Positions 1 to 64,000 of a stretch of 64,000 nt of DNA are shown here, piece after piece. How positions within the stretch are numbered: position 1 is the stretch's first letter; each line of letters opens with the position of its first letter. This DNA is from Rhodothermales bacterium (GTDB lineage: Bacteria; Bacteroidota; Rhodothermia; Rhodothermales; VXPQ01), in assembly GCA_951812345.1 (NCBI GenBank), contig OX638295.1:1832965-1896964 (forward strand). The letters run 5' to 3'. Both the position numbers and the translations under genes were made by a program. The notes beneath the pieces were generated by a model. The model did not search any database. It was not told the DNA's origin and worked only from the letters and a program-made list of their open reading frames with translations.

Positions 1-64
1 GCTCCCGACCGCTTCCTGCAAATATTCATGAACATGGCGAAAAAGGGCATATTACTAAGGCATA

Positions 65-2320
65 CTATTCGGACAGGATGGCGTCGGCTTCTTCCTCGGA
101 TTCGGCGAAACGCCCCGACGTCGTCTCCATAACAAGGCGATCCGCATCGTACATGTCGTCGAGCGCCTCAAGAATACCGCGGGCATCGACCGAAATGCTT
201 CGCGCCCGGTCCGTCAAGTAGATAAAATCCCCGGAGAGGCTCTCGATATTGCCATCGAACAGAAGACCTGCAAGACGCAAATCCGGATCGATCACGGGAG
301 ATCCCGAATTGCCCCCGATCGTATCGTTGGTGGAAACGAAATTCAGAGGCGTACGCATTTCGAAGTTTCCCGGCGGAGTCAACCAGCGCGCGGGCATGTC
401 CCACGGCGTATCCGGACCGTACGAATAATAGTGGTCGTACAACCCGTAATACGTCGTATACGGAGGCGCCACCGTACCGTTATACGGATACCCCTGTACG
501 ACCCCGTCGGCTATGCGCAGCGAGAAGGTGGCGTCGGGAGGCGTCTCCACGCCGTACACCGCATACCGGGCACGCCCGATCTGCTGCGCAAGAGATTGTT
601 CTTCGACGGCAAGCGCCGCCATAGCGCTACGATACGCCGTCAACTTCTCAACAATGGCGTCAACGACCTGTATGGCGGGATCGGCCTCCGTGATGGAACC
701 GGCTTGCAGCGCCTCTATGACTCCAGCCGCTTCCGTCAGCAGCGAATGCTCGACCACATGCTGCGCCGCCTCTTCAGGGGAACGCTCGCCAAGTATATCG
801 ACGACAAGCGCGCTTTCCGGACCGAAACGATCCGACCACGTTTGGAACCGCGCGGCAAGAAACGCAGCCTGCATCGCCGCCGGTTGATCGGCAATCAGTG
901 CAAGTTCCTCATGCACATTGTCCGGGATATTCCGCAGCGTATCGACCGGTCCGACATATTCATGCACGACAAGCGCGCGACGAAGCGCCGCAGCCCCGAG
1001 AGAAGAGGCCGGGTTCAATGCAAGAAATGCCCTGAACGCATCTCCGTACGTCCGCTTCTCTTCCTGTACTTCACGCATCCGTCCGATGAGATCGCCATAC
1101 TGCTCGCCAAGCGCCGGTGTCTGCCCGATCGCTTGCATGAACTGCTCTTCGGCGTCCATGCGGCGGGCTGTCACCACGGGATCGTTCAACGCCTTCACGC
1201 GACCCGTGTACAATTTACGGGCATTCTGTAACGAAAAAATCCGGTTGACGAGCGCATCCTGGCCTTCCGCAGGCGTCTCGGCCTGCAATGCCTCCAATGC
1301 CGCAAGGCGCGTCTCGATCAGGTCGAGAAGAGCGGGTTCCTGCACATCGCGCCGGAACGTCAACTCCGCGACGGTGGACAGCCGGAACGTGGATCCTGGA
1401 TTACCAATCACAAACACGGGGTCTCCTGCCTTTATCCCCTTGCTGCTCATAGGAAAATAATGGGTGACTTCAAGTGGTTTATCGTTGTCGTATACACGAA
1501 ACAGAGCAATATCCAGCGTATGGCGAGGATAGGTAAAATTGTCGGGATCGCCCCCGAAAAACCCGATCTTCAACTCAGGAATAAGCACAAGCCGGAGGTC
1601 GGTATAGCGACGAAAAACGTACGCGGATAAAAGGGCCCCGTTGTAGATGGAAATAATCTCCACATGATGCCCCGGACCCGCTTCCGCTTCAATGCGCTCC
1701 TGCACTCCATTGATTGCCTCCTGCCGCATCTGCTCACGTCCGGCGTCATCTTCCGAAACGCCGGCAATAGCGGCTTCCACCTCAGGCGTAATATCCCGGA
1801 TGTCAACCAACTGGTCGGCCCACATGCCATCCACCATACGTTCCTCGCCTAACGACCGGGCATAAAATCCATCGTCAAGAATAGGCTCCCCCTCAAGCGC
1901 AACGCTGACCGCATGGCCCCGGGCGCAGTGATGATTCGTTAATACAAGCCCGGTCGGCGACACAAACGAGGCCGTACAGCCGGGAATCCGCAACGTGCCG
2001 AGCCTGGCATGCCGAAACCACTCCTCGTCGGGCGTAAAGTCATAGGTCTCTGCAAAATAATCGATGGGGGGATGTTCGAATGTCCACATCTTCCCCTGGT
2101 CGAAACGCCCCGCACGAGCCATCGCAGCGTCGATGTGCTGCGCAGGCGCCGGTCGGAGCGGCTCATGGACCGGTACCGTTTCCGGGACTTCCGTGGGGGT
2201 CACGCTTCCAGGCTCGCCGGAAGCTGCAGTATCTTCAACGGCCTTGCTGCCGGCGCACCCTGCAAACAGCAAAAGAAGAAGCACCGGAAAAACCGGAGTG
2301 AACTGAATGCGTTTGTACAT
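65..2320 (-). CDS. S46 family dipeptidyl-peptidase (DPP7/DPP11-like) lipoprotein
   Basis: The 751-residue product starts with a lipoprotein-type signal (hydrophobic run, then FAGCAG with the lipobox Cys near residue 22). It has the trypsin-like catalytic signatures of peptidase family S46: TNHHC around residues 128-132 supplies the histidine and GGNSGSPV around 669-676 supplies the serine. S46 enzymes remove dipeptides from the N-terminus of oligopeptides in the periplasm or at the outer membrane and support amino-acid catabolism in Bacteroidota. The length of 700-750 residues is normal for the family. I cannot choose between DPP7 and DPP11 specificity by eye. A truncated copy of the dispersed repeat lies about 130 bp upstream of the start. 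The gene is monocistronic. Confidence 0.93.
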   Translation of the reverse strand: MYKRIQFTPVFPVLLLLLFAGCAGSKAVEDTAASGEPGSVTPTEVPETVPVHEPLRPAPAQHIDAAMARAGRFDQGKMWTFEHPPIDYFAETYDFTPDEEWFRHARLGTLRIPGCTASFVSPTGLVLTNHHCARGHAVSVALEGEPILDDGFYARSLGEERMVDGMWADQLVDIRDITPEVEAAIAGVSEDDAGREQMRQEAINGVQERIEAEAGPGHHVEIISIYNGALLSAYVFRRYTDLRLVLIPELKIGFFGGDPDNFTYPRHTLDIALFRVYDNDKPLEVTHYFPMSSKGIKAGDPVFVIGNPGSTFRLSTVAELTFRRDVQEPALLDLIETRLAALEALQAETPAEGQDALVNRIFSLQNARKLYTGRVKALNDPVVTARRMDAEEQFMQAIGQTPALGEQYGDLIGRMREVQEEKRTYGDAFRAFLALNPASSLGAAALRRALVVHEYVGPVDTLRNIPDNVHEELALIADQPAAMQAAFLAARFQTWSDRFGPESALVVDILGERSPEEAAQHVVEHSLLTEAAGVIEALQAGSITEADPAIQVVDAIVEKLTAYRSAMAALAVEEQSLAQQIGRARYAVYGVETPPDATFSLRIADGVVQGYPYNGTVAPPYTTYYGLYDHYYSYGPDTPWDMPARWLTPPGNFEMRTPLNFVSTNDTIGGNSGSPVIDPDLRLAGLLFDGNIESLSGDFIYLTDRARSISVDARGILEALDDMYDADRLVMETTSGRFAESEEEADAILSE

Positions 2321-2451
2321 GGTTGAAAAACCTGATCGGTAACGCGCGAGAACGAACCAAGGCTTGTACGTCGCCGCACGATTTACGAAAATACGCGATA
2401 GCTTTTTGATACAAACAAGGGAGCCTCAAAGATTCCTGCCTGTGCGGGACT

Positions 2452-2484
2452 ACAGGATACTCTGATCAAAACGCTGCGGGACGA
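2452..2484 (-). repeat. Truncated end of the dispersed repeat
   Basis: AGGATACTCTGATCAAAA followed by CGCTGCGGGACG matches the reverse complement of the right end of the dispersed repeat seen complete at 12533-12788. The rest of the element cannot be recognised. It lies between the S46 peptidase start and tRNA-Leu, with the right end facing the peptidase gene. The inner boundary is arbitrary. Confidence 0.5.
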
Positions 2485-2518
2485 AAAATAGTATCGCAAC
2501 GAGATAGCAACCCCTTAC

Positions 2519-2602
2519 GCGAAAGTGGCGGAACTGGCAGACGCGCCAGATTTAGGATCTGGTGGGGTAACACCCTTGGGGGTTCGAGTCCCCCCTTTCG
2601 CA
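2519..2602 (+). tRNA. tRNA-Leu (anticodon TAG)
   Basis: An 84-nt cloverleaf is visible. The acceptor arms GCGAAAG (2519-2525) and CTTTCGC (2595-2601) pair perfectly, with discriminator A at 2602. The anticodon stem CCAGA/TCTGG closes the loop TTTAGGA, giving anticodon TAG. There is a long variable arm, as expected for Leu, and a GGTTCGAGTCC T-arm. CCA is not encoded. Confidence 0.97.
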
Positions 2603-2655
2603 CGCAATATTTTTTCTCTGATCCATCGGCTCTTTCGGCAGGTAGGCCCCTGTCC

Positions 2656-3585
2656 TTATTCGAGGAGAGCTTCGTATACGGACGTGTGAGACGGATCGAG
2701 TAGCGTAAGGTAGTCGTACGCCTGATTACTCTCCTGCCAACCCTCGAATACAGCAGCCAGTTCGTTATACTTCGCCAGAAAGAAGAGATCGAGGGCATGC
2801 TGTCGGGAAACATCCTCGTACAACACATCAAGGTCGGAAAGCACCTGCAGAATGGCGTTGCGCGCCGCATCGGGATTCACGAGAAAGCGATCGAGCCCGG
2901 CAAAGTGATAATCGAAATACGCCTTGCGCAACGGGCGCATGCGGGGATCCAGCATCTGCGTGATCAGATTGCCGCGTCCAGGCTCGGTACTCGCGAGCTC
3001 CGACCAACCCTGCCCCGACGCAGATTGCGCGCGTTCTGCAATCCGGCGAGCCGTCTCGAAATGCGGCGTACCGCCGAGTTCACCGAAGGTGTCGTAGTCA
3101 TACCCGAGCATCATATACACATAAAAGTCGATGACCGAGGTCAACGGATCGTACTGTTCGAGATTGAACACGAGGGGCTGGCCCTGCGCATACCTGAATT
3201 GCCAGGACTCGTCGCTGAATCGAACCACCGTACTGTGCTGCATGGTGTTGTAGATCGGCCGGCGGGTCGCCACTACAAGCCGCGCATCGAAACTGGTTAA
3301 CGAGAGGGCTTCCAGTACAATCACTTCCACCGTACACTCGATGCGCTCGTCTTCCCGGAAGCCATCCTCCGTCCAGGAACGATCGTTCACATATTCTTCC
3401 ATGCGCACTTCGAGATCTTCAAGAAATCCGAAATCGGAGCCCGTCAGCGTGCTGTAATTGAGCGAAACTGTGCAGTTGAATTCCTGCGCAGCGGTCGGCT
3501 TCGGCGAAAAAAACAGCAAAAAGAGAAGCAGCCCGGCAGCCGACGCCGTCGAAGCGGAGAGAAAACGCATCTTGGAAAAGGACAT
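2656..3585 (-). CDS. porD: Type IX secretion-associated protein PorD (DUF4835)
   Basis: The 309-residue protein has an N-terminal signal peptide (MSFSKMRFLSAS, a hydrophobic stretch, then AAQEFNCTV). It has the conserved layout of the DUF4835/PorD family: mature start with EFNCTV, then RPIYN, an FRY segment, the SVIDFYVYMMLGYDYDTF segment, and a YHFAGLDRF block near the C-terminus. PorD is a periplasmic or outer-membrane factor linked to type IX secretion in Bacteroidota, with biochemical role unresolved. The start at 3585 is preferred because GGAAG lies just upstream; an alternative ATG is at 3570. Two PorV/PorQ-like proteins and a probable T9SS cargo are elsewhere in the window. It is divergent from the outer-membrane protein gene at 3834. 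Confidence 0.85.
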   Translation of the reverse strand: MSFSKMRFLSASTASAAGLLLFLLFFSPKPTAAQEFNCTVSLNYSTLTGSDFGFLEDLEVRMEEYVNDRSWTEDGFREDERIECTVEVIVLEALSLTSFDARLVVATRRPIYNTMQHSTVVRFSDESWQFRYAQGQPLVFNLEQYDPLTSVIDFYVYMMLGYDYDTFGELGGTPHFETARRIAERAQSASGQGWSELASTEPGRGNLITQMLDPRMRPLRKAYFDYHFAGLDRFLVNPDAARNAILQVLSDLDVLYEDVSRQHALDLFFLAKYNELAAVFEGWQESNQAYDYLTLLDPSHTSVYEALLE

Positions 3586-3833
3586 GTACTTCCGTGCCGG
3601 GATGCGGGTTTTTATGACAAGGGATAGTGCCTTTGTTGATACCAAAATGGACCTGCTCTGTTTCCGGCGGACAGAATAAGGGAATGTCGTCATCGGGCCC
3701 GGAAAGCAACCGGGTATCGGGAAATTTTTACGTATGAGGTCATGCATGACCCCGCACGGTGTCTGTGAAATAAAAGCCCGTGTGCTGCCCCGCCTCTTCC
3801 CCCCTTGCATACCTTGCCCCCTGCCTGAGCAGA

Positions 3834-4646
3834 ATGCTTTTGCTGCTCCTCGCTGCTCTACCTGTAGCAAGCACACGGCAATCCGCTATGGGGCAGCCTG
3901 TGTTTTCGGGGGCGCGGAGCGCTGCGCTCGGCGGAGCTTCGACGGCATTGCCGAATGAGGCTGCCGGGCAAGTCAACCCCGCTGCATGGGCACAGGCGGA
4001 TACCCGGATCCTCGCGCTGCACGGCGCGCAACTGTATGGATTACCTGAACTCCGGTTTGCCGCTGTCCGGCTTGTTGTGCCCCTCCGGACGGGCGCGATC
4101 GCCGGGGGCGCCTCGGCCTTCGGTTTCGATCTCTACAGACACTTCGTGCTGGACGCCGGGCTTGGGAGACGCTTCGGTTTCGGAACGCACCGGCAAATCC
4201 ATGCAGGCGTGCGCGCCGAGTGGAATCAGGTGTACATAGCGAATCACGGACAAGCCGGGGCGCTGGGACTGACAGGAGGCGTACTGCTCCCGATTACGCC
4301 GTTCATTTCGCTGGGAGCCGTCGCATACAATCTGGTCACGGTTGCCGGCCCCTTGCGCTCCGACCTGCGCCGAAGCCTTGCTGTCGGCGCCGTGTGGCGC
4401 CCCTCGAAGACATTCGCCATGACGACGGATGTGACCAAAGAAGTGCGTTCTCCTCTTTCCATGTCGGCCGGCCTCGAAATCCGGCTGATCGATGTACTGG
4501 CGTTGCGGGGAGGCATTGCATCGGGGCCAAGGCAGGCAAGCGGAGGAATCGGGTTAAGCCTCGCGTCCGTTCGCGCGGATTTCGCAGCCCAACGACACGA
4601 AATACTGGGGTGGACGCCTTCCATGTCCCTCCTCTACTCCTGGTGA
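3834..4646 (+). CDS. PorV/PorQ-like outer-membrane protein
   Basis: The 270-residue product has a signal peptide (MLLLLLAALPVAST). The motif FSGARSAALGGASTALPNEA and the NPAAWA segment resemble the N-terminal ALGG..A...NPA signature of PorV/PorQ/UPF0164 beta-barrels. The rest alternates short amphipathic strands and glycine-rich turns, as in an outer-membrane barrel. The gene sits 3 bp upstream of the helix-hairpin-helix gene at 4650, so the two are probably co-transcribed. An in-frame ATG at 3780 is possible, but starting at 3834 puts the hydrophobic signal at the N-terminus. The exact role is unknown; it may act as a T9SS shuttle or a small channel. Confidence 0.65.
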   Translation: MLLLLLAALPVASTRQSAMGQPVFSGARSAALGGASTALPNEAAGQVNPAAWAQADTRILALHGAQLYGLPELRFAAVRLVVPLRTGAIAGGASAFGFDLYRHFVLDAGLGRRFGFGTHRQIHAGVRAEWNQVYIANHGQAGALGLTGGVLLPITPFISLGAVAYNLVTVAGPLRSDLRRSLAVGAVWRPSKTFAMTTDVTKEVRSPLSMSAGLEIRLIDVLALRGGIASGPRQASGGIGLSLASVRADFAAQRHEILGWTPSMSLLYSW

Positions 4647-4649
4647 AGC

Positions 4650-6593
4650 ATGAAAACGGCAATCCTGCTGGCGTTTATGATGCAGGCCGCAAACCCGCCA
4701 GCTGACACGACAGAAACGGCCACGGTTATCGAAACCACGCTGGATGTACTGGAGGATGGATTGGAAGATTCGGCCTCGCTGCAGGAAGCGATCGAATATG
4801 CCGCGCACCGGAAAATCCGGTTGGAAACAGCGTCGGCGGAAGCCTTGCGTTCCATTCCCGGTATATCGGAAATGAACGTGCAACGGATCCTCGCCTGGCG
4901 TTCATCCGGAGAAAAAATCGAAGAACCGGAATCCCTGTTGCGCGCAGGTCTGGATGAACACGCCGTCAGCATGTTGCTCCCCTTCGTTACATTCGACCGC
5001 CCTGCGCCCCGAAAGCGCCCTCGCATCCGTACAGACCTCGTGCAGCGCTGGAACCGTCGTCTGGACATTGGAAAAGGATACCGAAAGGACGCCGGCTCCG
5101 GCTATCTCGGCTCCCCCGACGCCTTGCAATGGCGCATCGGGATACGTATAGGAGAACATATCGCCACAGGCATCACACTCGACAAGGATCCGGGAGAACC
5201 GATCCGCTGGCATCCCGGCGGAAGAAGATTCGGCGCTGACTTTGCAGCCCTGCACCTGAGCGTGGACAACAGAGGGCCTTTCGAACGCATCGTAGCAGGT
5301 AGTTATACGGTCCAGGCAGGGGAGGGTCTTACGGCGGGCCAGGGTGTGGCGGGGATTTCTTCGTTACGCACGGCCTCCGTAGATCGGATCCTTCGACCCC
5401 ATACTTCCGCGCGGGAACATGCCTATTTCAGGGGCCTGGCCATGCAATCAAAACCGCTGTACGGGGTTTCCGTAACCGGCTTCGTCTCGTACCTGCCGCT
5501 GGACGCCCGCGTCGATACCACCCTGGGCATATGGAGCCTGGCCTCCACCGGATATCACCGCACGCAAACCGAGTATGAAAGACGGGGGCAAGCCCGGGAA
5601 CGCTCTGTCGGCGGAATAGCCGTGTTCCGCCGGGGTTCTGTTTACGCCGGCGCATTGTCTCTCCATACGCTGCACACGCTTGGCGTTTCCCGGAATATGC
5701 ATGCCCTGTCGGTATTTGGAGGATGGACAAGACCCCATTGGGAGGGCTCGTTCGAACTCGTCCCGGAACAGGGACACCGGTCCATGACCGTCTCGTTTAC
5801 CCCCATCGAAAATGCGTCTGTGCATATCCGGACATGGCAGACCACGGCAAACGGTCTGCGGCCACACACCCGCATCGGGGTGAATTCCCGAGGGGAAAGC
5901 TATCGGTACGCCGAATGGCTTGCCGAAAGCCGCATCCGCCCTTTCGAAACATGGACAGCGACAGTACGAGTTCGGGAGCGGAAGCGCCCGGTCAGCCTCC
6001 TCCCCAATGTACGTGACCGGTTCGTTGCGGGAGTCGTCGAATACCGGCAGGGGCGTTGGCTCACGCTGCATGTGCGGGCGCGGACACAAACATCCGAAGC
6101 AGCGACCCGCTGCCTGGCTGGTCGCCTGCTGCTGCCCTGCTCAACCCGAGAACGCAGGCAATCCCTGCGGATACAGATCGAATACAGACACAGCGCTTCC
6201 CTGCGCTCCAGAACGCGCATCGAAACCGTCCGTGCCGAGACGGAAAAAAAGGCTGCGGGGGTACTGGTATACCAGGATTTCCGGTGGCAGCCCCGGCGGT
6301 TTATACAATTGGATGTACGGTACGCCTTGTTCGATGCGGCAGATGCCTCTGCCCGGCTTTACATGTTCGAAAACGACGTGCTTTACGGGGGTGGCGCCCC
6401 CTCCTTCAACGGACGCGGCCACCGGTGGTATGTCCTGGCTCGTTTCGAAGCCTCCCGGCGCCTGATGATGCAATTGAAATTCGGCGCCACACGCTATGAG
6501 GACGTACGTGCTACCGGATCCGGACGCGACGAAATCCCTGGAGACCGCGTGCGAGAAATGAAGGTACTGGTCAGATGGAGATTCGGGTCGTAA
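4650..6593 (+). CDS. Helix-hairpin-helix domain protein with C-terminal beta-barrel-like region
   Basis: The protein has 647 residues. After a short hydrophobic N-terminus, residues about 50-110 form a ComEA-like helix-hairpin-helix: LETASAEALRSIPGI followed by NVQRILAWR. From about residue 125 to the end the sequence is a long series of alternating, aromatic-capped strands ending in VLVRWRF, which suggests an outer-membrane barrel. ComEA-type domains bind DNA in competence systems, but proteins with this layout in Bacteroidota are uncharacterised. The gene follows the PorV-like gene after 3 bp. DNA binding or uptake is possible but unproven. Confidence 0.6.
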   Translation: MKTAILLAFMMQAANPPADTTETATVIETTLDVLEDGLEDSASLQEAIEYAAHRKIRLETASAEALRSIPGISEMNVQRILAWRSSGEKIEEPESLLRAGLDEHAVSMLLPFVTFDRPAPRKRPRIRTDLVQRWNRRLDIGKGYRKDAGSGYLGSPDALQWRIGIRIGEHIATGITLDKDPGEPIRWHPGGRRFGADFAALHLSVDNRGPFERIVAGSYTVQAGEGLTAGQGVAGISSLRTASVDRILRPHTSAREHAYFRGLAMQSKPLYGVSVTGFVSYLPLDARVDTTLGIWSLASTGYHRTQTEYERRGQARERSVGGIAVFRRGSVYAGALSLHTLHTLGVSRNMHALSVFGGWTRPHWEGSFELVPEQGHRSMTVSFTPIENASVHIRTWQTTANGLRPHTRIGVNSRGESYRYAEWLAESRIRPFETWTATVRVRERKRPVSLLPNVRDRFVAGVVEYRQGRWLTLHVRARTQTSEAATRCLAGRLLLPCSTRERRQSLRIQIEYRHSASLRSRTRIETVRAETEKKAAGVLVYQDFRWQPRRFIQLDVRYALFDAADASARLYMFENDVLYGGGAPSFNGRGHRWYVLARFEASRRLMMQLKFGATRYEDVRATGSGRDEIPGDRVREMKVLVRWRFGS

Positions 6594-6621
6594 GCCCACG
6601 GCACACTGTACCGTACACTTT

Positions 6622-6693
6622 AGGATGCTCTGACCATAACCTGTACTTGCGAACGTGACGCGCTGAGCGAAGCGGTTTTGGTCAGAGTGTCCT
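6622..6693 (+). repeat. Short deletion derivative of the dispersed repeat
   Basis: The 72-bp unit is bounded by AGGATGCTCTGACC and GGTCAGAGTGTCCT, nearly perfect terminal inverted repeats. It keeps the right-hand hairpin segment (TTGCGAACGTGACGCGCTGAG) but lacks the inner stem. TTA flanks the GGATG..GTGTCC core on both sides and could be a target duplication. It ends inside the stop codon of the minus-strand gene at 6693. Confidence 0.75.
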
Positions 6694-7094
6694 TAATTCG
6701 AGCAGATCGACTTCAGCACCTTGCGCCGTGTGATGAGTTTGTCGTGCCATGCCTCCGCCGAAATCTCCTCGTCGTCGAGATAATATTCCCAGTAATCGAC
6801 GTTCGCACTCCGAGTAGCTTCCGGAGGCTCGATATGAGCAATGCGTTTCAATTCCGGAGACATACCCATCTGGTGCACAAAGGTAACCGTATGATCACCC
6901 ATATAGCTTTCCTTGACGGATAGCCAGTTATCACCGCATACATGACAGGTATAAAAGCGGGTTTGCGAATTGCTGTCCTGGTCTGGAGTGGAAGCATTCG
7001 GTTCACTTTCTTCGTCGTCCCCAAGGACATCCATCGGCACCATGCTGATGCTCCCGCATGCCTTGCACTGCAGTTTTTCCATGAATGGAATCAT
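6693..7094 (-). CDS. Small zinc-ribbon protein, function unknown
   Basis: About 133 residues. Two CxxC pairs are visible (CKACG near residue 10 and CHVCG near residue 49), which would form one zinc ribbon. An acidic, asparagine/serine-rich linker separates them. The C-terminal part contains NVDYWEYYLDDEEISAEAW and a basic tail, RRKVLKSICSN. I do not recognise the family. The start is uncertain: ATG at 7094 or 7082 both begin just before the first zinc knuckle, and neither has a clear Shine-Dalgarno. The stop codon TAA (6693-6695) overlaps the end of a dispersed-repeat derivative. Confidence 0.6.
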   Translation of the reverse strand: MIPFMEKLQCKACGSISMVPMDVLGDDEESEPNASTPDQDSNSQTRFYTCHVCGDNWLSVKESYMGDHTVTFVHQMGMSPELKRIAHIEPPEATRSANVDYWEYYLDDEEISAEAWHDKLITRRKVLKSICSN

Positions 7095-7425
7095 TGGCTG
7101 TTTCGAATGTACGCCCTGCCCATCCTTCTGCCTGCGCAACCTGTCCCCGCTAAGACCATGGCGCTTTTGCGCAATGCATAAAACCACATAGGCCTGACGG
7201 AATATACGGGAATAATTCAAAAAAAGTTACATGCAATAACGGACACGTATTAAGAATCTGTAAACCTTACCGGATGAATCATCCGCCAACGGGCATCCGC
7301 ATATCAATGAACATATACACTCAATGTCCGGCGCCCGCATACCTGCTGCCCCCTTGACGCCGGAACACACATCAATAACGGAAATAAGATGATGTACCTC
7401 CCCATACACACCTGGAAAGATGCAG

Positions 7426-7498
7426 CCCCCTCGGGAGGATTCGAACCTCCGACCAACGGTTTAGGAAACCGGTGCTCTATCCCCTGAGCTACGAGGGG
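7426..7498 (-). tRNA. tRNA-Arg (anticodon CCT)
   Basis: Read on the minus strand, the acceptor CCCCTCG (7498-7492) pairs with CGAGGGG (7433-7427), followed by discriminator G at 7426. The D-arm (TAGCTCAGGGGATAGAGC), anticodon loop TTCCTAA giving CCT, and T-arm GGAGGTTCGAATCCTCC are all intact. CCA is not encoded. About 200 bp without a recognisable gene lies between it and the zinc-ribbon gene. Confidence 0.97.
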
Positions 7499-7666
7499 TA
7501 TGTTCATCTACCAGCAGGGTGCGACGATGAAAGCATCTCCTGCATTGCTTGCAAAATCGACCCATGACGCATAGCACGACATACGTCACTACATCAGGAA
7601 CCTTGAAAGGAACGGTTGTATAGGATGATATTTGCCATACAACGCCGTCATACATCCGCCGTTTCC

Positions 7667-8890
7667 ATGAATTGCGCAGCACCATCCCCTGTCCCGGAGG
7701 TCAAGCTCATTGATGTAGCCCGCACCCGTCGGGACACACCGGCCTGTGAAAAGGTGGTGCATTTCAACAATGCCGGCGCATCTCTTATGCCGAATCTGGT
7801 GCTCGACACCTGCATCGAGCATCTCTGGCTGGAAGCGCGCATAGGAGGATACGAAGCCGCAGAAGAAGCACAGGCCCGACATGAGGCGATATACCGAAGC
7901 ATCGCCACGCTCCTGCACGCTTCCCCGGAAGAAATTGCGCTGGCCGATAGTGCTACCCGCGCATGGCATCTCGCCTTTCAAGGCCTTCAAACGCCACGAG
8001 GCGCTAAAATCCTTACTACCCGCACATCCTATGCAAGCAATTTTATCGCCTTTCTGCACCGCGCCCGGAAAGATGGTCTGGAAATAGACGTAGCGCCCTG
8101 TGACGATGCGGGTGACCTTGATCTCGACGCTTTCGAACAACGTATTGACGGGCGCGTTGCGCTCATTGCCCTTACCCACATCCCTACGAACGGCGGTATC
8201 ATCAACCCGGCCGAAGCTGTCGGAAAAATTGCCCGCAAATATGGGGTGCCGTACTTGCTGGACGCTTGCCAATCGGCAGGGCAACTGCCGCTCGACGTAA
8301 CGCGCATCGGCTGTGACATGCTCTCCTCCACAGGGCGAAAATTCCTGCGCGCTCCGCGCGGAACGGGATTTCTCTATGTCCGCCGCGCCTTTCTGGATCG
8401 CCTTGAACCGCCGATGCCGGATTTGCACAGCGCGACATGGACAACCCCTGACGATTACAGGCCCCATGAAGGAATGCGCGCATTCGAAATGTGGGAATCC
8501 AACTTGGCCATGAAGCTCGGTCTGGGCGCCGCCGTCGACTATGCACTGGATCTGGGACTCGACGCCATCCGGGGACGCATCCGGGACCTTGCCGACCTGT
8601 TGCGACGGCGCCTCCATGCCCTGAACGGTATCCGCGTGCGGGATACGGGAACAGAGCAAGGCGGCATTGTGACCTTCGACATTGCAAACGTGGCAGCATC
8701 CATTGTAAAATCACGTCTGCGCGAACAATCCATGCATATCACAGTGTCTCTGCCCTCGCACACGCTGCTTGACGCGATGGAGCGTAACCTCCCCAAGATG
8801 GTGCGCGCTTCCGTGCATTACTACAACACGGAAGAAGAAATCGACCGGTTCTGCGAAGCCGTACATGCCATCTCTTCGAAAGACGCATGA
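7667..8890 (+). CDS. Class V aminotransferase-fold PLP enzyme (cysteine desulfurase/lyase-like)
   Basis: About 407 residues with the fold-type I layout. FNNAGASLMP lies near the N-terminus, followed by TRTSYASNF, THIPTNGGIINP and the PLP-contacting Asp and His/Gln region YLLDACQSAGQ. The Schiff-base lysine is in SSTGRKFLRAPRGTGFL. These features match class V aminotransferase-like proteins such as cysteine desulfurases, selenocysteine lyases and hercynylcysteine lyase-like enzymes. The substrate cannot be assigned. The start could also be 7616 or 7625. The stop overlaps the start of the MFS gene (ATGA at 8887), so the two are translationally coupled, and the transporter may handle a related metabolite. 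Confidence 0.82.
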   Translation: MNCAAPSPVPEVKLIDVARTRRDTPACEKVVHFNNAGASLMPNLVLDTCIEHLWLEARIGGYEAAEEAQARHEAIYRSIATLLHASPEEIALADSATRAWHLAFQGLQTPRGAKILTTRTSYASNFIAFLHRARKDGLEIDVAPCDDAGDLDLDAFEQRIDGRVALIALTHIPTNGGIINPAEAVGKIARKYGVPYLLDACQSAGQLPLDVTRIGCDMLSSTGRKFLRAPRGTGFLYVRRAFLDRLEPPMPDLHSATWTTPDDYRPHEGMRAFEMWESNLAMKLGLGAAVDYALDLGLDAIRGRIRDLADLLRRRLHALNGIRVRDTGTEQGGIVTFDIANVAASIVKSRLREQSMHITVSLPSHTLLDAMERNLPKMVRASVHYYNTEEEIDRFCEAVHAISSKDA

Positions 8891-10179
8891 CCCCAAAAAC
8901 GAAACATCCCCGGGGCGCCGTCACTGCATGGGCCACGTACGACTTCGCCAATTCGGCATTCACAACCCTCGTCGTCACCTTCGTCTTCGCCACGTATTTC
9001 ACGGATGCGATCGCTGAAGATTCCATATCCGGCACAGCGCTCTGGTCACGTGCTGTAGCCCTGTCTCAGATCGCCGTTGCCTTGCTTTCTCCCTGGCTGG
9101 GCCTTCTTGCGGACAGGAACGGGCTTCGCAAGCGGTTCCTTTTTCTCTCCACGCTGCTGTGCATTGCCGCCTCGGCAGCCCTGTACTTTGCGGGTCCGGG
9201 CGATGTACTGTTTGCCCTTGTCGTATTCACGGCGGGCAACATTGCTTTCGAACTTTCGAATGTCTTCTACAACGCTTTCCTGCCTGAACTGGCGCCACCT
9301 GCACGGATCGGCCGCATATCGGGACATGGCTGGGCGCTCGGGTACGCAGGCGGTTTGTGCTGTCTTCTGATCGGCTACTTTGTTTTCGTGGCCCCTGAAA
9401 CGCCCCCCTTTGGACTCGTCCGTGAAACGGGAGAACATGTGCGGGCGACGAATCTGCTCGTTGCAGCCTGGTACGGAGTCTTTTCGGTTCCCCTTTTCCT
9501 GATCCTGAAGAAATCCCTTCCCGCAAAACGAGTCGCCGTCGGCAAGGCCCTGCAAACGTCCATACAGGAACTAGGGCGTACGTTGCACGAAGTACGACAT
9601 TCCAAAGACCTGTTCCGGCTTCTCGTTGCCCGGCTGATCTACAACGACGGCCTCATCACGCTCTTCGCCTTCGGAGGCATCTATGCCACCGGTACACTCG
9701 GATTCTCCACCGAAGATATTTTTCTCTTCGGCATTGTTCTGAACATTGCAGCAGGCGTCGGCGCCTGGGCTTTCGGCTTTGTGGACGACCACATCGGTGG
9801 ACGCGCCACCATCCTTATCAGCCTTGTCGTGCTTACGCTTGGAACAATCATTGTCGTACTCACGACCAGCATCGGCCTGTTCTGGGTTGCAGCGATCCTT
9901 GGCGGCATATGCGCCGGCCCCAACCAATCCGCAAGCCGCTCGCTCATGGGACGGTTCATTCCTGCCGGCAAGGAAAACGAATACTACGGTCTGTTTGCCT
10001 TCTCGGGCAAGGCGACCGCATTTCTCGGACCGGTGCTGCTGGGAATCGTAACAAGCCTGTTCAACAGCCAGCGGGCCGGCATGGCCATCGTGGCGGCTTT
10101 CTTTATTGCAGGCGCACTCCTGTTGCTTCGTGTCAATGAAGCCCGGGGAATGTCCAGCGCCCGGACATACGGGCAATGA
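8887..10179 (+). CDS. MFS transporter, UMF1/Atg22-like
   Basis: The 430-residue protein has about 12 hydrophobic segments. The N-terminal AWATYDFANSAFTTLVVTFVF motif is typical of the UMF1/Atg22 branch of the major facilitator superfamily. LGLLADRNGLRKRFLF is the loop 2-3 MFS signature, and the second half has FVDDHIGGRATI at the equivalent place. Atg22 exports amino acids from yeast vacuoles; bacterial UMF1 substrates are mostly unknown. The gene overlaps the upstream PLP enzyme by 4 bp, so it probably belongs to a two-gene operon. Confidence 0.88.
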   Translation: MTPKTKHPRGAVTAWATYDFANSAFTTLVVTFVFATYFTDAIAEDSISGTALWSRAVALSQIAVALLSPWLGLLADRNGLRKRFLFLSTLLCIAASAALYFAGPGDVLFALVVFTAGNIAFELSNVFYNAFLPELAPPARIGRISGHGWALGYAGGLCCLLIGYFVFVAPETPPFGLVRETGEHVRATNLLVAAWYGVFSVPLFLILKKSLPAKRVAVGKALQTSIQELGRTLHEVRHSKDLFRLLVARLIYNDGLITLFAFGGIYATGTLGFSTEDIFLFGIVLNIAAGVGAWAFGFVDDHIGGRATILISLVVLTLGTIIVVLTTSIGLFWVAAILGGICAGPNQSASRSLMGRFIPAGKENEYYGLFAFSGKATAFLGPVLLGIVTSLFNSQRAGMAIVAAFFIAGALLLLRVNEARGMSSARTYGQ

Positions 10180-10187
10180 GCCCTGCC

Positions 10188-10637
10188 TTATTCTCCCGTT
10201 TCCTCGACCTGCTGCACACGGGCTATCTGTCGAACATTCCAGGCGTCCTCTCCGAAAGGCGTATCGAACCAGCGATCCAGTATCTCGCTCAGTATAGCCG
10301 GTGATGTAGCGCGCAGACTCAACGCCAGCACATTGGCGTGATTCCAGATACGGGCCCCCTTTGCCGTTTCCCCATCGCTGCACAACGCGGCACGTACGCC
10401 GGATACCTTGTTGGCCACAATAGAGCAACCTGTACCTGTCCAGCACAGCACGATAGCCTCATCGGCCTCACCACTTCGGACCGCCCCGACCGCCTTCAGC
10501 GTTACCTCCGGCCAATCTGCCGTATCCTTTTCTCCCTCTGGCCCGAAATACAGAGGTTCGTGTCCTCGTTGCGTGAGTTCCTCAAGCAGGGTTTTGACGA
10601 GGGGCAACAATTCATCCGTACTGACCGCAATACGCAT
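10188..10637 (-). CDS. RpiB/LacA/LacB-family sugar-phosphate isomerase-like protein
   Basis: 149 residues, normal for RpiB. The conserved core is clear: a CWTGTGCSIVANKVSGVRAALC block carrying the active-site cysteine region, followed by NHANVLALSLRA, which matches the NDANVLALG motif. The family interconverts ribulose-5-P and ribose-5-P or related sugars. The N-terminal substrate motif that usually reads SDHAG is here STDELL, so the usual Asp-His pair is absent and activity may differ. The gene is convergent with the MFS gene, whose stop is 8 bp away. Confidence 0.75.
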   Translation of the reverse strand: MRIAVSTDELLPLVKTLLEELTQRGHEPLYFGPEGEKDTADWPEVTLKAVGAVRSGEADEAIVLCWTGTGCSIVANKVSGVRAALCSDGETAKGARIWNHANVLALSLRATSPAILSEILDRWFDTPFGEDAWNVRQIARVQQVEETGE

Positions 10638-10789
10638 AAAATTCAGGAAATAGATTATGAATACCTGAGACAGAACATGGCATGAAAGAATCTACCGAAC
10701 GCAATCGGACACTACCTCCTCCCTTGTGAACCAGCAGTACGGTGATTAGTTTTTGCGGGCTTGCATGTTGCATTTTCCAACGCGTTCCC

Positions 10790-11611
10790 ATGCCCAGGAC
10801 CCCCACTATCCGACAAATTTCAGAATTTCTCGAAGCATGGGCGCCTCTGTCTTCCGCGATGTCGTACGATAATGTCGGTCTGCAGGTAGGCAACCCCGAT
10901 ATGGAAGTCCGGACCGCATTGCTTGGACTGGACATGACGCCAGGGCTGCTCAACGAAGCGAAAGCGCTCGGCGCCACGCTTATCGTCACCCACCATCCAC
11001 TTCTTTTTCGCCCCTTGCATGCCGTCACCACAGAAGCCTATGTCCCCAGTCTGGTCTGGCGTCTCGCCGCGGAAAACATCGCACTGTACAGTATCCACAC
11101 AAACCTTGACGCCGCCTCGGGAGGCGTATCGTTTGCCCTCGCAAACCAACTGGGACTCACGCATACCGAATTTCTCCAGCCCTCTGAAAGCGGCGAAACC
11201 GGCTTCGGGGCGGTCGGCTCATTGCCTGCCCCCATTCGCCTGCAGGCCCTTCTCGAAATGGTTGCCGAGCGCCTCGAAACCCCTGCATTACGTTACGCGG
11301 GCGACCCCGAAGCACGTATCGAGCGCGTAGCCGTATGCGGCGGTGCAGGAAGCAACCTGATTGCGGAAGCGGCCTCTCACGGCGCAGACGCTTACATTAC
11401 TGCGGATATAAAATATCACGACTTTTTCAACGTGCTCGACACGCAAGGGCATCCGTACCCCGCCCTGATCGATGCCGGACACTACGAAACGGAAAAATTC
11501 ACAGAAAGCCTGCTTGTCGAGGCTCTGGCGAAACAATTTCCCCAAACAGTCTGGCAACGTACGCAAACGAGCACAAACCCCGTGCGAACTTTTATCCCTC
11601 CAGGATGTTAA
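10790..11611 (+). CDS. Nif3-like dinuclear metal-centre protein
   Basis: 273 residues. The Nif3/YbgI metal ligands are visible: VTHHPLLF near the N-terminus, HTNLDAASGGV, and the C-terminal DAGHYETEK. An SYDNVGLQVG motif precedes them, as is typical. Family members form hexameric rings with a two-metal site. A GTP cyclohydrolase I type 2 activity has been proposed, but the role is not settled. The start at 10790 begins MPRTPTIRQISEFLE, like homologues. The zinc-ribbon-family gene follows after 55 bp, a pairing commonly seen next to nif3-like genes. Confidence 0.88.
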   Translation: MPRTPTIRQISEFLEAWAPLSSAMSYDNVGLQVGNPDMEVRTALLGLDMTPGLLNEAKALGATLIVTHHPLLFRPLHAVTTEAYVPSLVWRLAAENIALYSIHTNLDAASGGVSFALANQLGLTHTEFLQPSESGETGFGAVGSLPAPIRLQALLEMVAERLETPALRYAGDPEARIERVAVCGGAGSNLIAEAASHGADAYITADIKYHDFFNVLDTQGHPYPALIDAGHYETEKFTESLLVEALAKQFPQTVWQRTQTSTNPVRTFIPPGC

Positions 11612-11666
11612 TATAGTTTGCACCCGCCAGACCTTTTCTTCATCGAGATACACCACAGAATACAAC

Positions 11667-12425
11667 ATGCCCACTGCTCAGGAGACAAGTACCGGCGAAC
11701 AACTGCGAGCCCTGATCTGTCTCCAGTACATCGACAGCCAAATAGACCAGATCGAAAAACTGCGAGGCGACCTGCCGGAAGAAATTCGCGACCTCCGGGA
11801 CGAAAAGGAAGGGCTTTCGACACGCATTGAGAAATACAAGCAGGAGGAAACGCAAAACAAGGAAGACAAGGAGTCATCCGGCAAAGGTATCAAGGACGGC
11901 GAGCTACTCATTGCGCGGTACGAGGAACAGCAACTCCAGGTAAGGAACAACCGGGAATACGACGCGCTCACGAAGGAAGTCGAAGCACAGAAGCAGCGCA
12001 TTGAGGAAGCGAAAAAACGCATTGAAGAGATTGACCTGAACGAAGACGGGCACAAGGCCGCTATCGAAGAGGCCGAAACCCGGATGAAGGAACTGGACGA
12101 AGTCCTCGCCACGAAGGAAAAGGATTTACAGGAAGTGCTTGACGATACCAAACAGGAACAGGCGCATCTGGAAAAAAAACGAGCCGAGGCCGCCAAAAAG
12201 GTGGATGCTCGCTATCTGCTCGCCTATGAACGTCTGCGGCAACGTCTGCACGATGGCAGAGCAGTGGTACCGATCGAACGAGGCGCAGCGGCCGGCTTTG
12301 CCGTTCCTCCGCAACGCCAGGTCGAGATCCGCCAGGGTAATCGCATTGTGGCCTGCGAGCACACGGGACGGATCATCGTAGATAACGACCTGTTCGTCAA
12401 GACCGTCGAGGCAACAAACGCATAG
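11667..12425 (+). CDS. Coiled-coil protein of the C4 zinc-ribbon (CdsZ-like) family with lost zinc ligands
   Basis: 252 residues. Residues about 30-185 form a long, highly charged coiled coil. The C-terminus keeps the family core (AVVPIERGAAAGFAVPPQRQVEIRQ, then ACEHTGRIIVD). In typical members two CxxC pairs occupy the positions that here read GAAAGF and CEHTG. Only one of the four cysteines remains, so zinc binding is unlikely. Homologues have been linked to ribosome hibernation (CdsZ) or annotated only as zinc-ribbon proteins. The start at 11667 lies 55 bp after the Nif3-like gene. Probable co-transcription. Confidence 0.82.
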   Translation: MPTAQETSTGEQLRALICLQYIDSQIDQIEKLRGDLPEEIRDLRDEKEGLSTRIEKYKQEETQNKEDKESSGKGIKDGELLIARYEEQQLQVRNNREYDALTKEVEAQKQRIEEAKKRIEEIDLNEDGHKAAIEEAETRMKELDEVLATKEKDLQEVLDDTKQEQAHLEKKRAEAAKKVDARYLLAYERLRQRLHDGRAVVPIERGAAAGFAVPPQRQVEIRQGNRIVACEHTGRIIVDNDLFVKTVEATNA

Positions 12426-12532
12426 CCCGTTCGTACGAAGGCGCACAGGTGATTCTGCCGCCCTTCTCTCGCCATCAGGCAACGACAGGGAACAAGGTCG
12501 AACCAATGCGTACGGCCCGGCACATTCTCCGA

Positions 12533-12788
12533 AGGATACTCTGATTAAGTCCGCAAAGATTCAGAGGCTGAAAGGGGTGCGCTGGCAAGGAATGACGAAG
12601 CAATGTGGCAGGCCCCACATAATGAGGAATGACACGGCCAGCGTGCCCCTGTCTGCCTCCCGAAGGGCGCTTCACGCTCGCAAGTACAGGATATTATGAT
12701 TTTATCATCGGAATCAGCGGAAAATATGCGAATTCGGGGCGTTGCGAACGTGAAGCGCTGAACGAAGTGGATTTGATCAGAGTATCCT
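12533..12788 (+). repeat. Full-length dispersed structured repeat (type 1 loop), reference copy
   Basis: A 256-bp element starts AGGATACTCTGATTAAGTCC and ends GATTTGATCAGAGTATCCT, giving terminal inverted repeats. Inside, arms at 12564-12586 and 12637-12659 pair at about 21 of 23 positions. They enclose a hairpin ATGTGG..CCACAT flanked by two direct copies of GGAATGAC. A second stem joins GCGCTTCACGCTCGCAA to TTGCGAACGTGAAGCGC. It has no transposase and too little coding capacity, so it resembles a MITE or ERIC-like palindrome. It ends six bases before RNase P RNA. Related copies lie at 19437, 23302, 23523, 40631, 53018 and, as derivatives, 6622 and 2452. Confidence 0.9.
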
Positions 12789-12794
12789 TAAATA

Positions 12795-13202
<408 letters not shown>

Positions 13203-13232
13203 TGCCGCCATACGCCAGGAAGGCTTACTCTC

Positions 13233-13586
13233 TTACTCTTCGGCGGGAAGCGGCTGAGGCGCTCCCGGAAGTTCCTGCTGCTCTCCGACAGGAGGCAGTG
13301 CAGGGGTCGTTTGTTCTTCCTGCGCCTGCTGCTGAATCACGCTTTCCTGCACCTGCTCCTCTCCAATAGCGAAATTCGACACGACGCAAAGTACGATGAA
13401 CAGCGTCGCAAGCATCCAGGTCGCCTTCTCAAGCACATCAGGCGCCTGACGCGTTCCCAGGATTTGCTGCGTAGCGCCGCCTGCGGCAATACCGGCAAGC
13501 CCCCCTCCCTTACCGCTCTGCACAAGCACTATCAACGTAATCAGGACCGCAATCAATGCGATCAGCGTGATGATGAACGTAAACAT
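13233..13586 (-). CDS. secG: SecG preprotein translocase subunit
   Basis: 117 residues with two transmembrane helices (about 3-22 and 54-72). Between them is the conserved VLVQSGKGGGLAG loop followed by a Gly/Ala-rich stretch. A long proline- and glutamate-rich cytoplasmic or periplasmic tail follows, as in Bacteroidota SecG. It acts at the inner membrane with SecYE in protein export. The gene is convergent with rnpB and begins 30 bp after its end. The NUDIX gene lies upstream on the same strand. Confidence 0.93.
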   Translation of the reverse strand: MFTFIITLIALIAVLITLIVLVQSGKGGGLAGIAAGGATQQILGTRQAPDVLEKATWMLATLFIVLCVVSNFAIGEEQVQESVIQQQAQEEQTTPALPPVGEQQELPGAPQPLPAEE

Positions 13587-13719
13587 GGTTGCCGTATCGT
13601 TGAATATGAAATGGTGGCCAATCGCGCCCGCGCCGATGAACGATCAGGTCTGACACGCTGCAACCGTACCGGTACGCCGAACACCCGCATCAGGATCCAT
13701 GCGCCGGCGGCAGAGACGT

Positions 13720-14301
13720 TTACCCACGCGCCGAGACGTCCATTGAAGCTGCCTCGCGCTGGTCGAGATGGTAACGCGCATAGAGCAGAGCCAACGCGGA
13801 TTTCATATCGACGATACCTCCCTCCCGTACAAGTTTCAGCGCATGATCAAAAGACATCGACACCACTTCCATGAATTCACCTTGCTCAAGGCGCTGCCCC
13901 CCAACCTCCGTAAGATCTTCGGCAAGATATAAATGAATGATCTCATTGCTGTAGCCGAGACAAGGAAAAAGAGCGCCCAGCTTCGTGAAGGACGCCGCGC
14001 GCCACCCGGTTTCCTCCTCCAGTTCGCGGGCCGCTGCTTCGGCAGTGTCTTCTCCCGGCTTGTCCAGTTTCCCGGCAGGTACTTCAAGAAACGTGCTTTT
14101 GGCCGGATACCGGAACTGACGCACCAGCAAGGTCGAGCCATCCGGAAACAACGGCGCCACAGCGGACGCCCCGGGATGATCGATCCACTCCCGAACCCCT
14201 TCCTGTCCATCCGGAAGAAGAACGCTGTCGCGATACACCTTAAGCAACTTGCCATCGAGCAGTTGCTCGGACGAACATTCTTTTTCGATGAGATTCTGCA
14301 T
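13720..14301 (-). CDS. NUDIX hydrolase, ADP-ribose pyrophosphatase-like
   Basis: 193 residues. The Nudix box is intact: GKLDKPGEDTAEAAARELEEETGW around residues 97-120, matching Gx5Ex7REUxEExGU. It is preceded by RQFRYP and FLEVPAGKLD, which are typical of ADP-sugar pyrophosphatases (NudF/YffH type). The expected reaction is hydrolysis of ADP-ribose or a related nucleoside diphosphate sugar to AMP plus sugar phosphate. The substrate is inferred from family signature only. It lies 133 bp upstream of secG on the same strand. Confidence 0.88.
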   Translation of the reverse strand: MQNLIEKECSSEQLLDGKLLKVYRDSVLLPDGQEGVREWIDHPGASAVAPLFPDGSTLLVRQFRYPAKSTFLEVPAGKLDKPGEDTAEAAARELEEETGWRAASFTKLGALFPCLGYSNEIIHLYLAEDLTEVGGQRLEQGEFMEVVSMSFDHALKLVREGGIVDMKSALALLYARYHLDQREAASMDVSARG

Positions 14302-14450
14302 GACGAAAAACGGACCGGGCGAAATGTCTGTGATCTTGTGGGCGCATAGGGTTTCCGAATGCCCCCTCCGAACGCACGCGGCGCGATATGGGTCCCCCCT
14401 TTTCTCTGCCCGTCGTATCGCCTTCCCCTGTACGCTGCTGCCGCTACCGG

Positions 14451-16115
14451 TTACAGCCCAAAGGAAACGCCTGCATGAATGCGCACATCCCCCGGCCCGC
14501 TCTCAGGATTCAGGGCGGCGCTCATATTCATAATGCCGGCGGCGGTTCTGAATCGGATGCCCACGCCGTACCCCGGGTGGATACCCTGCATAGTCCGCAG
14601 GTCCGGCGTCTCCGGGCGATCCACATAGCCAAGATCGAAAAAGCCATAGGCATACGAAACCGCATCGATCAATACCCTGTATTCGGCAAGCGCCCTTCCG
14701 ACAATGCGCCCCAAAAACCGGTCTTCATCGTATCCCCTGAGCGTCGCAGCACCCCCGAACCGGAAAAGATCACTGCGATCGTACTCCGGACTCAACAAGA
14801 CGCGGGCGTCTACTCCAAAAACAACCACTGATCGGGAAAATACCGGGGCAAACCAGCGCCCCGTCGCATACAGTCGCTGTTGCTCCAGCAATGCCCTGCT
14901 CCGAAGCGTATCCGTGCCGACCACATGGTATTCCGTGCGCTCCTTGCGCCCGCTTTCGAGGTTCATCTCCACATAAAAACCCTGTGCAGGATTCGATGTG
15001 TTGTCCAGGAGCGACAAGCGCACGCCCAGGCCGAGGAAACGCGCCTTCGCCATGGGAGCCACCTGCCGACCTGCCGGGCCAAACCGTACGCCGGCTTGCC
15101 CGGGCGCCGTGCTTTCCCGGCTGAATCCGGCAAATGCCTTCATCCCTGGAGCAAGATCATAGCTCAGTTCACCCCGGTATGTCCTTTTTCCGTACGTAGA
15201 ATCTTCTTCCAGGCCGGAGAAACCTGCCTCCAATCCCAGCGGAAGTCCAAAAGCGAACGGCCAGGCCGCCGACACATCGAGGCTGGTCACGTGATCCGGC
15301 AGCCGGTTCATGCGCAACGACGTCGCGAGGCCGCGTCCGAACGGATTGCGGAGCGCAAGATGTCCGCTGCCCGTAATGCTGCCGCGCTGACCATCCTCCG
15401 AGGGAGGTAAATACCCCAGCACCAGATCGAAGGCCCCGGGGGGGCCTTCTTCTATAGGGATACGCACCACAGCCGACGTATCGGCAGCTATACGCAATAC
15501 CGGCAGGCCCACGGTCTCGAAGAGTTCCTTTCCTTCAATGCGGCGACGGAGGCGCTCCGCGTCGAACCGGAGTATTTTCATCCCCGGTTTCATTCCCGCC
15601 AGACGGATAACAAGCTGCGGCGGGGTCCGTCGGGCGCCCTCCAGGTCGAATCGCCGAAGCACCACCTCCGGGCCGGAAACGATGTGCAATGTGACGGCAA
15701 GCCGATCCGGCGCATCGCCGGAAAGTCCTATCCTCTCCACGGAAGCGGTCGACAGGGGAAGCCCCTCCCGTTCCAGCACGGACAACACCTGTCCGATATC
15801 CGCTTCCATACGAAGCGGATCGAATGGCTCTCCAACCCCGAACGCCACGTCCGTCCGGACAATACGGAGGCGGGTCGGGTCCAGGCCCGTGATGCGCACC
15901 TCCCCAAGCAAGACCTGCGTACTATCGGACAGGCGGCCCGCCATATCGTCTCCGCCATCGCGCTCCTCCACCCCTCCTTCCGGGGCGTCGGCGGGCAAAA
16001 CAGTGCGCTCCCTGTCCCCGGATTGCGCATACGCCTCCGGAAACAGGCCCCCAGGCGCCGCGATCACCAGAACCGCAAGGGTAAGCGCCCGTACAAACCG
16101 CGTTTCGATCCGCAT
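14451..16115 (-). CDS. Omp85-superfamily outer-membrane protein (TamA/BamA-like)
   Basis: About 554 residues with a signal peptide (MRIETRFVRALTLAVLVIAAPGG..AYA). Residues about 75-250 look like two or three POTRA-type modules (FGVGEPFDPLRMEADI; LRRRIEGKELFETVG). The C-terminal half is a 16-strand-type barrel with the loop 6 motif RGYDEDRF and a terminal phenylalanine-type strand (HAGVSFGL). The protein is shorter than BamA, so it is more likely TamA-like or an FhaC-type secretion barrel. The start at 16115 is chosen for the signal peptide. It is divergent from mutY, with only 8 bp between start codons. Confidence 0.8.
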   Translation of the reverse strand: MRIETRFVRALTLAVLVIAAPGGLFPEAYAQSGDRERTVLPADAPEGGVEERDGGDDMAGRLSDSTQVLLGEVRITGLDPTRLRIVRTDVAFGVGEPFDPLRMEADIGQVLSVLEREGLPLSTASVERIGLSGDAPDRLAVTLHIVSGPEVVLRRFDLEGARRTPPQLVIRLAGMKPGMKILRFDAERLRRRIEGKELFETVGLPVLRIAADTSAVVRIPIEEGPPGAFDLVLGYLPPSEDGQRGSITGSGHLALRNPFGRGLATSLRMNRLPDHVTSLDVSAAWPFAFGLPLGLEAGFSGLEEDSTYGKRTYRGELSYDLAPGMKAFAGFSRESTAPGQAGVRFGPAGRQVAPMAKARFLGLGVRLSLLDNTSNPAQGFYVEMNLESGRKERTEYHVVGTDTLRSRALLEQQRLYATGRWFAPVFSRSVVVFGVDARVLLSPEYDRSDLFRFGGAATLRGYDEDRFLGRIVGRALAEYRVLIDAVSYAYGFFDLGYVDRPETPDLRTMQGIHPGYGVGIRFRTAAGIMNMSAALNPESGPGDVRIHAGVSFGL

Positions 16116-16123
16116 GGCCACGC

Positions 16124-17254
16124 ATGACAAAACGAGTCCCTTCGGCACACGTTCCGCCCGGCGCCGCATGCAAGCGCGCCTTTCGGGAAAACCTGCTGGC
16201 ATGGTACGACGCGGAGCGCCGGGATATGCCATGGCGCAACGTCTCCGATCCGTACCGCATCTGGTTGTCCGAGGTCATGCTCCAGCAGACCCGCGTCGAT
16301 CAGGCAGAGCCATACTATCAACGATTCGCGGAGCGTTTCCCGACCGTCGAGGACCTTGCCGACGCCCCCCTCGACGATGTGCTTGCATGCTGGGAAGGTC
16401 TCGGTTACTATTCCCGCGCCCGCAACCTGCACAAGGCTGCCCGGCGCATCGTCGAATCCTTTGGAGGGCGCATCCCATCCGACGAACAGGATATCCGTTC
16501 TCTTCCCGGCGTAGGGCCGTACACTGCCGCCGCCGTACTGTCCATTGCCTACGGGAAAGCCCATGCGGCACTCGACGGGAACGCAATAAGAGTACTTACA
16601 CGAGTATTCCGGATAGGCGAAGACGCAAACCGAACCGCAACGCGCAGGCGCTTGCAGGAGACAGCGGCGTTACTGATGGATCCGGCCCGTCCAGGCGCCT
16701 TCAATCAGGCCGTCATGGAACTGGGGGCAAACGTATGCAAACCCTCCGCGCCCTGTTGCGAAATTTGCCCCCTGAAGTCCGTATGCGCCGCAGCGGCACA
16801 GGGGAATCCGGAGTCGTTCCCGGTTACGCCTCCTCGTAAAAAAACACCTCATTTCGATGTAGCCGTGGTAATCGTTTTCGATGAAGCCGGGCGCCTGCTG
16901 GTATGCAAACGCCCCGAGGAAGCTATGCTCGGAGGATTATGGGAGTTTCCCGGCGGCAAGCGAAAACCCGGCGAAACGCTGGAGGCAACGTGCCGGCGCA
17001 CCTTGCAGGAGAAATGGAACGCTGTCGTCGAAACAGGCGATCTCGTTCACCGGATTTCTCATGCGTACAGCCATTTTCGCATCACGATGCACGCCTTCCG
17101 GGCGGCTATCGCAGCGGGTACGCCCTGTTCCCGCGAGGGACGCGCCCTGAAATGGGCCGACCGCGCCGAACTACGCGCCCTGGCGTTTTCAAAAACGGGG
17201 CGCCGCCTGATCGAATACATGGAGGAGCAAAAAACAGCAGGTGAAACGAGTTGA
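16124..17254 (+). CDS. mutY: A/G-specific adenine DNA glycosylase MutY
   Basis: 376 residues. Removes adenine mispaired with 8-oxoguanine or G in base-excision repair. Visible elements: MPWR and EVMLQQTRV near the N-terminus, the helix-hairpin-helix LPGVGPYTAAAVLS, the catalytic Asp in DGNAIRVLTR, and the 4Fe-4S ligands in CKPSAPCCEICPLKSVC (C-x6-C-x2-C-x5-C). The C-terminal domain (about 245-360) is NUDIX-like, with a degenerate box GKRKPGETLEATCRRTLQEKW, as expected for the MutY oxoG-recognition domain. Its start lies 8 bp from the divergent Omp85 gene, so the promoters must overlap the coding regions. Confidence 0.95.
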   Translation: MTKRVPSAHVPPGAACKRAFRENLLAWYDAERRDMPWRNVSDPYRIWLSEVMLQQTRVDQAEPYYQRFAERFPTVEDLADAPLDDVLACWEGLGYYSRARNLHKAARRIVESFGGRIPSDEQDIRSLPGVGPYTAAAVLSIAYGKAHAALDGNAIRVLTRVFRIGEDANRTATRRRLQETAALLMDPARPGAFNQAVMELGANVCKPSAPCCEICPLKSVCAAAAQGNPESFPVTPPRKKTPHFDVAVVIVFDEAGRLLVCKRPEEAMLGGLWEFPGGKRKPGETLEATCRRTLQEKWNAVVETGDLVHRISHAYSHFRITMHAFRAAIAAGTPCSREGRALKWADRAELRALAFSKTGRRLIEYMEEQKTAGETS

Positions 17255-17329
17255 TCGGCAGCACGTAGGAAAAAGAGCCCGCATCGTTCGTCTTCCCGAA
17301 ATCGGGCATCCACTACAAGACGCAGGACT

Positions 17330-17998
17330 ATGGATTTTGGAGACCTTTTCTGGATTATTCCGGTTATCTATGTCCTGAAGCGGGTCTTCTTCGGCGCTCG
17401 CAAGCCGGAGCCGGCTGAAAAACCCCCGGTGCGCGAACCCCGGCAGCCGGAACGCCAACGAGCGCTGTCACAGAGTAGTCAGCAGGAATTGCATGAAGCG
17501 CTTGGCGAGATCGGCGTGGCGCTGGGCTTTCCGGTGAGTATGATGGAGGAAGACAGCAGCCCGAAAGAGGCCGTAGAAACAGCGGACTACCCGTCTGCCT
17601 CCCCGATATCTTTTAGCGCCGAAGACGGCTTTGGACCAAAAGCCGGCATGGATTCCGGAACCTCCCTGTTCCCCATGGATCCGGCGCCGGAAGAAGTCGC
17701 TTTGTACGATCACTGGCAGGAAACATCCGTGCCGGAACCGATCTACGAAACAGACGCCTTGCTCGCCAAAGAAGAAGCGTTCGAGGCAAGAGGAAGCGAT
17801 CAGACCCTGGAGCGCAAAGCGGGAAACCTGGAGTCCGCAGCCGAAGGACTATCCCCGTACGAACGTCCCAAAGCGCCCGGCCATACCCTGCGGCGGCTCG
17901 TTGCGCGCGGTTCGCTGCAGGAAGCGGTCGTAATGAAAGAACTGCTCGACCGACCCGTTTCGCTGCGCCGGAGATCCGTATCTCCTTTCAAAAGATGA
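17330..17998 (+). CDS. Membrane-anchored acidic protein of unknown function
   Basis: 222 residues. The N-terminus MDFGDLFWIIPVIYVLKRVFF is one transmembrane anchor. Residues 25-180 are low-complexity, acidic and proline-rich with no recognisable fold. The last 35 residues contain a more ordered helix, TLRRLVARGSLQEAVVMKELLDRPVSLR, resembling the conserved C-terminal tail of small uncharacterised proteins in this lineage in which a helix of the type LQEAxxxxEILxxPxxLR recurs. It follows mutY by 75 bp on the same strand. I do not recognise the family. Confidence 0.6.
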   Translation: MDFGDLFWIIPVIYVLKRVFFGARKPEPAEKPPVREPRQPERQRALSQSSQQELHEALGEIGVALGFPVSMMEEDSSPKEAVETADYPSASPISFSAEDGFGPKAGMDSGTSLFPMDPAPEEVALYDHWQETSVPEPIYETDALLAKEEAFEARGSDQTLERKAGNLESAAEGLSPYERPKAPGHTLRRLVARGSLQEAVVMKELLDRPVSLRRRSVSPFKR

Positions 17999-18016
17999 AA
18001 AGGCGCCGCTTCAGGA

Positions 18017-18514
18017 TCAAATCAGATCGCTGCTGTCCGGGACATTATCCTCTTCCTCTCCACCCTTGAACACCTTGCTGCCGATGACGCCGCCAATGAC
18101 GCCGGCGATCACGGAGAATACAAGTCCTATCCCGATCATCACCACGAGAAAGCCGGGAGACGCCATAAACTCGCCGAATCCGCCGAGCTGCGCCATGTCC
18201 GCGCCGCCTTGCTCCATGCCCTGACGCATCTCTTCCTGCCAACTCGGCTTGATAGCCAGCGCCCGAAGCGACGCATCCAGAACTAATGAGGTGACGGACG
18301 CCGCAAGACAGGCCAATATGCCGAGACCGATGCCCTGTCCGCCTGTAAGGGTGACGCTATGCTTGTCGACGTAATGCCAGACCACAAGCATCCCGGCGCC
18401 TATGTACGCCAGACAACCAATGATATCGCCGGCCGTCGGTATAAAGGAGGCCAATACCACAACCAGTCCGGTAATGACGCCCACGAGAAGAATGGATTCC
18501 CTTTTATTTGGCAT
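18017..18514 (-). CDS. Small integral membrane protein (DUF4199-like)
   Basis: 165 residues with four hydrophobic segments (about 8-28, 31-48, 60-80 and 124-150). A methionine/glutamate-rich loop, KPSWQEEMRQGMEQGGADMAQ, lies before the last helix. The glycine zipper GVIGGVIGSKVF closes the last membrane span. This layout, and an acidic C-terminal tail, are like the DUF4199-type membrane proteins of Bacteroidota, but the match is only by general appearance. Function unknown. It is convergent with the gene at 17330, with 18 bp between stops. Confidence 0.6.
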   Translation of the reverse strand: MPNKRESILLVGVITGLVVVLASFIPTAGDIIGCLAYIGAGMLVVWHYVDKHSVTLTGGQGIGLGILACLAASVTSLVLDASLRALAIKPSWQEEMRQGMEQGGADMAQLGGFGEFMASPGFLVVMIGIGLVFSVIAGVIGGVIGSKVFKGGEEEDNVPDSSDLI

Positions 18515-18689
18515 GGTCAGAAAAAGATCGGTGGAACAGAAAAAACGAATGGCGGAAAACCGGGGCCTGTTGACTGCACATCGTGCAAACAGGCTATGCA
18601 GGGGGTGCGCCAGTTCCGCGTAACGAAGTATAGCAGAATTTTTCGTCTTTCGCCATACGCTGCGCCCCGTCGCGCAATGTCATTCGGAA

Positions 18690-18735
18690 CATTGCGGACA
18701 TGAAGCGCCCTGCGGGAGGCTGTGAGAAGCAAGGC
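18690..18735 (-). repeat. Fragment of the dispersed repeat, reverse orientation
   Basis: Read on the minus strand, CTTCTCACAGCCTCCCGCAG then GGCGCTTCATGTCCGC closely matches the CTTCTCGCAGCCTCCCGAAG and GGCGCTTCA segment found in the complete copies at 23523 and 40631. Neither terminal inverted repeat is present, so this is a relic. Confidence 0.55.
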
Positions 18736-18750
18736 GGAGAAATCTATTCC

Positions 18751-18813
18751 ACGCATATTTTGCGGTGAATAACTTGGGGGTGAAGATATTCGACGCATAA
18801 CTTGCGTCGAATA
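18751..18813. promoter_or_regulatory. Operator-like repeats resembling those at the fic start
   Basis: Two related units are present: ACGCATATTTTGCGGTGAAT (18751-18770), and a perfect 11-bp inverted repeat TATTCGACGCA / TGCGTCGAATA (18787-18797 and 18803-18813) around a 5-base loop. The pattern GCATAa..TGCG followed by GA(A/T)TA is the same as at the fic start codon (41908-41930). On the minus strand the second unit reads ATGCGTCGAATAT, nearly the fic start ATGCGTAGAATAT. This may be the relic promoter and start of a second fic gene, or an operator of the same regulator. Confidence 0.4.
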
Positions 18814-18831
18814 ACACGGGGAAGGATATGT

Positions 18832-19410
18832 CTATTCTCGATAGACCGGAACCGCCCGATCCTCGGCATGGAAAGAGTCCGCATTTTCCCCCTCCCCGCC
18901 CTGTCTTGCGCCACCCTTGTCTGCCGGACGCTCCATAAGCGATACAATAGCGCCCACAAGAAAATATCCTGCCACGCAACCAAACACGGCGCCCGTGAGC
19001 ACTCTGCTCCACGGCGTGTTGGTCCATAATCCGACGATATCGCTGCCCCAGTCTATAGCCGGAACGATCAGGCCTGCCAAAACAAGGTATTTTGCATGAC
19101 GCTCTATCCAGGGGCCACACGGCCGCAAACTCAAGACCAGAAAAGGCGCCGCCGCCAGCGCCGCATACATACCGAAACAACGGTCGCACACGCCAAGCTG
19201 CACTCCCTGAATGTGAGGCGAACGAACCGGAATCTGATGACATATCTCCGAAAACCCCAGCATAATCCCGTATCGCAGCTCTTCGCCCACGAACGGCGGA
19301 GCCATGACCAGGCCGAAAACCATCCATACGAAACCGGCGGCCAGCATCCAGCCTGCCCATCTCCTGTTTTTTTGGTTCATCCGTTGTAAAGCGGGTCCCT
19401 CATTGCTCAT
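18832..19410 (-). CDS. DUF2085 membrane protein
   Basis: About 192 residues. The family signature is clear: CHQIPVRSPHIQGVQLGVCDRCFGMYAA, with the Cys/His spacing of DUF2085 proteins. There are about four transmembrane helices (residues about 20-40, 75-95, 103-120 and 140-165) and a charged C-terminal tail. Function unknown in the family; the conserved cysteines suggest metal or redox chemistry. The start at 19410 (MSNEGPALQRMNQ) is chosen, with 19380 as alternative. The reading frame stays open upstream into the dispersed repeat at 19437, so an N-terminal extension cannot be excluded. Confidence 0.8.
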   Translation of the reverse strand: MSNEGPALQRMNQKNRRWAGWMLAAGFVWMVFGLVMAPPFVGEELRYGIMLGFSEICHQIPVRSPHIQGVQLGVCDRCFGMYAALAAAPFLVLSLRPCGPWIERHAKYLVLAGLIVPAIDWGSDIVGLWTNTPWSRVLTGAVFGCVAGYFLVGAIVSLMERPADKGGARQGGEGENADSFHAEDRAVPVYRE

Positions 19411-19436
19411 ACACTGACAAGGAAATTTCCGCGTAT

Positions 19437-19691
19437 GGATACTCTGATTAAGTCCGCAAAGATTCAGAGGCTGAAAGGGGGGCGCTGGCAAGGAATGACG
19501 AAGCAATGTGGTAGGCCCCACATAATGAGGAATGACACAGCCAGCGCGTCTCTGTCTGCCTCCCGAAGGGCGCTTCATGGCCGAGACAACCCGAATCCGC
19601 CGTGTTTTTCGCTGATTTCAACGATGCAAGCATGTCGTCCTTTACGCGTGAAAGTGAAGCGCTGATCGAAGTGGACTTGATCAGAGCATCC
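19437..19691 (+). repeat. Full-length dispersed repeat (type 2 loop)
   Basis: About 255 bp from GGATACTCTGATTAAGTCC to TTGATCAGAGCATCC. The left 150 bp are nearly identical to the copy at 12533. The loop of the right hairpin differs (GTGTTTTTCGCTGATTTCAA) and matches the type 2 loop of the copy at 23523. It separates divergent DUF2085 and groES, with its right end 41 bp upstream of the proposed groES promoter. Confidence 0.9.
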
Positions 19692-19731
19692 TTTATTAAC
19701 GCGAGTTTCATTCCCCCGCACCCTGCGCGCC

Positions 19732-19762
19732 TTGACTACCCCTTTCGATCGCCCTACTTTAG
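19732..19762 (+). promoter_or_regulatory. Candidate groESL promoter
   Basis: TTGACT (19732-19737) and TACTTTAG (19755-19762) are separated by 17 bp and lie 46 bp before the groES ATG. The downstream box fits the Bacteroidota -7 element TAnnTTTG at 7 or fewer of 8 positions, and the upstream box fits a -33/-35 TTG element. No CIRCE inverted repeat was seen in 19692-19807. Confidence 0.45.
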
Positions 19763-19807
19763 TTGACTGTACTTTCCAACGCAATACATTCCAAACGCAA
19801 CATCGTT

Positions 19808-20095
19808 ATGACCAGCATTACACCGATAGGCGACCGTGTGGTGGTGCAGCCGGAGGCTGCCGAGGAGAAGACCTCGAGCGGATTATTCATACCCGACACG
19901 GCGCAGGAGAAGCCCCAGCGGGGCACCGTCCTGTTCGTGGGTCCCGGCCAGGTCGAGAACGGCAAACATGTCGGGATGACCGTCAAGGCGGGCGACACCG
20001 TGCTCTACGGCAAGTATTCCGGGACGGAGATCACCCTCGACAACCAGGACGTACTCATCATGCGCGAGAGCGACATCCTCGGCGTCATCAGCTAA
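19808..20095 (+). CDS. groES: Co-chaperonin GroES
   Basis: 95 residues, the usual length. The N-terminus ITPIGDRVVVQPEAAEEKTSSG is the classic GroES opening, and the mobile loop (EKTSSGLFIPDTAQEKPQ) is present. The C-terminal roof and strand are seen in DQDVLIMRESDILGVI-type sequence (here NQDVLIMRESDILGVIS). It caps the GroEL cage during ATP-driven folding in the cytoplasm. It lies 90 bp upstream of groEL in the same direction, so they form an operon. Codon use is shifted toward GAG, AAG and GCG relative to neighbours, as expected for a highly expressed gene. Confidence 0.97.
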   Translation: MTSITPIGDRVVVQPEAAEEKTSSGLFIPDTAQEKPQRGTVLFVGPGQVENGKHVGMTVKAGDTVLYGKYSGTEITLDNQDVLIMRESDILGVIS

Positions 20096-21844
<1,749 letters not shown>

Positions 21845-21868
21845 GCCACGGCCCGCCAACTGTACCGC

Positions 21869-23278
21869 TCAACCACCGGAATCGGAACTATCGTTTGCCG
21901 CCGTTTCTATTTCGGCAATGAACCGGGCCGCCAGCGCCGAGGCACGCTCCTGCGAAGGGGCCTCGGCATAAACTCGGACAATGGGTTCCGTATTGGATTT
22001 GCGCAGGTGCACCCATGCGTCCTCGAAGTCTATCTTGAGACCGTCGACAGTGTTCGTGTCATGCTCCCGGTAGCGCTCCGCCAGCGCGGCAAGGAGTATC
22101 CCCGGATCGCGCTCGCCAACAGACGCCTTGTTTTTACTCAACACGTACTTTGGAAGACGCGCCTTCATGGCCGAAAGCGACTCGCTGCGATTCGCCATGT
22201 GCTGCAGAACGAGCGCCGCGCCCACGAGGGCGTCCCTCCCGTAATGCAGATCGGGCAAAATGACGCCTCCATTGCCCTCCCCTCCCAGCACCGCACCTGC
22301 CTCCTGCATCTTCTTCACTACATGAATCTCTCCCACCGGCGAGCGAAACACCTGCTGGCCGAATGAGGCAGCCACATCGTCGATAGCGCGCGAGGAAGAA
22401 AGGTTGGTAACAAACGAACCCTCCCGGATCTGCCACATGAACTCAGCGGCAATTACCTGGGTCAGTTCTTCGCCCATGTACGTTCCGTGATCGGCCACCA
22501 GGGCCAGGCGGTCCGCATCGGGATCTACTGCAAACCCTGCATCCGCATCCATTGCAGCCACGGTCTCCATCAACTCGGAAAGATGCTCCGGAAGCGGCTC
22601 GGCAGGATGCGCAAAGCGACCCGTAGGTTCGCAGTGCAGACGGTGAATACGCTCCTCCCGGACTCCCAACCGCTCCAGCAGGGCCGGCAAGGCAATGCCG
22701 CCCACGGAATTGACGGCATCGACCACGACGGAAAAATTCTTGCGGGCAATGGCCTCGACATCGATGTATTCGAGGGCAAGAATGCGGTCGATATGATGCG
22801 CAAGGAAATCCTCCTGCCTGTATTCGCCGAGGGAATCCCATGAGGCTACGTCCGCTTTTCCGCTTTCGGCAAGGCGTAGTACTTCCTTCCCCTCTTCCGG
22901 GCTGAGAAATTCGCCCTTTTCATTCAGCAGCTTCAGCGCATTCCATTCGGGCGGGTTGTGCGAGGCCGACAGGACAATGCCCCCTGAAGCGCCCAACGCG
23001 GTCACAGCCATTTCGACCGTGGGCGTGGTGGCCAGTCCGGTATCAACCACATCGATACCTGCGCTTCGCAGCGTACCGATTACGATGGAAGCGCATACTT
23101 CCCCGGTGACGCGGGCGTCGCGTCCAACCACCACTACCGGCTCTCGTCCGGCAGAGGCGGCTCGCTGCAAACACCATGCGCCATAGGCGCCGGCATAGCG
23201 GACAAGTACATCGGGGTCCAGCCCGTTGCCGAAAATGCCGCGAATTCCTGAAACAGAGGCGATAAGTGTCGGCGACAT
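21869..23278 (-). CDS. glmM: Phosphoglucosamine mutase (phosphohexomutase family)
   Basis: 470 residues with the alpha-D-phosphohexomutase four-domain layout. Visible sites: N-terminal SVSGIRGIFGNGLDP, the phosphoserine loop LSASHNPPEWNALKLL, the Mg-binding loop DPDADRLALV, and the C-terminal phosphate-binding loop RKSNTEPIVRVYAEA. The expected reaction is glucosamine-6-P to glucosamine-1-P for UDP-GlcNAc and peptidoglycan synthesis; a phosphomannomutase role cannot be excluded. The start at 23278 (MSPTLIASVSG) fits homologues. The frame remains open upstream into the dispersed repeat, but that extension is not family-like. Confidence 0.88.
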   Translation of the reverse strand: MSPTLIASVSGIRGIFGNGLDPDVLVRYAGAYGAWCLQRAASAGREPVVVVGRDARVTGEVCASIVIGTLRSAGIDVVDTGLATTPTVEMAVTALGASGGIVLSASHNPPEWNALKLLNEKGEFLSPEEGKEVLRLAESGKADVASWDSLGEYRQEDFLAHHIDRILALEYIDVEAIARKNFSVVVDAVNSVGGIALPALLERLGVREERIHRLHCEPTGRFAHPAEPLPEHLSELMETVAAMDADAGFAVDPDADRLALVADHGTYMGEELTQVIAAEFMWQIREGSFVTNLSSSRAIDDVAASFGQQVFRSPVGEIHVVKKMQEAGAVLGGEGNGGVILPDLHYGRDALVGAALVLQHMANRSESLSAMKARLPKYVLSKNKASVGERDPGILLAALAERYREHDTNTVDGLKIDFEDAWVHLRKSNTEPIVRVYAEAPSQERASALAARFIAEIETAANDSSDSGG

Positions 23279-23301
23279 ACGTAAAATGTATAGGATACTA
23301 T

Positions 23302-23816
23302 AGGATACTCTGATTAAGTCCGCGAAGTTCAGAGGCTTGCGAGGGGTGCGCTGGCAAGGAATGACGAAGCAATGTGGCAGGCCCCACATAATGAGGAATG
23401 ACACAACCAGCGTGCCCCTCTCTGCCTCCCGAAGGGCGCTTCACGTTCGCAAGTACAGGATATCATGATTTTATCATCGGAATCAGCGGGAAATATGCGA
23501 ATTCGGGGCGTTGCGAACGTGAAGGATACTCTGATTAAGTCCGCAAAGCTCAGAGGCTTGCGAGAAGTGGGCTGGCAAGGAATGACGAAGCAGTGTGGTA
23601 GGCCCCACACAATGAGGAATGACGCGGCCAGCGTGCTTCTCGCAGCCTCCCGAAGGGCGCTTCACATCCGCGATGCCCGAAACCTCAGTGTTTTTCGCAA
23701 ATTGCAACGAGGGAACCATGATGTCGTTTACGCACGAACGTGAAGCGCTGAGCGAAGCGGTTTTGGTCAGAATATCCTTAAAGCGCTGAACGAAGGGGTT
23801 TTGATCAGAGTATCCT
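23302..23816 (+). repeat. Full-length dispersed repeat (type 1 loop), interrupted by a second copy
   Basis: The outer element starts AGGATACTCTGATTAAGTCC at 23302 and closely follows the 12533 copy down to GCGAACGTGA at 23522. It then resumes at 23782 (AGCGCTGAACGAAGG) and ends GATCAGAGTATCCT at 23816. TATA flanks both sides of the GGATAC..GTATCC core, a possible target duplication. The interruption is a second complete copy. The element fills the gap between divergent glmM and ctaA. Confidence 0.88.
23523..23778 (+). repeat. Full-length dispersed repeat (type 2 loop), nested inside another copy
   Basis: A 256-bp element with ends AGGATACTCTGATT and GGTCAGAATATCCT. Its inner stem arms (23553-23576 and 23627-23649) pair almost perfectly but use GCGAGAAG/CTTCTCGC where the 12533 copy uses GAAAGGGG/CCCCTGTC. 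It splits the right hairpin of the older outer copy. Target-site duplication is unresolved, because TAA or AA could belong to either flank. Confidence 0.9.
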
Positions 23817-23913
23817 ATATTTGACGAGGAACAGACGGCGCCAGGCAGCACACGCCGCATCGCGATCATCCCGACCGCCTCGGCAAGCTCTTCTTTCCGG
23901 CAACTGCTTTTGC

Positions 23914-24867
23914 ATGATGAACCTTCCGCACATGCCTGTGGATCCGCCCCGCGCCGAAATACGGTGGCGGTATCGATTCACCGTCCTGACCGGCGGCGCC
24001 ACCATCCTGCTCATGGCATGGGGCGCTTTCGTGACCAGTATCAATGCAGGGCTTGCCGTACCGGACTGGCCTTCTTCGTTCAATTCGTACGATCCCTTCA
24101 ACCCCTGGCCGGACTGGTGGAAGCTCACTCCGGTGCTGGCCGAGCATGGCCATCGTCTCCTTGGTATGTTGACGGGAGCGCTGACCCTGATCCTCGCGGT
24201 GTGGACCTGGATTGCCGAGCCGCGCAGGTGGCTGAAAAATCTTGCGATCGCCGCTGTTGTGCTCGTGTCCTTGCAAGGCGTACTCGGCGGGCTGCGGGTC
24301 GTGTGGCTTTCCCTGGACCTTGCCGTGGTTCATGCCTGCATGGCGCAACTGTTCCTCGGGTTTATCGTCGCGATGGCCCTGTTCACGTCGAACGCCTGGT
24401 TGGACAAGAACATAAACATTCCCGACTCCGAAAACGCATCCGGCCCGTGGCGGATATCGCTCGCAACCCTCGGTCTCCTGTACATCCAGATTGTCCTCGG
24501 CGCCCTGCTCCGCCATCCGGGCACGGGCATCGATCCGGTCCTTGCGGTTCTCCATATTTTCGGGGCCGTTTTCGTGGCCATCGCGATCGCGTATCTGTTC
24601 AGGTGCGTTTCCAAAAGTTTTCGGGCCGCGCGCGTGCTGTATCCCGCCGCGCGCTTTCTCGTACTCCTTGTGGCGGCGCAAGTGCTTCTGGGCGTTACGG
24701 CCTATATGGTTACGCTGGACGACGTCGGCATGCTCGAACCGAGTAATCTTCAGGTGGTGGTGAACACCTCTCATATGGTCGTTGGAGCGCTCCTGATGGC
24801 CGCCTCCGTGCTGGCCGTCCTCGGTGCATACCGGCTGAGGAATTCACCCGAAACCAACGCTCCCTAA
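23914..24867 (+). CDS. ctaA: Heme A synthase (COX15/CtaA family)
   Basis: About 317 residues with eight predicted transmembrane helices. Family signatures: GAFVTSINAGLAVPDWPSSF after helix 1, EHGHRLLGMLTG with the heme-ligand His, the QGVLGGLRV repeat, and QIVLGALLRH, HIFGAVFVAIAI and NTSHMVVGALL in the second half. It oxidises heme O to heme A in the inner membrane for cytochrome c oxidase. The start is 23914, with 23917 and 23932 possible. The gene lies 50 bp upstream of ctaB, so they are likely co-transcribed. The right end of the nested repeat lies 98 bp upstream. Confidence 0.93.
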   Translation: MMNLPHMPVDPPRAEIRWRYRFTVLTGGATILLMAWGAFVTSINAGLAVPDWPSSFNSYDPFNPWPDWWKLTPVLAEHGHRLLGMLTGALTLILAVWTWIAEPRRWLKNLAIAAVVLVSLQGVLGGLRVVWLSLDLAVVHACMAQLFLGFIVAMALFTSNAWLDKNINIPDSENASGPWRISLATLGLLYIQIVLGALLRHPGTGIDPVLAVLHIFGAVFVAIAIAYLFRCVSKSFRAARVLYPAARFLVLLVAAQVLLGVTAYMVTLDDVGMLEPSNLQVVVNTSHMVVGALLMAASVLAVLGAYRLRNSPETNAP

Positions 24868-24917
24868 CGCAAAATCCGGTATATTTATTAAGCCCGCCAA
24901 TCAACCGGCCTCGACAC

Positions 24918-25895
24918 GTGACGCTCGTGCCGCAACGCCCTTCCGAAGAAATCCCTCGCAATGCGCTTGCGCCCGACGCAAAAACCGGCGCAGCCCATGC
25001 GGTCCACCCGGACCGTTCCCGGCCGGGTATCCTGGGCTCCTATATCGAGCTGGCGAAACCTGAAATCACGCTGCTCGTCGCGCTGTCCTCCGTCGGAGGT
25101 TTTTTTCTTGCGCCTGCAGAATTTATCGACTTGGGGCGCCTTGTCCTTCTGCTTATCGGCGTCACGCTTACGAGTGCGGGCGCAAGCGCCCTGAATCACT
25201 GGATAGAACGGGAGCATGACGGCGCCATGCGCCGAACAATGAACCGTCCCCTCCCCGCGGGCCGACTCTCCCCATCGGCGGCGCTGTACTTCGGGACTAT
25301 TCTGGCCGCGGCGGGGATCGGGCTGTTGTGTCCGCTTGTTAACCCGCTTACCGGCGTACTGGCGCTGGCAACGGTTTTGCTCTATCTGTTCGCGTACACT
25401 CCCCTCAAGCGCCGTTCCAGTTGGAATACACTGGTGGGCACGCTTCCGGGCGCTTTGCCCGCGCTGGGCGGATGGACGGCGGCTACCGGATCGATCGGCT
25501 GGGGCGGCATTGCCGCTTTCTCCATTCTCGCTGCATGGCAAATGCCGCATTTTCTCGCCCTCGCCTGGATGTATCGCAAGGACTATGAACGAGGCGGGTA
25601 TGCAATGCTTCCTGTGGCGGATCCGTCGGGCCGCTCGACAACACGGCAAGCCCTTTTCTTTACCATTCTTCTCTTCGTGTTGAGCCTCTGGCCTGTTGCC
25701 CTGTCTCTCGCCGGATGGGGCTATGCCATCGGGGCCGTCGTACTGGGCGCATGGTTTCTGCATGGCGCCCTCGCCTTCCATCGCAGCAGCGATATCCAGG
25801 ACGCCCGGCGCGTGCTGAATATATCGATACGGTACATTCCAGCGCTCATTCTCGTCCTTCTCATCGACCGCATCGTATTCGGCAATCTGTTTTAA
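24918..25895 (+). CDS. ctaB: Protoheme IX farnesyltransferase (heme O synthase)
   Basis: 325 residues starting with GTG. It is a UbiA-superfamily prenyltransferase with about nine transmembrane helices. The first polyprenyl-diphosphate/Mg motif appears as NHWIEREHDGAMRRTMNRPLPAG, and HFLALAWMYRKDYERGGYAMLPV is the family's second conserved loop. It attaches a farnesyl group to heme B to make heme O, the substrate for CtaA just upstream. In the first motif the usual second Asp of the ErdvD pattern is His (EREHD). The start is chosen at GTG 24918; the first 35 residues are non-conserved. Confidence 0.92.
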   Translation: MTLVPQRPSEEIPRNALAPDAKTGAAHAVHPDRSRPGILGSYIELAKPEITLLVALSSVGGFFLAPAEFIDLGRLVLLLIGVTLTSAGASALNHWIEREHDGAMRRTMNRPLPAGRLSPSAALYFGTILAAAGIGLLCPLVNPLTGVLALATVLLYLFAYTPLKRRSSWNTLVGTLPGALPALGGWTAATGSIGWGGIAAFSILAAWQMPHFLALAWMYRKDYERGGYAMLPVADPSGRSTTRQALFFTILLFVLSLWPVALSLAGWGYAIGAVVLGAWFLHGALAFHRSSDIQDARRVLNISIRYIPALILVLLIDRIVFGNLF

Positions 25896-25947
25896 TTGTC
25901 GGTCATCGGTACGCACCGGACCGGTTCTCCCCTCTGCAAGCATTCCC

Positions 25948-26889
25948 ATGCCGGCGCCTCCCGTCCAGATCGACCGTCTCACCCACCGCTACGGATCGCG
26001 CACGGCGCTGGATAACCTCTCCCTGACCGTACCGCAGGGAAGTTTTTATGGCCTCCTCGGCCCGAACGGCAGCGGAAAAACCACCCTGTTTCGCATCCTT
26101 GCGACGCTTCTGAATCCGTCGGAAGGCGCGGTGCGCATCTTTGGCGCCGACCCCCGAACGCACCCTGCCCGCGTTCGTCAACATACCGGCATCGTTTTCC
26201 AGAGCGTGGCCCTGGACGAAGAATTGACCGTACAGGAAAATCTGCGCGCCCATGCCGCCCTGTACGGCCTGCAGCGCAGCGCATTCCGGGAGCGCCTCGC
26301 CCGGTTACTGCCGCTTTTCGGGTTGGAAGAACGGCTCCACGAACGCACGGGACGCCTTTCCGGCGGCCTGAAACGCCGCGTCGATCTGGTGCGGGGGCTT
26401 CTACACGCCCCGCCGCTCCTGCTGCTCGACGAACCGGTTATCGGTCTCGATCCGGCGGCCCGGCAGACGTTCCGGGAAGCCATCGACCGCCTCCGACGCC
26501 AGGAAGGCACCACCATTGTGCTGGCCACCCATCTCATGGAGGAGGCCGACCGGTGCGACCAGCTCGCTATTCTGGATCGGGGCCGGGTAGTGGCTCACGG
26601 CACGCCCGCTGCGCTTAAACAGGCCATTGGAGAGGAAACGCTGTGGATCGAATGCGACGACCCGCAGGACCTCGCCGAGCGCATAGCAAAGCGATTCGAT
26701 GTTTCGACGCAGGTGATCGGGTTGCGCGTACAACTTTCCGGGCCCAATGCCCACGACCTGCTATCCCCCGTTTACGAAACGGCCGGCGACGCTATCCGGT
26801 CGGCCACCATTCGACGCCCCACGCTCGAAGACGTTTTCATGGTGCATACGGGGCACGGTCTTCACGAAAACGGACGGCCGGTGTCATGA
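25948..26889 (+). CDS. ABC transporter ATP-binding protein (ABC-2 exporter type)
   Basis: 313 residues. Walker A GPNGSGKTT, Q-loop region VFQSVALDEELTV, signature LSGGLKRRVDL, Walker B LLLLDEPVIGLDP and the H-loop LATHLMEEAD are all intact. A C-terminal extension of about 80 residues (IECDDPQDLAERIAKRF) is typical of DrrA/CcmA-type ATPases that pair with ABC-2 permeases. It overlaps the permease gene start (ATGA at 26886). The position directly after ctaA-ctaB suggests, but does not prove, a role in cytochrome oxidase assembly or copper handling. Confidence 0.93.
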   Translation: MPAPPVQIDRLTHRYGSRTALDNLSLTVPQGSFYGLLGPNGSGKTTLFRILATLLNPSEGAVRIFGADPRTHPARVRQHTGIVFQSVALDEELTVQENLRAHAALYGLQRSAFRERLARLLPLFGLEERLHERTGRLSGGLKRRVDLVRGLLHAPPLLLLDEPVIGLDPAARQTFREAIDRLRRQEGTTIVLATHLMEEADRCDQLAILDRGRVVAHGTPAALKQAIGEETLWIECDDPQDLAERIAKRFDVSTQVIGLRVQLSGPNAHDLLSPVYETAGDAIRSATIRRPTLEDVFMVHTGHGLHENGRPVS

Positions 26890-27665
26890 AAATGCATGCC
26901 GTGCCGGCACTCTGGCGCCGGGAACTGGTCAAATTCGTACGGGACGCGAACCGGGTTGCGGGCGCCGTGCTGCAACCGCTCGCCGTCTGGCTGCTCCTCG
27001 GATTCGGTTTCCGGGGCTCTTTCAGCCCGCCGACCCCTGCCGGCATGGATATGCCCTACCTGGAATTCCTTTTCCCGGGCATGATCGCGCTCGTGGCGCT
27101 CTTTACCTCCATCTTCTCGACGATCTCCATTGTAGAGGAACGCCAGAGCGGCTTCCTGCAGGCCGCACTGGCAACCCCGGTCCGGAGATCGTCGCTCGTG
27201 CTGGGCCCCGCACTGGGAAGTACGACACTCGCCGTGGGACAGGGGCTGTTGTTTTTTGCCCTGATCCCACTGACAGGCTATGTGCCGAGCCTCCCGGGGC
27301 TGGCCCTGATGGCCGGTATTCTGGCGCTTGTCGCGCTCGGTTTCGCGGCGCTGGGCGTCGTCGTCGCCTGGCAGAGTCGCACCACGCGGGGTTTCCATGC
27401 CGTGATGAACCTCTGCCTGATCCCCCTCTGGGTATTATCGGGCGCTTTCTTCCCCGCCGAAGGCGCGCCGAGCGTGCTGCAATGGGCCATCCGGCTCAAC
27501 CCGGTTTCCTACGGGGTCGACGCACTACGAACCGCCATGTACTGGCCGCAAGACCCGCCGATCGATGCTTCTTCGTTCACCCTTTCCCTTGCCGTAACCG
27601 GACTCTTTGCGGCGATCATGCTGATCCTTGCCACTCGTACCGCCGGGAAACCTGTGAGGGAGTAA
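26886..27665 (+). CDS. ABC-2 type transporter permease
   Basis: 259 residues with six transmembrane segments. ABC-2 features are visible: an N-terminal amphipathic WRRELVKFVRDANR before helix 1, EERQSGFLQAALATPVRRSSLVLG in the middle, and the NPVSYGVDALRTAMY motif near the C-terminus. It forms the membrane half of the exporter with the ATPase encoded just upstream, and the genes overlap by 4 bp. The substrate is unknown. Confidence 0.9.
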   Translation: MKMHAVPALWRRELVKFVRDANRVAGAVLQPLAVWLLLGFGFRGSFSPPTPAGMDMPYLEFLFPGMIALVALFTSIFSTISIVEERQSGFLQAALATPVRRSSLVLGPALGSTTLAVGQGLLFFALIPLTGYVPSLPGLALMAGILALVALGFAALGVVVAWQSRTTRGFHAVMNLCLIPLWVLSGAFFPAEGAPSVLQWAIRLNPVSYGVDALRTAMYWPQDPPIDASSFTLSLAVTGLFAAIMLILATRTAGKPVRE

Positions 27666-27714
27666 GGCCGGGGTCCACTTCACCCTATACCCGCATTTCC
27701 CCAACCGGCCGCAA

Positions 27715-28077
27715 TCACCCTTCCGACTTCGCCGAAGCGCCTCCCGAAGACCCCTTGCTTGCCTCGCTGCTTACAGCGGCTTTGTCTCCGGAGGTGGAAG
27801 ATTCCCCGGCTGCGACGCCGTTTTTTTTCGAACCCTTTGCGGCCGATTCCTTGCTTTCGCCGTTGCCCTGGGTTTCCCGCTTTCCGTTTCCGCCGTTCCC
27901 CCGCACATAGTCAGTCAGGTAAAAGCCGCTCCCTTTGAAGATAAGCCCGGCGCTGCCGGTAATGATGCGTTCCACCTTCTGCCCTGTTTCCGGGCATGCC
28001 GTCAGCGCGTCTGCAGTAATGCGCTGGTCGATTTCGAATTTCGAACCGTCTTCACGCCGGTATACGTAGGTCGGCAT
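27715..28077 (-). CDS. FmdB-family protein with incomplete zinc ribbon
   Basis: 120 residues. The FmdB core is clear (MPTYVYRREDGSKFEI, ACPETGQKVERIITG, LIFKGSGFYLTDY). In most members the first part reads YxCxxCG and the second CPxCG, forming a zinc ribbon. Here the first pair is replaced by RREDG and the second is CPETG, so only one cysteine remains. The C-terminal 60 residues are low-complexity Ser/Gly/Lys/Glu. Family function is unknown (regulatory in some). Monocistronic and convergent with the ABC permease gene. Confidence 0.85.
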   Translation of the reverse strand: MPTYVYRREDGSKFEIDQRITADALTACPETGQKVERIITGSAGLIFKGSGFYLTDYVRGNGGNGKRETQGNGESKESAAKGSKKNGVAAGESSTSGDKAAVSSEASKGSSGGASAKSEG

Positions 28078-28229
28078 ATTTCGTCAGCAATCGGTAGCAG
28101 GAAAAAGAATCGCCATGATGCGGCAGCAAAATGGAAAGATGATACAGGAAAGATGTTCCAAAAGACATGCAAACCAGGGCGCTGCATGTATCGTAACCTG
28201 TTGTGCAACAAAATGTTATAGTGATTTCT

Positions 28230-31169
28230 TTATCTCACCTCGAACAGGCTGTCCGGAAGCATGAACGTGGCCGGTCCGAGTATGGAATTGTATGCCTGAT
28301 CGGCGACGCGCGGCCGGATCTCTATAATCTTCCGGTTCTCGCGCGTTGGATACACCCGGTTCGTGAGCAGAATGACGAACAGGCCCGTGCCGGGATCGAC
28401 CCAGAACGAGGTGCCGGTAAAACCGGTATGCCCGAAACTGTTGGGGCCGAAACCCGCCCCGGCGGACGAATACCCTTCCGGGCTCTTGGTATCCCATCCG
28501 AGCGCCCGCGTGCTGAGCGCCGGATCCTGTACCGTCGTGAACAGACGGAGGGTTTCCGGCGAAATGAACGGCTTGCCGTCCACGCGCCCTTCGTCGAGCA
28601 GCATATGGGCGAATTTAACCAGGTCCTCGGCTGTGGAAAATAACCCGGCATGTCCGGAGACGCCTCCAAGTATCCAGGCGGTTTCGTCATGCACTTCGCC
28701 CTGCACGAGCCGTCTTCGGAATGTGCGGTCCCGTTCGGTAGGAACCACGTCCGGATTGGGCGAACCGGACGCCATGAATCCGGTATCGCGCATCCCAAGC
28801 GGCTCGAAAATACGCTCCTCGGCATATTCGTCGAAGGGTTGTCCGGTAATCCGCTCGATAACCAGCATGAGGGCGATCATGCTGAAATCGCTGTAGCGCA
28901 TTTCCGTGCCCGGTTCATATTCCAGCGATTCCGCCAACACCGAATCGAGGAGCGCCTCGCGCGCGACGGTGCCCGTTTCGTAAAACCGCCGGTACGGGAT
29001 GAGCCCGGAGGTGTGGGTAAGCAGGTGCCGGATCGTCACGTTTTCCTTGCCGGATTGCCGGAATCTGGGCAGATAATCCGCTACCGGCGTGTCGAGTTGC
29101 AACCGACCGGCGTCGAACAATTGCATGGCGGCGGTCGTCGTCGCAACCACCTTGGTGAGCGAGGCAAGGTCGAACGACGAGCTCGTGGCGACGGGCCGCT
29201 CCTCGTCGTAGGTAAAGTGGCCGTACGCTTCCAGTTTGGCGACCACGCCGTCTCGGCCTATCGCAAGAACAGCCCCCGGAAAAGCCGTGCTGTCGATGGC
29301 GTTCCGGATCAGTGTGTCGAGGCGGCTGATTACTATGCCGTTCAGGCCGACTTCCGCGGGGTATCCGGTTCGGATGGATTGCTGAAACAAGTCCTTGCCG
29401 TCCCCGAACGCATACAGGTCGGGTATGCTGACGGGCAAACGGCCGGTAATGTCGGCCTGCCCGGTAAGCGCATCCGCAGCGGCCGTCTGGGAGACCTCCG
29501 ACGCACTGTATGCGACCAGATAGGAAGCGGGCTGCGCCATATCCCGCACGATGTACGGGTCGCCGAACGAAACGAGCGCCACCGGAGGCCCGTATTCCAC
29601 AAGGCGCGCCAGAAAATCCTTTTGCGGGTCTTCGGGAACGTTTTCGTCGTCCTCGGTTGCTGCGCCCCGGGGACGAGTGCGTAGAAACGAAGACGCCACG
29701 ACAAACGGGTACGCACCGCTCTGCTCCAGGGCAGCCTCGTAATCTTCCGGGGCGGACCTGCTGTCAAGGCGCAGCGTATCCACCTCGATCCCTGGCCGGT
29801 TTCGGAGCAAATCGGCCAGAAAACGGCTTCCCGTAGAGGGGTTCGAACCGTCCGAAAGGGTAACGCACAAAATACGGACGTCCTCGGAAAGAGGGAGTAT
29901 GCTCCCTGTATTCCGCAGCAGCGTAAGCGACCGCCGGGCAATACCGAGGCTCAATGCCCTGTGCTCTTCAAGGTCTATTTGCAGGCTGTCCCGGTCCTGC
30001 GCCACGTTGCTGTCCGTATGCAGCCCCAACCAGGCTTTGGCGCGCAAAATCCGCATCACAGAGGCGTCTATGCGTTCTTCCGTGATCGCGCCCGCTTCGA
30101 TAGCTTGCATCACGGAGTCGCGCGCCGCCCAAGGGTCTTCCGAAAGCAGCAACATGTCCGTGCCTGCATGCAGGGACCGCACGGCGATCTCCTCCGTCGG
30201 AAACTGCGCTGTGACGCCCGCCATATCCAGGGCGTCCGTGACGACGAGGCCATCGAAATCCAGTTCGTCGCGCAACAGGCCGGAAACGACCCGTGGCGAA
30301 AGGCTGGCGGGAAGCGTCGTGTCCGGTTCGATCCGGGGAAGCGCAAGATGAGCGACCATGACGCTCATCACGCCATCCTGCACCAGTTTTTGGAACGGAA
30401 CCAGTTCCAGCGAATCCAGCCGATCAGGCCCGAAGAACAGCACAGGAAGGGCCAGGTGCGAATCGACGGACGTATCCCCATGGCCGGGAAAATGCTTTGC
30501 CGTGGCAAGCACGCCGGCTTCCTGCAGCCCGGATGCAAAAGCGGCCGCCATACTTGCGACCAGTTCCGGCCGCTCGCCGAACGACCGGGTGTTGATGACC
30601 GGATTGTCGGGGTTGTTGTTCACGTCGGCTACGGGAGCGAGTATGTGCCGCGCTCCGATAGCCCGCGCCTCCCGGCCTGTGACGTACCCGGCCATGCGCG
30701 CCCATTCGACATCCCTTGTGGCGCCCATCGCCATGGCCCTCGGAAAGACCGTCGTCTCGTCCACCCGCATCCCTGCCCCCCATTCCATGTCCTGGGCAAT
30801 GAGCAGCGGGAGCCTCGCGCGGCCTTGCAGGTCGTTTAAGAGCGCGATCTGATCCGATGGATTTCCCTGAAAAAAGGTGACGCCGCCGATTCCGAATCGC
30901 TCGACCAGATCAACGAGGTCCCGGTATACGGCGTCGTCCGGATCCGTCATCCGGCCATAGGCGCGCACGGAAAACAACTGCGAGACCTTCTCTTCCAGCG
31001 TCATGGACCGGAGTTGCTCTTCGGCCCATGCTTCCGTATCGGGCCAAAGTTCGTCGGCATCGGGAGGGCCGGAAGAAAGGTCGGCCAGAAACAGGACATA
31101 CGCAGCGATCAACGCGCCGAGCGCCAGGACGGCGCCGAGTAAAAGACGGCGGGGGGAAAAGCGGGGCAT
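28230..31169 (-). CDS. Glycoside hydrolase family 3 fused to a serine beta-lactamase-like domain
   Basis: About 979 residues with an N-terminal membrane anchor or signal (RRLLLGAVLALGALIAAYVLFLA). The first ~360 residues are a GH3 N-acetylglucosaminidase-like barrel: KHFPGHGDTSVDSHLALPVL, then VVTDALDMAGVTAQF with the catalytic Asp. A GH3 C-terminal-like domain follows. The last ~380 residues are a class C beta-lactamase/esterase domain with SLTK (SxxK), YSDF (YxN-like) and HTGFTGTSF (KTG-like). Such fusions occur in Bacteroidota and probably act in peptidoglycan turnover or recycling. An upstream ATG at 31187 is also possible. Confidence 0.9.
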   Translation of the reverse strand: MPRFSPRRLLLGAVLALGALIAAYVLFLADLSSGPPDADELWPDTEAWAEEQLRSMTLEEKVSQLFSVRAYGRMTDPDDAVYRDLVDLVERFGIGGVTFFQGNPSDQIALLNDLQGRARLPLLIAQDMEWGAGMRVDETTVFPRAMAMGATRDVEWARMAGYVTGREARAIGARHILAPVADVNNNPDNPVINTRSFGERPELVASMAAAFASGLQEAGVLATAKHFPGHGDTSVDSHLALPVLFFGPDRLDSLELVPFQKLVQDGVMSVMVAHLALPRIEPDTTLPASLSPRVVSGLLRDELDFDGLVVTDALDMAGVTAQFPTEEIAVRSLHAGTDMLLLSEDPWAARDSVMQAIEAGAITEERIDASVMRILRAKAWLGLHTDSNVAQDRDSLQIDLEEHRALSLGIARRSLTLLRNTGSILPLSEDVRILCVTLSDGSNPSTGSRFLADLLRNRPGIEVDTLRLDSRSAPEDYEAALEQSGAYPFVVASSFLRTRPRGAATEDDENVPEDPQKDFLARLVEYGPPVALVSFGDPYIVRDMAQPASYLVAYSASEVSQTAAADALTGQADITGRLPVSIPDLYAFGDGKDLFQQSIRTGYPAEVGLNGIVISRLDTLIRNAIDSTAFPGAVLAIGRDGVVAKLEAYGHFTYDEERPVATSSSFDLASLTKVVATTTAAMQLFDAGRLQLDTPVADYLPRFRQSGKENVTIRHLLTHTSGLIPYRRFYETGTVAREALLDSVLAESLEYEPGTEMRYSDFSMIALMLVIERITGQPFDEYAEERIFEPLGMRDTGFMASGSPNPDVVPTERDRTFRRRLVQGEVHDETAWILGGVSGHAGLFSTAEDLVKFAHMLLDEGRVDGKPFISPETLRLFTTVQDPALSTRALGWDTKSPEGYSSAGAGFGPNSFGHTGFTGTSFWVDPGTGLFVILLTNRVYPTRENRKIIEIRPRVADQAYNSILGPATFMLPDSLFEVR

Positions 31170-31294
31170 TGCAGAGCCTTCAGGCAAGTTCGGATTCGAA
31201 TGCCGAAATATACGAGCAATGCGACTGCATTTTACCGTATGGTTCGGTCAGGACGCAATTCGAAAAGAAGCGCATACGCCGGTTTGTCCGCAAC

Positions 31295-31549
31295 TCACCG
31301 GTGCCGGGGCGGCTCGGGAAGATGTTCCTCGGCGTTTTCACTGGCGATGTAGCGCACCATTCTCTCGGTGAGCAGTCCGGCCAGCACAACCACGGTAATC
31401 TCAAAAAAGACGCCGAAAACCAGCCTGCGTAATCCGCGCCGCAGGGTTTTCGGCAACAACGAAAAAGCGCCCGCCACGCCGAGAAAGCCCAAAAAGAAAG
31501 GCAGCGGGCTGTAACCGGTTTGCGGGGATTCGTTCGGTGGGGCAGGCAT
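31295..31549 (-). CDS. Small membrane protein, unknown
   Basis: 84 residues with two hydrophobic segments (about 15-32 and 46-62) separated by the basic loop LPKTLRRGLRRLVFG. The C-terminal tail is charged and ends HLPEPPRHR. I do not recognise the family. Size and layout are like many uncharacterised inner-membrane proteins. It lies 126 bp upstream of the GH3 fusion gene on the same strand, so it may share its transcript. Confidence 0.5.
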   Translation of the reverse strand: MPAPPNESPQTGYSPLPFFLGFLGVAGAFSLLPKTLRRGLRRLVFGVFFEITVVVLAGLLTERMVRYIASENAEEHLPEPPRHR

Positions 31550-31833
31550 CCGGATAATGGCGAGCGAATGAATGGAAAGCCGGAAAACGACTTGTCTACA
31601 GGATACGCCGATTAATTGCTCTTGCGGCGGTACGTGTGCAAACTAATGCGCAGGCGCCGGTTCCGCAATATGCCGCAAAGGGCAATAAGCGTCGGGAAAC
31701 GGTTCCCCTTTTTTCTGCGCCACCGTTATCCGGCATGCACGCTTTCAGATAAAAAACAGCAGATTCGTTCAGGAAGCGTAACTTTAGGTAGGCGATATTC
31801 CCCCTTTTCATTTCACAAGACGGCAGGACAAGG

Positions 31834-34092
31834 ATGACGTACCCTCCATTTCGCGTTTGCAGCTTCCGATCGATTCGCGCAGGGCGCCTTTGCGCCGGAC
31901 AGCGTACGCGCCATGCGGTTCTTCCTGCCTCCAGGATAGGCAAACACGTGCTTGTCGGGCTTTTATTGGCGGTTGCGCCATTCGTGCACGGAAGGAGTTT
32001 TGCTCAGCCGGTAAAGAGTTGGCCGCTTAGCAGTAGCGGTCCCGGACATAAGCATTGGGTCCTTTCGGTAGCCTTTTCGCCCGATGGAAGTATCGCGGCG
32101 TCCGCGTCCCGCGACGGAACCGTCAGGCTGTGGGATGTGGCTACGGCATCCCACGCCGCAACGCTATCGGGGCATGTGGATTGGGTTAATTCGGTTGCCT
32201 TTTCGCCCGATAGCAGCACCGTGGCGTCCGCGTCCCGCGACGGAACCGTCAGGCTGTGGGATGTGGCTACGGCATCCCACATCGCAACGATAGGACATAC
32301 GTCCGGGGTCCTTTCGGTAGCCTTTTCGCTCGATGGCAATATCGTGGCGTCCGGCTCCGATGACGGAATCGTCAGGCTGTGGGATGTGGCTACGGAATCC
32401 AACACCGCAACGCTATCGGGTCATGGGTCCTGGGTCAATTCGGTGGCCTTTTCGCCCGATAGCAGTACCGTGGCGTCCGCGTCCAGCGACGGAACCGTCA
32501 AGCTGTGGGATATAGCCACGGGATCCAACACCGCAACGTTCGCGGGGCATTCTCACTCGATCAGTTCGGTAGCCTTTTCGCCCGATGGCGCTACCGTGGC
32601 GTCCGCGTCCTATGACGCAACCGTCAGGCTGTGGGATGTGGTTACGGAAACCAACATCGCAACGCTCGTGGGGCACAGGGACCGGGTTAATTCGGTAGCC
32701 TTTTCGCCCGATAGCAGTACCGTGGCGTCCGCATCCAGCGACGGAACCGTCAGGCTGTGGAATCTGACGGGGTCCAACATCACCACGCTACCGGGGCATA
32801 CCGGGAGGATCAATGCAGTAGCCTTTTTGCCCGATGGCGCCGCCGTGGCGTCCGCGTCCGACGACAGAACCGTCAGGCTGTGGGATGTGGCTACGGGAAG
32901 TCTCGCCTCTACGTTTGGACCCGGAATCATACCCCTGGAGGTCGTTTATTCACCGGACGGACGTATGCTTGCCTCGGGATCCGATGACCATACCGTGAGG
33001 CTTTGGGATCCAGCTACGGGATCCAACACCGCAACGTTCTCGGGGCATGCCGGAAGCGTCAATTCGGTAGCCTTTTCGCCCGATGGCGCCGCCGTGGCGT
33101 CCGGGTCCTATGACAGAACCGTGAGGCTTTGGGATCCTGCTACGGGATCCAACACCGCAACGTTCTCGGGGCATACCGGAAGCGTCAATTCGGTAACCTT
33201 TTCGCCCGATGGCGCCGCCGTGGCGTCCGCGTCCAGCGATCATACTGTGAGGCTGTGGAATCCAGCTACGGGATCCAACACCGCAACGTTCTCGGGGCAT
33301 ACCGGAAGTGTCAATTCGGTAGCTTTTTCGCCCGATGGCAGTATCGTGGCGTCCGCGTCCGACGACAAAACCGTGAGGCTGTGGGATGCGGCTACGGGAG
33401 AGGGCGCCGCAACACTCTCGGGGCATACCGGGCGTGTCAATTCGGTAGCCTTTTCGCCCGATAGCAGCACCGTAGCGTCCGCATCCGACGACGGAACCGT
33501 GAGGCTATGGGATGTGGCTACCGGCGCCAACACCGCAACGCTCCTGGGGCATATTTTCTGGGTCAATTCGGTCGCCTTTTCGCCCGATGGCGCCGCCGTG
33601 GCGTCCGCGTCCGACGACGGAACCGTGAGGCTGTGGGATGTGGCTACCGGGGCCAACGCCGCAACGTTCCTGGGGCATGCCTGGTGGGTCAATTCGGTCG
33701 CCTTTTCGCCCGATGGAAACATGCTGGTGTCAGGAGCCTGGGATTGTTTCATTAATCTGTGGGACGTGTCGGGGATAATAACGCATGCGTTCGACGCCGA
33801 AGGGGAAGTTCCAGTGGCTTTCCGCCTGCACGGCAACTATCCCAACCCGTTCAATCCGTCCACGCGCGTGGTCTTCGACCTGCCGTCGGCAGCCGAAGTG
33901 ACGGTGCATGTCTTTGACATGTTGGGAAAGAACGTGATCGTCACAAGTCCCGTGTCCTTGTCGGGCGGGTGGGACCATTCGCTTGAAGTGAACGCATCCC
34001 CGTTACCCTCGGGCGCATACGTCTATCAGGTACGGGCGCAGACGGGTTCGGACATGCTTGTCCGGTCAGGGCGCATGATCCTCGCGAAATGA
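31834..34092 (+). CDS. Secreted 14-blade WD40 protein with T9SS-type C-terminal domain
   Basis: 752 residues. A signal peptide ends near AHGRSFAQ-type sequence (HVLVGLLLAVAPFVHGRSFAQ). From about residue 75 to 650 there are 14 WD40 repeats of 40-43 residues, each with VNSVAFSPDG, VASASDDGTVRLWD and GH landmarks, enough for two seven-bladed propellers. After residue 665 comes NYPNPFNPSTRVVFDLPSA, MLGKNV and a terminal SGRMILAK, the FlgD-like/type A sorting domain used for type IX secretion. Probable extracellular or surface interaction scaffold. A TAACTTTAG box at 31779 could be its -7 promoter element. Confidence 0.88.
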   Translation: MTYPPFRVCSFRSIRAGRLCAGQRTRHAVLPASRIGKHVLVGLLLAVAPFVHGRSFAQPVKSWPLSSSGPGHKHWVLSVAFSPDGSIAASASRDGTVRLWDVATASHAATLSGHVDWVNSVAFSPDSSTVASASRDGTVRLWDVATASHIATIGHTSGVLSVAFSLDGNIVASGSDDGIVRLWDVATESNTATLSGHGSWVNSVAFSPDSSTVASASSDGTVKLWDIATGSNTATFAGHSHSISSVAFSPDGATVASASYDATVRLWDVVTETNIATLVGHRDRVNSVAFSPDSSTVASASSDGTVRLWNLTGSNITTLPGHTGRINAVAFLPDGAAVASASDDRTVRLWDVATGSLASTFGPGIIPLEVVYSPDGRMLASGSDDHTVRLWDPATGSNTATFSGHAGSVNSVAFSPDGAAVASGSYDRTVRLWDPATGSNTATFSGHTGSVNSVTFSPDGAAVASASSDHTVRLWNPATGSNTATFSGHTGSVNSVAFSPDGSIVASASDDKTVRLWDAATGEGAATLSGHTGRVNSVAFSPDSSTVASASDDGTVRLWDVATGANTATLLGHIFWVNSVAFSPDGAAVASASDDGTVRLWDVATGANAATFLGHAWWVNSVAFSPDGNMLVSGAWDCFINLWDVSGIITHAFDAEGEVPVAFRLHGNYPNPFNPSTRVVFDLPSAAEVTVHVFDMLGKNVIVTSPVSLSGGWDHSLEVNASPLPSGAYVYQVRAQTGSDMLVRSGRMILAK
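32059..33775 (+). repeat. Tandem ~126-bp coding repeats (WD40 blades)
   Basis: About 14 head-to-tail units of roughly 120-129 bp. Landmarks such as TCGGTAGCCTTTTCGCCCGA and GAACCGTCAGGCTGTGGGAT recur almost unchanged at DNA level, including synonymous sites. Units around 32060-32770 resemble one another, as do those around 33000-33400, which points to recent duplication or gene conversion. This is coding DNA, not a CRISPR or intergenic satellite. Confidence 0.9.
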
Positions 34093-34117
34093 GTTTACAA
34101 CGACAGGCGACAAACGC

Positions 34118-35134
34118 CTACCTCTCCTCCTCCCCGGTCCACACATTCCCCTCCGCGTCGAAGCCGAACGTATGGACCGCGTAGCCTGCGAACACGCCGA
34201 GACCCTGCTCGATATTCGAATGCAAGGGAGTAGGCGGGGTCTGAAGCAACGCCGCTTCAATGGCTATCCCATCAAGCGTGTTTCCCTGCAAAAGCGCCGT
34301 ATGGTGATAGGTGAAATAATCGGCGCTCAGGACCGAAAACTCCAGTTCGTATCGGGATTCCACTGTGTCGAAAGATCGCGCGGTAAAGGTAATTTCGAAT
34401 TCTTTTGCCTTGCCTTCGAACAGTTCATCCGCGAAAAGAGCGCCAGAAAAACTATCTACCCCGTCCAAGTCCGGCTCGTCAAAAAAATAGGCGTAATTGT
34501 CGTCGCGAAATGAGGTATCGTTACTACCAAATCTAATTTCCCGAAACTCGGTTGGATTGCCCGGCTCGTCCTCGACAGGACGGTATCCCGGGAAGCGTTC
34601 CTCTCCAACGGGAGACCACTGAAACAGTTTGAGCTTGTAGTAATTCGCTCCCGGATAGTCCTCGACCCGCAGGCGCAGGCTGTATTGTTCGAACGGAATG
34701 CGGTCATTGCCCGCATCGTCGAAACGCTCCAGTTCCACGATACTTGCTGTCGCAGCAGGAACGGACGAAACGGCCTGCACGGCAGGCAAACCGGGCGCCT
34801 CGGCCCGGAGCGTATACGCCACGCCGGGAGCCGGACGGTTGCCGGAAGCTGCCTGATAGATTCCATCGCCGGCGTGCGCAAGCGTTTCCGAGAAACTCCC
34901 GTTCGCGTCCGCCACGCTTACCGTCGCATTGGGAACGAACAGCTGCCGGACATCCTCGAACCCCGTAATGTCCGCGCTCCGGTCCAACCGAACCGCCCAT
35001 ACGCTGTCGGGGGAGAAGAAACCATGCACTACGAGTTGCGGAGTATGTTCGGGAACCGCAACTTCCACCACCGTCTCGCAGGCGCTCAATGCGCCCGCTG
35101 CAAGCAAAACAACGAACAGCGATCGTACGGACAT
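34118..35134 (-). CDS. DUF4249 lipoprotein (TonB-receptor partner)
   Basis: 338 residues with a lipoprotein signal (LFVVLLAAGALSACE, Cys near 19). It has the DUF4249 layout: ETVVEVAVPEHTPQLVVHGFFSPD at the mature N-terminus, VSVADANG in an Ig-like first half, then YYKLKLFQW and a C-terminal NIEQGLGVFAGYAV motif. DUF4249 proteins accompany TonB-dependent receptors in Bacteroidota and are thought to sit on the outer surface, but their ligand is unknown. It begins 2 bp after the receptor stop codon, so they are co-translated. Confidence 0.9.
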   Translation of the reverse strand: MSVRSLFVVLLAAGALSACETVVEVAVPEHTPQLVVHGFFSPDSVWAVRLDRSADITGFEDVRQLFVPNATVSVADANGSFSETLAHAGDGIYQAASGNRPAPGVAYTLRAEAPGLPAVQAVSSVPAATASIVELERFDDAGNDRIPFEQYSLRLRVEDYPGANYYKLKLFQWSPVGEERFPGYRPVEDEPGNPTEFREIRFGSNDTSFRDDNYAYFFDEPDLDGVDSFSGALFADELFEGKAKEFEITFTARSFDTVESRYELEFSVLSADYFTYHHTALLQGNTLDGIAIEAALLQTPPTPLHSNIEQGLGVFAGYAVHTFGFDAEGNVWTGEEER

Positions 35135-35136
35135 AT

Positions 35137-37581
35137 TCAGAAAGAGATGCGGTATGCGAAAGCAGGAAGCACCGGAAACAGACTCAACTGCCTGAAGGAA
35201 AATATCGGCACATCCAGCTTGTTTGTGTGCTGTTTGGGATACACCACGAAGGGATTCCTCCGGTTGTAGGCATTATAGGCGCCGAATGTGAGCGTACGTG
35301 TCCCCCATGAACGTTCCTTACGGAAATGCACAGCGAGATCAAGCCGGTGGTACGATCCAACCCGGGACGCATTGCGGGGGCCGTAATCGACCAACACCCG
35401 GTCTTTCCCCTGCCGATAGTCATAGTCGTCATCCAGCGTAACCACATGACGGCCCACCGGCAACCACGCAGGATACCCGCTGCCGTATACCCAGGCCGCC
35501 GATATTTCCTTGTTTTTGGTCAGTCGGTACTGCGCCACGAGCGATACGTCGTGACGCCGGTCGTACCGGTACGGGAAGGTTTCCCCGTTATTCAGGTCTT
35601 TGAAATCCCGCACGGCTTTCGCCCACGAATACCCGAGCCATCCGTTCAGACGGCCTATTTTCTTCTGCACAAACACCTCAAGACCGTACGCAGCGCCGCG
35701 GCCCGTTTCGATCAGATCGGGCCAATTTCTGAACACCGAATCGAAGGTTTGCGTGCCCGCCTTGTATTCGATGAGGTCGGCCATCCATTTGTAATAGCCT
35801 TCGAGGGACGCTTCGTAACGCCCCGCCTTCATGCTTCGCACGGCGCCGGCCGCTACCTGATGACTCTTTTGCGGAGGCATGCGATCCATCGCCGAAACCC
35901 AGAAATCCGTAAAGGGATTCCCTGTACTGGCCGTCAGGAAATGCACCGGCTGCTGCATCCGCACATACGACAATTTGACCGAATTCTGTCTCCCAATGCG
36001 CCGGCTCATGCTCAGGCGAGGCTCGATCGAAGGATACCCCTTGTTATCCACGAAATAATGTGCAAGGCGAAGCCCTGCGTTCACCCTGAGGCCGGAAAAC
36101 AACGTCATGTCGTCTTCGGCATACAGCGCCACTTCTCCGGAACGCACCACGCCGATGGGCGAGGTAACGGTGGTATCCGTGTCCGTCTCTCCCGAATACA
36201 CCGACCAGAACCAGAGCCTGCCCGGACTGAAGCGGTGCGAAATCCCTTCCGCGCCGAAACGCAGATAATGATTGGGCGAAGGCCGGTGCTCCACATCTAT
36301 TTTCGCCGTAAAATCAAGGATGTCGGATACGTAAGAAACCCTTGATTCATCTTTATACGACTCTGGCACGAACGTGTCCTCTTCGTGTACGCCGATGGCG
36401 AAACTGTAATTCGTTACACCCACCAGCACGTTGGAAAACGTGCGGCTGCCGAGCAACCGGTTCCATCTGATGGCGCCGAGACGGTTGCGCCAGCCGAGGT
36501 CTCCCTTGGCTTTCCCATCATCCCATTCGTCCTTTATGTAGAACAGGTCGCGTCCCGAATATCCGCTCAGGTAGATACGGTCCTTTCTCGATGCGATATA
36601 GTTCGCCTTGAAATTGAGATCGTAAAAGAAGTAGCCCCCTGATGTTCTACTTCCAGACAGAAAAGGACGCGCCAGGAGATCCGCGAGCGTACGCCGACCG
36701 GTAAAGAGAAAAGAAGCCTTGTCCTTTACGATCGGCCCTTCCAGCGTCACGCGCGACGCGATAATCCCGGTCCCTACTTCTCCACTGTACTTTTTCAGGT
36801 TGCCCTCCTTCATGGTGAGATTCACCACGGACGAAAGGCGGCCTCCGTACCTTGCCGGAAAGCCCCCCTTGATCAGCTCGACGTGCTTCATCGCGTCCGC
36901 ATTGAAAACGCTCAGAAAGCCGAAGAGGTGGGTGGGGTTGTATAGCGGAAGACCATCCAGCAAAATGAGATTCTGGTCGGGGCCTCCGCCCCGCACGTAA
37001 AATCCGCTCCGGCCCTCGGACCCCGACTGCACCCCCGGCAACAGTTGCAGCGTCTTCTGGATATCCACCTCGCCGAGCAGGGCCGGCAACGACTGGATCT
37101 GCTCCACCGCCACGTCGTGCCGCCCCATCTGCGGCTCGTCGATGGGGATATCCGCTTGCGCAACCACTTCGACTTCCTCCAGGCCTATGGCATAGGGCGC
37201 AAGCGCAACGTCAAGCGTCGTATCCGCCGGAAGCGACACGGCGTGCATAGTGGTTTCGTACCCGATATAGGAGAACGCAAGCGTCAGCGAATCGAGCCGG
37301 ACCGTCAGGCTGTAGAAGCCGTACTGGTTAGTGACCGCGCCAATGCCCAGTTCCGGAATGCTTACGGTAGCGCCCGGAAGCCGCTCCCCGCTCGAAGCAT
37401 CCTCTACATACCCATTGACGGTGCGGGGCGTGAGCGGCGCGGGTCCGGTATCCTGCGCATGCGCCGGGACGCCAACGAGCCCCCCTGTCCAGAGGCACGC
37501 GGCGAGAAGGAAACCCGCGGCGGACCGCTGCCCGACACATGACCCTATGCTGAAATCTATACTAAAAGAGATAAGAAACAC
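35137..37581 (-). CDS. TonB-dependent receptor with carboxypeptidase-regulatory domain
   Basis: 814 residues. A signal peptide (FLLAACLWTGGLVGVPAHAQ) is followed by a carboxypeptidase-regulatory-like domain around 50-135 (NGYVEDASSGERLPGATVSI, then NQYGFYSL). The plug domain comes next, with LPALLGEVDIQKTLQLLPGV, GFYVRGGGPDQNLILLDGLP and VELIKGGFPARYGGRLSSVV. The rest is a 22-strand-type barrel. It imports an unknown ligand through the outer membrane. TonB is encoded upstream and DUF4249 downstream in the same direction, so this is probably one uptake unit. The start could be later than 37581. Confidence 0.93.
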   Translation of the reverse strand: MFLISFSIDFSIGSCVGQRSAAGFLLAACLWTGGLVGVPAHAQDTGPAPLTPRTVNGYVEDASSGERLPGATVSIPELGIGAVTNQYGFYSLTVRLDSLTLAFSYIGYETTMHAVSLPADTTLDVALAPYAIGLEEVEVVAQADIPIDEPQMGRHDVAVEQIQSLPALLGEVDIQKTLQLLPGVQSGSEGRSGFYVRGGGPDQNLILLDGLPLYNPTHLFGFLSVFNADAMKHVELIKGGFPARYGGRLSSVVNLTMKEGNLKKYSGEVGTGIIASRVTLEGPIVKDKASFLFTGRRTLADLLARPFLSGSRTSGGYFFYDLNFKANYIASRKDRIYLSGYSGRDLFYIKDEWDDGKAKGDLGWRNRLGAIRWNRLLGSRTFSNVLVGVTNYSFAIGVHEEDTFVPESYKDESRVSYVSDILDFTAKIDVEHRPSPNHYLRFGAEGISHRFSPGRLWFWSVYSGETDTDTTVTSPIGVVRSGEVALYAEDDMTLFSGLRVNAGLRLAHYFVDNKGYPSIEPRLSMSRRIGRQNSVKLSYVRMQQPVHFLTASTGNPFTDFWVSAMDRMPPQKSHQVAAGAVRSMKAGRYEASLEGYYKWMADLIEYKAGTQTFDSVFRNWPDLIETGRGAAYGLEVFVQKKIGRLNGWLGYSWAKAVRDFKDLNNGETFPYRYDRRHDVSLVAQYRLTKNKEISAAWVYGSGYPAWLPVGRHVVTLDDDYDYRQGKDRVLVDYGPRNASRVGSYHRLDLAVHFRKERSWGTRTLTFGAYNAYNRRNPFVVYPKQHTNKLDVPIFSFRQLSLFPVLPAFAYRISF

Positions 37582-37721
37582 CCCTTGCCTGTGCGAAAAA
37601 CGCTGAATCGGACTCGGTTAAAAACAGTAGCAAATTCTATGCCGAGCGCGCAGGCGGTGTTTGAATAGAAAATACGGAGAGGTACACCGTCCTGTACGGC
37701 GAGCGATGGGGCGGGTTCCTG

Positions 37722-38447
37722 TTATTCCAGCCGGAACCGGAACGTGACGATGCCCGTCTGCAACTCCTGCGGTGCGTTGGGAGGGAGGGGATTGAAGCGC
37801 CAGCGCTGCAAAATATCCATCGCGGTTTTCTCCAGGGCGGGATCGCCCTTCAGCAGCAGAAAGCGCTGCACGATCCGGCCTTGCGGATCGACGGTAATGC
37901 GCACCCGGATCGTCGCATTCACCTGCGTCCGGTACTCGGGAGCCGGGGCATACATAGGATCACGGTTCAGCCCTTCTATTTCGAAGGGGGCCGTGGTCAA
38001 TTCATCCAGCCCCTCTCCCGTTTCGGCAGGTTGCGTTTCCCCTGCTTCGCTGGGCGCCACGCTGCCGAGCGGGCGAACGGGAGGCGGTTCGGGTTCCGGA
38101 TCGGGATCTTCCGTCGCTTCCTCGCTATTCTGCCGTTCGGGAGAAACCTCCTCGACCTCCGGCGTCGTCACCTGATCTTCTTCGATAACAGGTTGCAGCT
38201 GGTCCGGCAGATCCACCTGTCTGGCCTCTTCCGGCGCAGGCACAGGTTCCTCCATGGGTTCCTGCGGTGCTTCCGGCGCGACGGTCGCCTCCGAAGGACG
38301 GCTCTCCGCATAGGGACCGAATTCCACCTCTACAAAGCCTATTTGCCGGGAATCCGCCTGCGACGTCGAAAGAAACGCGAAACCAAGGAGTACCCCGGCG
38401 TGCAGCGCAATGCTGGCTCCCAAACCGATCCAGTCGTTCTTCTTCAT
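37722..38447 (-). CDS. tonB: Energy transducer TonB
   Basis: 241 residues. It has an N-terminal membrane anchor (WIGLGASIALHAGVLLGFAFL), then a long proline/glutamate-rich periplasm-spanning segment (residues about 50-150). The C-terminal TonB domain includes VRITVDPQGRIVQRFLLLKG and ILQRWRFNPLPPN. It transmits proton-motive force from ExbBD to outer-membrane receptors. The gene is 140 bp upstream of the TonB-dependent receptor on the same strand. ExbB and ExbD are not in the window. Confidence 0.93.
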   Translation of the reverse strand: MKKNDWIGLGASIALHAGVLLGFAFLSTSQADSRQIGFVEVEFGPYAESRPSEATVAPEAPQEPMEEPVPAPEEARQVDLPDQLQPVIEEDQVTTPEVEEVSPERQNSEEATEDPDPEPEPPPVRPLGSVAPSEAGETQPAETGEGLDELTTAPFEIEGLNRDPMYAPAPEYRTQVNATIRVRITVDPQGRIVQRFLLLKGDPALEKTAMDILQRWRFNPLPPNAPQELQTGIVTFRFRLE

Positions 38448-38665
38448 GCGATTCGCTGTGTGCGAGCGCCCGCTAAACGTGACGCAGAAACGTTTGAAAA
38501 GAAGGATACGGAAACAAAAGAAAACGACACAATCTGGAACACGGAAGGGACTTTCGGGATCCCTTCAGGGCATACGTATCATACAGGGATATTCTGATAC
38601 CACAGCCGGAAAACCCCTAACTTTCGGGTTCCCGCAGGATACTCAGTGTTTCTTAACCCCGCACC

Positions 38666-39574
38666 ATGAACCCCCCCCGGCATCAAGCTGATCTGCCCCG
38701 TGTGCGTGAGCAGCTCCTAACATGGATTGCCCGGCAAGCCACCGAGGAAGCCATGCAATGGTTGCGTACGCGTCATGCAGAAATTGCCGGGGGCGCTCCC
38801 GCTTCCAAATGTTTTCTGGCGTTCAGTGGCGCGCCCCGCCGGATACCCAAAGAAACCCTTGTCCTCGGCAAGGCGGACCTGCAGGAAGCCGACGCGCTGC
38901 GTCCGGGTTGGAACCCGTCTGCCTGGAGTGTAGATGAAGCCGCCCGCGCCCTCCTGATCCTGTCTTTTCCCGCAGCCGACGAAAACGCCTATGTCGGTAT
39001 GGTCGAGCAAGTCTTCTCGACCGCCGATGTGCGCGAATCCGCAGCGCTTTACCGGATGTTGCCGCTCTACCCCTTCTCCGAACGCTTCCGGGCGCGCGCC
39101 GCGGAAGGCATTCGCAGCAATATGACCTCCGTATTCCAGGCTGTCGCGCACCGTAATCCCTATCCCTCGGAGTATTTCGACGAGGACGCATGGAACCAGA
39201 TGGTGCTCAAGGCCCTCTTTACCGACAGCGTCCTGTACAAGGTGAGCGGGCTGGACGCACGCGTCAACGCACCCCTGGCGCGGATGCTTGTGGACTACGC
39301 CCACGAGCGATGGGCCGCCGGACGCACCGTTTCCCCTGAACTCTGGCGTCCGGTGGGGCCCTTTGCAACCGAGGGGTATCTCGACGATCTCGAACGGGCG
39401 CTGACCAGCGACAAGGAGGCGGAACAGGAAGCCGCCGCGCTGGCGCTCGCGGATGCGAACGCCCCTGCCGCCGCCGAACTGCTTGCCGGATTCCCCGCCC
39501 TGAAACAACGCATCGAGTCCGGCGCACTGAATTGGGAATCGTTCAGCCGGAACCGTATCCGGGGCTCCGCATAG
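38666..39574 (+). CDS. eboA: EboA-domain protein (ebo cluster)
   Basis: 302 residues, mostly alpha-helical, without signal peptide. EboA features are visible: ALLILSFPAADENAYVGMVEQVFSTADV, YRMLPLYPF, the YPSEYFDEDAWNQMVLKALFTDSVLYKVSGLDARVN block, and a LARMLVDYAHERWAAGR segment. It is the first gene of the ebo cluster (eustigmatophyte/bacterial operon), linked in cyanobacteria to moving the scytonemin precursor out of the cytoplasm and in other bacteria to secondary metabolites. It lies 48 bp upstream of eboB. A TAACTTTC box at 38618 could be a -7 promoter element. Confidence 0.9.
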   Translation: MNPPRHQADLPRVREQLLTWIARQATEEAMQWLRTRHAEIAGGAPASKCFLAFSGAPRRIPKETLVLGKADLQEADALRPGWNPSAWSVDEAARALLILSFPAADENAYVGMVEQVFSTADVRESAALYRMLPLYPFSERFRARAAEGIRSNMTSVFQAVAHRNPYPSEYFDEDAWNQMVLKALFTDSVLYKVSGLDARVNAPLARMLVDYAHERWAAGRTVSPELWRPVGPFATEGYLDDLERALTSDKEAEQEAAALALADANAPAAAELLAGFPALKQRIESGALNWESFSRNRIRGSA

Positions 39575-39622
39575 GGATCAGACGCTTCCTGGTACCGACT
39601 TCGTTTACACATCCATCCCGTT

Positions 39623-40543
39623 ATGCCGACACGCCCTTCCCTGTTCATCGATCCGCATGTCCACATGATTTCCCGGACCACGGACGACTATGACGCCATG
39701 CGTGCCGCCGGCGTCGTGGCCGTCATAGAACCGGCTTTCTGGCTGGGCCAACCGCGCACCACCATCGGCGCCTTCAAGGATTATTTCTCCATGATCGTGG
39801 GCTGGGAGCGATTCCGTGCAGGCCAATTCGGCGTTCGGCACTACTGCACCATCGGACTCAATTCCAAAGAGGCCAATAACGAACCCCTTGCGGAAGAAGT
39901 GATGGAACTGCTGCCGCTCTACGCCGCCAAGGAAGGAGTCGTGGCCATCGGGGAAATCGGGTACGACGACATGACGCCCTCCGAAGACAAGTACTTTCGG
40001 CTGCAACTCGAACTGGCGAAAGAACTCGACATGCTCGTGCTGATTCATACCCCGCATCGCAACAAAAAAGAGGGTACGAGCCGGAGCATGGACGCCTGCG
40101 ACGATATCGGGCTGGCTCCCGACCGGGTCATTGTGGATCACAATAACGAGGAGACGGTCCAGGAAGTCCTCGACCGCGGCTACTGGGCGGCCTTCACCAT
40201 CTACCCCTTCACGAAAATGGGCAATGAGCGGATGGTCGAAATCGTCCGGGAATACGGGGTCGAGCGCATTTTCATCGACAGCGCGGCGGATTGGGGCATC
40301 AGCGATCCGCTGGCCGTACCCAAAACGGCCCGCCTCATGGCGGAGCGGGGCATCGCAGAAGACGTGATCCGCACGGTTACCTACGACAACGCCCTCAAGG
40401 CGTACGGGCAAAGCGGGCAATTTTCGGAAAAAGATTGGCTTGAGCCGGCGCCTATCGACCAGCGTGACCTGTACGGCGGCAACTCGGTGTTGCGGGGCGG
40501 ACAAACCCCTGTCGTGAAGGAGAAAGGGTTGATTATCGAGTAA
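39623..40543 (+). CDS. eboB: TatD-like metal-dependent hydrolase EboB
   Basis: 306 residues with an amidohydrolase/TatD-type barrel. Metal ligands are visible: HVH in FIDPHVHM (residues about 10-17), the Glu in GEIGYDD, HTPH, DHNNE and the final Asp in FIDSAADWG. These match EboB. The reaction is unknown. It is the second gene of the ebo cluster. The next expected gene in many clusters is eboC (UbiA-type prenyltransferase), but downstream here is a dispersed repeat and a reversed fic gene. Confidence 0.9.
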   Translation: MPTRPSLFIDPHVHMISRTTDDYDAMRAAGVVAVIEPAFWLGQPRTTIGAFKDYFSMIVGWERFRAGQFGVRHYCTIGLNSKEANNEPLAEEVMELLPLYAAKEGVVAIGEIGYDDMTPSEDKYFRLQLELAKELDMLVLIHTPHRNKKEGTSRSMDACDDIGLAPDRVIVDHNNEETVQEVLDRGYWAAFTIYPFTKMGNERMVEIVREYGVERIFIDSAADWGISDPLAVPKTARLMAERGIAEDVIRTVTYDNALKAYGQSGQFSEKDWLEPAPIDQRDLYGGNSVLRGGQTPVVKEKGLIIE

Positions 40544-40630
40544 TGGATTATTGGGGAGTGACGGGTCCGTCCTGCGCCGCCTGGTCGTCCGCCTCCACAC
40601 CGCCCGGAGGCTCGAAATCCGCGAGGTTAC

Positions 40631-40821
40631 AGGATACTCTGATTAAATCCGCGAACTCAGAGGCTAAAGGGGGTGCGCTGGCAAGGAATGACGAAGCAGT
40701 GTATGTGGCGGCCCCGCACAATCAGGAATGACGCAGCCAGCGTGCTTCTCGCAGCCTCCCGAAGGGCGCGTCATGCACCAACGAGAAGTGCTGATCGAAG
40801 CGATTCTGCTCAGAGTATCCT
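40631..40821 (+). repeat. Dispersed repeat, shortened right hairpin
   Basis: A 191-bp copy starts AGGATACTCTGATTAAATCC and ends TCTGCTCAGAGTATCCT. The inner stem is complete; several positions pair GGGG with CTTC, which requires G-U pairs. The right hairpin has lost its loop (GCGCGTCATGCACCAACGAG then AAGTGCTGATCGAAG). The terminal inverted repeat extends to ACAGGATAC / GTATCCTGT. It fills the space between eboB and fic, and its right end encodes the last residues and stop of fic. Confidence 0.88.
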
Positions 40822-41913
40822 GTAGCTGGTGCTGCGCCCGCCTCCCGGGTTGCGAAGAAGGATGCCGCCTTCGACAAGTTCCTTTATATCCCGCAGCGCG
40901 GTGTCATGGGAGCATTTCGCAAGCTTCGCCCATTTCGAGGTGGTGAGCTTGCCCTCGAATCCATCGAGAAGGCGGACAAGAACACTATGCTGGCGTTCAT
41001 TGAGAGAAAACCCGGCCACGCGCTCCCAAAACCGAGCCTTGTCCAGCACCGCGTCAAGGGTTGTTTCGGCGCCGTCGATGGCCCGTTTCAGACAATTCAG
41101 AAACCAGTACATCCATACGGAAACGTCCATCGTGCCTTGCTGGGTCGCTTCCAGAATTCTGTAATAGTCTGTACGCTCCTTCCTGATTTGCGACGACATG
41201 CTGTAGAAGCGTTGCGGACTTTGTTCGGAACGGGCCAGCGCCATGTCGGCAATGGCCCGGGCGATCCGCCCGTTGCCGTCGTCGAAAGGGTGGATCGTGA
41301 CAAACCAGAGGTGGGTCAGTCCGGCCTTGAGCACCCCATCCATTTCGTCGGACTCGTTGAACCACTCGAGAAAACGTGTCATTTCCCGGTGGAGCCGCCC
41401 GGCAGGCGGCGCCTCGAAATGTACCTGCTCATGACCGGCAGGACCGGAAACTACTTGCACGGGGCCGGTACGGTCATTACGCCAGACCCCCTTAGCAATC
41501 CGTCCCGAAGCACTGGACCCGTCAGGGAACAACCAGGCGCGCCATTCCCATAGCCGCTCGGCCGTCAGGGGCGCGTCACAACGGTCGGTGGCGTCGAGCG
41601 TGATCCGAACGATCCCTTCCATGGTACGATCCGCACAGTCAGAGCCTCCGGTATCTATCCCAAAATGACGGGCAAGCGAGGAGCGAACCTGCTCCATGTC
41701 CAGCTTCTCTCCTTCGATCTCGCTGGTCTTAAGGACATCCTCGGTAAGCGTTTGGAGCACCGCTTCCTGTCGAAGGTCGAAACCCAGGGCCTCCATGCGG
41801 CCATAAAGACGCCCCTGACGATACCGTACGGCAGCCAGCAGGTTGGTCAAGGCTTCCTGATTCCAGTGGAAGCGAGGCCAGTCGGGGCGTTCATAGAGAT
41901 ATATTCTACGCAT
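40810..41913 (-). CDS. fic: Fic-family protein with DUF4172 N-terminus and winged-helix C-terminus
   Basis: 367 residues. DUF4172-like N-terminus (IYLYERPDWPRFHWNQEAL), a class II inhibitory motif TSEIEGE around residues 63-69, the complete Fic motif HPFDDGNGRIAR, and a C-terminal winged helix (NERQHSVLVRLLDG, TSKWAKLAKCSHDTALRDIKELVEGGIL). Fic proteins usually transfer AMP to target proteins; this class with a DNA-binding tail is a candidate autoregulator or toxin-antitoxin-like module. It runs opposite to the ebo genes around it. Its final Tyr-Arg-Ile-Leu-stop is read from the repeat end. Operator-like motifs overlap the ATG. Confidence 0.93.
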   Translation of the reverse strand: MRRIYLYERPDWPRFHWNQEALTNLLAAVRYRQGRLYGRMEALGFDLRQEAVLQTLTEDVLKTSEIEGEKLDMEQVRSSLARHFGIDTGGSDCADRTMEGIVRITLDATDRCDAPLTAERLWEWRAWLFPDGSSASGRIAKGVWRNDRTGPVQVVSGPAGHEQVHFEAPPAGRLHREMTRFLEWFNESDEMDGVLKAGLTHLWFVTIHPFDDGNGRIARAIADMALARSEQSPQRFYSMSSQIRKERTDYYRILEATQQGTMDVSVWMYWFLNCLKRAIDGAETTLDAVLDKARFWERVAGFSLNERQHSVLVRLLDGFEGKLTTSKWAKLAKCSHDTALRDIKELVEGGILLRNPGGGRSTSYRIL

Positions 41914-42030
41914 AATATGCGTTGATTATACGTTATAATCTCCGCAAATGCAAATAATCCATGCATAAAATGCGGCGATTATGCATCGCATTGTCGGGGA
42001 GGCAAACAATCGACGCAAAATCTGCGGAGA
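41908..42030. promoter_or_regulatory. Operator-like motif cluster over the fic start
   Basis: Four degenerate copies of a GCATAA-type/TGCG motif are seen: ACGCATAATATGCGTTGATT (from 41908, covering the fic start codon), CGCAAATGCAAATAATC (41943), ATGCATAAAATGCGGCGATT (41961, followed by ATGCAT) and GACGCAAAATCTGCGGAGA (42012). The block is A/T-rich compared with its surroundings. It probably contains the fic promoter and binding sites for a regulator, perhaps Fic's own winged helix. The same motif occurs at 18751-18813. Confidence 0.5.
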
Positions 42031-42233
42031 AAAATGCGGGGAGTGTGTCCGCCCCTTTCGCAGCGCTCGTGGCCTGCGCGGCGAAACATGAGGCAACACC
42101 CCGTTGTTTCCTGATCTTTTCGGCACGAGACGGGTATCATACCGCAAAAGCCGGGTAAAGCGGGATACACGGAAAAACCGAAATCAGACCGGCAGTCTTT
42201 TGTACAGCCATTCATAGCAGAAAGCCCTTGCCG
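42031..42233. other. Gene-free spacer between fic and eboD
   Basis: Together with the motif cluster this makes a 320-bp interval between fic and eboD. No eboC-like coding sequence, repeat or RNA can be seen. It probably carries a promoter for eboDEF, but no box is convincing. Confidence 0.5.
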
Positions 42234-43451
42234 ATGCAAACGATCCGGCAGGATATTCACGTAACCTTCCGATACGACGTACATTTCGTCACGGACGCGT
42301 TCGACCCGGAAAACGATCTGCTGGGACGTATTGTCGAAACGGAAGAGGACCTTGCCTCCCGCAAGATCCTGACCGTGATCGACGAGGGGCTGCTGCCCCA
42401 CTATCCGGACCTCCCCGAGCGCGTGGCCGCCTACTTTGCACAGCGGGCTGTTATGTCGATCCCCCGCCCCGCCATACTTGCGCCTGCAGGAGAAGCGGCC
42501 AAAAACGACCCGGCGCTCGTCAGCGATCTGCACGCCGCCATACGACAAGCCGGGCTATGCCGGCACTCGTACATCCTGGCGATCGGGGGCGGCTCCGTGC
42601 TGGACCTTGCAGGGTACGCCGCCGCCACCGCACACCGGGGCATCCGCCTTATTCGCATGCCGACGACGGTGCTCGGCCAGAACGATTCGGGCGTGGGGGT
42701 AAAAAACAGCGTGAACGCATTGCGCACCAAGAACTTCCTTGGGACATTCGCGCCTCCGCACGCCGTCGTCAACGACGCTTCGTTCCTGCCCTCGTTATCC
42801 GACCGCGACTGGCGGAGCGGCATCGCCGAAGCCGTCAAAGTTGCGCTTATCAAAGACGCTGCGTTCTTCGACGAACTGGAAGCGAATGCGGAGCGCCTTG
42901 CGCCGCCCCGGCGGGACGCCACCGCAATAACCCGGCTCATCCACCGGTGCGCCGCCCTCCACCTCGATCACATCGCCACCTCCGGGGACCCCTTTGAAAC
43001 GGGTACCTCCCGCCCCCTCGACTTCGGCCACTGGTCCGCGCACCAACTGGAGCAACTCACCGACTATGCGCTGCGGCACGGGGAAGCAGTGGCTATCGGT
43101 ATTGCGCTCGACGCCACGTATTCGCACCTGTGCGGCCTCCTGCCCGCAAGCGACTGGAGCAGGGTGCTCGACTTCCTCGATGCAACGGGATTCAACCTGT
43201 ACGCGCCTGAACTCGACGCGCACCTCGACGATCCGGAGCATCCGCGATCCGTTTTCCGGGGCCTGGAAGCCTTCCGGGAGCACCTCGGCGGTAAATTGAC
43301 CATTATGCTGCTGGCAAGCATCGGTCGGGGGATAGAGGTACACGAGGTCGATCTGTCCGTGTACCGCGAGGCAATCGCTCTCTTGCGCGCGAGAAACACC
43401 GGCGGCCCTGTCCGGAACGCCGCCGAAAACGTCGTCGCAAACACCCCCTGA
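42234..43451 (+). CDS. eboD: 3-dehydroquinate synthase-family protein EboD
   Basis: About 405 residues. It has the dehydroquinate synthase/2-epi-valiolone synthase fold: LAIGGGSVLDLAGYAAATAHRGI (NAD site), RMPTTVLGQNDSGVGVKNSVN, AVVNDASFLPSL, the GIAEAVKVALIKD helix, and metal ligands in LDFGHWSAHQLEQL and RHGEAVAIGIALDA. The spacing to other ebo genes, rather than to aro genes, marks it as EboD. The reaction is presumed cyclisation of a sugar phosphate; the substrate is unknown. eboE follows after 6 bp. The ATG at 42234 is used, with TTG at 42228 possible. Confidence 0.9.
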   Translation: MQTIRQDIHVTFRYDVHFVTDAFDPENDLLGRIVETEEDLASRKILTVIDEGLLPHYPDLPERVAAYFAQRAVMSIPRPAILAPAGEAAKNDPALVSDLHAAIRQAGLCRHSYILAIGGGSVLDLAGYAAATAHRGIRLIRMPTTVLGQNDSGVGVKNSVNALRTKNFLGTFAPPHAVVNDASFLPSLSDRDWRSGIAEAVKVALIKDAAFFDELEANAERLAPPRRDATAITRLIHRCAALHLDHIATSGDPFETGTSRPLDFGHWSAHQLEQLTDYALRHGEAVAIGIALDATYSHLCGLLPASDWSRVLDFLDATGFNLYAPELDAHLDDPEHPRSVFRGLEAFREHLGGKLTIMLLASIGRGIEVHEVDLSVYREAIALLRARNTGGPVRNAAENVVANTP

Positions 43452-43457
43452 CGATCC

Positions 43458-44702
43458 ATGCGCATTCGGCAAGGCGATAGCCTGGAACTGACCTACTGCG
43501 CCAACATCCACCCCGGCGAAACGCTCGACGAGGTGGAGGAAAACCTCCGCACGTATGCGCCCGCCGTCAAGGAGCGCGTAGCGCCCGATATTTCCATGGG
43601 AATCGGCCTGCGGCTTTCCAACCGCGCGGCGGAGGAACTGACTGCAAACGAAGCCAGACTGGAACGTTTTCGCGGCCTGTTCGAAGAGCATGGGCTGTAT
43701 GCCTTCACGATCAACGGGTTTCCGTACGGCAATTTCCACCGGCAGCGCGTCAAGGACGAGGTGTACAAACCGGACTGGCGCACCGCCGAGCGGCGTATCT
43801 ATACGGAACGCCTTGCGGATATTCTGGCGCGGCTCCTGCCCGACGGCGTCGAGGGGAGCATTTCGACGTCGCCCATTTCCTACAAACCGTGGCTGGAGAG
43901 TCAGAACGCCCGGGACGATGCCCTGCGTGCGGGAGCCGGGTATCTCGCAGACATCGCCTTCCGGCTTTTCGAACAACGCGAGCGCACTGGACAACTCATC
44001 CACATCGGCATCGAGCCGGAACCGGACTGCCTGATCGAAAACACCGCCGAAACCGTGTCCTTCTTTAAGGAATGGCTCTGGATGCGCGGCGCAAGCCTCC
44101 TGGTCCGGGAACATGGTCTGACTGCGGCCCAGGCAGAGGATATCCTGCGCGAGCATATCCGCCTGTGCTACGACACGTGCCATTTTGCGGTGGAATTCGA
44201 ATCGCCCCGCGAAGCCCTGTCCGCTTTCGAGCGAGCAGGGGTCCGGCTCAGCAAAATCCAGATCAGCGCCGCATTGCGCGTCCCGCTGGACAAACCGGAT
44301 GCTGCGGATCGACAGGCGGCCCGGAAAGAATTGGTCGAGGCGCTGGAACCCTTCGCCGAATCCACCTACCTGCACCAGGTGGTCGCCCGGTCCCGGGACG
44401 GTGCGTTACGCCGCTACCGGGACCTGCCCGACGCCTTGCCCTGCCTTGCGGACGAGGAGGCGGAAGAATGGCGTATCCACTACCATGTGCCCGTCTTTAT
44501 CGACCGGTTTCCGCATTTCTACTCGACGCAGGAAGATATTGCAGCGACCCTAACGCAGATCCTCCTGGACGCTTCGTGCCCCCACCTCGAGATAGAAACC
44601 TACACCTGGGAAGTGCTTCCGGACCCGCTCAAAACCGACATTGTATCCTCCATCGCACGCGAGTACGCATGGGTGATCGACTGCATCGAAAAAGCCGTAT
44701 AG
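43458..44702 (+). CDS. eboE: Sugar phosphate isomerase/epimerase-like protein EboE
   Basis: 414 residues with an AP-endonuclease-2/xylose-isomerase-like barrel. Features: YCANIHPGETLDEVEENL at the N-terminus, INGFPYGNFH, HIGIEPEPDCLIENTAE with acidic metal ligands, and LCYDTCHFAVEFESP with Asp and His ligands. The later HVPVFIDRF and HLEIETYTWEVLP segments are typical of EboE. It lies between eboD (6 bp) and eboF (23 bp), so eboDEF form a tight operon. The reaction is unknown. Confidence 0.92.
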   Translation: MRIRQGDSLELTYCANIHPGETLDEVEENLRTYAPAVKERVAPDISMGIGLRLSNRAAEELTANEARLERFRGLFEEHGLYAFTINGFPYGNFHRQRVKDEVYKPDWRTAERRIYTERLADILARLLPDGVEGSISTSPISYKPWLESQNARDDALRAGAGYLADIAFRLFEQRERTGQLIHIGIEPEPDCLIENTAETVSFFKEWLWMRGASLLVREHGLTAAQAEDILREHIRLCYDTCHFAVEFESPREALSAFERAGVRLSKIQISAALRVPLDKPDAADRQAARKELVEALEPFAESTYLHQVVARSRDGALRRYRDLPDALPCLADEEAEEWRIHYHVPVFIDRFPHFYSTQEDIAATLTQILLDASCPHLEIETYTWEVLPDPLKTDIVSSIAREYAWVIDCIEKAV

Positions 44703-44725
44703 GGCCGTCCGCCGCTGCTCCCGCC

Positions 44726-46105
44726 ATGCCGAAACTAGCCGTACTGAATGTCGTCGGACTGACCCCCCGCCTCCTGCCGCACGCGCCTTTTCTGGCGCCC
44801 TGGGCGCAACGCGGGAAGGCAGCGGAAATAACGCCCGTCCTGCCCGCCGTCACCTGTTCCATGCAGTCCACCCTGTTGACCGGCGCCATGCCGTCAGAAC
44901 ATGGTGCGGTCGGAAACGGCTGGTATGTTCGGGACGAGGGCGAAATCCGATTCTGGCGGCAGTCGAACCGGCTCGTGCAGCACGAGAAAATATGGGAAAA
45001 GGCACGCCGCCTCGGTATCCCGGACTTCACCTGCGCCAACATGTTCTGGTGGTACAATATGTACTCATCGGTGGACTATGCGGCCACGCCGCGCCCCATG
45101 TATCCCGCCGATGGGCGTAAAATCCCGGATATCTGGACAGAACCGGTCGAACTGCGATCGGAACTCCGCCAAAAATTGGGATCGTTCCCGTTATTCGAGT
45201 TCTGGGGACCCGGAACGACCATCCGCTCCAGCGAATGGATTGCCCGCGCGTCCCTGCACGTGGATGCCCGGCGCCATCCCGGCATGACGCTCATCTACCT
45301 GCCCCATCTCGATTACGTACTGCAGCGCGAGGGACCGGCAGGAACAAGCGTAGCCGAAGAAGTGGCACGGATTGACGGGGTCTGCGAGGAACTCGTCACG
45401 CACTACGAATCGCAAGGATGCGCTGTCATCGTCCTGTCGGAATACGGCATTACGCCCGTGTCCCGATCCGTGTCGCTCAACCGCGTTCTCCGGCGGGAAG
45501 GATTCCTGCGGGTCCGTGAAGAACTGGGACGCGAACTCCTTGACGCAGGCGCCAGCCGGGCCTTCGCTGTGGCGGACCATCAGGTAGCGCACGTATACGT
45601 GAACGACCCGGACGTGCTGGAAGAGGTGTGCGCACTCCTCGAGGCGACGAACGGAGTGGCTGCCGTCCTCCACGGAGAGGAGCGCGCCGCCCATGGACTG
45701 AACCATCCCCGGGCCGGCGATCTCGTAGCCGTTGCCGACCGGGACGCCTGGTTCACCTATTACTACTGGCTGGATGACGACCGGGCGCCCGATTTTGCGC
45801 GGACCGTGGACATCCATCGCAAACCGGGATACGATCCCTGCGAACTGTTTCTGGATCCGGCCCTCCCCTCGGCCCGATTGCGGGCCGGATTCCGGCTATT
45901 GCAAAAGAAACTGGGGTTCCGCTACCTGCTGGACGTGATTCCGCTGGATCCATCCCTTGTCAAGGGATCGCATGGGCGGCTGCCCGACGATCCGCTGGAC
46001 GGGCCGCTCGTCCTGTCCAACCGCCCCGAACTGCTCTCCGGCGCCCCCCTGCCCGCAACGGACATACAGGACGTCATGCTGGCGCATCTCCGGAGTCCCC
46101 GTTAG
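44726..46105 (+). CDS. eboF: Alkaline phosphatase-superfamily protein EboF
   Basis: 459 residues of the nucleotide pyrophosphatase/phosphodiesterase type. LPAVTCSMQSTLLTGAMPSEHGAVGNGWY carries the nucleophile region. YLPHLDYVLQREGP holds a metal-ligand Asp-His pattern, VIVLSEYGI stands where DHG normally lies, and HRKPGYDPCELFLDP follows. The DHG-like motif has Glu-Tyr in place of Asp-His (SEYG), so metal coordination may differ. Last gene of the ebo cluster here. Its 3' end overlaps the convergent glycosyltransferase gene by 32 bp. Confidence 0.9.
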   Translation: MPKLAVLNVVGLTPRLLPHAPFLAPWAQRGKAAEITPVLPAVTCSMQSTLLTGAMPSEHGAVGNGWYVRDEGEIRFWRQSNRLVQHEKIWEKARRLGIPDFTCANMFWWYNMYSSVDYAATPRPMYPADGRKIPDIWTEPVELRSELRQKLGSFPLFEFWGPGTTIRSSEWIARASLHVDARRHPGMTLIYLPHLDYVLQREGPAGTSVAEEVARIDGVCEELVTHYESQGCAVIVLSEYGITPVSRSVSLNRVLRREGFLRVREELGRELLDAGASRAFAVADHQVAHVYVNDPDVLEEVCALLEATNGVAAVLHGEERAAHGLNHPRAGDLVAVADRDAWFTYYYWLDDDRAPDFARTVDIHRKPGYDPCELFLDPALPSARLRAGFRLLQKKLGFRYLLDVIPLDPSLVKGSHGRLPDDPLDGPLVLSNRPELLSGAPLPATDIQDVMLAHLRSPR

Positions 46106-47063
46106 ACCGCCACACGTCCCGAAGCAGGTACCGCGGGCGGCCTTTCACTTCTTCGTACACCCGCGCCAGATACGCTCCGGTCACGCCGAGAAAAAACAAC
46201 TGCACTCCCCCGAAAAAGAACGCGGCGAAGATAAGCGACGTCCAGCCGGGAACGACGCCGCCGAACGCATATTTCTGCAGCAGCGCCCAGGCGATGCCCA
46301 CCATCGACAGGAGGGCAATAGTCATTCCGACGCCTATGGCATACCATAGCGGCTTCTGAGAGAACGACGTAATGCTATCGACGGCAAGGCGAAGCGATTT
46401 CCGGAAAGAATATTTGGGACGGCCCGCTGCGCGAGGAGGCCGCCGGTACCGGATTCCCGTCTGCTCGAAACCCAGCCAGGCAATCAGCCCCCGCACGAAC
46501 GGCTGGCTCTCGCCAAGACGGCGGTAGGCGTCCAGTACGGGACGGCTCACCAACCGGAAATCCCCCGTATCTCTCGGGGCCTGCACATCCGTCATGTGGT
46601 TGAAGAAGCGGTAGAACAGCCAGGCCGTGGCGCGCTTGAACACCGTTTCCCCCTCCCGCTCCTCACGGAGACCGTACACGACATCGTACCCTTCCCGCCA
46701 TTTGTCGATCATCTTCGCGGCCACTGAAAGCGGGTCCTGCAAATCCGCATCCATGATAATCGCGGCGTCCGCGGTTACGAATTCCATGCCCGCCGTAATG
46801 GCGATCTGGTGGCCGAAATTGCGCGAAAATTGCAGCAGCACATAGCCGGATTTGCCGGCGGTGAGCGCGCGCACCTTTTCTGCGGTACCGTCCCGGCTGC
46901 CGTCGTCCACGAGAATCACTTCCACAACTTCCGGATGCGCTTCCCGAAAGGCCTCGATCTCCCTGATAAGGAGCGGTGCTACCGCCTCCTCATTGTAGAG
47001 AGGCGCCACAAGCGCCACCGTACGGCGGGATACGGATTTCGATGTGCCTTCCGAGTGGTCCAT
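46074..47063 (-). CDS. Family 2 glycosyltransferase, polyprenyl-phosphate type
   Basis: About 329 residues. GT-A domain with VALVAPLYNEE, VILVDDGSRDGT, FSRNFGHQIAITAGM, and the DxD-type IIMDADLQDPL; PRDTGDFRLVSRPVL is the family acceptor motif. Two C-terminal transmembrane helices follow (about 240-262 and 275-300). This matches the GtrB/ArnC/DPM1-like group, which loads a sugar onto undecaprenyl phosphate at the inner membrane. The start at 47063 (MDHSEG) is preferred over 47105. The PorV-like gene is directly upstream. Confidence 0.9.
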   Translation of the reverse strand: MDHSEGTSKSVSRRTVALVAPLYNEEAVAPLLIREIEAFREAHPEVVEVILVDDGSRDGTAEKVRALTAGKSGYVLLQFSRNFGHQIAITAGMEFVTADAAIIMDADLQDPLSVAAKMIDKWREGYDVVYGLREEREGETVFKRATAWLFYRFFNHMTDVQAPRDTGDFRLVSRPVLDAYRRLGESQPFVRGLIAWLGFEQTGIRYRRPPRAAGRPKYSFRKSLRLAVDSITSFSQKPLWYAIGVGMTIALLSMVGIAWALLQKYAFGGVVPGWTSLIFAAFFFGGVQLFFLGVTGAYLARVYEEVKGRPRYLLRDVWRSNGDSGDAPA

Positions 47064-47105
47064 GCCGGCATATCCGGGAAAAAGAGGTCCCGCAATATAC
47101 GGCAA

Positions 47106-48203
47106 TCATTCGGCGGCGCGCCGCCATGCCGCGCGCGCCAGTACGACCCGGGCCGATATGCGATGGGTATAGCCGAGATCGGAAGCAAGGCCCGCAAAAT
47201 TTCCGAACCCGTAATTGATAGCCAGTCGGCCCAGATGCAAGCCCGCTCCTACCGTCGGGGCAGCGTCCCAGCCGTCTCGCTCGGATTTGAGGATATCGGT
47301 AAATCCTGCGCGCAGCGCCATGACGTTCCGAAAACCGTATTCCACGCCCAGACGAGGATGATACGATACCCCTCCTGTGTGCAGCGCATAGGCTTGCTGC
47401 CCCTCGAAAGCCATATCCACATCCAGCCCCAGAGTGACATGATGCGCCCCAAAGTTCAGGACATAGCCCGATCCGAGCCGCAGAAGCGGCAGCACGGTCT
47501 CCACGCCGCCCTTGGGAATCGTTTGGCCAAAAACATCCTCGATGTTCGAAAGAAGATCCCGATTTACGTTCCAGGATTGTCTCATACCGGCAGCGTCCTG
47601 CACGTTGACCCCCGCCATGAACGCTCCGCGCCGATACAGCCCCCCTACATCGAAACTGTATCCCCAGGCATCGGCGAAATCACCAATGCTTCGGCGGATG
47701 ATCTTCGCGGTCACGCCGGCGGCAAGGTTCGTACGCACAAGGCGGGCATAGCTTACGAAAAACGCTGCATCCGCCGCCGAAAAACTGGAAATGTGTTCTT
47801 CGGGATGGGGTCGAGGCTGGTTGCGCTCAGGATCCCATGCATCGAGCGTGTTTTTTATATCGTTCACCCCGCTCCGGAAGAACGAGGCTCCCAGTGTCGA
47901 ACGGGCATTGACGGGCCACGCAACAGCCCCGTAATCGAACGAAACGATCCCGGCAAAGCGCTCGGCATGCATGTATTCGACTTCGGGAAACACCGTCCGG
48001 CTGAGACCGGCGGGATTCCAGTAGCCTGCGCTCACATCGTCCGCCAGCGCGATATGGGCTCCTCCCATACCCAGCGCCCGGCCGCCGGCGCCGGTTGCAA
48101 GAAAATCCGCTCCATGGCTAACCACCTGCTGTCCCTCGGCAGGCGCCGCCGTGAGCAGGGCTACAAAAAGGCTTGCACAAAAAAACGATCGGCCTGCGGT
48201 CAT
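47106..48203 (-). CDS. PorV/PorQ-family outer-membrane protein
   Basis: 365 residues with a signal peptide (SFFCASLFVALLTAAPAEGQ). The family signature is complete: DFLATGAGGRALGMGGAHIALADDVSAGYWNPAGLSR. The rest alternates beta strands, with YARLVRTNLAAGVTAKII and a C-terminal strand RVVLARAAW. PorV proteins are 14-stranded barrels that shuttle T9SS cargo from the translocon to the attachment complex. Cargo with a sorting domain exists in this window at 31834. It precedes the glycosyltransferase gene on the same strand. Confidence 0.88.
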   Translation of the reverse strand: MTAGRSFFCASLFVALLTAAPAEGQQVVSHGADFLATGAGGRALGMGGAHIALADDVSAGYWNPAGLSRTVFPEVEYMHAERFAGIVSFDYGAVAWPVNARSTLGASFFRSGVNDIKNTLDAWDPERNQPRPHPEEHISSFSAADAAFFVSYARLVRTNLAAGVTAKIIRRSIGDFADAWGYSFDVGGLYRRGAFMAGVNVQDAAGMRQSWNVNRDLLSNIEDVFGQTIPKGGVETVLPLLRLGSGYVLNFGAHHVTLGLDVDMAFEGQQAYALHTGGVSYHPRLGVEYGFRNVMALRAGFTDILKSERDGWDAAPTVGAGLHLGRLAINYGFGNFAGLASDLGYTHRISARVVLARAAWRRAAE

Positions 48204-48255
48204 AAAACGCTCGCTTGCTGGGGTGAAGTGCTACCGTTGATCAGGGCATCTGTAA

Positions 48256-48966
48256 CTATGTCGCCTGCGGCACGCTCCGGTCCGGATTACGATCCACGCT
48301 CTGGTGTCGTATATCCACGCCTTCCACCAGAAATACGACGACTTTGCCAATGTTTTTTGCATGATCGGCCATGCGTTCGACCGACTTGCCGATATGAACG
48401 AGATGTATAATTTCATCGGCCTGATCGGGATAGGTCCGAATAAGCTGCCCGGTCGTAGTAATCATTTCTTCGTACAGCCGATCCACACGTTGGTCGTACG
48501 CTATGATTTGACGCGCCAGGAACTGATCTCTCCGGAAAAAAGCCTCATGCACATTTCGCAACATCCAGCGTACCTCGTCTGCCATTTCCCGAATGTTCGT
48601 CTCCGCCACCAGCTCCGCGGAAAGGCCGTTCACGCACACATGCTTGGCGAGATTTTTGGCGTGATCGCCTACCCGCTCCAGGTCCGTATTGATCTTGACC
48701 GCCGAAATAATGAGCCGCAGATCGACCGCAACAGGAGTAAACAAGGCAAGGATGCGCTCGCACTGATAATCCACCTCCAATTCGAGCCGGTCCACATCGT
48801 CATCCCGTACCCGTACCTGCTCGGCCAGCTTCAGATCGTTGCTGGACATCGCATTAATAGCGTCGGCTACCTGCTCCTCGACCAGCTCCGACATATCGGA
48901 AAGCAACTGGCGGAGAACCGCCAACTCGTCGTCGAAGTGCCGATTTGATTGTACTTGCATCGCCAT
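48256..48966 (-). CDS. phoU: Phosphate transport regulator PhoU
   Basis: 236 residues with two three-helix PhoU bundles. FDDELAVLRQLLSDMSELVEEQV opens the first repeat, and the metal-binding-type motifs appear as VRDDDVDRLELEVD and DLRLIISAVKINTDLERVGDHAKNLAKH. The second repeat has RMADHAKNIGKVVVFLVEG. It links the Pst transporter to PhoR signalling and limits phosphate uptake. Last gene of the pst operon, 72 bp after pstB. An alternative start is ATG 48960. Confidence 0.95.
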   Translation of the reverse strand: MAMQVQSNRHFDDELAVLRQLLSDMSELVEEQVADAINAMSSNDLKLAEQVRVRDDDVDRLELEVDYQCERILALFTPVAVDLRLIISAVKINTDLERVGDHAKNLAKHVCVNGLSAELVAETNIREMADEVRWMLRNVHEAFFRRDQFLARQIIAYDQRVDRLYEEMITTTGQLIRTYPDQADEIIHLVHIGKSVERMADHAKNIGKVVVFLVEGVDIRHQSVDRNPDRSVPQAT

Positions 48967-49038
48967 GAATCAATTTCCGCATTGATTGAGGGACAGGCGA
49001 CAAAACATCAGGCAAAACAACCGGATCGGCATGCCGGC

Positions 49039-49854
49039 CTAACCGAACCTGCCGGTGATATAATCTTCCGTGTGCTTCTGCGCCGGACGAGTGAAAAGTT
49101 GGTCGGTGGCATCGGCCTCAACCAGCTCGCCCATATAGAAAAATGCGGTGTGGTCGCTGATTCTTCCGGCCTGCTGCATGTTATGAGTAACGATAATGAT
49201 GGTATAGCGTTCCTTCAGTTGCAGAATTGTTTCCTCCAGTTTGGCCGTGGCGATCGGATCCAGGGCGCTCGCCGGTTCGTCCATCAACACGACATCCGGG
49301 GCCACAGCCAGCGTACGGGCAATGCACAGACGCTGCTGCTGCCCCCCGCTAAGGCTGTAGGCCTGCGCATTGAGGCGATCCTTCACTTCGTCCCAAAGCG
49401 CCGCTTTCCGGAGGCATTCCTCCACAAGATCGTTTTCCTTGCCTTTGTAGCCGTTGACGCGCGCGCCCCAGATCACGTTTTCGGAAATCGTCTTGGGAAA
49501 CGGGTTCGGCTTCTGGAACACCATCCCGATGCGTCGGCGCACCATGACCGGGTCTGCGTTACGGTAAATGTCCCGCCCGTCAATGAGCACCCGGCCCTCG
49601 AGGCGCGTGCCCGGAATAAGCTCGTTCATCCGGTTCAAACAACGCAAAAGCGTGCTCTTCCCGCAGCCGGAAGGACCAATGAATGCGGTCACTTTGTTGG
49701 GCTGGATGTTCAGGGAAACATCCTTGAGCACATGGTTCGTGCCGTACCAGAAGTCAAGGTTCTCCACACGCACCTTGGCTTCCTCCAATACGGCTTGCCC
49801 GTTGGTCATCGGCGCAGTCAGTTCGTTCGTTTCCGTAGAATATTGCGTTTCCAT
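49039..49854 (-). CDS. pstB: Phosphate ABC transporter ATP-binding protein PstB
   Basis: 271 residues. Walker [10 protein letters not shown], the family-specific [23 protein letters not shown] (Q-loop), signature [14 protein letters not shown], Walker [14 protein letters not shown], and H-loop VTHNMQQA are intact; the ending [16 protein letters not shown] is diagnostic for PstB. It energises phosphate import with PstA and PstC. It lies 18 bp after pstA. The first 20 residues are a non-conserved extension. Confidence 0.97.
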
Positions 49855-49872
49855 AGAATATAGGATGTATGC

Positions 49873-50751
49873 TTATCGCAATCGGTACTTCTCGAAGTGA
49901 TTCCGCAACAGAATCGCACTCAGATTCATGAGAAAGAGCACGATCATCAGGATAACGATGCCCGCGGCGGCCAAACTCTGGAAGTCCGCTTGCGGACGCG
50001 CTGTCCAGTTGAATATTTGTATGGGCAGCACGGTAAACGGATCCAGCGCACTGGTGGGAAGGAACGCGATGAAGGTCAGGGCGCCAATCATAATGAGGGG
50101 CGCCGTTTCTCCGATAGCCCGGCTTAATGCAAGAATCACCCCGGTCATGATGCTTGGGGCCGACATGGGCAACAGATGACTCCAGACGACCTGCCGGCGC
50201 GTAGCGCCAAGCGCAAAGGCGCTCTCCCGAATACCCGACGGGATAGCGCGCAACGCCTCCTGGGCGCTGATAATGATAATGGGCAAAATCAACAAAGCCA
50301 TGGTCAGGGCGCCTGCAAGCAGGCTGCGACCGAGGGCGAAGAAGCGCACGAAAAGCGTCAGGCCCAGAATGCCGTAGACCACCGAGGGAATGCCCGCAAG
50401 GTTGTTGATGTTGATCTGGATCAGTTTCAGAAACCAGCCCCGGGGCGCATACTCTTCAAGATACAGGGCCGAGGCCACCCCGATGGGTACCGATATGCCC
50501 GCCGTGAGCAGAATCATCCAGATGGAGCCGACTATAGCCGACTTGATCCCGGCCCGCTCCGGGATGCGCGAGGGAAAACGGGTCAGGAAGTCCCAGTCGA
50601 GCCATTGCGCTCCCTGCATGACGACATCCACAAGCAGCGTGATGAGCACCACCAGTCCGGACACGGTGGCCACAAACAGCAAGCCGCTGAAAATCAGCCC
50701 TCTGCGGCGCCGGCGCTCAATGCGTTCGTCGTATCGTTGCGAGGAGATCAC
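49873..50751 (-). CDS. pstA: Phosphate ABC transporter permease PstA
   Basis: 292 residues with six transmembrane helices. The PstA-typical segments are ISVPIGVASALYLEEYAP, the GIPSVVYGILGL loop, and the ABC-coupling EAL-type loop EALRAIPSGIRESAFALGATRRQVVWSHLLP. It pairs with PstC to form the phosphate channel. The start lies 3 bp after the pstC stop. Confidence 0.96.
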   Translation of the reverse strand: MISSQRYDERIERRRRRGLIFSGLLFVATVSGLVVLITLLVDVVMQGAQWLDWDFLTRFPSRIPERAGIKSAIVGSIWMILLTAGISVPIGVASALYLEEYAPRGWFLKLIQININNLAGIPSVVYGILGLTLFVRFFALGRSLLAGALTMALLILPIIIISAQEALRAIPSGIRESAFALGATRRQVVWSHLLPMSAPSIMTGVILALSRAIGETAPLIMIGALTFIAFLPTSALDPFTVLPIQIFNWTARPQADFQSLAAAGIVILMIVLFLMNLSAILLRNHFEKYRLR

Positions 50752-50754
50752 GGA

Positions 50755-51705
50755 TCAGTACTGTTCGCGGTATCTGCGGATGATGAAGTTCGCCAGGAAA
50801 TTCATGCTCAGGGTCATCAGAAACAGCACCAGGCCGACGGCGAAAAGGCTGTAGAACTCGACGGTCCCCTGCGGGGTGTCTCCCAGGCTCACGTTTACGA
50901 TGAAAGCCGTCATGGTCTGCACCGATTCCATGGGATTCGCCGTGAGATTGGGCATGGCTCCGGCGGCCAGCGTTACGATCATCGTTTCGCCGACAGCGCG
51001 GCTAAGCGCCAGAATAAAACTCGCCACGATGCCGCTGATCGCACCCGGAACCATGACCCGCAACACCACCTCGATCCGGGTGGCGCCGAGCGCATAGGCC
51101 CCCTCGGCAAGCGAACGGGGCACCGCGCGAATCGCATCTTCGCTCAAGGAAGACACCATGGGGATGATCATGACGCCTACCACAATGCCCGCGCTGAGCG
51201 CATTGTAGATATTGAGGCCCGGGATAAACGTCTGCAGCAAGGGCGTCACGAAGGTCAGCGCGAAATAGCCGTAGACGACGGTCGGTATGCCTGCAAGCAG
51301 TTCAAGCCCCGGCTTCAGCACCTTGCGTATGCGCGAGGGGGCGTACTCGGCGATGAAAATCGCGCTCATGAGCCCGATAGGAAGCGCCACAATGGCTGCA
51401 ATGACGGTAATGAGAAGCGTACCCGACAACAGGGGCCATATCCCGAAATGCTTCTCTGTGAACTGCGGAGTCCATCGCGTTTCGGTCAGAAACTCGACGA
51501 TGGAAACCTCTGCAAAGAAGTTCAGCGATTCAAAAACGAGGACGGCGGCAATGCCCAGCGTGGTCAGCACGCTGATCAGCGCGCATAAGCCCAAGGCATA
51601 CTCGACCACCCGTTCTTTCGGGCTGCGGAACACGTTGACGGACAGGTCCGCACCGCCGGGCGCCCCCGGAAGCGATTTTTTCGACACGTGCTGTGAGGCG
51701 GCCAT
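50755..51705 (-). CDS. pstC: Phosphate ABC transporter permease PstC
   Basis: 316 residues with six transmembrane helices. Diagnostic parts include LPIGLMSAIFIAEYAP, ELLAGIPTVVYGYFAL, the coupling loop DAIRAVPRSLAEGAYALGATRIEVVLRVMVP, and RAVGETMIVTLAAG. It forms the inner-membrane phosphate channel with PstA. It lies 16 bp after pstS and 3 bp before pstA, so translation is likely coupled. Confidence 0.96.
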   Translation of the reverse strand: MAASQHVSKKSLPGAPGGADLSVNVFRSPKERVVEYALGLCALISVLTTLGIAAVLVFESLNFFAEVSIVEFLTETRWTPQFTEKHFGIWPLLSGTLLITVIAAIVALPIGLMSAIFIAEYAPSRIRKVLKPGLELLAGIPTVVYGYFALTFVTPLLQTFIPGLNIYNALSAGIVVGVMIIPMVSSLSEDAIRAVPRSLAEGAYALGATRIEVVLRVMVPGAISGIVASFILALSRAVGETMIVTLAAGAMPNLTANPMESVQTMTAFIVNVSLGDTPQGTVEFYSLFAVGLVLFLMTLSMNFLANFIIRRYREQY

Positions 51706-51721
51706 GCGTCTGTGAAATACC

Positions 51722-52813
51722 CTATTCGCTCACAGGTTGGGAGACAAGCGAATCGGATGCCTCGGAGTCAGGCTCTCCGGACGATAATTCCGCAGGCATG
51801 TACCGCGTCAGGAGTTCGCGCATGGTAACGCCCACATGCGCTTCTTCGCCGAACATGGTGCCTGTGACCCGGCGCTCGAAGCGCTCCAGCACGAGATCGT
51901 ATTCCTCGGCGGTGAGCGGGACATACCCCACTTCCCCGGCCAGCTCTCGGGCACGGGTAATGTAAAAATGGACAAATTCCCGGACAATCTCTTGTTCGGC
52001 GGCAACGGGGCGCACATAGATGAAAAGCGCGCGGGAAAGCGGCGCATACGTGCCGTTTTCGACCGTGGCGGGCGTAGGCAACACGCACCCCTCCCCATTC
52101 TCCGGATCGCCGTCATCGATGGCCAGTAATTTGAGCCGCTCCGCGTTTTCCTCGTAATAGGCGATGCCGAAAAATCCAAGGGCATGGGGATCGCCGGAAA
52201 CACCCTGCACAAGCACGTTGTCATCCTCGCTCGCCGTAAAATCGGACCGGCTCGCGCCCGACTCGCCCGCCACGGCTTCGGTAAAATAATCGTACGTACC
52301 GCTGTCCGTGCCGGGACCATACAGGGCAAGCTCGCGATCGGGAAAACCGGGACGCACCTCGCTCCAGTTGTTGATCTGACTGCCGGGCTCCCAGATCGCC
52401 TGCAGTTCGTCCACCGTCAGACAATCGGCCCAATCGTTGTCGGGATGCACGACCACCACCAAACCGTCGTACGCCACCGGCAACTCGATAAAATCGATCC
52501 CGTCGCGCGAAGCCAGTTCCAGCTCGCTGGATTTGATGACCCGGGAGGCATCGTTTATATCGGTCTCGCCCCGGAGAAATTTGCTGAATCCGCCGCCCGT
52601 GCCGCTGACGCCCACCGTGACCCGGGCCTGCCCATGGGCAATCATGAATTCTTCGGCGACGGCCTCCGTAATCGGATACACCGTGCTGGACCCGTCTATC
52701 TGCACAGCGCCGGAGAGTTCGCCCTCGACGGCGCCTCCCCCGCAGCCGCTTGCTGCTATCAGACAAACAGGCAGGAGAAAAAGCAGCGCAGCATGCCGTA
52801 TGGAACGTTTCAT
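51722..52813 (-). CDS. pstS: Phosphate-binding lipoprotein PstS
   Basis: 363 residues with a lipoprotein signal ([15 protein letters not shown], Cys near residue 24). Phosphate-site motifs: [12 protein letters not shown], the [25 protein letters not shown] block, and [14 protein letters not shown]. It captures phosphate in the periplasm for PstCAB. It is first in a five-gene operon pstS-C-A-B-phoU reading leftwards. A possible Pho-box lies 120 bp upstream, and a dispersed repeat about 205 bp upstream. Confidence 0.96.
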
Positions 52814-52932
52814 CGATATTGCCGGGATAACGGTCGAGAAGAAAAGGAATAGCGTGCAGGAGCAGGCTCAAACGCTCTCTGACGCAGGGATCGAACAGAC
52901 CGGTATACGTTAGCAAACAACAAGTCAGGGAG

Positions 52933-52949
52933 TGTTACCGAAATGTTAA
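52933..52949 (-). promoter_or_regulatory. Candidate Pho box upstream of pstS
   Basis: On the minus strand, TTAACA, five bases, then GTAACA form two direct hexamers with an 11-bp period. This matches the Bacillus-type PhoP box (TT(A/T)ACA repeats) better than the enterobacterial one. It lies 120 bp before pstS. No PhoB/PhoR gene is in the window. Assignment is by pattern and context only. Confidence 0.4.
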
Positions 52950-53017
52950 TTTGCCTGATCTTGACAATAAGCCGGGGCAGGAGGCATCACCGTCTCCCTG
53001 TCAAGCCGAAGCAATAT

Positions 53018-53163
53018 AGGATACTCTGATCAAAACCACTTCGCTCAGCGCTTCGCTTTCCTGCGTAAATGACGTTATAATTATGCGAAAAACGCTGCAA
53101 GATTCGGGCGTTGCGAGCGTGACGCGCCCTTCGGAAGGCTGCGAGGAGGCATCCCGGCATCCT
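53018..53163 (-). repeat. Dispersed repeat, reverse orientation, left part deleted
   Basis: It begins AGGATACTCTGATCAAAACC, the reverse complement of the right end of complete copies, followed by ACTTCGCTCAGCGCTTCGC. The type 2 loop (ATGCGAAAAACGCTGCAAGA) and the CGAGCGTGACGCGCCCTTCG arm follow. The inner stem is missing and the far end is a degenerate GGCATCCT. The right end points toward pstS. Apart from the repeat and the Pho box, the 437-bp gap 52814-53250 shows nothing I can name. Confidence 0.85.
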
Positions 53164-53250
53164 TAACGGAACGGGACCCGCCGCCTCCCGTTCCATCCGC
53201 ACAAGGCAGGCAAACGACACGCCGCCCCTCTGGACCATGCCGCAACCATC

Positions 53251-54171
53251 ATGCCCCGACTCGACCATGTCGGCATAGCGACGACAGATACCGATCGCGT
53301 ACTCGAGGTGCTCCGCGATCTGCTGGGCGAATCGCGCTACTTGTCCGAAACGCTCGAAAGGGACGGAATACAGGTCTCTTTAGTGTCAAGCGGAACCGCG
53401 GAACTCGAACTGCTCGAAGCGCTCGACGAAACCTCGCCGGTTGCCCGATTCCTTCGCAAGCGGGGCGGCGGCCTGCATCACCTCGCCTTTGAAGTCGAAG
53501 ATATCGACGATATGCACCGGCGCGCCCGCGAAGCGGGCTACGAACCGATCGACCCGGCGCCGCGTCCCGGCGCAGGCGGCAAAACAATCTTTTTCTTACA
53601 TCCCAGGCAGACATCCAATATCCTGATTGAGTTTTGCAGCCATGCGGAACCCTGTCTGGACCCGGTAAAAGGCCCTCTGCCGGAAGGGGTCCAGCGTGTT
53701 TTTATCGCCCCAGGATCGTCGGCGCAAACGCCCTGCCTGTACGTAACGGGCTCGTCTCCGCCTTCCCCGGACCCGCACCAACTTGCCCGGCAATTGACGC
53801 CGGGCAGAGTGTGCATGGTTGCGCATATCGAATCCGGCGCCTCCCCGGATATTGCCGCGCTTATCGACAGGCTCGGCGCTCCGTCCGTGCATCTGCTTGC
53901 ACAGGGCCTGTCCGCGAAAACGCTTCTGCACACGGCCAAAACCGATTCCCGCATTCATGCGGTCGTAGTGACGGACCCGGACGAATTCGAGACCCTGGAG
54001 GATATCCCTGCGGGCCTGTTCCTCATAACCGCGGACAACGAAGCAGGCCTCCGCACAGCAACAGCTCTGCGCGCCCGGCATGCCACCGTCGGGATCGCCG
54101 CGGTTTCCGATCCTTGTCTGCGCATGGCCCTTATCGAACGGTATTTGGCCTCGCAATCCGATCCGGCGTAG
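53251..54171 (+). CDS. mce: Methylmalonyl-CoA epimerase fused to a hydrolase-like domain
   Basis: 306 residues. Residues 1-133 are a complete vicinal-oxygen-chelate methylmalonyl-CoA epimerase: LDHVGIATTD (metal His), GGGLHHLAFEVEDI (second His), HPRQTSNILIEFC (Glu). Residues about 150-306 form a separate domain resembling an alpha/beta hydrolase core (VCMVAHIESGA, VHLLAQGLSAKTLLHTA, HAVVVTDPDEFETLEDIPAGLFLITADNEAGL) but without a GxSxG nucleophile. Stand-alone epimerases are usually 130-150 residues, so this is a fusion. The first part interconverts (S)- and (R)-methylmalonyl-CoA. uvrC starts 2 bp after its stop. Confidence 0.85.
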   Translation: MPRLDHVGIATTDTDRVLEVLRDLLGESRYLSETLERDGIQVSLVSSGTAELELLEALDETSPVARFLRKRGGGLHHLAFEVEDIDDMHRRAREAGYEPIDPAPRPGAGGKTIFFLHPRQTSNILIEFCSHAEPCLDPVKGPLPEGVQRVFIAPGSSAQTPCLYVTGSSPPSPDPHQLARQLTPGRVCMVAHIESGASPDIAALIDRLGAPSVHLLAQGLSAKTLLHTAKTDSRIHAVVVTDPDEFETLEDIPAGLFLITADNEAGLRTATALRARHATVGIAAVSDPCLRMALIERYLASQSDPA

Positions 54172-54173
54172 GC

Positions 54174-56036
54174 ATGAACCCGGAGCTGGAAAAGAAAATC
54201 GAAAACCTGCCCCGGCTTCCGGGCGTCTACCAGCACAAGGATGCCGAGGGGAACGTGCTTTACGTAGGCAAAGCCAAAGACCTGCGCAACCGGGTCCGCT
54301 CGTATTTCCGGGAAAGCCGGCCACATGACGGGCGCATGCGCATCATGATCCGGAAAATCGAGGATGTGGAAGCGATCGTGACGGATACGGAGGCCGAAGC
54401 GCTCATTCTCGAAAACAATCTGATCAAGCATCTCAAGCCGCGCTACAATGTCCTCCTGCGCGACGACAAGACATTCCCTTTCATTTGCATACGAAACGAA
54501 CGGTTCCCCCGCGTTTTCCCCACGCGCCGCATTGTGCGGGACGGGTCGAAATACTTCGGTCCGTACACCGACGTGAAAAATATGCATCTGATGCTGCGCA
54601 CGATCCGCTCGATCTTCCAGTTGCGCACCTGCTCCCTGAACCTTGCGCCGGAACCCATCGCCGCCGGCAAATACGATCCCTGTCTCGAATACCACATCAA
54701 AAAATGCGCGGCGCCCTGCACGGGACAACAATCCGAAGCAGACTACAACCGCACGATCGAACAGGTCGAAAAACTGCTGAACGGGCACACGAAAGAATTG
54801 ATCGCCCTGCTCCGCGACGAGATGGAACGCCTCTCCGGAGAAATGTTGTTCGAGGAGGCTGCCGGATTGCGCGATCGCATCCTCGCCCTCGAAAAATACG
54901 CCCGGAAACAGAAGGTCGTGAGCGAAGACGAAGCCGACCGGGACCTCTTCGCCATAGAGGTTGACGAAAGAGAAAACGTGGCTTGCGGCGTTATTTTTCA
55001 GGTGCGCGAAGGGAAGGTCATCGGGCGGCGCCATACCTACATCCACCCGATAGAAGGATTGCCCGGCAGCGCGCTGATGCAACGACTCGTCGAGGACTAT
55101 TATGCGGACGCCGTCTTCTTTCCCGGAGAAGTATTACTGAGCGACGAGATCGCCGAACCGGAACCGGTGCAAGAACTGCTGGCGCAACAGCGCGGCAGGA
55201 ACGTACCTCTCGCCGTGCCGCGCCGGGGGGCCAAGGCCAACCTGATGCGCATGGTGCGCGCGAATGCGGCCATGCTCCTCGAAGAATGGAAAATACGCAA
55301 GATGAAGCGCGGCGAGGATCGCATTCCTCATGCCGTACGGTCCCTGGAGGAAGATTTGCGACTGGAAACGCTGCCCCGGCGCATCGAATGCTTCGACATT
55401 TCGCACCTTGCCGGGACCGGCACGGTGGCTTCCTGCGTGGTTTTTCGCGACGGACGCCCCCGAAAAAGCGAATACCGCCACTACAAGATCCGTTCCGCCG
55501 TTTCCGGAAAACCAGACGACTATCGGAGCATGCGCGAGGTGGTTGCGCGCCGGTACGGGAACCGCGAAGACATCGACTGGCCCGACCTTGTGGTGATCGA
55601 TGGAGGCAAGGGACAGCTTTCGACCGCTGCCGATGCGCTCCGGGAAATCGGCGCGTACGGAAGATTCCCGCTCATCGGCCTCGCCAAACGACTCGAAGAG
55701 GTATTCTTTCCCGGCGATTCCGCGCCGCTGCACATTCCGAAGGCCAGCACCTCGCTCCAGCTCCTGCAACGCATCCGCAACGAGGCGCACCGCTTTGCCG
55801 TCGCCTTCCAGCGCACCCAGCGGAAGAAACGCACGCTGCACACCTCCCTGCGGGAGATAGACGGCGTCGGCGAAAAGACCGCGCAGAAACTGATCCGGCG
55901 CTTCGGATCCGTCAAGCGCGTCGAGGCCGCCGGCGAAGAGGCCCTTCGCGAAGCGGTCGGGGTTGCAACGGCGCGAAAGATTACCGCCCATTTCGAGGCC
56001 AAACGAGGGGGTGCAACTTCGCAACGCTCTGCGTAA
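54174..56036 (+). CDS. uvrC: Excinuclease ABC subunit C
   Basis: 620 residues, normal length. The GIY-YIG nuclease domain is at the N-terminus (LPGVYQHKDAEGNVLYVGKAKDLRNRV). The UVR motif (LRDEMERLSGEMLFEEAAGLRDRI) is near residues 215-240, and the RNase H-like second nuclease includes IECFDISHLAGTGTVASCVVF and LVVIDGGKGQLS. The C-terminal tandem helix-hairpin-helix is IDGVGEKTAQKLIRRFGSVKRV. It makes both incisions in nucleotide excision repair. It follows the epimerase fusion gene after 2 bp. Confidence 0.97.
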   Translation: MNPELEKKIENLPRLPGVYQHKDAEGNVLYVGKAKDLRNRVRSYFRESRPHDGRMRIMIRKIEDVEAIVTDTEAEALILENNLIKHLKPRYNVLLRDDKTFPFICIRNERFPRVFPTRRIVRDGSKYFGPYTDVKNMHLMLRTIRSIFQLRTCSLNLAPEPIAAGKYDPCLEYHIKKCAAPCTGQQSEADYNRTIEQVEKLLNGHTKELIALLRDEMERLSGEMLFEEAAGLRDRILALEKYARKQKVVSEDEADRDLFAIEVDERENVACGVIFQVREGKVIGRRHTYIHPIEGLPGSALMQRLVEDYYADAVFFPGEVLLSDEIAEPEPVQELLAQQRGRNVPLAVPRRGAKANLMRMVRANAAMLLEEWKIRKMKRGEDRIPHAVRSLEEDLRLETLPRRIECFDISHLAGTGTVASCVVFRDGRPRKSEYRHYKIRSAVSGKPDDYRSMREVVARRYGNREDIDWPDLVVIDGGKGQLSTAADALREIGAYGRFPLIGLAKRLEEVFFPGDSAPLHIPKASTSLQLLQRIRNEAHRFAVAFQRTQRKKRTLHTSLREIDGVGEKTAQKLIRRFGSVKRVEAAGEEALREAVGVATARKITAHFEAKRGGATSQRSA

Positions 56037-56100
56037 GTTGTAAAGAATAATACGCTGACCCGGCGCCCGCCGATCATACGTTCATACGTCTCGCTGCGAC

Positions 56101-57108
56101 ATGCTTAACTACATATGGGCCGGCCTGATTATCGCCGCCCTCGCATTCGCTATCGTTTCCGACCTGCGAGACGCCGGAAATGACCGGTTCCGAAACGACG
56201 CCTCGCTCCCGATCGTCCTTGAGTACCCCGAGGGATACCAGGACGAGGCGCGCCGCGTCCCGGTGCATATCCGGATCGATGCGGAAACGTACCGCTCATT
56301 TTACAGCGTAGCGACCACCCCTGATTCCGTCTACGCGGGCCATGTCGTCCGTACGCAAGCCGGCACCCGCCTTTTTTTCGCCGGCGACGCCTCGTTGCCG
56401 GAACCGCTCCCCCGCATCCGGGAATTTTCCGGGGGCGATGCGCTGCAAGGGACGCTGGACCAGGAAAACGTGTCGAGTACGCCTGCGGGAGCGCCGGTCA
56501 CAGCCACTGCGGTCCGGTTCGAACCCGTGCGTTTTCCTCACCTGCAGGACATTGCCGGGGCCGCTTTCGATTTTGCGAACACCGCCGTGCAGATTGCGAT
56601 CGGCCTTATCGGGGTGCTTGCGCTTTTTCTGGGATTGCTCAAGATCGCTGAGGCAGGGGGGCTCATTCGTCAGATGTCCCGCATCGTCGAGCCGCTCCTG
56701 CGCCCGCTCTTCCCCGGTATCCCGGAAGGGCATCCGGCCTTTGCGATGATCGTGCTGAACCTTTCCGCCAACGTACTGGGCCTCGGTAACGCCGCCACGC
56801 CGCTCGGCATCAAGGCCATGGAAGAACTGCAAACGCTGAACCCCGTCAAGGATACGGCCACAAACCCCATGGTCATGCTGCTTGCGATGAATACAGCCAG
56901 CGTGCAGCTGGTCCCGCCGGCGTTGCTTGTGGCGGTCATAGGGCTTCAGGTGAACGAACTGATCTTTCCCATCATCGCCGTCACCGGAGCCTCGCTCATC
57001 GTTGCTATCGGAACCACCTGGTTCCTCGAACGCGTGCCGCTCTGGAAACGAAGCGACCCGAACGCCGATCCCGGCGATAGCACCGAAACCGGGGAGGCGA
57101 CGCAATGA
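56101..57108 (+). CDS. SpmA-like nucleoside-recognition membrane protein with extracytoplasmic insertion
   Basis: 335 residues. The first helix MLNYIWAGLIIAALAFAIV is followed by about 130 residues that look soluble and extracytoplasmic (VLEYPEGYQDEARRVPVHIRID onward). After residue 155 comes the Gate/SpmA core: FANTAVQIAIGLIGVLALFLGLLKIAEAGGL, SANVLGLGNAATPLGIKAMEEL, and NTASVQLVPPALLVAVIGL. In spore-formers SpmA and SpmB act in spore core dehydration; in non-spore-formers the role is unknown. It overlaps spmB by 4 bp. Confidence 0.85.
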   Translation: MLNYIWAGLIIAALAFAIVSDLRDAGNDRFRNDASLPIVLEYPEGYQDEARRVPVHIRIDAETYRSFYSVATTPDSVYAGHVVRTQAGTRLFFAGDASLPEPLPRIREFSGGDALQGTLDQENVSSTPAGAPVTATAVRFEPVRFPHLQDIAGAAFDFANTAVQIAIGLIGVLALFLGLLKIAEAGGLIRQMSRIVEPLLRPLFPGIPEGHPAFAMIVLNLSANVLGLGNAATPLGIKAMEELQTLNPVKDTATNPMVMLLAMNTASVQLVPPALLVAVIGLQVNELIFPIIAVTGASLIVAIGTTWFLERVPLWKRSDPNADPGDSTETGEATQ

Positions 57109-57653
57109 GCTGGTTCCGCATCTTCATCGATTATTTCGCCATCTTCGTGCTGCCGCTCATGATCGTGGGGCTGCCGCTCTACGGCCTCATCCGGGGAGTA
57201 AAGGTATACGAGGAATTCGTGGAGGGCGCAAAGGAAGGATTCCGGGTGGCGGTTATGATTATCCCCTATCTGGTCGCGATTCTCTTCGCCATCGGCATGT
57301 TCCGGGCCTCCGGCGCGATGGATTTTCTTGTGGAGACCCTCGAGCCGGTGCTTGGAGCGCTGGGTTTCCCGCCTGAAATGCTACCCATGGCGATCATCCG
57401 CCCGCTGACCGGCTCCGGCTCCGCCGCCGTGGTCGCCGAGATGGTCGCCGTATTCGGGGAGGATTCGATTCTGGTCAAGATGGCGGGCGTCATGTTCGGC
57501 TCCACTGAAACCACGTTCTACATCATTGCCGTGTATTTCGGGGCCGTCAATGTCAAGAAAACCCGCCACGCCGTACCCGCCGGGCTGACCGCCGACATTT
57601 TCGCCATGATCTTCGCGGTCTATCTGGTGCAGTGGCTCTTCGGCAGCGCGTGA
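57105..57653 (+). CDS. SpmB-like nucleoside-recognition membrane protein
   Basis: 182 residues with four or five transmembrane helices. The SpmB core is clear: LPLYGLIRGVKVYEEFVEGAKEGFRVAVMIIPYLVAILFAIGMFR, MAIIRPLTGSGSAAVVAEM and GSTETTFYIIAVYFGAV, and the closing ADIFAMIFAVYL. It works as a pair with the SpmA-like protein overlapping upstream. Substrate unknown; Gate-domain relatives transport nucleosides or ions. Confidence 0.9.
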   Translation: MSWFRIFIDYFAIFVLPLMIVGLPLYGLIRGVKVYEEFVEGAKEGFRVAVMIIPYLVAILFAIGMFRASGAMDFLVETLEPVLGALGFPPEMLPMAIIRPLTGSGSAAVVAEMVAVFGEDSILVKMAGVMFGSTETTFYIIAVYFGAVNVKKTRHAVPAGLTADIFAMIFAVYLVQWLFGSA

Positions 57654-57662
57654 GCGGCGCCT

Positions 57663-58739
57663 TCAGCCTTCCCCGGCCACGACCTGTTCCAATGCTGCGG
57701 ACAGCGTGCGCAGGTGCATCCGAAGCGCCGCCTTGAGCGGCAGCGTACGAAGGCGCAACTGCTCTATATCCTCGTCGATATCCTCCCCCTGCGCAATCCG
57801 AAGACGAAGTTTTGCAATGACCTGTTGAGACCCGCTCCCCGGCGGCATGTCCCCGACCAGAAAAAGAGGCAGTTCCGTGACGTAACACAGGGGGTCGCCG
57901 CCAAGGCTCCGTACGTATTCCATGGAACTGCTTCGAAAAAGCGCAGCCGTCTCGTTATCGTCCCGCGCCTCGAAAAACGCCCGCATGGCGCTTCCTTCCG
58001 GCGTCGTCCAGAAACCGGGGGCAAGGTAGAAAAATCCTTTCTCCCCTTGCCGGTTTCGGTCATAGAGCGGCAAGTCCTCGGCCCGGGCGGCCTGCCGAAA
58101 ACGTTCCTGCAGGAGGGCCGCGCGATACCCCCAATTCTTTTCGATGAGCAGAAGCGCTCCGGCGCTGATGCCCATGCCGTGCAGGCTTCCGTGCAATACG
58201 AAGGGGCCGTGCTCCCGAAGCCATGCAGCGACCGCCCTGTTCTCCGGGCGCATATCCGGAAAACCGAACTCCACGTCCCGCCCCGGGGGCTCCCGCACCG
58301 CATGGCGCAAATACTCCGTGACAATACCCCCCGCGTCATCTCCCCAGGTCTGCCGCCATGCGCGGTTTCGGAACGCTCCGTCTGGATTTGTGTGGGGAAT
58401 CACAAAAAATCGGAAGGCGTCCAGGAGCGCGCCGTATTCGTCCGGACGGTTCAGCGCAACCGTTACGAATCGCCTCAGAAAGTCCGGGCCCACCGGCTCG
58501 TCGGCATGATTGCCCGCAAGCAAACTGACACGCCGGTTTCCTCTTCCCAGCACGACTCCGTCGATGGGGCGCCCTTCCTCGCTCTCGCCGATGCGAACGA
58601 ATTGCGCCGTATCCGGGTGGCGCGCCGCCAGCCGTCGCATCCGGTCCGCCGCCTCGTCCGGCTCAAGAAACCGCTCCGCGTCCGCCGAAACGGGAAGTGC
58701 GTTCAGAGCGTCCAGCGAGTTCCTCGGTCTATCGGACAT
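57663..58739 (-). CDS. M14-family zinc carboxypeptidase
   Basis: 358 residues without signal peptide. The M14 layout is visible: zinc ligands His and Glu in LLAGNHADEPVG, the third zinc His in VLHGSLHGMGI, PHTNPDGAFRNR as the substrate-binding Asn/Arg region, and the catalytic Glu in YVTELPLFL. It probably hydrolyses C-terminal residues or amides of peptides or peptidoglycan fragments in the cytoplasm. The H1-like gene is 16 bp upstream on the same strand. Confidence 0.88.
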   Translation of the reverse strand: MSDRPRNSLDALNALPVSADAERFLEPDEAADRMRRLAARHPDTAQFVRIGESEEGRPIDGVVLGRGNRRVSLLAGNHADEPVGPDFLRRFVTVALNRPDEYGALLDAFRFFVIPHTNPDGAFRNRAWRQTWGDDAGGIVTEYLRHAVREPPGRDVEFGFPDMRPENRAVAAWLREHGPFVLHGSLHGMGISAGALLLIEKNWGYRAALLQERFRQAARAEDLPLYDRNRQGEKGFFYLAPGFWTTPEGSAMRAFFEARDDNETAALFRSSSMEYVRSLGGDPLCYVTELPLFLVGDMPPGSGSQQVIAKLRLRIAQGEDIDEDIEQLRLRTLPLKAALRMHLRTLSAALEQVVAGEG

Positions 58740-58755
58740 GCCAGCCTCTCCGGAA

Positions 58756-58932
58756 TTACTTGCGGCTCTTTCGTTCCAGGATATCCATGCGGATATCCTG
58801 CGCCAGACGCCTCAGCGCCTGCAGTCCCTTGCGCGCTCGTATCCCTGCGGTCTTGTTGCCTTTCTCGTAGAATTTGGCGAGATCGCTCTCGAGGCTGCTC
58901 AACAATTCCTGTAATTCCTGGAAGCGGTTCAT
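58756..58932 (-). CDS. Histone H1-like (Hc1-type) small DNA-binding protein
   Basis: A 58-residue protein: MNRFQELQELLSSLESDLA, then KFYEKGNKTAGIRARKGLQ, then ALRRLAQDIRMDILERKSRK. This is the short N-terminal H1-like module widespread in Bacteroidota, including the KFYxKGNKxAGxRxRKGLQ motif, without the long lysine-rich tail seen in Chlamydia Hc1. It probably binds and compacts DNA. It lies just upstream of the M14 peptidase gene on the same strand. No strong Shine-Dalgarno is visible. Confidence 0.85.
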   Translation of the reverse strand: MNRFQELQELLSSLESDLAKFYEKGNKTAGIRARKGLQALRRLAQDIRMDILERKSRK

Positions 58933-58987
58933 AGGGGAACGTGGGAAGACGTCTTTGGGTCGATCGTACGCCGCTCGCTCGCGGCGT

Positions 58988-60094
58988 TTATTTCAGATAG
59001 AAGGAAATCGGCAGCGACATCAGCACCTTGACGGGCTTTCCGCCCTGCTGGCCAGGTTTGAACCTGGCCGCGCTCACGGCGCGGACGGCTGCCTCGTCGC
59101 ATCCGGAGCCAATACCCCGAGTGACAACCACATCCTGCACGTTGCCCTGTTCGTTGACGACGAATTGCAAAAATACGCGTCCTTGCACGCGGGCCCTGCG
59201 GCAGGACGCGGGGTATTCCACTTTGGTTAGAATAGAGCGCATACCCCCGATCAATTCAGGCATCTTCTCCTTAATTACGAATATCTCGGGCGCGTAGTTC
59301 TCTTCCTCCTGCGGAGGAGGGGGCAGCACAGCCACAGGGGCGATAGGCAGGGCAGCCAGTGGCGGGGGGCTGGGCAGGGCAATCACAGGAGCATCAATGT
59401 CCAGTGAGGCGGGGGGCTCGGATTCCCCTAAACGTTTCCATGCTTTGGCGGACAATGTCCATACGGCGACGGCTTCTGCCCAAGCTTCAGAAGCGCGGTC
59501 ATGCGCATTGGCGGCCACCGTCCACCTGTGAGCGTTTGCGCCTGATTGCGTGGCCTGGGCGCTTCTTGTGGCCCGTCGGGCCTCGTCCGCTCCGGCTTTA
59601 AAACTCCCTTTGTTTTTTTTGGCATTATCGGCTTGCTCGCGTGCGTCCTGTTCTTTTATCGATGGAGATATAGACAGAAATAAATCATCCGTTAATTGGG
59701 TTGGATTGTTTTGCACAATTTGCACGAAGGTCCGGATAGCTCGCGCATCGCTCCTGAAATCAGCTACCGTTTTCTGGTAATACCCGGCGTGTCCGTTGCA
59801 ATTTTCAGAATTCTGGACACAAGAGCCTCCAGCCCGTACCCATGCATCCACGGCCAACGCAGCCGTTTCCGAAGCTTGGGCAAACGCCTCGAATGCTTGC
59901 ATATTGACTTCAAAAGCCTGAAGCAACAATTCGGCTTGATCTTGTGTGAAAGCCCGATCTTGCGGGAACACGAGAGTGGTATCGTGGAGCGCCGCATTAT
60001 TGCTATTTTGCGAATTTGCCGGAAAACAAATCAGGGACGAGATTGCTATAATCGAGTGGGTTACATAGTATTTCATGTTTGGGAGTGTTTTCAT
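58988..60094 (-). CDS. Secreted protein with C-terminal TonB domain, function unknown
   Basis: 368 residues. A signal peptide (IIAISSLICFPANSQ) is followed by a helical, Ala/Gln-rich region (residues about 40-240) with a small disulfide-type pair (GGSCVQNSENCNG). Then come a proline-rich linker and a TonB C-terminal domain (YPASCRRARVQGRVFLQFVVNEQGNVQDVVV, ending SLPISFYLK). It has no lasting N-terminal anchor, unlike real TonB, so it is probably a periplasmic partner. The first ~500 bp are clearly more A/T-rich than neighbouring genes, suggesting acquisition or fusion. Alternative start at 60076. Confidence 0.75.
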   Translation of the reverse strand: MKTLPNMKYYVTHSIIAISSLICFPANSQNSNNAALHDTTLVFPQDRAFTQDQAELLLQAFEVNMQAFEAFAQASETAALAVDAWVRAGGSCVQNSENCNGHAGYYQKTVADFRSDARAIRTFVQIVQNNPTQLTDDLFLSISPSIKEQDAREQADNAKKNKGSFKAGADEARRATRSAQATQSGANAHRWTVAANAHDRASEAWAEAVAVWTLSAKAWKRLGESEPPASLDIDAPVIALPSPPPLAALPIAPVAVLPPPPQEEENYAPEIFVIKEKMPELIGGMRSILTKVEYPASCRRARVQGRVFLQFVVNEQGNVQDVVVTRGIGSGCDEAAVRAVSAARFKPGQQGGKPVKVLMSLPISFYLK

Positions 60095-60268
60095 GGCTTT
60101 CGCTGGTGCAAATAAAACGGGGTTATGTATTTAATGTAATAAACGGGGTTTGGTTGTTCGGTTGGCCCCCGAAAAATAGCACAGGGCCGGGATATTTATC
60201 CACATGGCTTGAAGACGACGCTCCCGATGCGTTCCTTCGAATCGGGACTTAGGGTACCTTAAAATACC

Positions 60269-63200
60269 ATGGCCGATTTCAACCACCTTCATTGCCATAC
60301 CAGGTTCTCGTTGCTCGACGGGGCCGCCAATATCAAAATCCTCGCCCAAAAAGCGAAGGAACTGGGCATGGCGGGGGTAGCCATTACCGATCACGGCAAT
60401 CTCTACGGGGTCCCGGAGTTCTACGAAGCGGTCCAGAAGGCCGGCGTAAAGCCCGTCATCGGATGCGAGTTCTACCTTGCGCCCTCCGGCATGCAGGACA
60501 AGACCGACCGGACTCGCTACCATCAGGTACTCCTTGCGAAGAACAAGCAAGGCTACCGGAATCTGATCAAGCTCTCCTCCCTTTCCTTTACGGACGGCTA
60601 TTATTACAAGCCGCGTATCGACAAGGAAATACTGCGCACGCACAGCGAGGGACTCATCGCCACCACGTGCTGCATTCAGGGAGAGGTTCCGCACGCCATC
60701 CTTGCCCACGGCGAAGAAAAAGCGCGCGCCGTGTTCGAGGAATGGCTCGATATTTTCGGGGAAGATTATTACATCGAGATTCAGGATCACGGCCTCGAAA
60801 AGCAAAAACGCTGCAATGCCGTCCTCCTGCGCTGGGCAAAAAAATACGGCGTGTCCGCCGTCGCCACGAACGACGTACACTACATCCGGCAGGAAGACGC
60901 CGAAGCGCAGGATGTGCTCCTGTGCCTGCAGACAAGAAAAGATTTCCTCGATCCCGACCGGCTGCGTTTCGATAACGACCAGTTCTTCTTCAAGTCCGCC
61001 GAAGAAATGCGGGCGTCGCTCAAGGATATCGACCCGGTCACGCGCGACGCAGCGCTCGACAGGACGCGCGAGATCGTGGACAAGTGCACGGTGGAGTTGC
61101 CGAAGATCGAGATGCTCATGCCGCACTATCCCATCCCCGCCGAATTCGACGGCGACATGGACGCCTGCCTGCGCAGCATGGTCATGGAGCGGGCCAGGGA
61201 ACGGTACCCCGAAATCGGCCAGGACATTGCCGAACGGCTCGATCATGAACTCGGAATTATCCGGGACATGGGCTATGCGGGCTACTTCCTGATCGTGCAG
61301 GACATTACGACGGCCGCCCGAAAACTCGGGGTGCATGTAGGGCCGGGCCGGGGATCGGCGGCGGGAAGCGCCGTAGCCTATTGCCTGGGCATTACGAATA
61401 TCGACCCTTTCAAGTACGACCTGATTTTCGAGCGTTTTCTGAATCCGGAACGCATCTCGATGCCGGACATCGACATCGATTTCGACGACCGGGGGCGATC
61501 GAAGGTGATCGATTATATCGTGGAGCAATACGGCCGGGAGAATGTGTGCCAGATCGTTACGTTCGGCCACATGGGCGCGCGCTCCGTAATCCGGGACGTG
61601 GCCCGCGTCCTCGACATTCCCCTGAACGAGGCCGACCGGATTGCAAAGATGATCCCGGAAGCGGTAGGCATGACGCTCGAAAAAGCCTGTAAAGAAGCCC
61701 CGGATTTTCGCGCGCTCAAACAACACGAGGATCCGAAGATCCGCAACCTGATGCATTACGCGGAGGTGCTGGAAGGTTCGCCCCGCCATACGGGCGTGCA
61801 TGCCGCCGGCGTCATCATTGCGCCCGGAGACGTAAGCGAATACGTGCCTGTAGCGATGTCCCGCAACAGTCAGAAGGAAGAAATCGTCACCACACAGTAC
61901 GACGGCGGCAAGGTCGAGCATTTCGGACTCCTGAAAATGGACATCCTTGGCCTCAAAACGCTGACCATCCTGAACGACGCGCTGCACATAATCGAGGAAG
62001 AGTACGGCAAAAGCATCCGACTGAAGGATATTCCGCTGGACGACCCGGAAACCTTCGAGCTGTTCCAGCGGGGCGACACGGCCGCCGTCTTCCAGTTCGA
62101 GTCCTCCGGCATGAGAGAATGGCTGCGCAGCCTGAAGCCGACCCGGCTGGAGGACGTCATTGCCATGAACGCGCTCTACCGGCCGGGTCCGATGGACCTT
62201 ATCCCAAGCTTCATTGCGCGTAAACACGGTAAGGAAACCGTCGAGTATCCACACGAGATGCTCGAACCCGTCCTGAAGCCCACCTACGGCCTGCCCGTAT
62301 ATCAGGAACAGGTAATGCAGATAGCGCAGGTCATGGGCGGGTATTCGCTCGGCAGCGCAGATATCCTGCGGCGCGCAATGGGCAAAAAGAAGAAGGCGGA
62401 GATGGACAAGCAGCGCAGCATTTTCGTCGAGGGTGCGGTAGCGCGAGACGTTACAGAAAAAACCGCCCATGAAGTGTTCGACATGATGGCGAAATTTGCG
62501 GGCTACGGCTTCAACAAAAGCCATAGCGCGGCCTATTCCGTCCTGGCCTATCAGGCCGCCTGGATCAAGGCGCATTACCCGGCCGCCTTCATGGCCGCCG
62601 TCATGACCAGCGAGCAGGGCGATACGAAAAGGCTGTCGGGCATGCTGCAGGAAGCCAAGCATATGGGCCTGGATATCCTGCCCCCCTCCATCCACCGTAG
62701 CCGCAAACATTTCACCGTGTCCGAGGGAAGCATCTGCTTTGGACTCGCAGCCATCAAGGGGGTGGGTTCCTCCGCCGTCGACCATATCGCCGAGATGCGC
62801 GAGGAACACGGCCCTTTCCGGGATTTCTTCGGGATGGTGCGGGAACTGGACCCGCACATCGTGAACAAAAAGGCGCTGGAAAGCCTCGTGCGGGCCGGCG
62901 CCCTCGACGAACTCGAAGGACATCGCGCCCAACTGTTCGAAGCGATCGATCTTGCCGTCCGGTATGCGAAACAGGTGCATGGAGACCGCGCAGCCGGGCA
63001 AAACAGTCTCTTCGGAACGGACACAGGAAACGAGACCTCGACGCCAGCTCTCCCCTCCGCAGAGCGATGGAAGCGTTTCAGGATTCTGAAGGAAGAGCGG
63101 GAATTGCTGGGATTTTACGTATCCGGGCATCCGCTCGAAGAATTCGCACCGGAAGCACGAGCTTTCGCGACCGCCAGCCTGGGCCATATCAGCGAGGAAG

Positions 63201-63787
63201 ACCTGGCGCAGAACGGCAAGCGCGATCATGCCGGACGAAACGGTTTCGCGCGCCACAACGCCCGGCGGCATACGTTCTTCGGGATCGTCACCGACGTGCA
63301 GCGGCGCACGAACAAGTCCGGCAAACCGTTCGGATTCGCTACCATCGAGGACTTTACCGGACAGGGCGAAGTCATATGCTTTGCCGACGTCTACGACAAA
63401 GCGCAGAATTATCTGAACCCCGATGAAATCGTGATGGTCACGGGCGAACCTGAACTCCGGGGAGGCAAGGTCAAGATCATTGCCCGGGACGTGCTGCCCA
63501 TGTGGAAAGTGCGCGCCACGATGGTAAAAGCCATCGTGCTGCGCATCGAAAGCGACCGCGTCAAGCAGGAAACCATCGGCGCCTTGCGGGAACTGTGCGA
63601 ACAGAATCGGGGAAAGTGCGGGTTGTATTTCGACATACAGGCGGACGATCTCCCCGGCCGGACACCGCGTATACACAGCCGCTCCTGCGTGGTTGACCCT
63701 ACCCCGGAGCTGATGAATGGTATGGCGCGACTTATCGGCAGCGCCAACGTGGCGGTGGAGGGTCGAAACGGGCACGAAAGAATATGA
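60269..63787 (+). CDS. dnaE: DNA polymerase III alpha subunit
   Basis: 1172 residues. The PHP domain opens with FNHLHCHTRFSLLDG, and later GPGRGSAAGSAVAYCLGI and the catalytic PDIDIDFDDRGR (around residue 398) mark the palm. The helix-hairpin-helix and OB domains follow (HRSRKHF..; TFFGIVTDVQRRTNKSGKPFGFATIEDFTGQGEVICF). It is the main replicative polymerase, DnaE1 type. It runs alone, 175 bp after the divergent TonB-C gene, and overlaps the amidotransferase start (ATGA at 63784). Confidence 0.98.
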   Translation: MADFNHLHCHTRFSLLDGAANIKILAQKAKELGMAGVAITDHGNLYGVPEFYEAVQKAGVKPVIGCEFYLAPSGMQDKTDRTRYHQVLLAKNKQGYRNLIKLSSLSFTDGYYYKPRIDKEILRTHSEGLIATTCCIQGEVPHAILAHGEEKARAVFEEWLDIFGEDYYIEIQDHGLEKQKRCNAVLLRWAKKYGVSAVATNDVHYIRQEDAEAQDVLLCLQTRKDFLDPDRLRFDNDQFFFKSAEEMRASLKDIDPVTRDAALDRTREIVDKCTVELPKIEMLMPHYPIPAEFDGDMDACLRSMVMERARERYPEIGQDIAERLDHELGIIRDMGYAGYFLIVQDITTAARKLGVHVGPGRGSAAGSAVAYCLGITNIDPFKYDLIFERFLNPERISMPDIDIDFDDRGRSKVIDYIVEQYGRENVCQIVTFGHMGARSVIRDVARVLDIPLNEADRIAKMIPEAVGMTLEKACKEAPDFRALKQHEDPKIRNLMHYAEVLEGSPRHTGVHAAGVIIAPGDVSEYVPVAMSRNSQKEEIVTTQYDGGKVEHFGLLKMDILGLKTLTILNDALHIIEEEYGKSIRLKDIPLDDPETFELFQRGDTAAVFQFESSGMREWLRSLKPTRLEDVIAMNALYRPGPMDLIPSFIARKHGKETVEYPHEMLEPVLKPTYGLPVYQEQVMQIAQVMGGYSLGSADILRRAMGKKKKAEMDKQRSIFVEGAVARDVTEKTAHEVFDMMAKFAGYGFNKSHSAAYSVLAYQAAWIKAHYPAAFMAAVMTSEQGDTKRLSGMLQEAKHMGLDILPPSIHRSRKHFTVSEGSICFGLAAIKGVGSSAVDHIAEMREEHGPFRDFFGMVRELDPHIVNKKALESLVRAGALDELEGHRAQLFEAIDLAVRYAKQVHGDRAAGQNSLFGTDTGNETSTPALPSAERWKRFRILKEERELLGFYVSGHPLEEFAPEARAFATASLGHISEEDLAQNGKRDHAGRNGFARHNARRHTFFGIVTDVQRRTNKSGKPFGFATIEDFTGQGEVICFADVYDKAQNYLNPDEIVMVTGEPELRGGKVKIIARDVLPMWKVRATMVKAIVLRIESDRVKQETIGALRELCEQNRGKCGLYFDIQADDLPGRTPRIHSRSCVVDPTPELMNGMARLIGSANVAVEGRNGHERI

Positions 63788-64000
63788 TTCGCATTGGAAT
63801 TACCACATCGTTCGAGCACGGCGAACAGCGGTTGCGGCACGACTACGTACGTGCCGTGGAATGTGCGGGGGGTATTCCTGTGATCGCCCCCATGGCCGGA
63901 AAGGAAGCCATGCATTCCTTCGCCAACATGCTTGACGGCCTGATCGTCACTGGAGGACCTGCCATTACGCAAGGCCTTATCGGGGATCTTCCCGACGACA
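63784..64000 (+). CDS. Class I glutamine amidotransferase-like protein (peptidase C26), partial
   Basis: Only the first 72 residues are inside the window. They read MIRIGITTSFEHGEQRLRHDYVRAVECAGGIPVIAPM, then MLDGLIVTGGPAI. This is the N-terminus of gamma-glutamyl-gamma-aminobutyrate hydrolase/PuuD-like enzymes, with the LDGLIVTGG motif. The catalytic Cys-His lies beyond the edge. The start overlaps the dnaE stop (ATGA), so it is translationally coupled to dnaE. Confidence 0.8.
   Translation, partial: MIRIGITTSFEHGEQRLRHDYVRAVECAGGIPVIAPMAGKEAMHSFANMLDGLIVTGGPAITQGLIGDLPDD

Follow-up and report, generated by a model that had tools for sequence, protein, structure and literature searches.

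How is the essential RNase P RNA transcribed when a folded repeat ends 4 bp before the Rfam-defined start of its gene (rnpB), and what kind of element is that repeat? The repeat in question, at 12533, lies in a window (the whole stretch of DNA analysed here, 64,000 nucleotides, G000:C1:1832965-1896964) of the single-contig, 2.82-Mb genome of a Rhodothermales bacterium (G000), in which an initial annotation had noted a dense family of structured repeats resembling a MITE or an ERIC-like palindrome. We conclude that the repeat is a non-coding MITE, belonging to a new family of a well-known kind, and we are highly confident that the best explanation is a MITE which has its ends in common with a now-broken IS5-family transposon and was probably mobilised by the transposase of that transposon. 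Copies in the window were called with a profile built from 82 full-length copies, and are listed here together with the parts of the 12533 copy and its neighbour:

2454 to about 2475, minus strand: solo right-end fragment
6622-6693, plus strand: internal-deletion derivative, 72 bp, with a longer copy at the same place in G003
12533-12788, plus strand: full-length MITE with inverted loop, 256 bp; the element proper is 12534-12787 (GGATAC..GTATCC)
12534-12555, plus strand: left terminal inverted repeat of the 12533 copy, compared with IS ends
12667-12676, plus strand: left arm of the right hairpin (GCGCTTCACG)
12677-12748, minus strand: hairpin loop, inverted relative to the family majority
12749-12758, plus strand: right arm of the right hairpin (CGTGAAGCGC)
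12767-12787, plus strand: right terminal inverted repeat of the 12533 copy, compared with IS ends
12793-13208, plus strand: RNase P RNA (rnpB), a neighbour outside the MITE; Rfam match, 254 bits
18682-18732, minus strand: internal MITE fragment, 51 bp
19436-19692, plus strand: full-length MITE with forward loop, 257 bp
23302-23522, plus strand: left portion of a host copy with inverted loop, split by the next copy
23523-23778, plus strand: full-length forward-loop MITE nested in the 23302 copy, 256 bp
23779-23816, plus strand: right remainder of the 23302 host copy
40631-40821, plus strand: short-class MITE, 191 bp
53018-53148, minus strand: truncated MITE copy, model positions 113-256

The dense family proved real, with the end motif GGATACTCTGAT occurring 18 times in the window at up to two mismatches, far above shuffled sequence (mean 2.9, maximum 8), and with all the copies previously listed being present. 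Among the five described as complete, those at 12533, 19436 and 23523 are full length, while the 40631 copy belongs to a class of about 190 bp and the 23302 copy is no separate complete neighbour, being instead the host into which the 23523-23778 copy inserted, so that the two form a nested pair. The common ends hold with 0-2 mismatches, the right end being one off in 19436 and 40631 and two off in 23523, and the supposed deletion derivatives are indeed present as fragments (6622-6693, 18682-18732 on the minus strand and 2454 to about 2475), as is the minus-strand 53018-53148 copy.

Beyond the window, the 20-bp MITE end was found at 191 places in G000 (up to two mismatches; 0 for the backward control), and every one of the six genomes of the host genus carries the family, against 0 of 54 others from the order, answering the concern that copies might be confined to the window. 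Exact matches to the end among named genomes were found in the Rhodothermales MAGs OX638293.1, JANQSQ01 and JAJDWX01, and on one contig labelled Latescibacterota (L070), which carries the MITE end without a full copy and may be misbinned; viral contigs, plasmids and phages gave no match. Full-length copies measure 254-258 bp, and a second, short class of about 190 bp has likewise been amplified. Contiguous samples of 344 kb from G000 (18 loci, 6 full length) and 380 kb from G003 (39 loci, 19 full length) extrapolate to about 150 and 275 loci per genome, respectively. Placement is intergenic, with 1 of 77 unique full-length copies inside an ORF, no preferred gene-pair context distinguishable from background and no significant orientation bias relative to transcription (25 antisense, 16 sense), these numbers being approximate because ORFs were called greedily by length. 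No Rfam covariance model matched the repeat, and no named family was found in Rfam, in plasmid and phage collections or in the literature, in agreement with the earlier failure to recognise one. Our literature search, covering open-licence papers, returned no published description of the family, nor any paper for the combined subjects of Rhodothermales, sponge and transposable.

The element is short and non-coding and bears terminal inverted repeats with paired ends of about 20 bp, its outer part forming a terminal stem of about 22 pairs. The left inner stem-loop (AGAGGCTG..) carries direct copies of GGAATGAC and a GTGTGG/CCACAC tip, and the arms of the right hairpin are GCGCTTCACG/CGTGAAGCGC; the inner stem, direct copies and right hairpin described previously are thus all present. 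The two alternative loop sequences reported alongside them are a single loop in opposite orientations, forward in 83 copies and inverted in four (12533, 23302, G000:410961 and one in G003). Because these four share the rest of their sequence, we attribute them to one inversion between the hairpin arms that subsequently spread; on the basis of this common backbone we reject active loop flipping, and what had been taken as diversification by alternative loops is really one loop inversion.

Comparison of genomes within the genus revealed filled and empty sites in both directions. The 12533 site is empty in G004 and G005, the 19436 site lacks the element in G003 and G004, the 23302 site is empty in G003, and the 40631 site is empty in G004 and holds a decayed remnant in G003. 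In the cleanest pair, at L035:7247 of G003, the filled site reads CATCCGGTGCA[GG..CC]TGCAGGTATT, with a perfect TGCA duplication, and the matching site of G000 is empty (CATCCGTTGCAGGTATT). With element boundaries set at GGATAC..GTATCC, perfect 4-bp flank repeats surround 18 of 78 copies, against 5.0 expected and a maximum of 12 in 2000 shuffles; lengths of 3, 5 and 6 bp showed no excess in the same 78 copies, and a 2-bp signal reflects the core of the 4-bp repeat. TTAA (7) and TATA (3) are the commonest of the 18 perfect duplications, TGCA and others also occurring; IS5 itself uses the 4-bp target YTAR. Most copies therefore have an imperfect duplication, among them 12533, flanked by CGAA on the left and TTAA on the right, and to the right of both 12533 and the nested 23523 copy the flank differs from the sequence of the uninterrupted site. 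The MITE reading is thus borne out by insertion polymorphism, the 4-bp target duplication, intergenic placement and ends held in common with IS5-family elements of the genome and the order, and it suffices without the ERIC-like alternative. Since copies are near-identical (up to 99%) and insertions are species-specific, the family has been active since the species of the genus split; to this extent it is rightly called live, although a search of the six genus genomes gave no matching transposase that is intact.

The statement that no transposase is present is true of the window, but the genome does contain IS5-family transposase remnants. A Pfam DDE_Tnp_1 search of G000 returned three broken genes, and a protein search added a fourth remnant, an N-terminal fragment. 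These fragments (L164, L165, L166 and L173) have GGATACTCTGATTTAA-type left and TTGATCAGAGTATCC right ends that match the MITE: L166 has GGATACTCTGATTTAATCC on the left and CCGGATTGATCAGAGTATCC on the right, L164 and L165 have a MITE-type right end, and L173 has the left end GGACACTCTGATTAATACC. They score 142.9 bits against the NCBIfam IS5 model NF033581 (cut-off 140) and also match PF01609 and PF05598. When 394 genomes of the phylum were searched, the closest relative proved to be in G029, which belongs to the same order: its intact frame of 329 aa shows 68% identity in the C-terminal part, and the end TTGATCAGACATTCC follows the gene on its 3' side; a second end was looked for there and not found. 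The sequence GGAATATCTGATCAA lies near a transposase fragment in G309, and all aligned MITE and IS ends share GGA...TCTGAT..A. Comparing the MITE ends with insertion sequences of the same genome, as had been proposed, led to broken IS5-family copies, and the broken element is the likely mobiliser of the MITE, judging from these shared ends. Like IS5-family insertion sequences, the MITE has terminal repeats and a 4-bp target duplication; unlike them, it has no transposase gene, and its similarity to the IS copies found extends over the terminal ~15-19 bp only, with none seen in the interior, so that it is not a simple internal deletion of those copies.

In the mechanism that we propose, the transposase would recognise the ~15-19 bp ends (GGATACTCTGATTAAG.. 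and, opposite, ..TTGATCAGAGTATCC) and mobilise the 254-bp unit, which would insert into AT-rich gene gaps with duplication of 4 bp (TTAA and similar); the inner hairpins might be kept because folding takes place in the transcript of the element, or in its DNA while single-stranded in transposition or replication. An intact transposase with MITE ends was found in none of the six genus genomes, an absence that falls short of proof because four of the six are draft assemblies, and the missing partner may reflect either draft genomes or real loss. Other candidate partners were rejected: PF13358 (IS630 DDE_3) has no match in G000, PF01797 (RAYT) has none in G000 or the six genus genomes, and the other IS5-like genes of G001-G003 (L175-L180) lack MITE ends. 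L175 (G003) and L178 (G002) mark a separate IS5-like element with inverted repeats TAGGGCGTGTTAACACTAA, whose ends are unrelated to the MITE.

The closest known parallel is RUP of pneumococcus, a non-coding intergenic repeat of 107 bp in ~100 copies, with IS630-Spn1 ends and a TA target (PMC2229807). Our family likewise is non-coding and intergenic, has its ends in common with an IS of the same genome and duplicates its target, but it differs in length (254 bp), in its IS5-type ends and 4-bp duplication, and in that PF13358 is absent from the genome; it works like RUP with a different partner. Bacterial MITEs are described in reviews as 100-200 bp long with stable transcript folds, and RUP with IS630-Spn1 is named as the case of a recognised partner (PMC2229807, PMC10969869); according to the 2007 review, no bacterial repeat apart from RUP had yielded IS-like ends or been examined for them (PMC2229807). 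ERIC and Correia/NEMIS are likewise palindromic MITEs of intergenic regions, and their transcripts form long stem-loops (PMC2229807, PMC10969869); going by their descriptions, they are set apart by size, ends and hosts, and by the partner IS recognised here. Chunjie (Geobacter) and QMITE2 (Coxiella) similarly combine full-length copies of ~190-235 bp with many truncated derivatives (PMC10969869), though their hosts are unrelated and this comparison too is by description. With its recognisable partner transposon, its many filled/empty pairs between congeners and its strong covariation, this bacterial MITE family can serve to ask why the interior of a MITE remains folded and what becomes of a MITE after its transposase breaks down.

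The fold itself is pronounced. The 12533 copy has a minimum free energy of -121.5 kcal/mol (z -9.7), and in the consensus structure over 40 copies 98% of cells pair. Across these 40 copies, two-sided changes occur in 17 of 58 pairs, with 51 double-change cells against 11.7±2.6 in shuffles and 3-9 with slid partners, counts that are inflated by relatedness of the copies; under parsimony, on a tree of the unpaired columns, the main pairs changed in several independent steps. Given the size and repetition of the compensatory changes, the fold seems to be maintained despite this inflation, even in inner stems, which lie outside the terminal sequences presumably required by a transposase; the amount of internal folding preserved by paired mutations is unusual.

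Within the MITE explanation, one can ask whether the fold is maintained at the level of RNA or of DNA; here the evidence leans to RNA. The plus strand folds better in 68 of 82 copies, by a mean of 8.1 kcal/mol, and G-T cells outnumber A-C cells (374 vs 68). Most of that excess comes from five columns fixed as G-T, the remainder being 85 G-T vs 68 A-C. It is quite possible, if short of probable, that the compensatory changes in the MITE arose by correction of the DNA palindrome, that is, by template switching between the arms, rather than by RNA selection, the loop inversion being a product of the same process. An inversion between hairpin arms did occur, and the derived G-T and A-C cells are nearly equal, both of which suit such correction; the five fixed G-T columns, set against no fixed A-C column, lean instead to RNA.

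We regard it as rather unlikely that the copies are primarily structured functional RNAs or mRNA processing elements (for example for RNase III processing or mRNA insulation), retained for the activity of their transcript and only secondarily mobile. Such a role would accord with the z of -9.7, with compensatory changes of several independent steps per pair and with the strand and G-T asymmetries, but the part of the G-T excess outside the five columns is almost symmetric, copies have neither a significant orientation to transcription nor a preferred gene context, insertions are species-specific and Rfam holds no match. Two copies bear further on this role, those in the gaps of cmk-rpsA (L126:1021-1209, G000:C1:1733985) and gltB-gltD (L129:6849-7103, G000:C1:1799813), genes recognised by reading ORFs. 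Both are 98-99% identical between the two species G000 and G003, while 100-bp bins in the 500 bp flanking them vary widely, mostly 85-99%, which, with n=2, hints at constraint. G000, G003 and G005 share the gltB-gltD copy, which is missing from G004, G001 and G002. A doubtful further proposition is that selection keeps the MITE interior folding as RNA on one strand, shielding both the element and its host operon as a self-insulating hairpin; if true, the host would be tolerating an RNA function in a transposable element, and some copies, in the core operons gltB-gltD and cmk-rpsA or before rnpB, would be domesticated.

REP-type palindromes moved by a RAYT (Y1) transposase would also be palindromic, intergenic and numerous, but this origin is very improbable given the long terminal repeats, the 4-bp duplication and a Y1_Tnp match in 0 of 6 genus genomes compared with 5 of 14 control genomes. 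Least credible of all is assembly artefact or contamination: several draft contigs do start or stop inside MITE copies, yet the same family recurs in genomes that were assembled independently of one another, two of them (G000 and G003) as single contigs, and the filled and empty sites are clean.

Returning to rnpB, the position of the MITE 4 bp before the gene means that the region expected to hold the rnpB promoter is displaced by 256 bp in G000. This region is displaced in G003 too, by a different MITE copy, and not in G004 or G005. The G000 copy at this site has the inverted loop and is 98% like a paralogue elsewhere in G000, and the G003 copy at the same place has the forward loop; conversion of one old insertion and two insertions at one site both fit.

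Several other features of the genome were observed. The groEL region of the window (19808-21848) shares 99% identity with a second copy at G000:C1:273499-275539 but only 93% with either G003 copy, a pattern resembling concerted evolution of the duplicates. A 752-aa protein with ~14 WD40 repeats (126-bp DNA repeats) is encoded at 31834-34092 and is missing at the matching place of G003 and G004. At L012, a 1037-bp end pair was rejected as a partner of the MITE, there being no recognisable transposase inside; three adjoining copies of a different small palindrome (TTATTCAACGCAAAAAATGCGTTGAATAAT-like) at L012:2300-2480 possibly represent another repeat family in G000.

Follow-up and report, generated by a model that had tools for sequence, protein, structure and literature searches.

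In a bacterium of the order Rhodothermales, an element resembling a miniature inverted-repeat transposable element (MITE) lies just in front of rnpB, the essential ribozyme gene that encodes RNase P RNA. The favoured reading, to which a probability of roughly one half is assigned, is that rnpB would be transcribed from upstream of the element and the resulting leader trimmed. A promoter at the end of the element is judged less likely and one in its loop far less so, with the remainder left to other arrangements. If the end of the repeat drives the gene, an essential ribozyme depends on the terminus of a mobile repeat. Under read-through, by contrast, it offers a natural experiment on how RNase P RNA tolerates a folded leader of 254 nt immediately before its P1 helix. 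Six closely related genomes (G000, the genome described here, and G001–G005) show the rnpB start region with the repeat, without it, and in rearranged form, making the question directly testable.

The locus lies in a 64,000-nt stretch of DNA, referred to as the window, within a 2.8-Mb, single-contig genome in which a 16S search found no match. Its features are listed in Table 1. The co-directed genes upstream of rnpB begin with a Nif3-like gene. The last of them is a zinc-ribbon gene (cdsZ) whose best match is CdsZ (NF047363) at 76 bits, under the cut-off of 275, with PF02591 at 23.6 bits, likewise under its cut-off of 29.1. The interval from the cdsZ stop to rnpB measures 367 nt and contains the repeat, while secG lies downstream of rnpB in convergent orientation. 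An initial annotation of this DNA had described a mobile repeat adjoining rnpB, with the P1 helix starting at about 12795. Both statements hold, the second by the RF00010 match as well as by the P1 pairing itself, and only 5 nt separate repeat and gene. The repeat was, however, said to end at 12788. Since the terminal inverted repeats (TIRs) delimit the element, its last base is 12787, and 12788 belongs to the flank.

Table 1. Features around the start of rnpB (positions in the window).
Feature	Position	Strand	Match or remark
Nif3-like (DUF34) gene	10742..11611	+	TIGR00486 178 bits (cut-off 130.55); PF01784 254.8 bits; start codon putative
cdsZ-like zinc-ribbon gene	11667..12425	+	NF047363 CdsZ; PF02591; directly upstream of rnpB
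CATTCT	12523..12528	+	weak -10-like hexamer in spacer
Left flank CGAA	12530..12533	.	presumed target-site copy; single CGAA in G004/G005 empty sites; right-hand CGAA in G003
MITE-like element, 254 bp	12534..12787	+	TIR GGATACTCTGATTAA / TTGATCAGAGTATCC
TTCACG-18-TATGAT	12671..12700	+	promoter-like, 9/12 match, in element's variable loop
CTGAAC	12758..12763	+	proposed -35, 3/6 match, 19 nt from TATCCT
TATCCT	12783..12788	+	proposed -10; 5 element-end bases + 1 flank base
Right flank TTAA	12788..12791	.	
rnpB, RNase P RNA class A	12793-13208	+	RF00010, 254.1 bits

The anatomy of the repeat fits that of a MITE-like, non-autonomous mobile element. Its TIR pair is present in 60 of the 61 copies looked at; the TIRs are 15–18 bp, the target is 4 bp, and the copies range from 219 to 269 bp in length. 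A 20-base core, allowing at most two mismatches, has 96 matches in G000, 138 in G003, and 20–47 in each of the other four genomes of the genus (0 for a reversed control pattern). By DNA similarity, the repeat is confined to six of 60 genomes of the order, all belonging to one Rhodothermales genus (6/6 there; 0/54 others). For counts of ends and targets, one copy (G004 L138) was dropped to leave 60. Flanking 4-bp copies are exact in 20 of these versus 5.8 expected (0/2000 shuffles); these duplications show a T..A bias and are imperfect at the rnpB copy itself. The two ends of the element also covary, with 7 double changes versus 1.0 expected among 36 distinct end pairs (3/500 shuffles reach this), and its RNA is predicted to fold into one closed structure (-123.5 kcal/mol, z -9.9). 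Finally, the rnpB site is filled in G000 and G003 and empty in G004 and G005.

Other characteristics of the family concern its loop and its surroundings. Inverted arms (GCTTCACG/CGTGAAGC) flank the loop (12670-12750), which is reversed in one subfamily relative to other copies (5 G000 and 8 G003 copies looked at). Among 100 listed forward TIR matches, five are no more than 150 bp away from a tRNA gene, compared with 0.5 expected from the whole-genome fraction, intergenic and genic DNA combined. For example, one match (2455-2469 of the window) sits 50 bp before a tRNA gene at 2519, and there are four more such places in G000.

rnpB is without the repeat in four of the six congeners. G004 and G005 have the same cdsZ–rnpB spacer, 109 nt long (CTCCGAAATATTCC), and G001 and G002 have a 34-nt spacer. 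In the latter pair (L019 and L025, respectively), the two 24-nt flanks of rnpB are reverse complements of each other and lengthen P1 to a GC-rich helix of 26 bp. Apparently, the sequence on the 3′ side was copied, inverted, over the 5′ spacer.

The history of the two filled sites can be read in two ways. The CGAA that remains stands to the left of the element in G000 and to its right in G003, an indication that the target was the same. Two separate insertions at this site are the simpler reading, though not a proven one, with replacement as the alternative. The two rnpB copies belong to different subfamilies and are 79.7% identical, versus 98.8–100% for seven other insertions shared by G000 and G003; the G000 copy is 97.6% like L041, of the reversed-loop subfamily, and the G003 copy 90.2% like L063. 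Third-position identity at the 3′ end of cdsZ, moreover, indicates that G003 is closer to G004/G005 (78.5–80.5%) than to G000 (70%). One old insertion, later lost precisely from G004/G005 and, in either G000 or G003, replaced by a second subfamily, would account for the same position and the one consistent CGAA target. It would require three events, however, and both the subfamily divergence and the closeness of G003 to the empty-site genomes speak against it, so that this origin appears doubtful.

The seven shared G000/G003 insertions (L186/L126, L004/L131, L007/L135, L192/L137, L195/L234, L196/L236, and L202/L258) differ at 11 of 1765 positions, versus 74 of 845 in their 60-nt flanks (Fisher 2.5e-26), and they are unlike element copies within one genome, which differ by 10–20%. 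Constraint, exchange, and repair are candidate causes of this near-identity. The set is not random, since the loci looked at (40 of 96 and 53 of 138) were picked for the conserved core. An element finder run on 52 loci gave no element in 4, and a looser finder was used to compare the shared insertions.

Transcription of rnpB from upstream is favoured on several grounds, beginning with synteny. cdsZ is directly upstream of rnpB in 69 of 70 loci, drawn from 70 of 107 matching genomes; these counts keep L185, which has no CdsZ match, and L175, whose distance of -43 is likely a frame artefact. Outside the genus, the distance from the cdsZ stop to rnpB is at most 20 nt in 31 of 63 loci and at most 35 nt in 39, and this proximity makes read-through a live alternative to a start at the gene itself. 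In the window, a search of the + strand from cdsZ to rnpB yielded nothing resembling a terminator. The congeners point the same way: most have rnpB without the repeat, G003 lacks TATCCT, and the extended P1 of G001/G002 makes a -10 element at the usual place unlikely there. The closed fold of the element and the precedent of a long processed transcript in Staphylococcus aureus count for upstream transcription as well.

By this reading, a MITE-like element inserted into the cdsZ–rnpB spacer, between the weak CATTCT hexamer and the first base of rnpB. The gene would still be transcribed from upstream, by read-through from nif3–cdsZ and/or from a promoter in the end of cdsZ or the spacer. The element would thereby be copied into the rnpB leader, where it may fold as its own closed stem ending a few nucleotides before P1, and the leader is assumed to be trimmed off up to P1.

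Against upstream transcription stand two features of relatives with long spacers, and the S. aureus work itself, the available part of which allows a possible weak start of rnpB's own besides the long transcript (PMC3937233). In 22 non-redundant genomes of the order with a cdsZ–rnpB spacer of at least 35 nt, TATAAT-like hexamers are enriched at -19..-3 of rnpB (mean 7.18 versus 6.0 expected; 0/500 resamplings), with no enrichment at -38..-22 of the same genomes (5.98 versus 5.96). The signal is weaker in relatives with shorter spacers (34/500 and 37/500 resamplings reach it), where stop codons confound it. Several long-spacer relatives also carry a hairpin with a T run in the interval between the two genes. 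In L021, L036, L164, L166, and L171, a GC-rich hairpin with a T run comes to an end no more than ~15 nt from the 5′ end of rnpB, giving the impression that a terminator for cdsZ overlaps an rnpB promoter. Together, the enrichment and the hairpins make a start at the rnpB 5′ end plausible in the order, and they suggest that a long spacer, such as that of G000, may go with a promoter belonging to rnpB itself.

It was such a start that the initial annotation took for granted in arguing that any -10 element must lie inside the repeat. The argument holds if transcription begins at the rnpB 5′ end, but cdsZ read-through would remove the need for it. The annotation's specific proposal was that the right end of the element is the rnpB promoter, with TATCCT as -10, CTGAAC as -35, and a start near 12795. 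On that view, the insertion would have replaced the weaker CATTCT, which occupies -12..-7 of rnpB in the empty sites of G004 and G005 and is displaced upstream of the repeat in G000. Both hexamers lie where they were placed. Comparison of rnpB upstream regions among relatives, which the annotation had advocated, lends the idea some support in the proximal -10 enrichment across the order. The -10 score just upstream of rnpB is also higher in G000 (9.5, a value attained by 11 of 64 loci from other genera) than in G003, G004, and G005 (7.5) or in G001 and G002 (4.7). In addition, the sixth base of TATCCT is a T that differs from the presumed target base, C.

Several observations count against the proposal. 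TATCCT is indeed part of a conserved terminus, but its sixth base already belongs to the flank, and in G003 the hexamer reads TATCCC. It is found at 42 of 60 right ends and at 43 of 60 left ends, so the hexamer comes with the family as a generic end. As a -10 it matches TATAAT at 4/6 positions, and the -35 matches at 3/6 with a 19-nt spacing, which is near chance. Among 16-nt stretches of the window, 1578 of 18282 (8.6%) contain a hexamer with at least 4/6 matches to TATAAT including A2 and T6, and 929 of 18274 (5.1%) do so with a -35 of at least 3/6 at 15–19 nt. Taken alone, the promoter match is therefore not far from chance.

Nor are the copies placed as would be expected of mobile promoters of the Correia type, mostly upstream of gene starts: among 39 G000 copies, 15 right ends face a gene start and 24 a gene 3′ end, by gene calls from a home-made ORF scorer. 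Only right-end orientation was used because some left-side gene calls fall inside the element. Right ends of many of these 39 copies lie within ~25 bp of a converging gene's stop codon, so insertion at gene ends may be favoured or tolerated.

Searches for a promoter signal suited to this lineage were negative. No clear motif emerged from the upstream regions of 24 tRNA genes that have no other tRNA gene before them (30 of 43 tRNA genes covered). TAnnTTTG, a Bacteroidota-type motif, did not become clearly more frequent ahead of rnpB, and the rnpB-proximal part of the spacer proved no more conserved than the rest (80–89% over the 3′ 45 nt; 80–92% in the 5′ part). All told, a promoter in the right end of the element is a tentative proposition, though a possible one. 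More improbable still is the compound scenario in which two subfamilies inserted separately at the same base, between the -10 region and the start of RNase P RNA, in two related species and at least one end was adopted as a -10.

A promoter in the element's loop (TTCACG-18-TATGAT), with a leader of ~85 nt, is highly improbable: it is the best sigma-70-type + strand match in 12300-13300 (2 matches on both strands versus 0.3 expected) and its T at 12695 is unique to this copy (the remaining 12 members of its 13-copy subfamily have C), but in G003 the loop differs and runs the other way, leader trimming would still be required, and the sigma-70 consensus may not suit a phylum in which tRNA upstream regions gave no motif.

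The literature located offers analogies in parts. In the available portion of the work on miniature inverted repeats and rnpB, a Porphyromonas study names rnpB solely as an annotated ncRNA; a search linking Rhodothermales, inverted repeats, and sponges found nothing, and one for rnpB with cdsZ returned only an unrelated Mycoplasma item. Promoters within MITEs are well known, according to the accessible text of PMC10969869, so a repeat-end promoter at rnpB would be noteworthy for the gene concerned, the type of event itself being familiar.

The Correia elements (NEMIS) of Neisseria are described, in the excerpts available, as short MITEs with TIRs, folded transcripts, and >100 copies, and outward promoters, inversion, and RNase III cutting are reported for them (PMC10969869, PMC2229807). 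By description, the repeat resembles them in being short and having TIRs and a predicted folded RNA. In contrast, it has 15–18 bp TIRs and a 4-bp target, its right ends mostly face gene 3′ ends, and it is known here from sequence alone. The BrickBuilt MITEs of Porphyromonas, for which promoter-like sequences are reported in the same partial source (PMC10969869), are again likened by description and belong to the same broad phylum, Bacteroidota, whereas the repeat here is confined to one genus among the 60 Rhodothermales genomes. For upstream transcription, the closest parallel is S. aureus, where RnpB is processed from a long transcript that comes from SA1279(gpsB), the gene preceding rnpB, as far as the available text of PMC3937233 describes. 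In both organisms a protein gene on the same strand precedes rnpB, and no obvious terminator separates the two. The upstream gene and the phylum are different here, however, and the S. aureus leader is without a mobile element.
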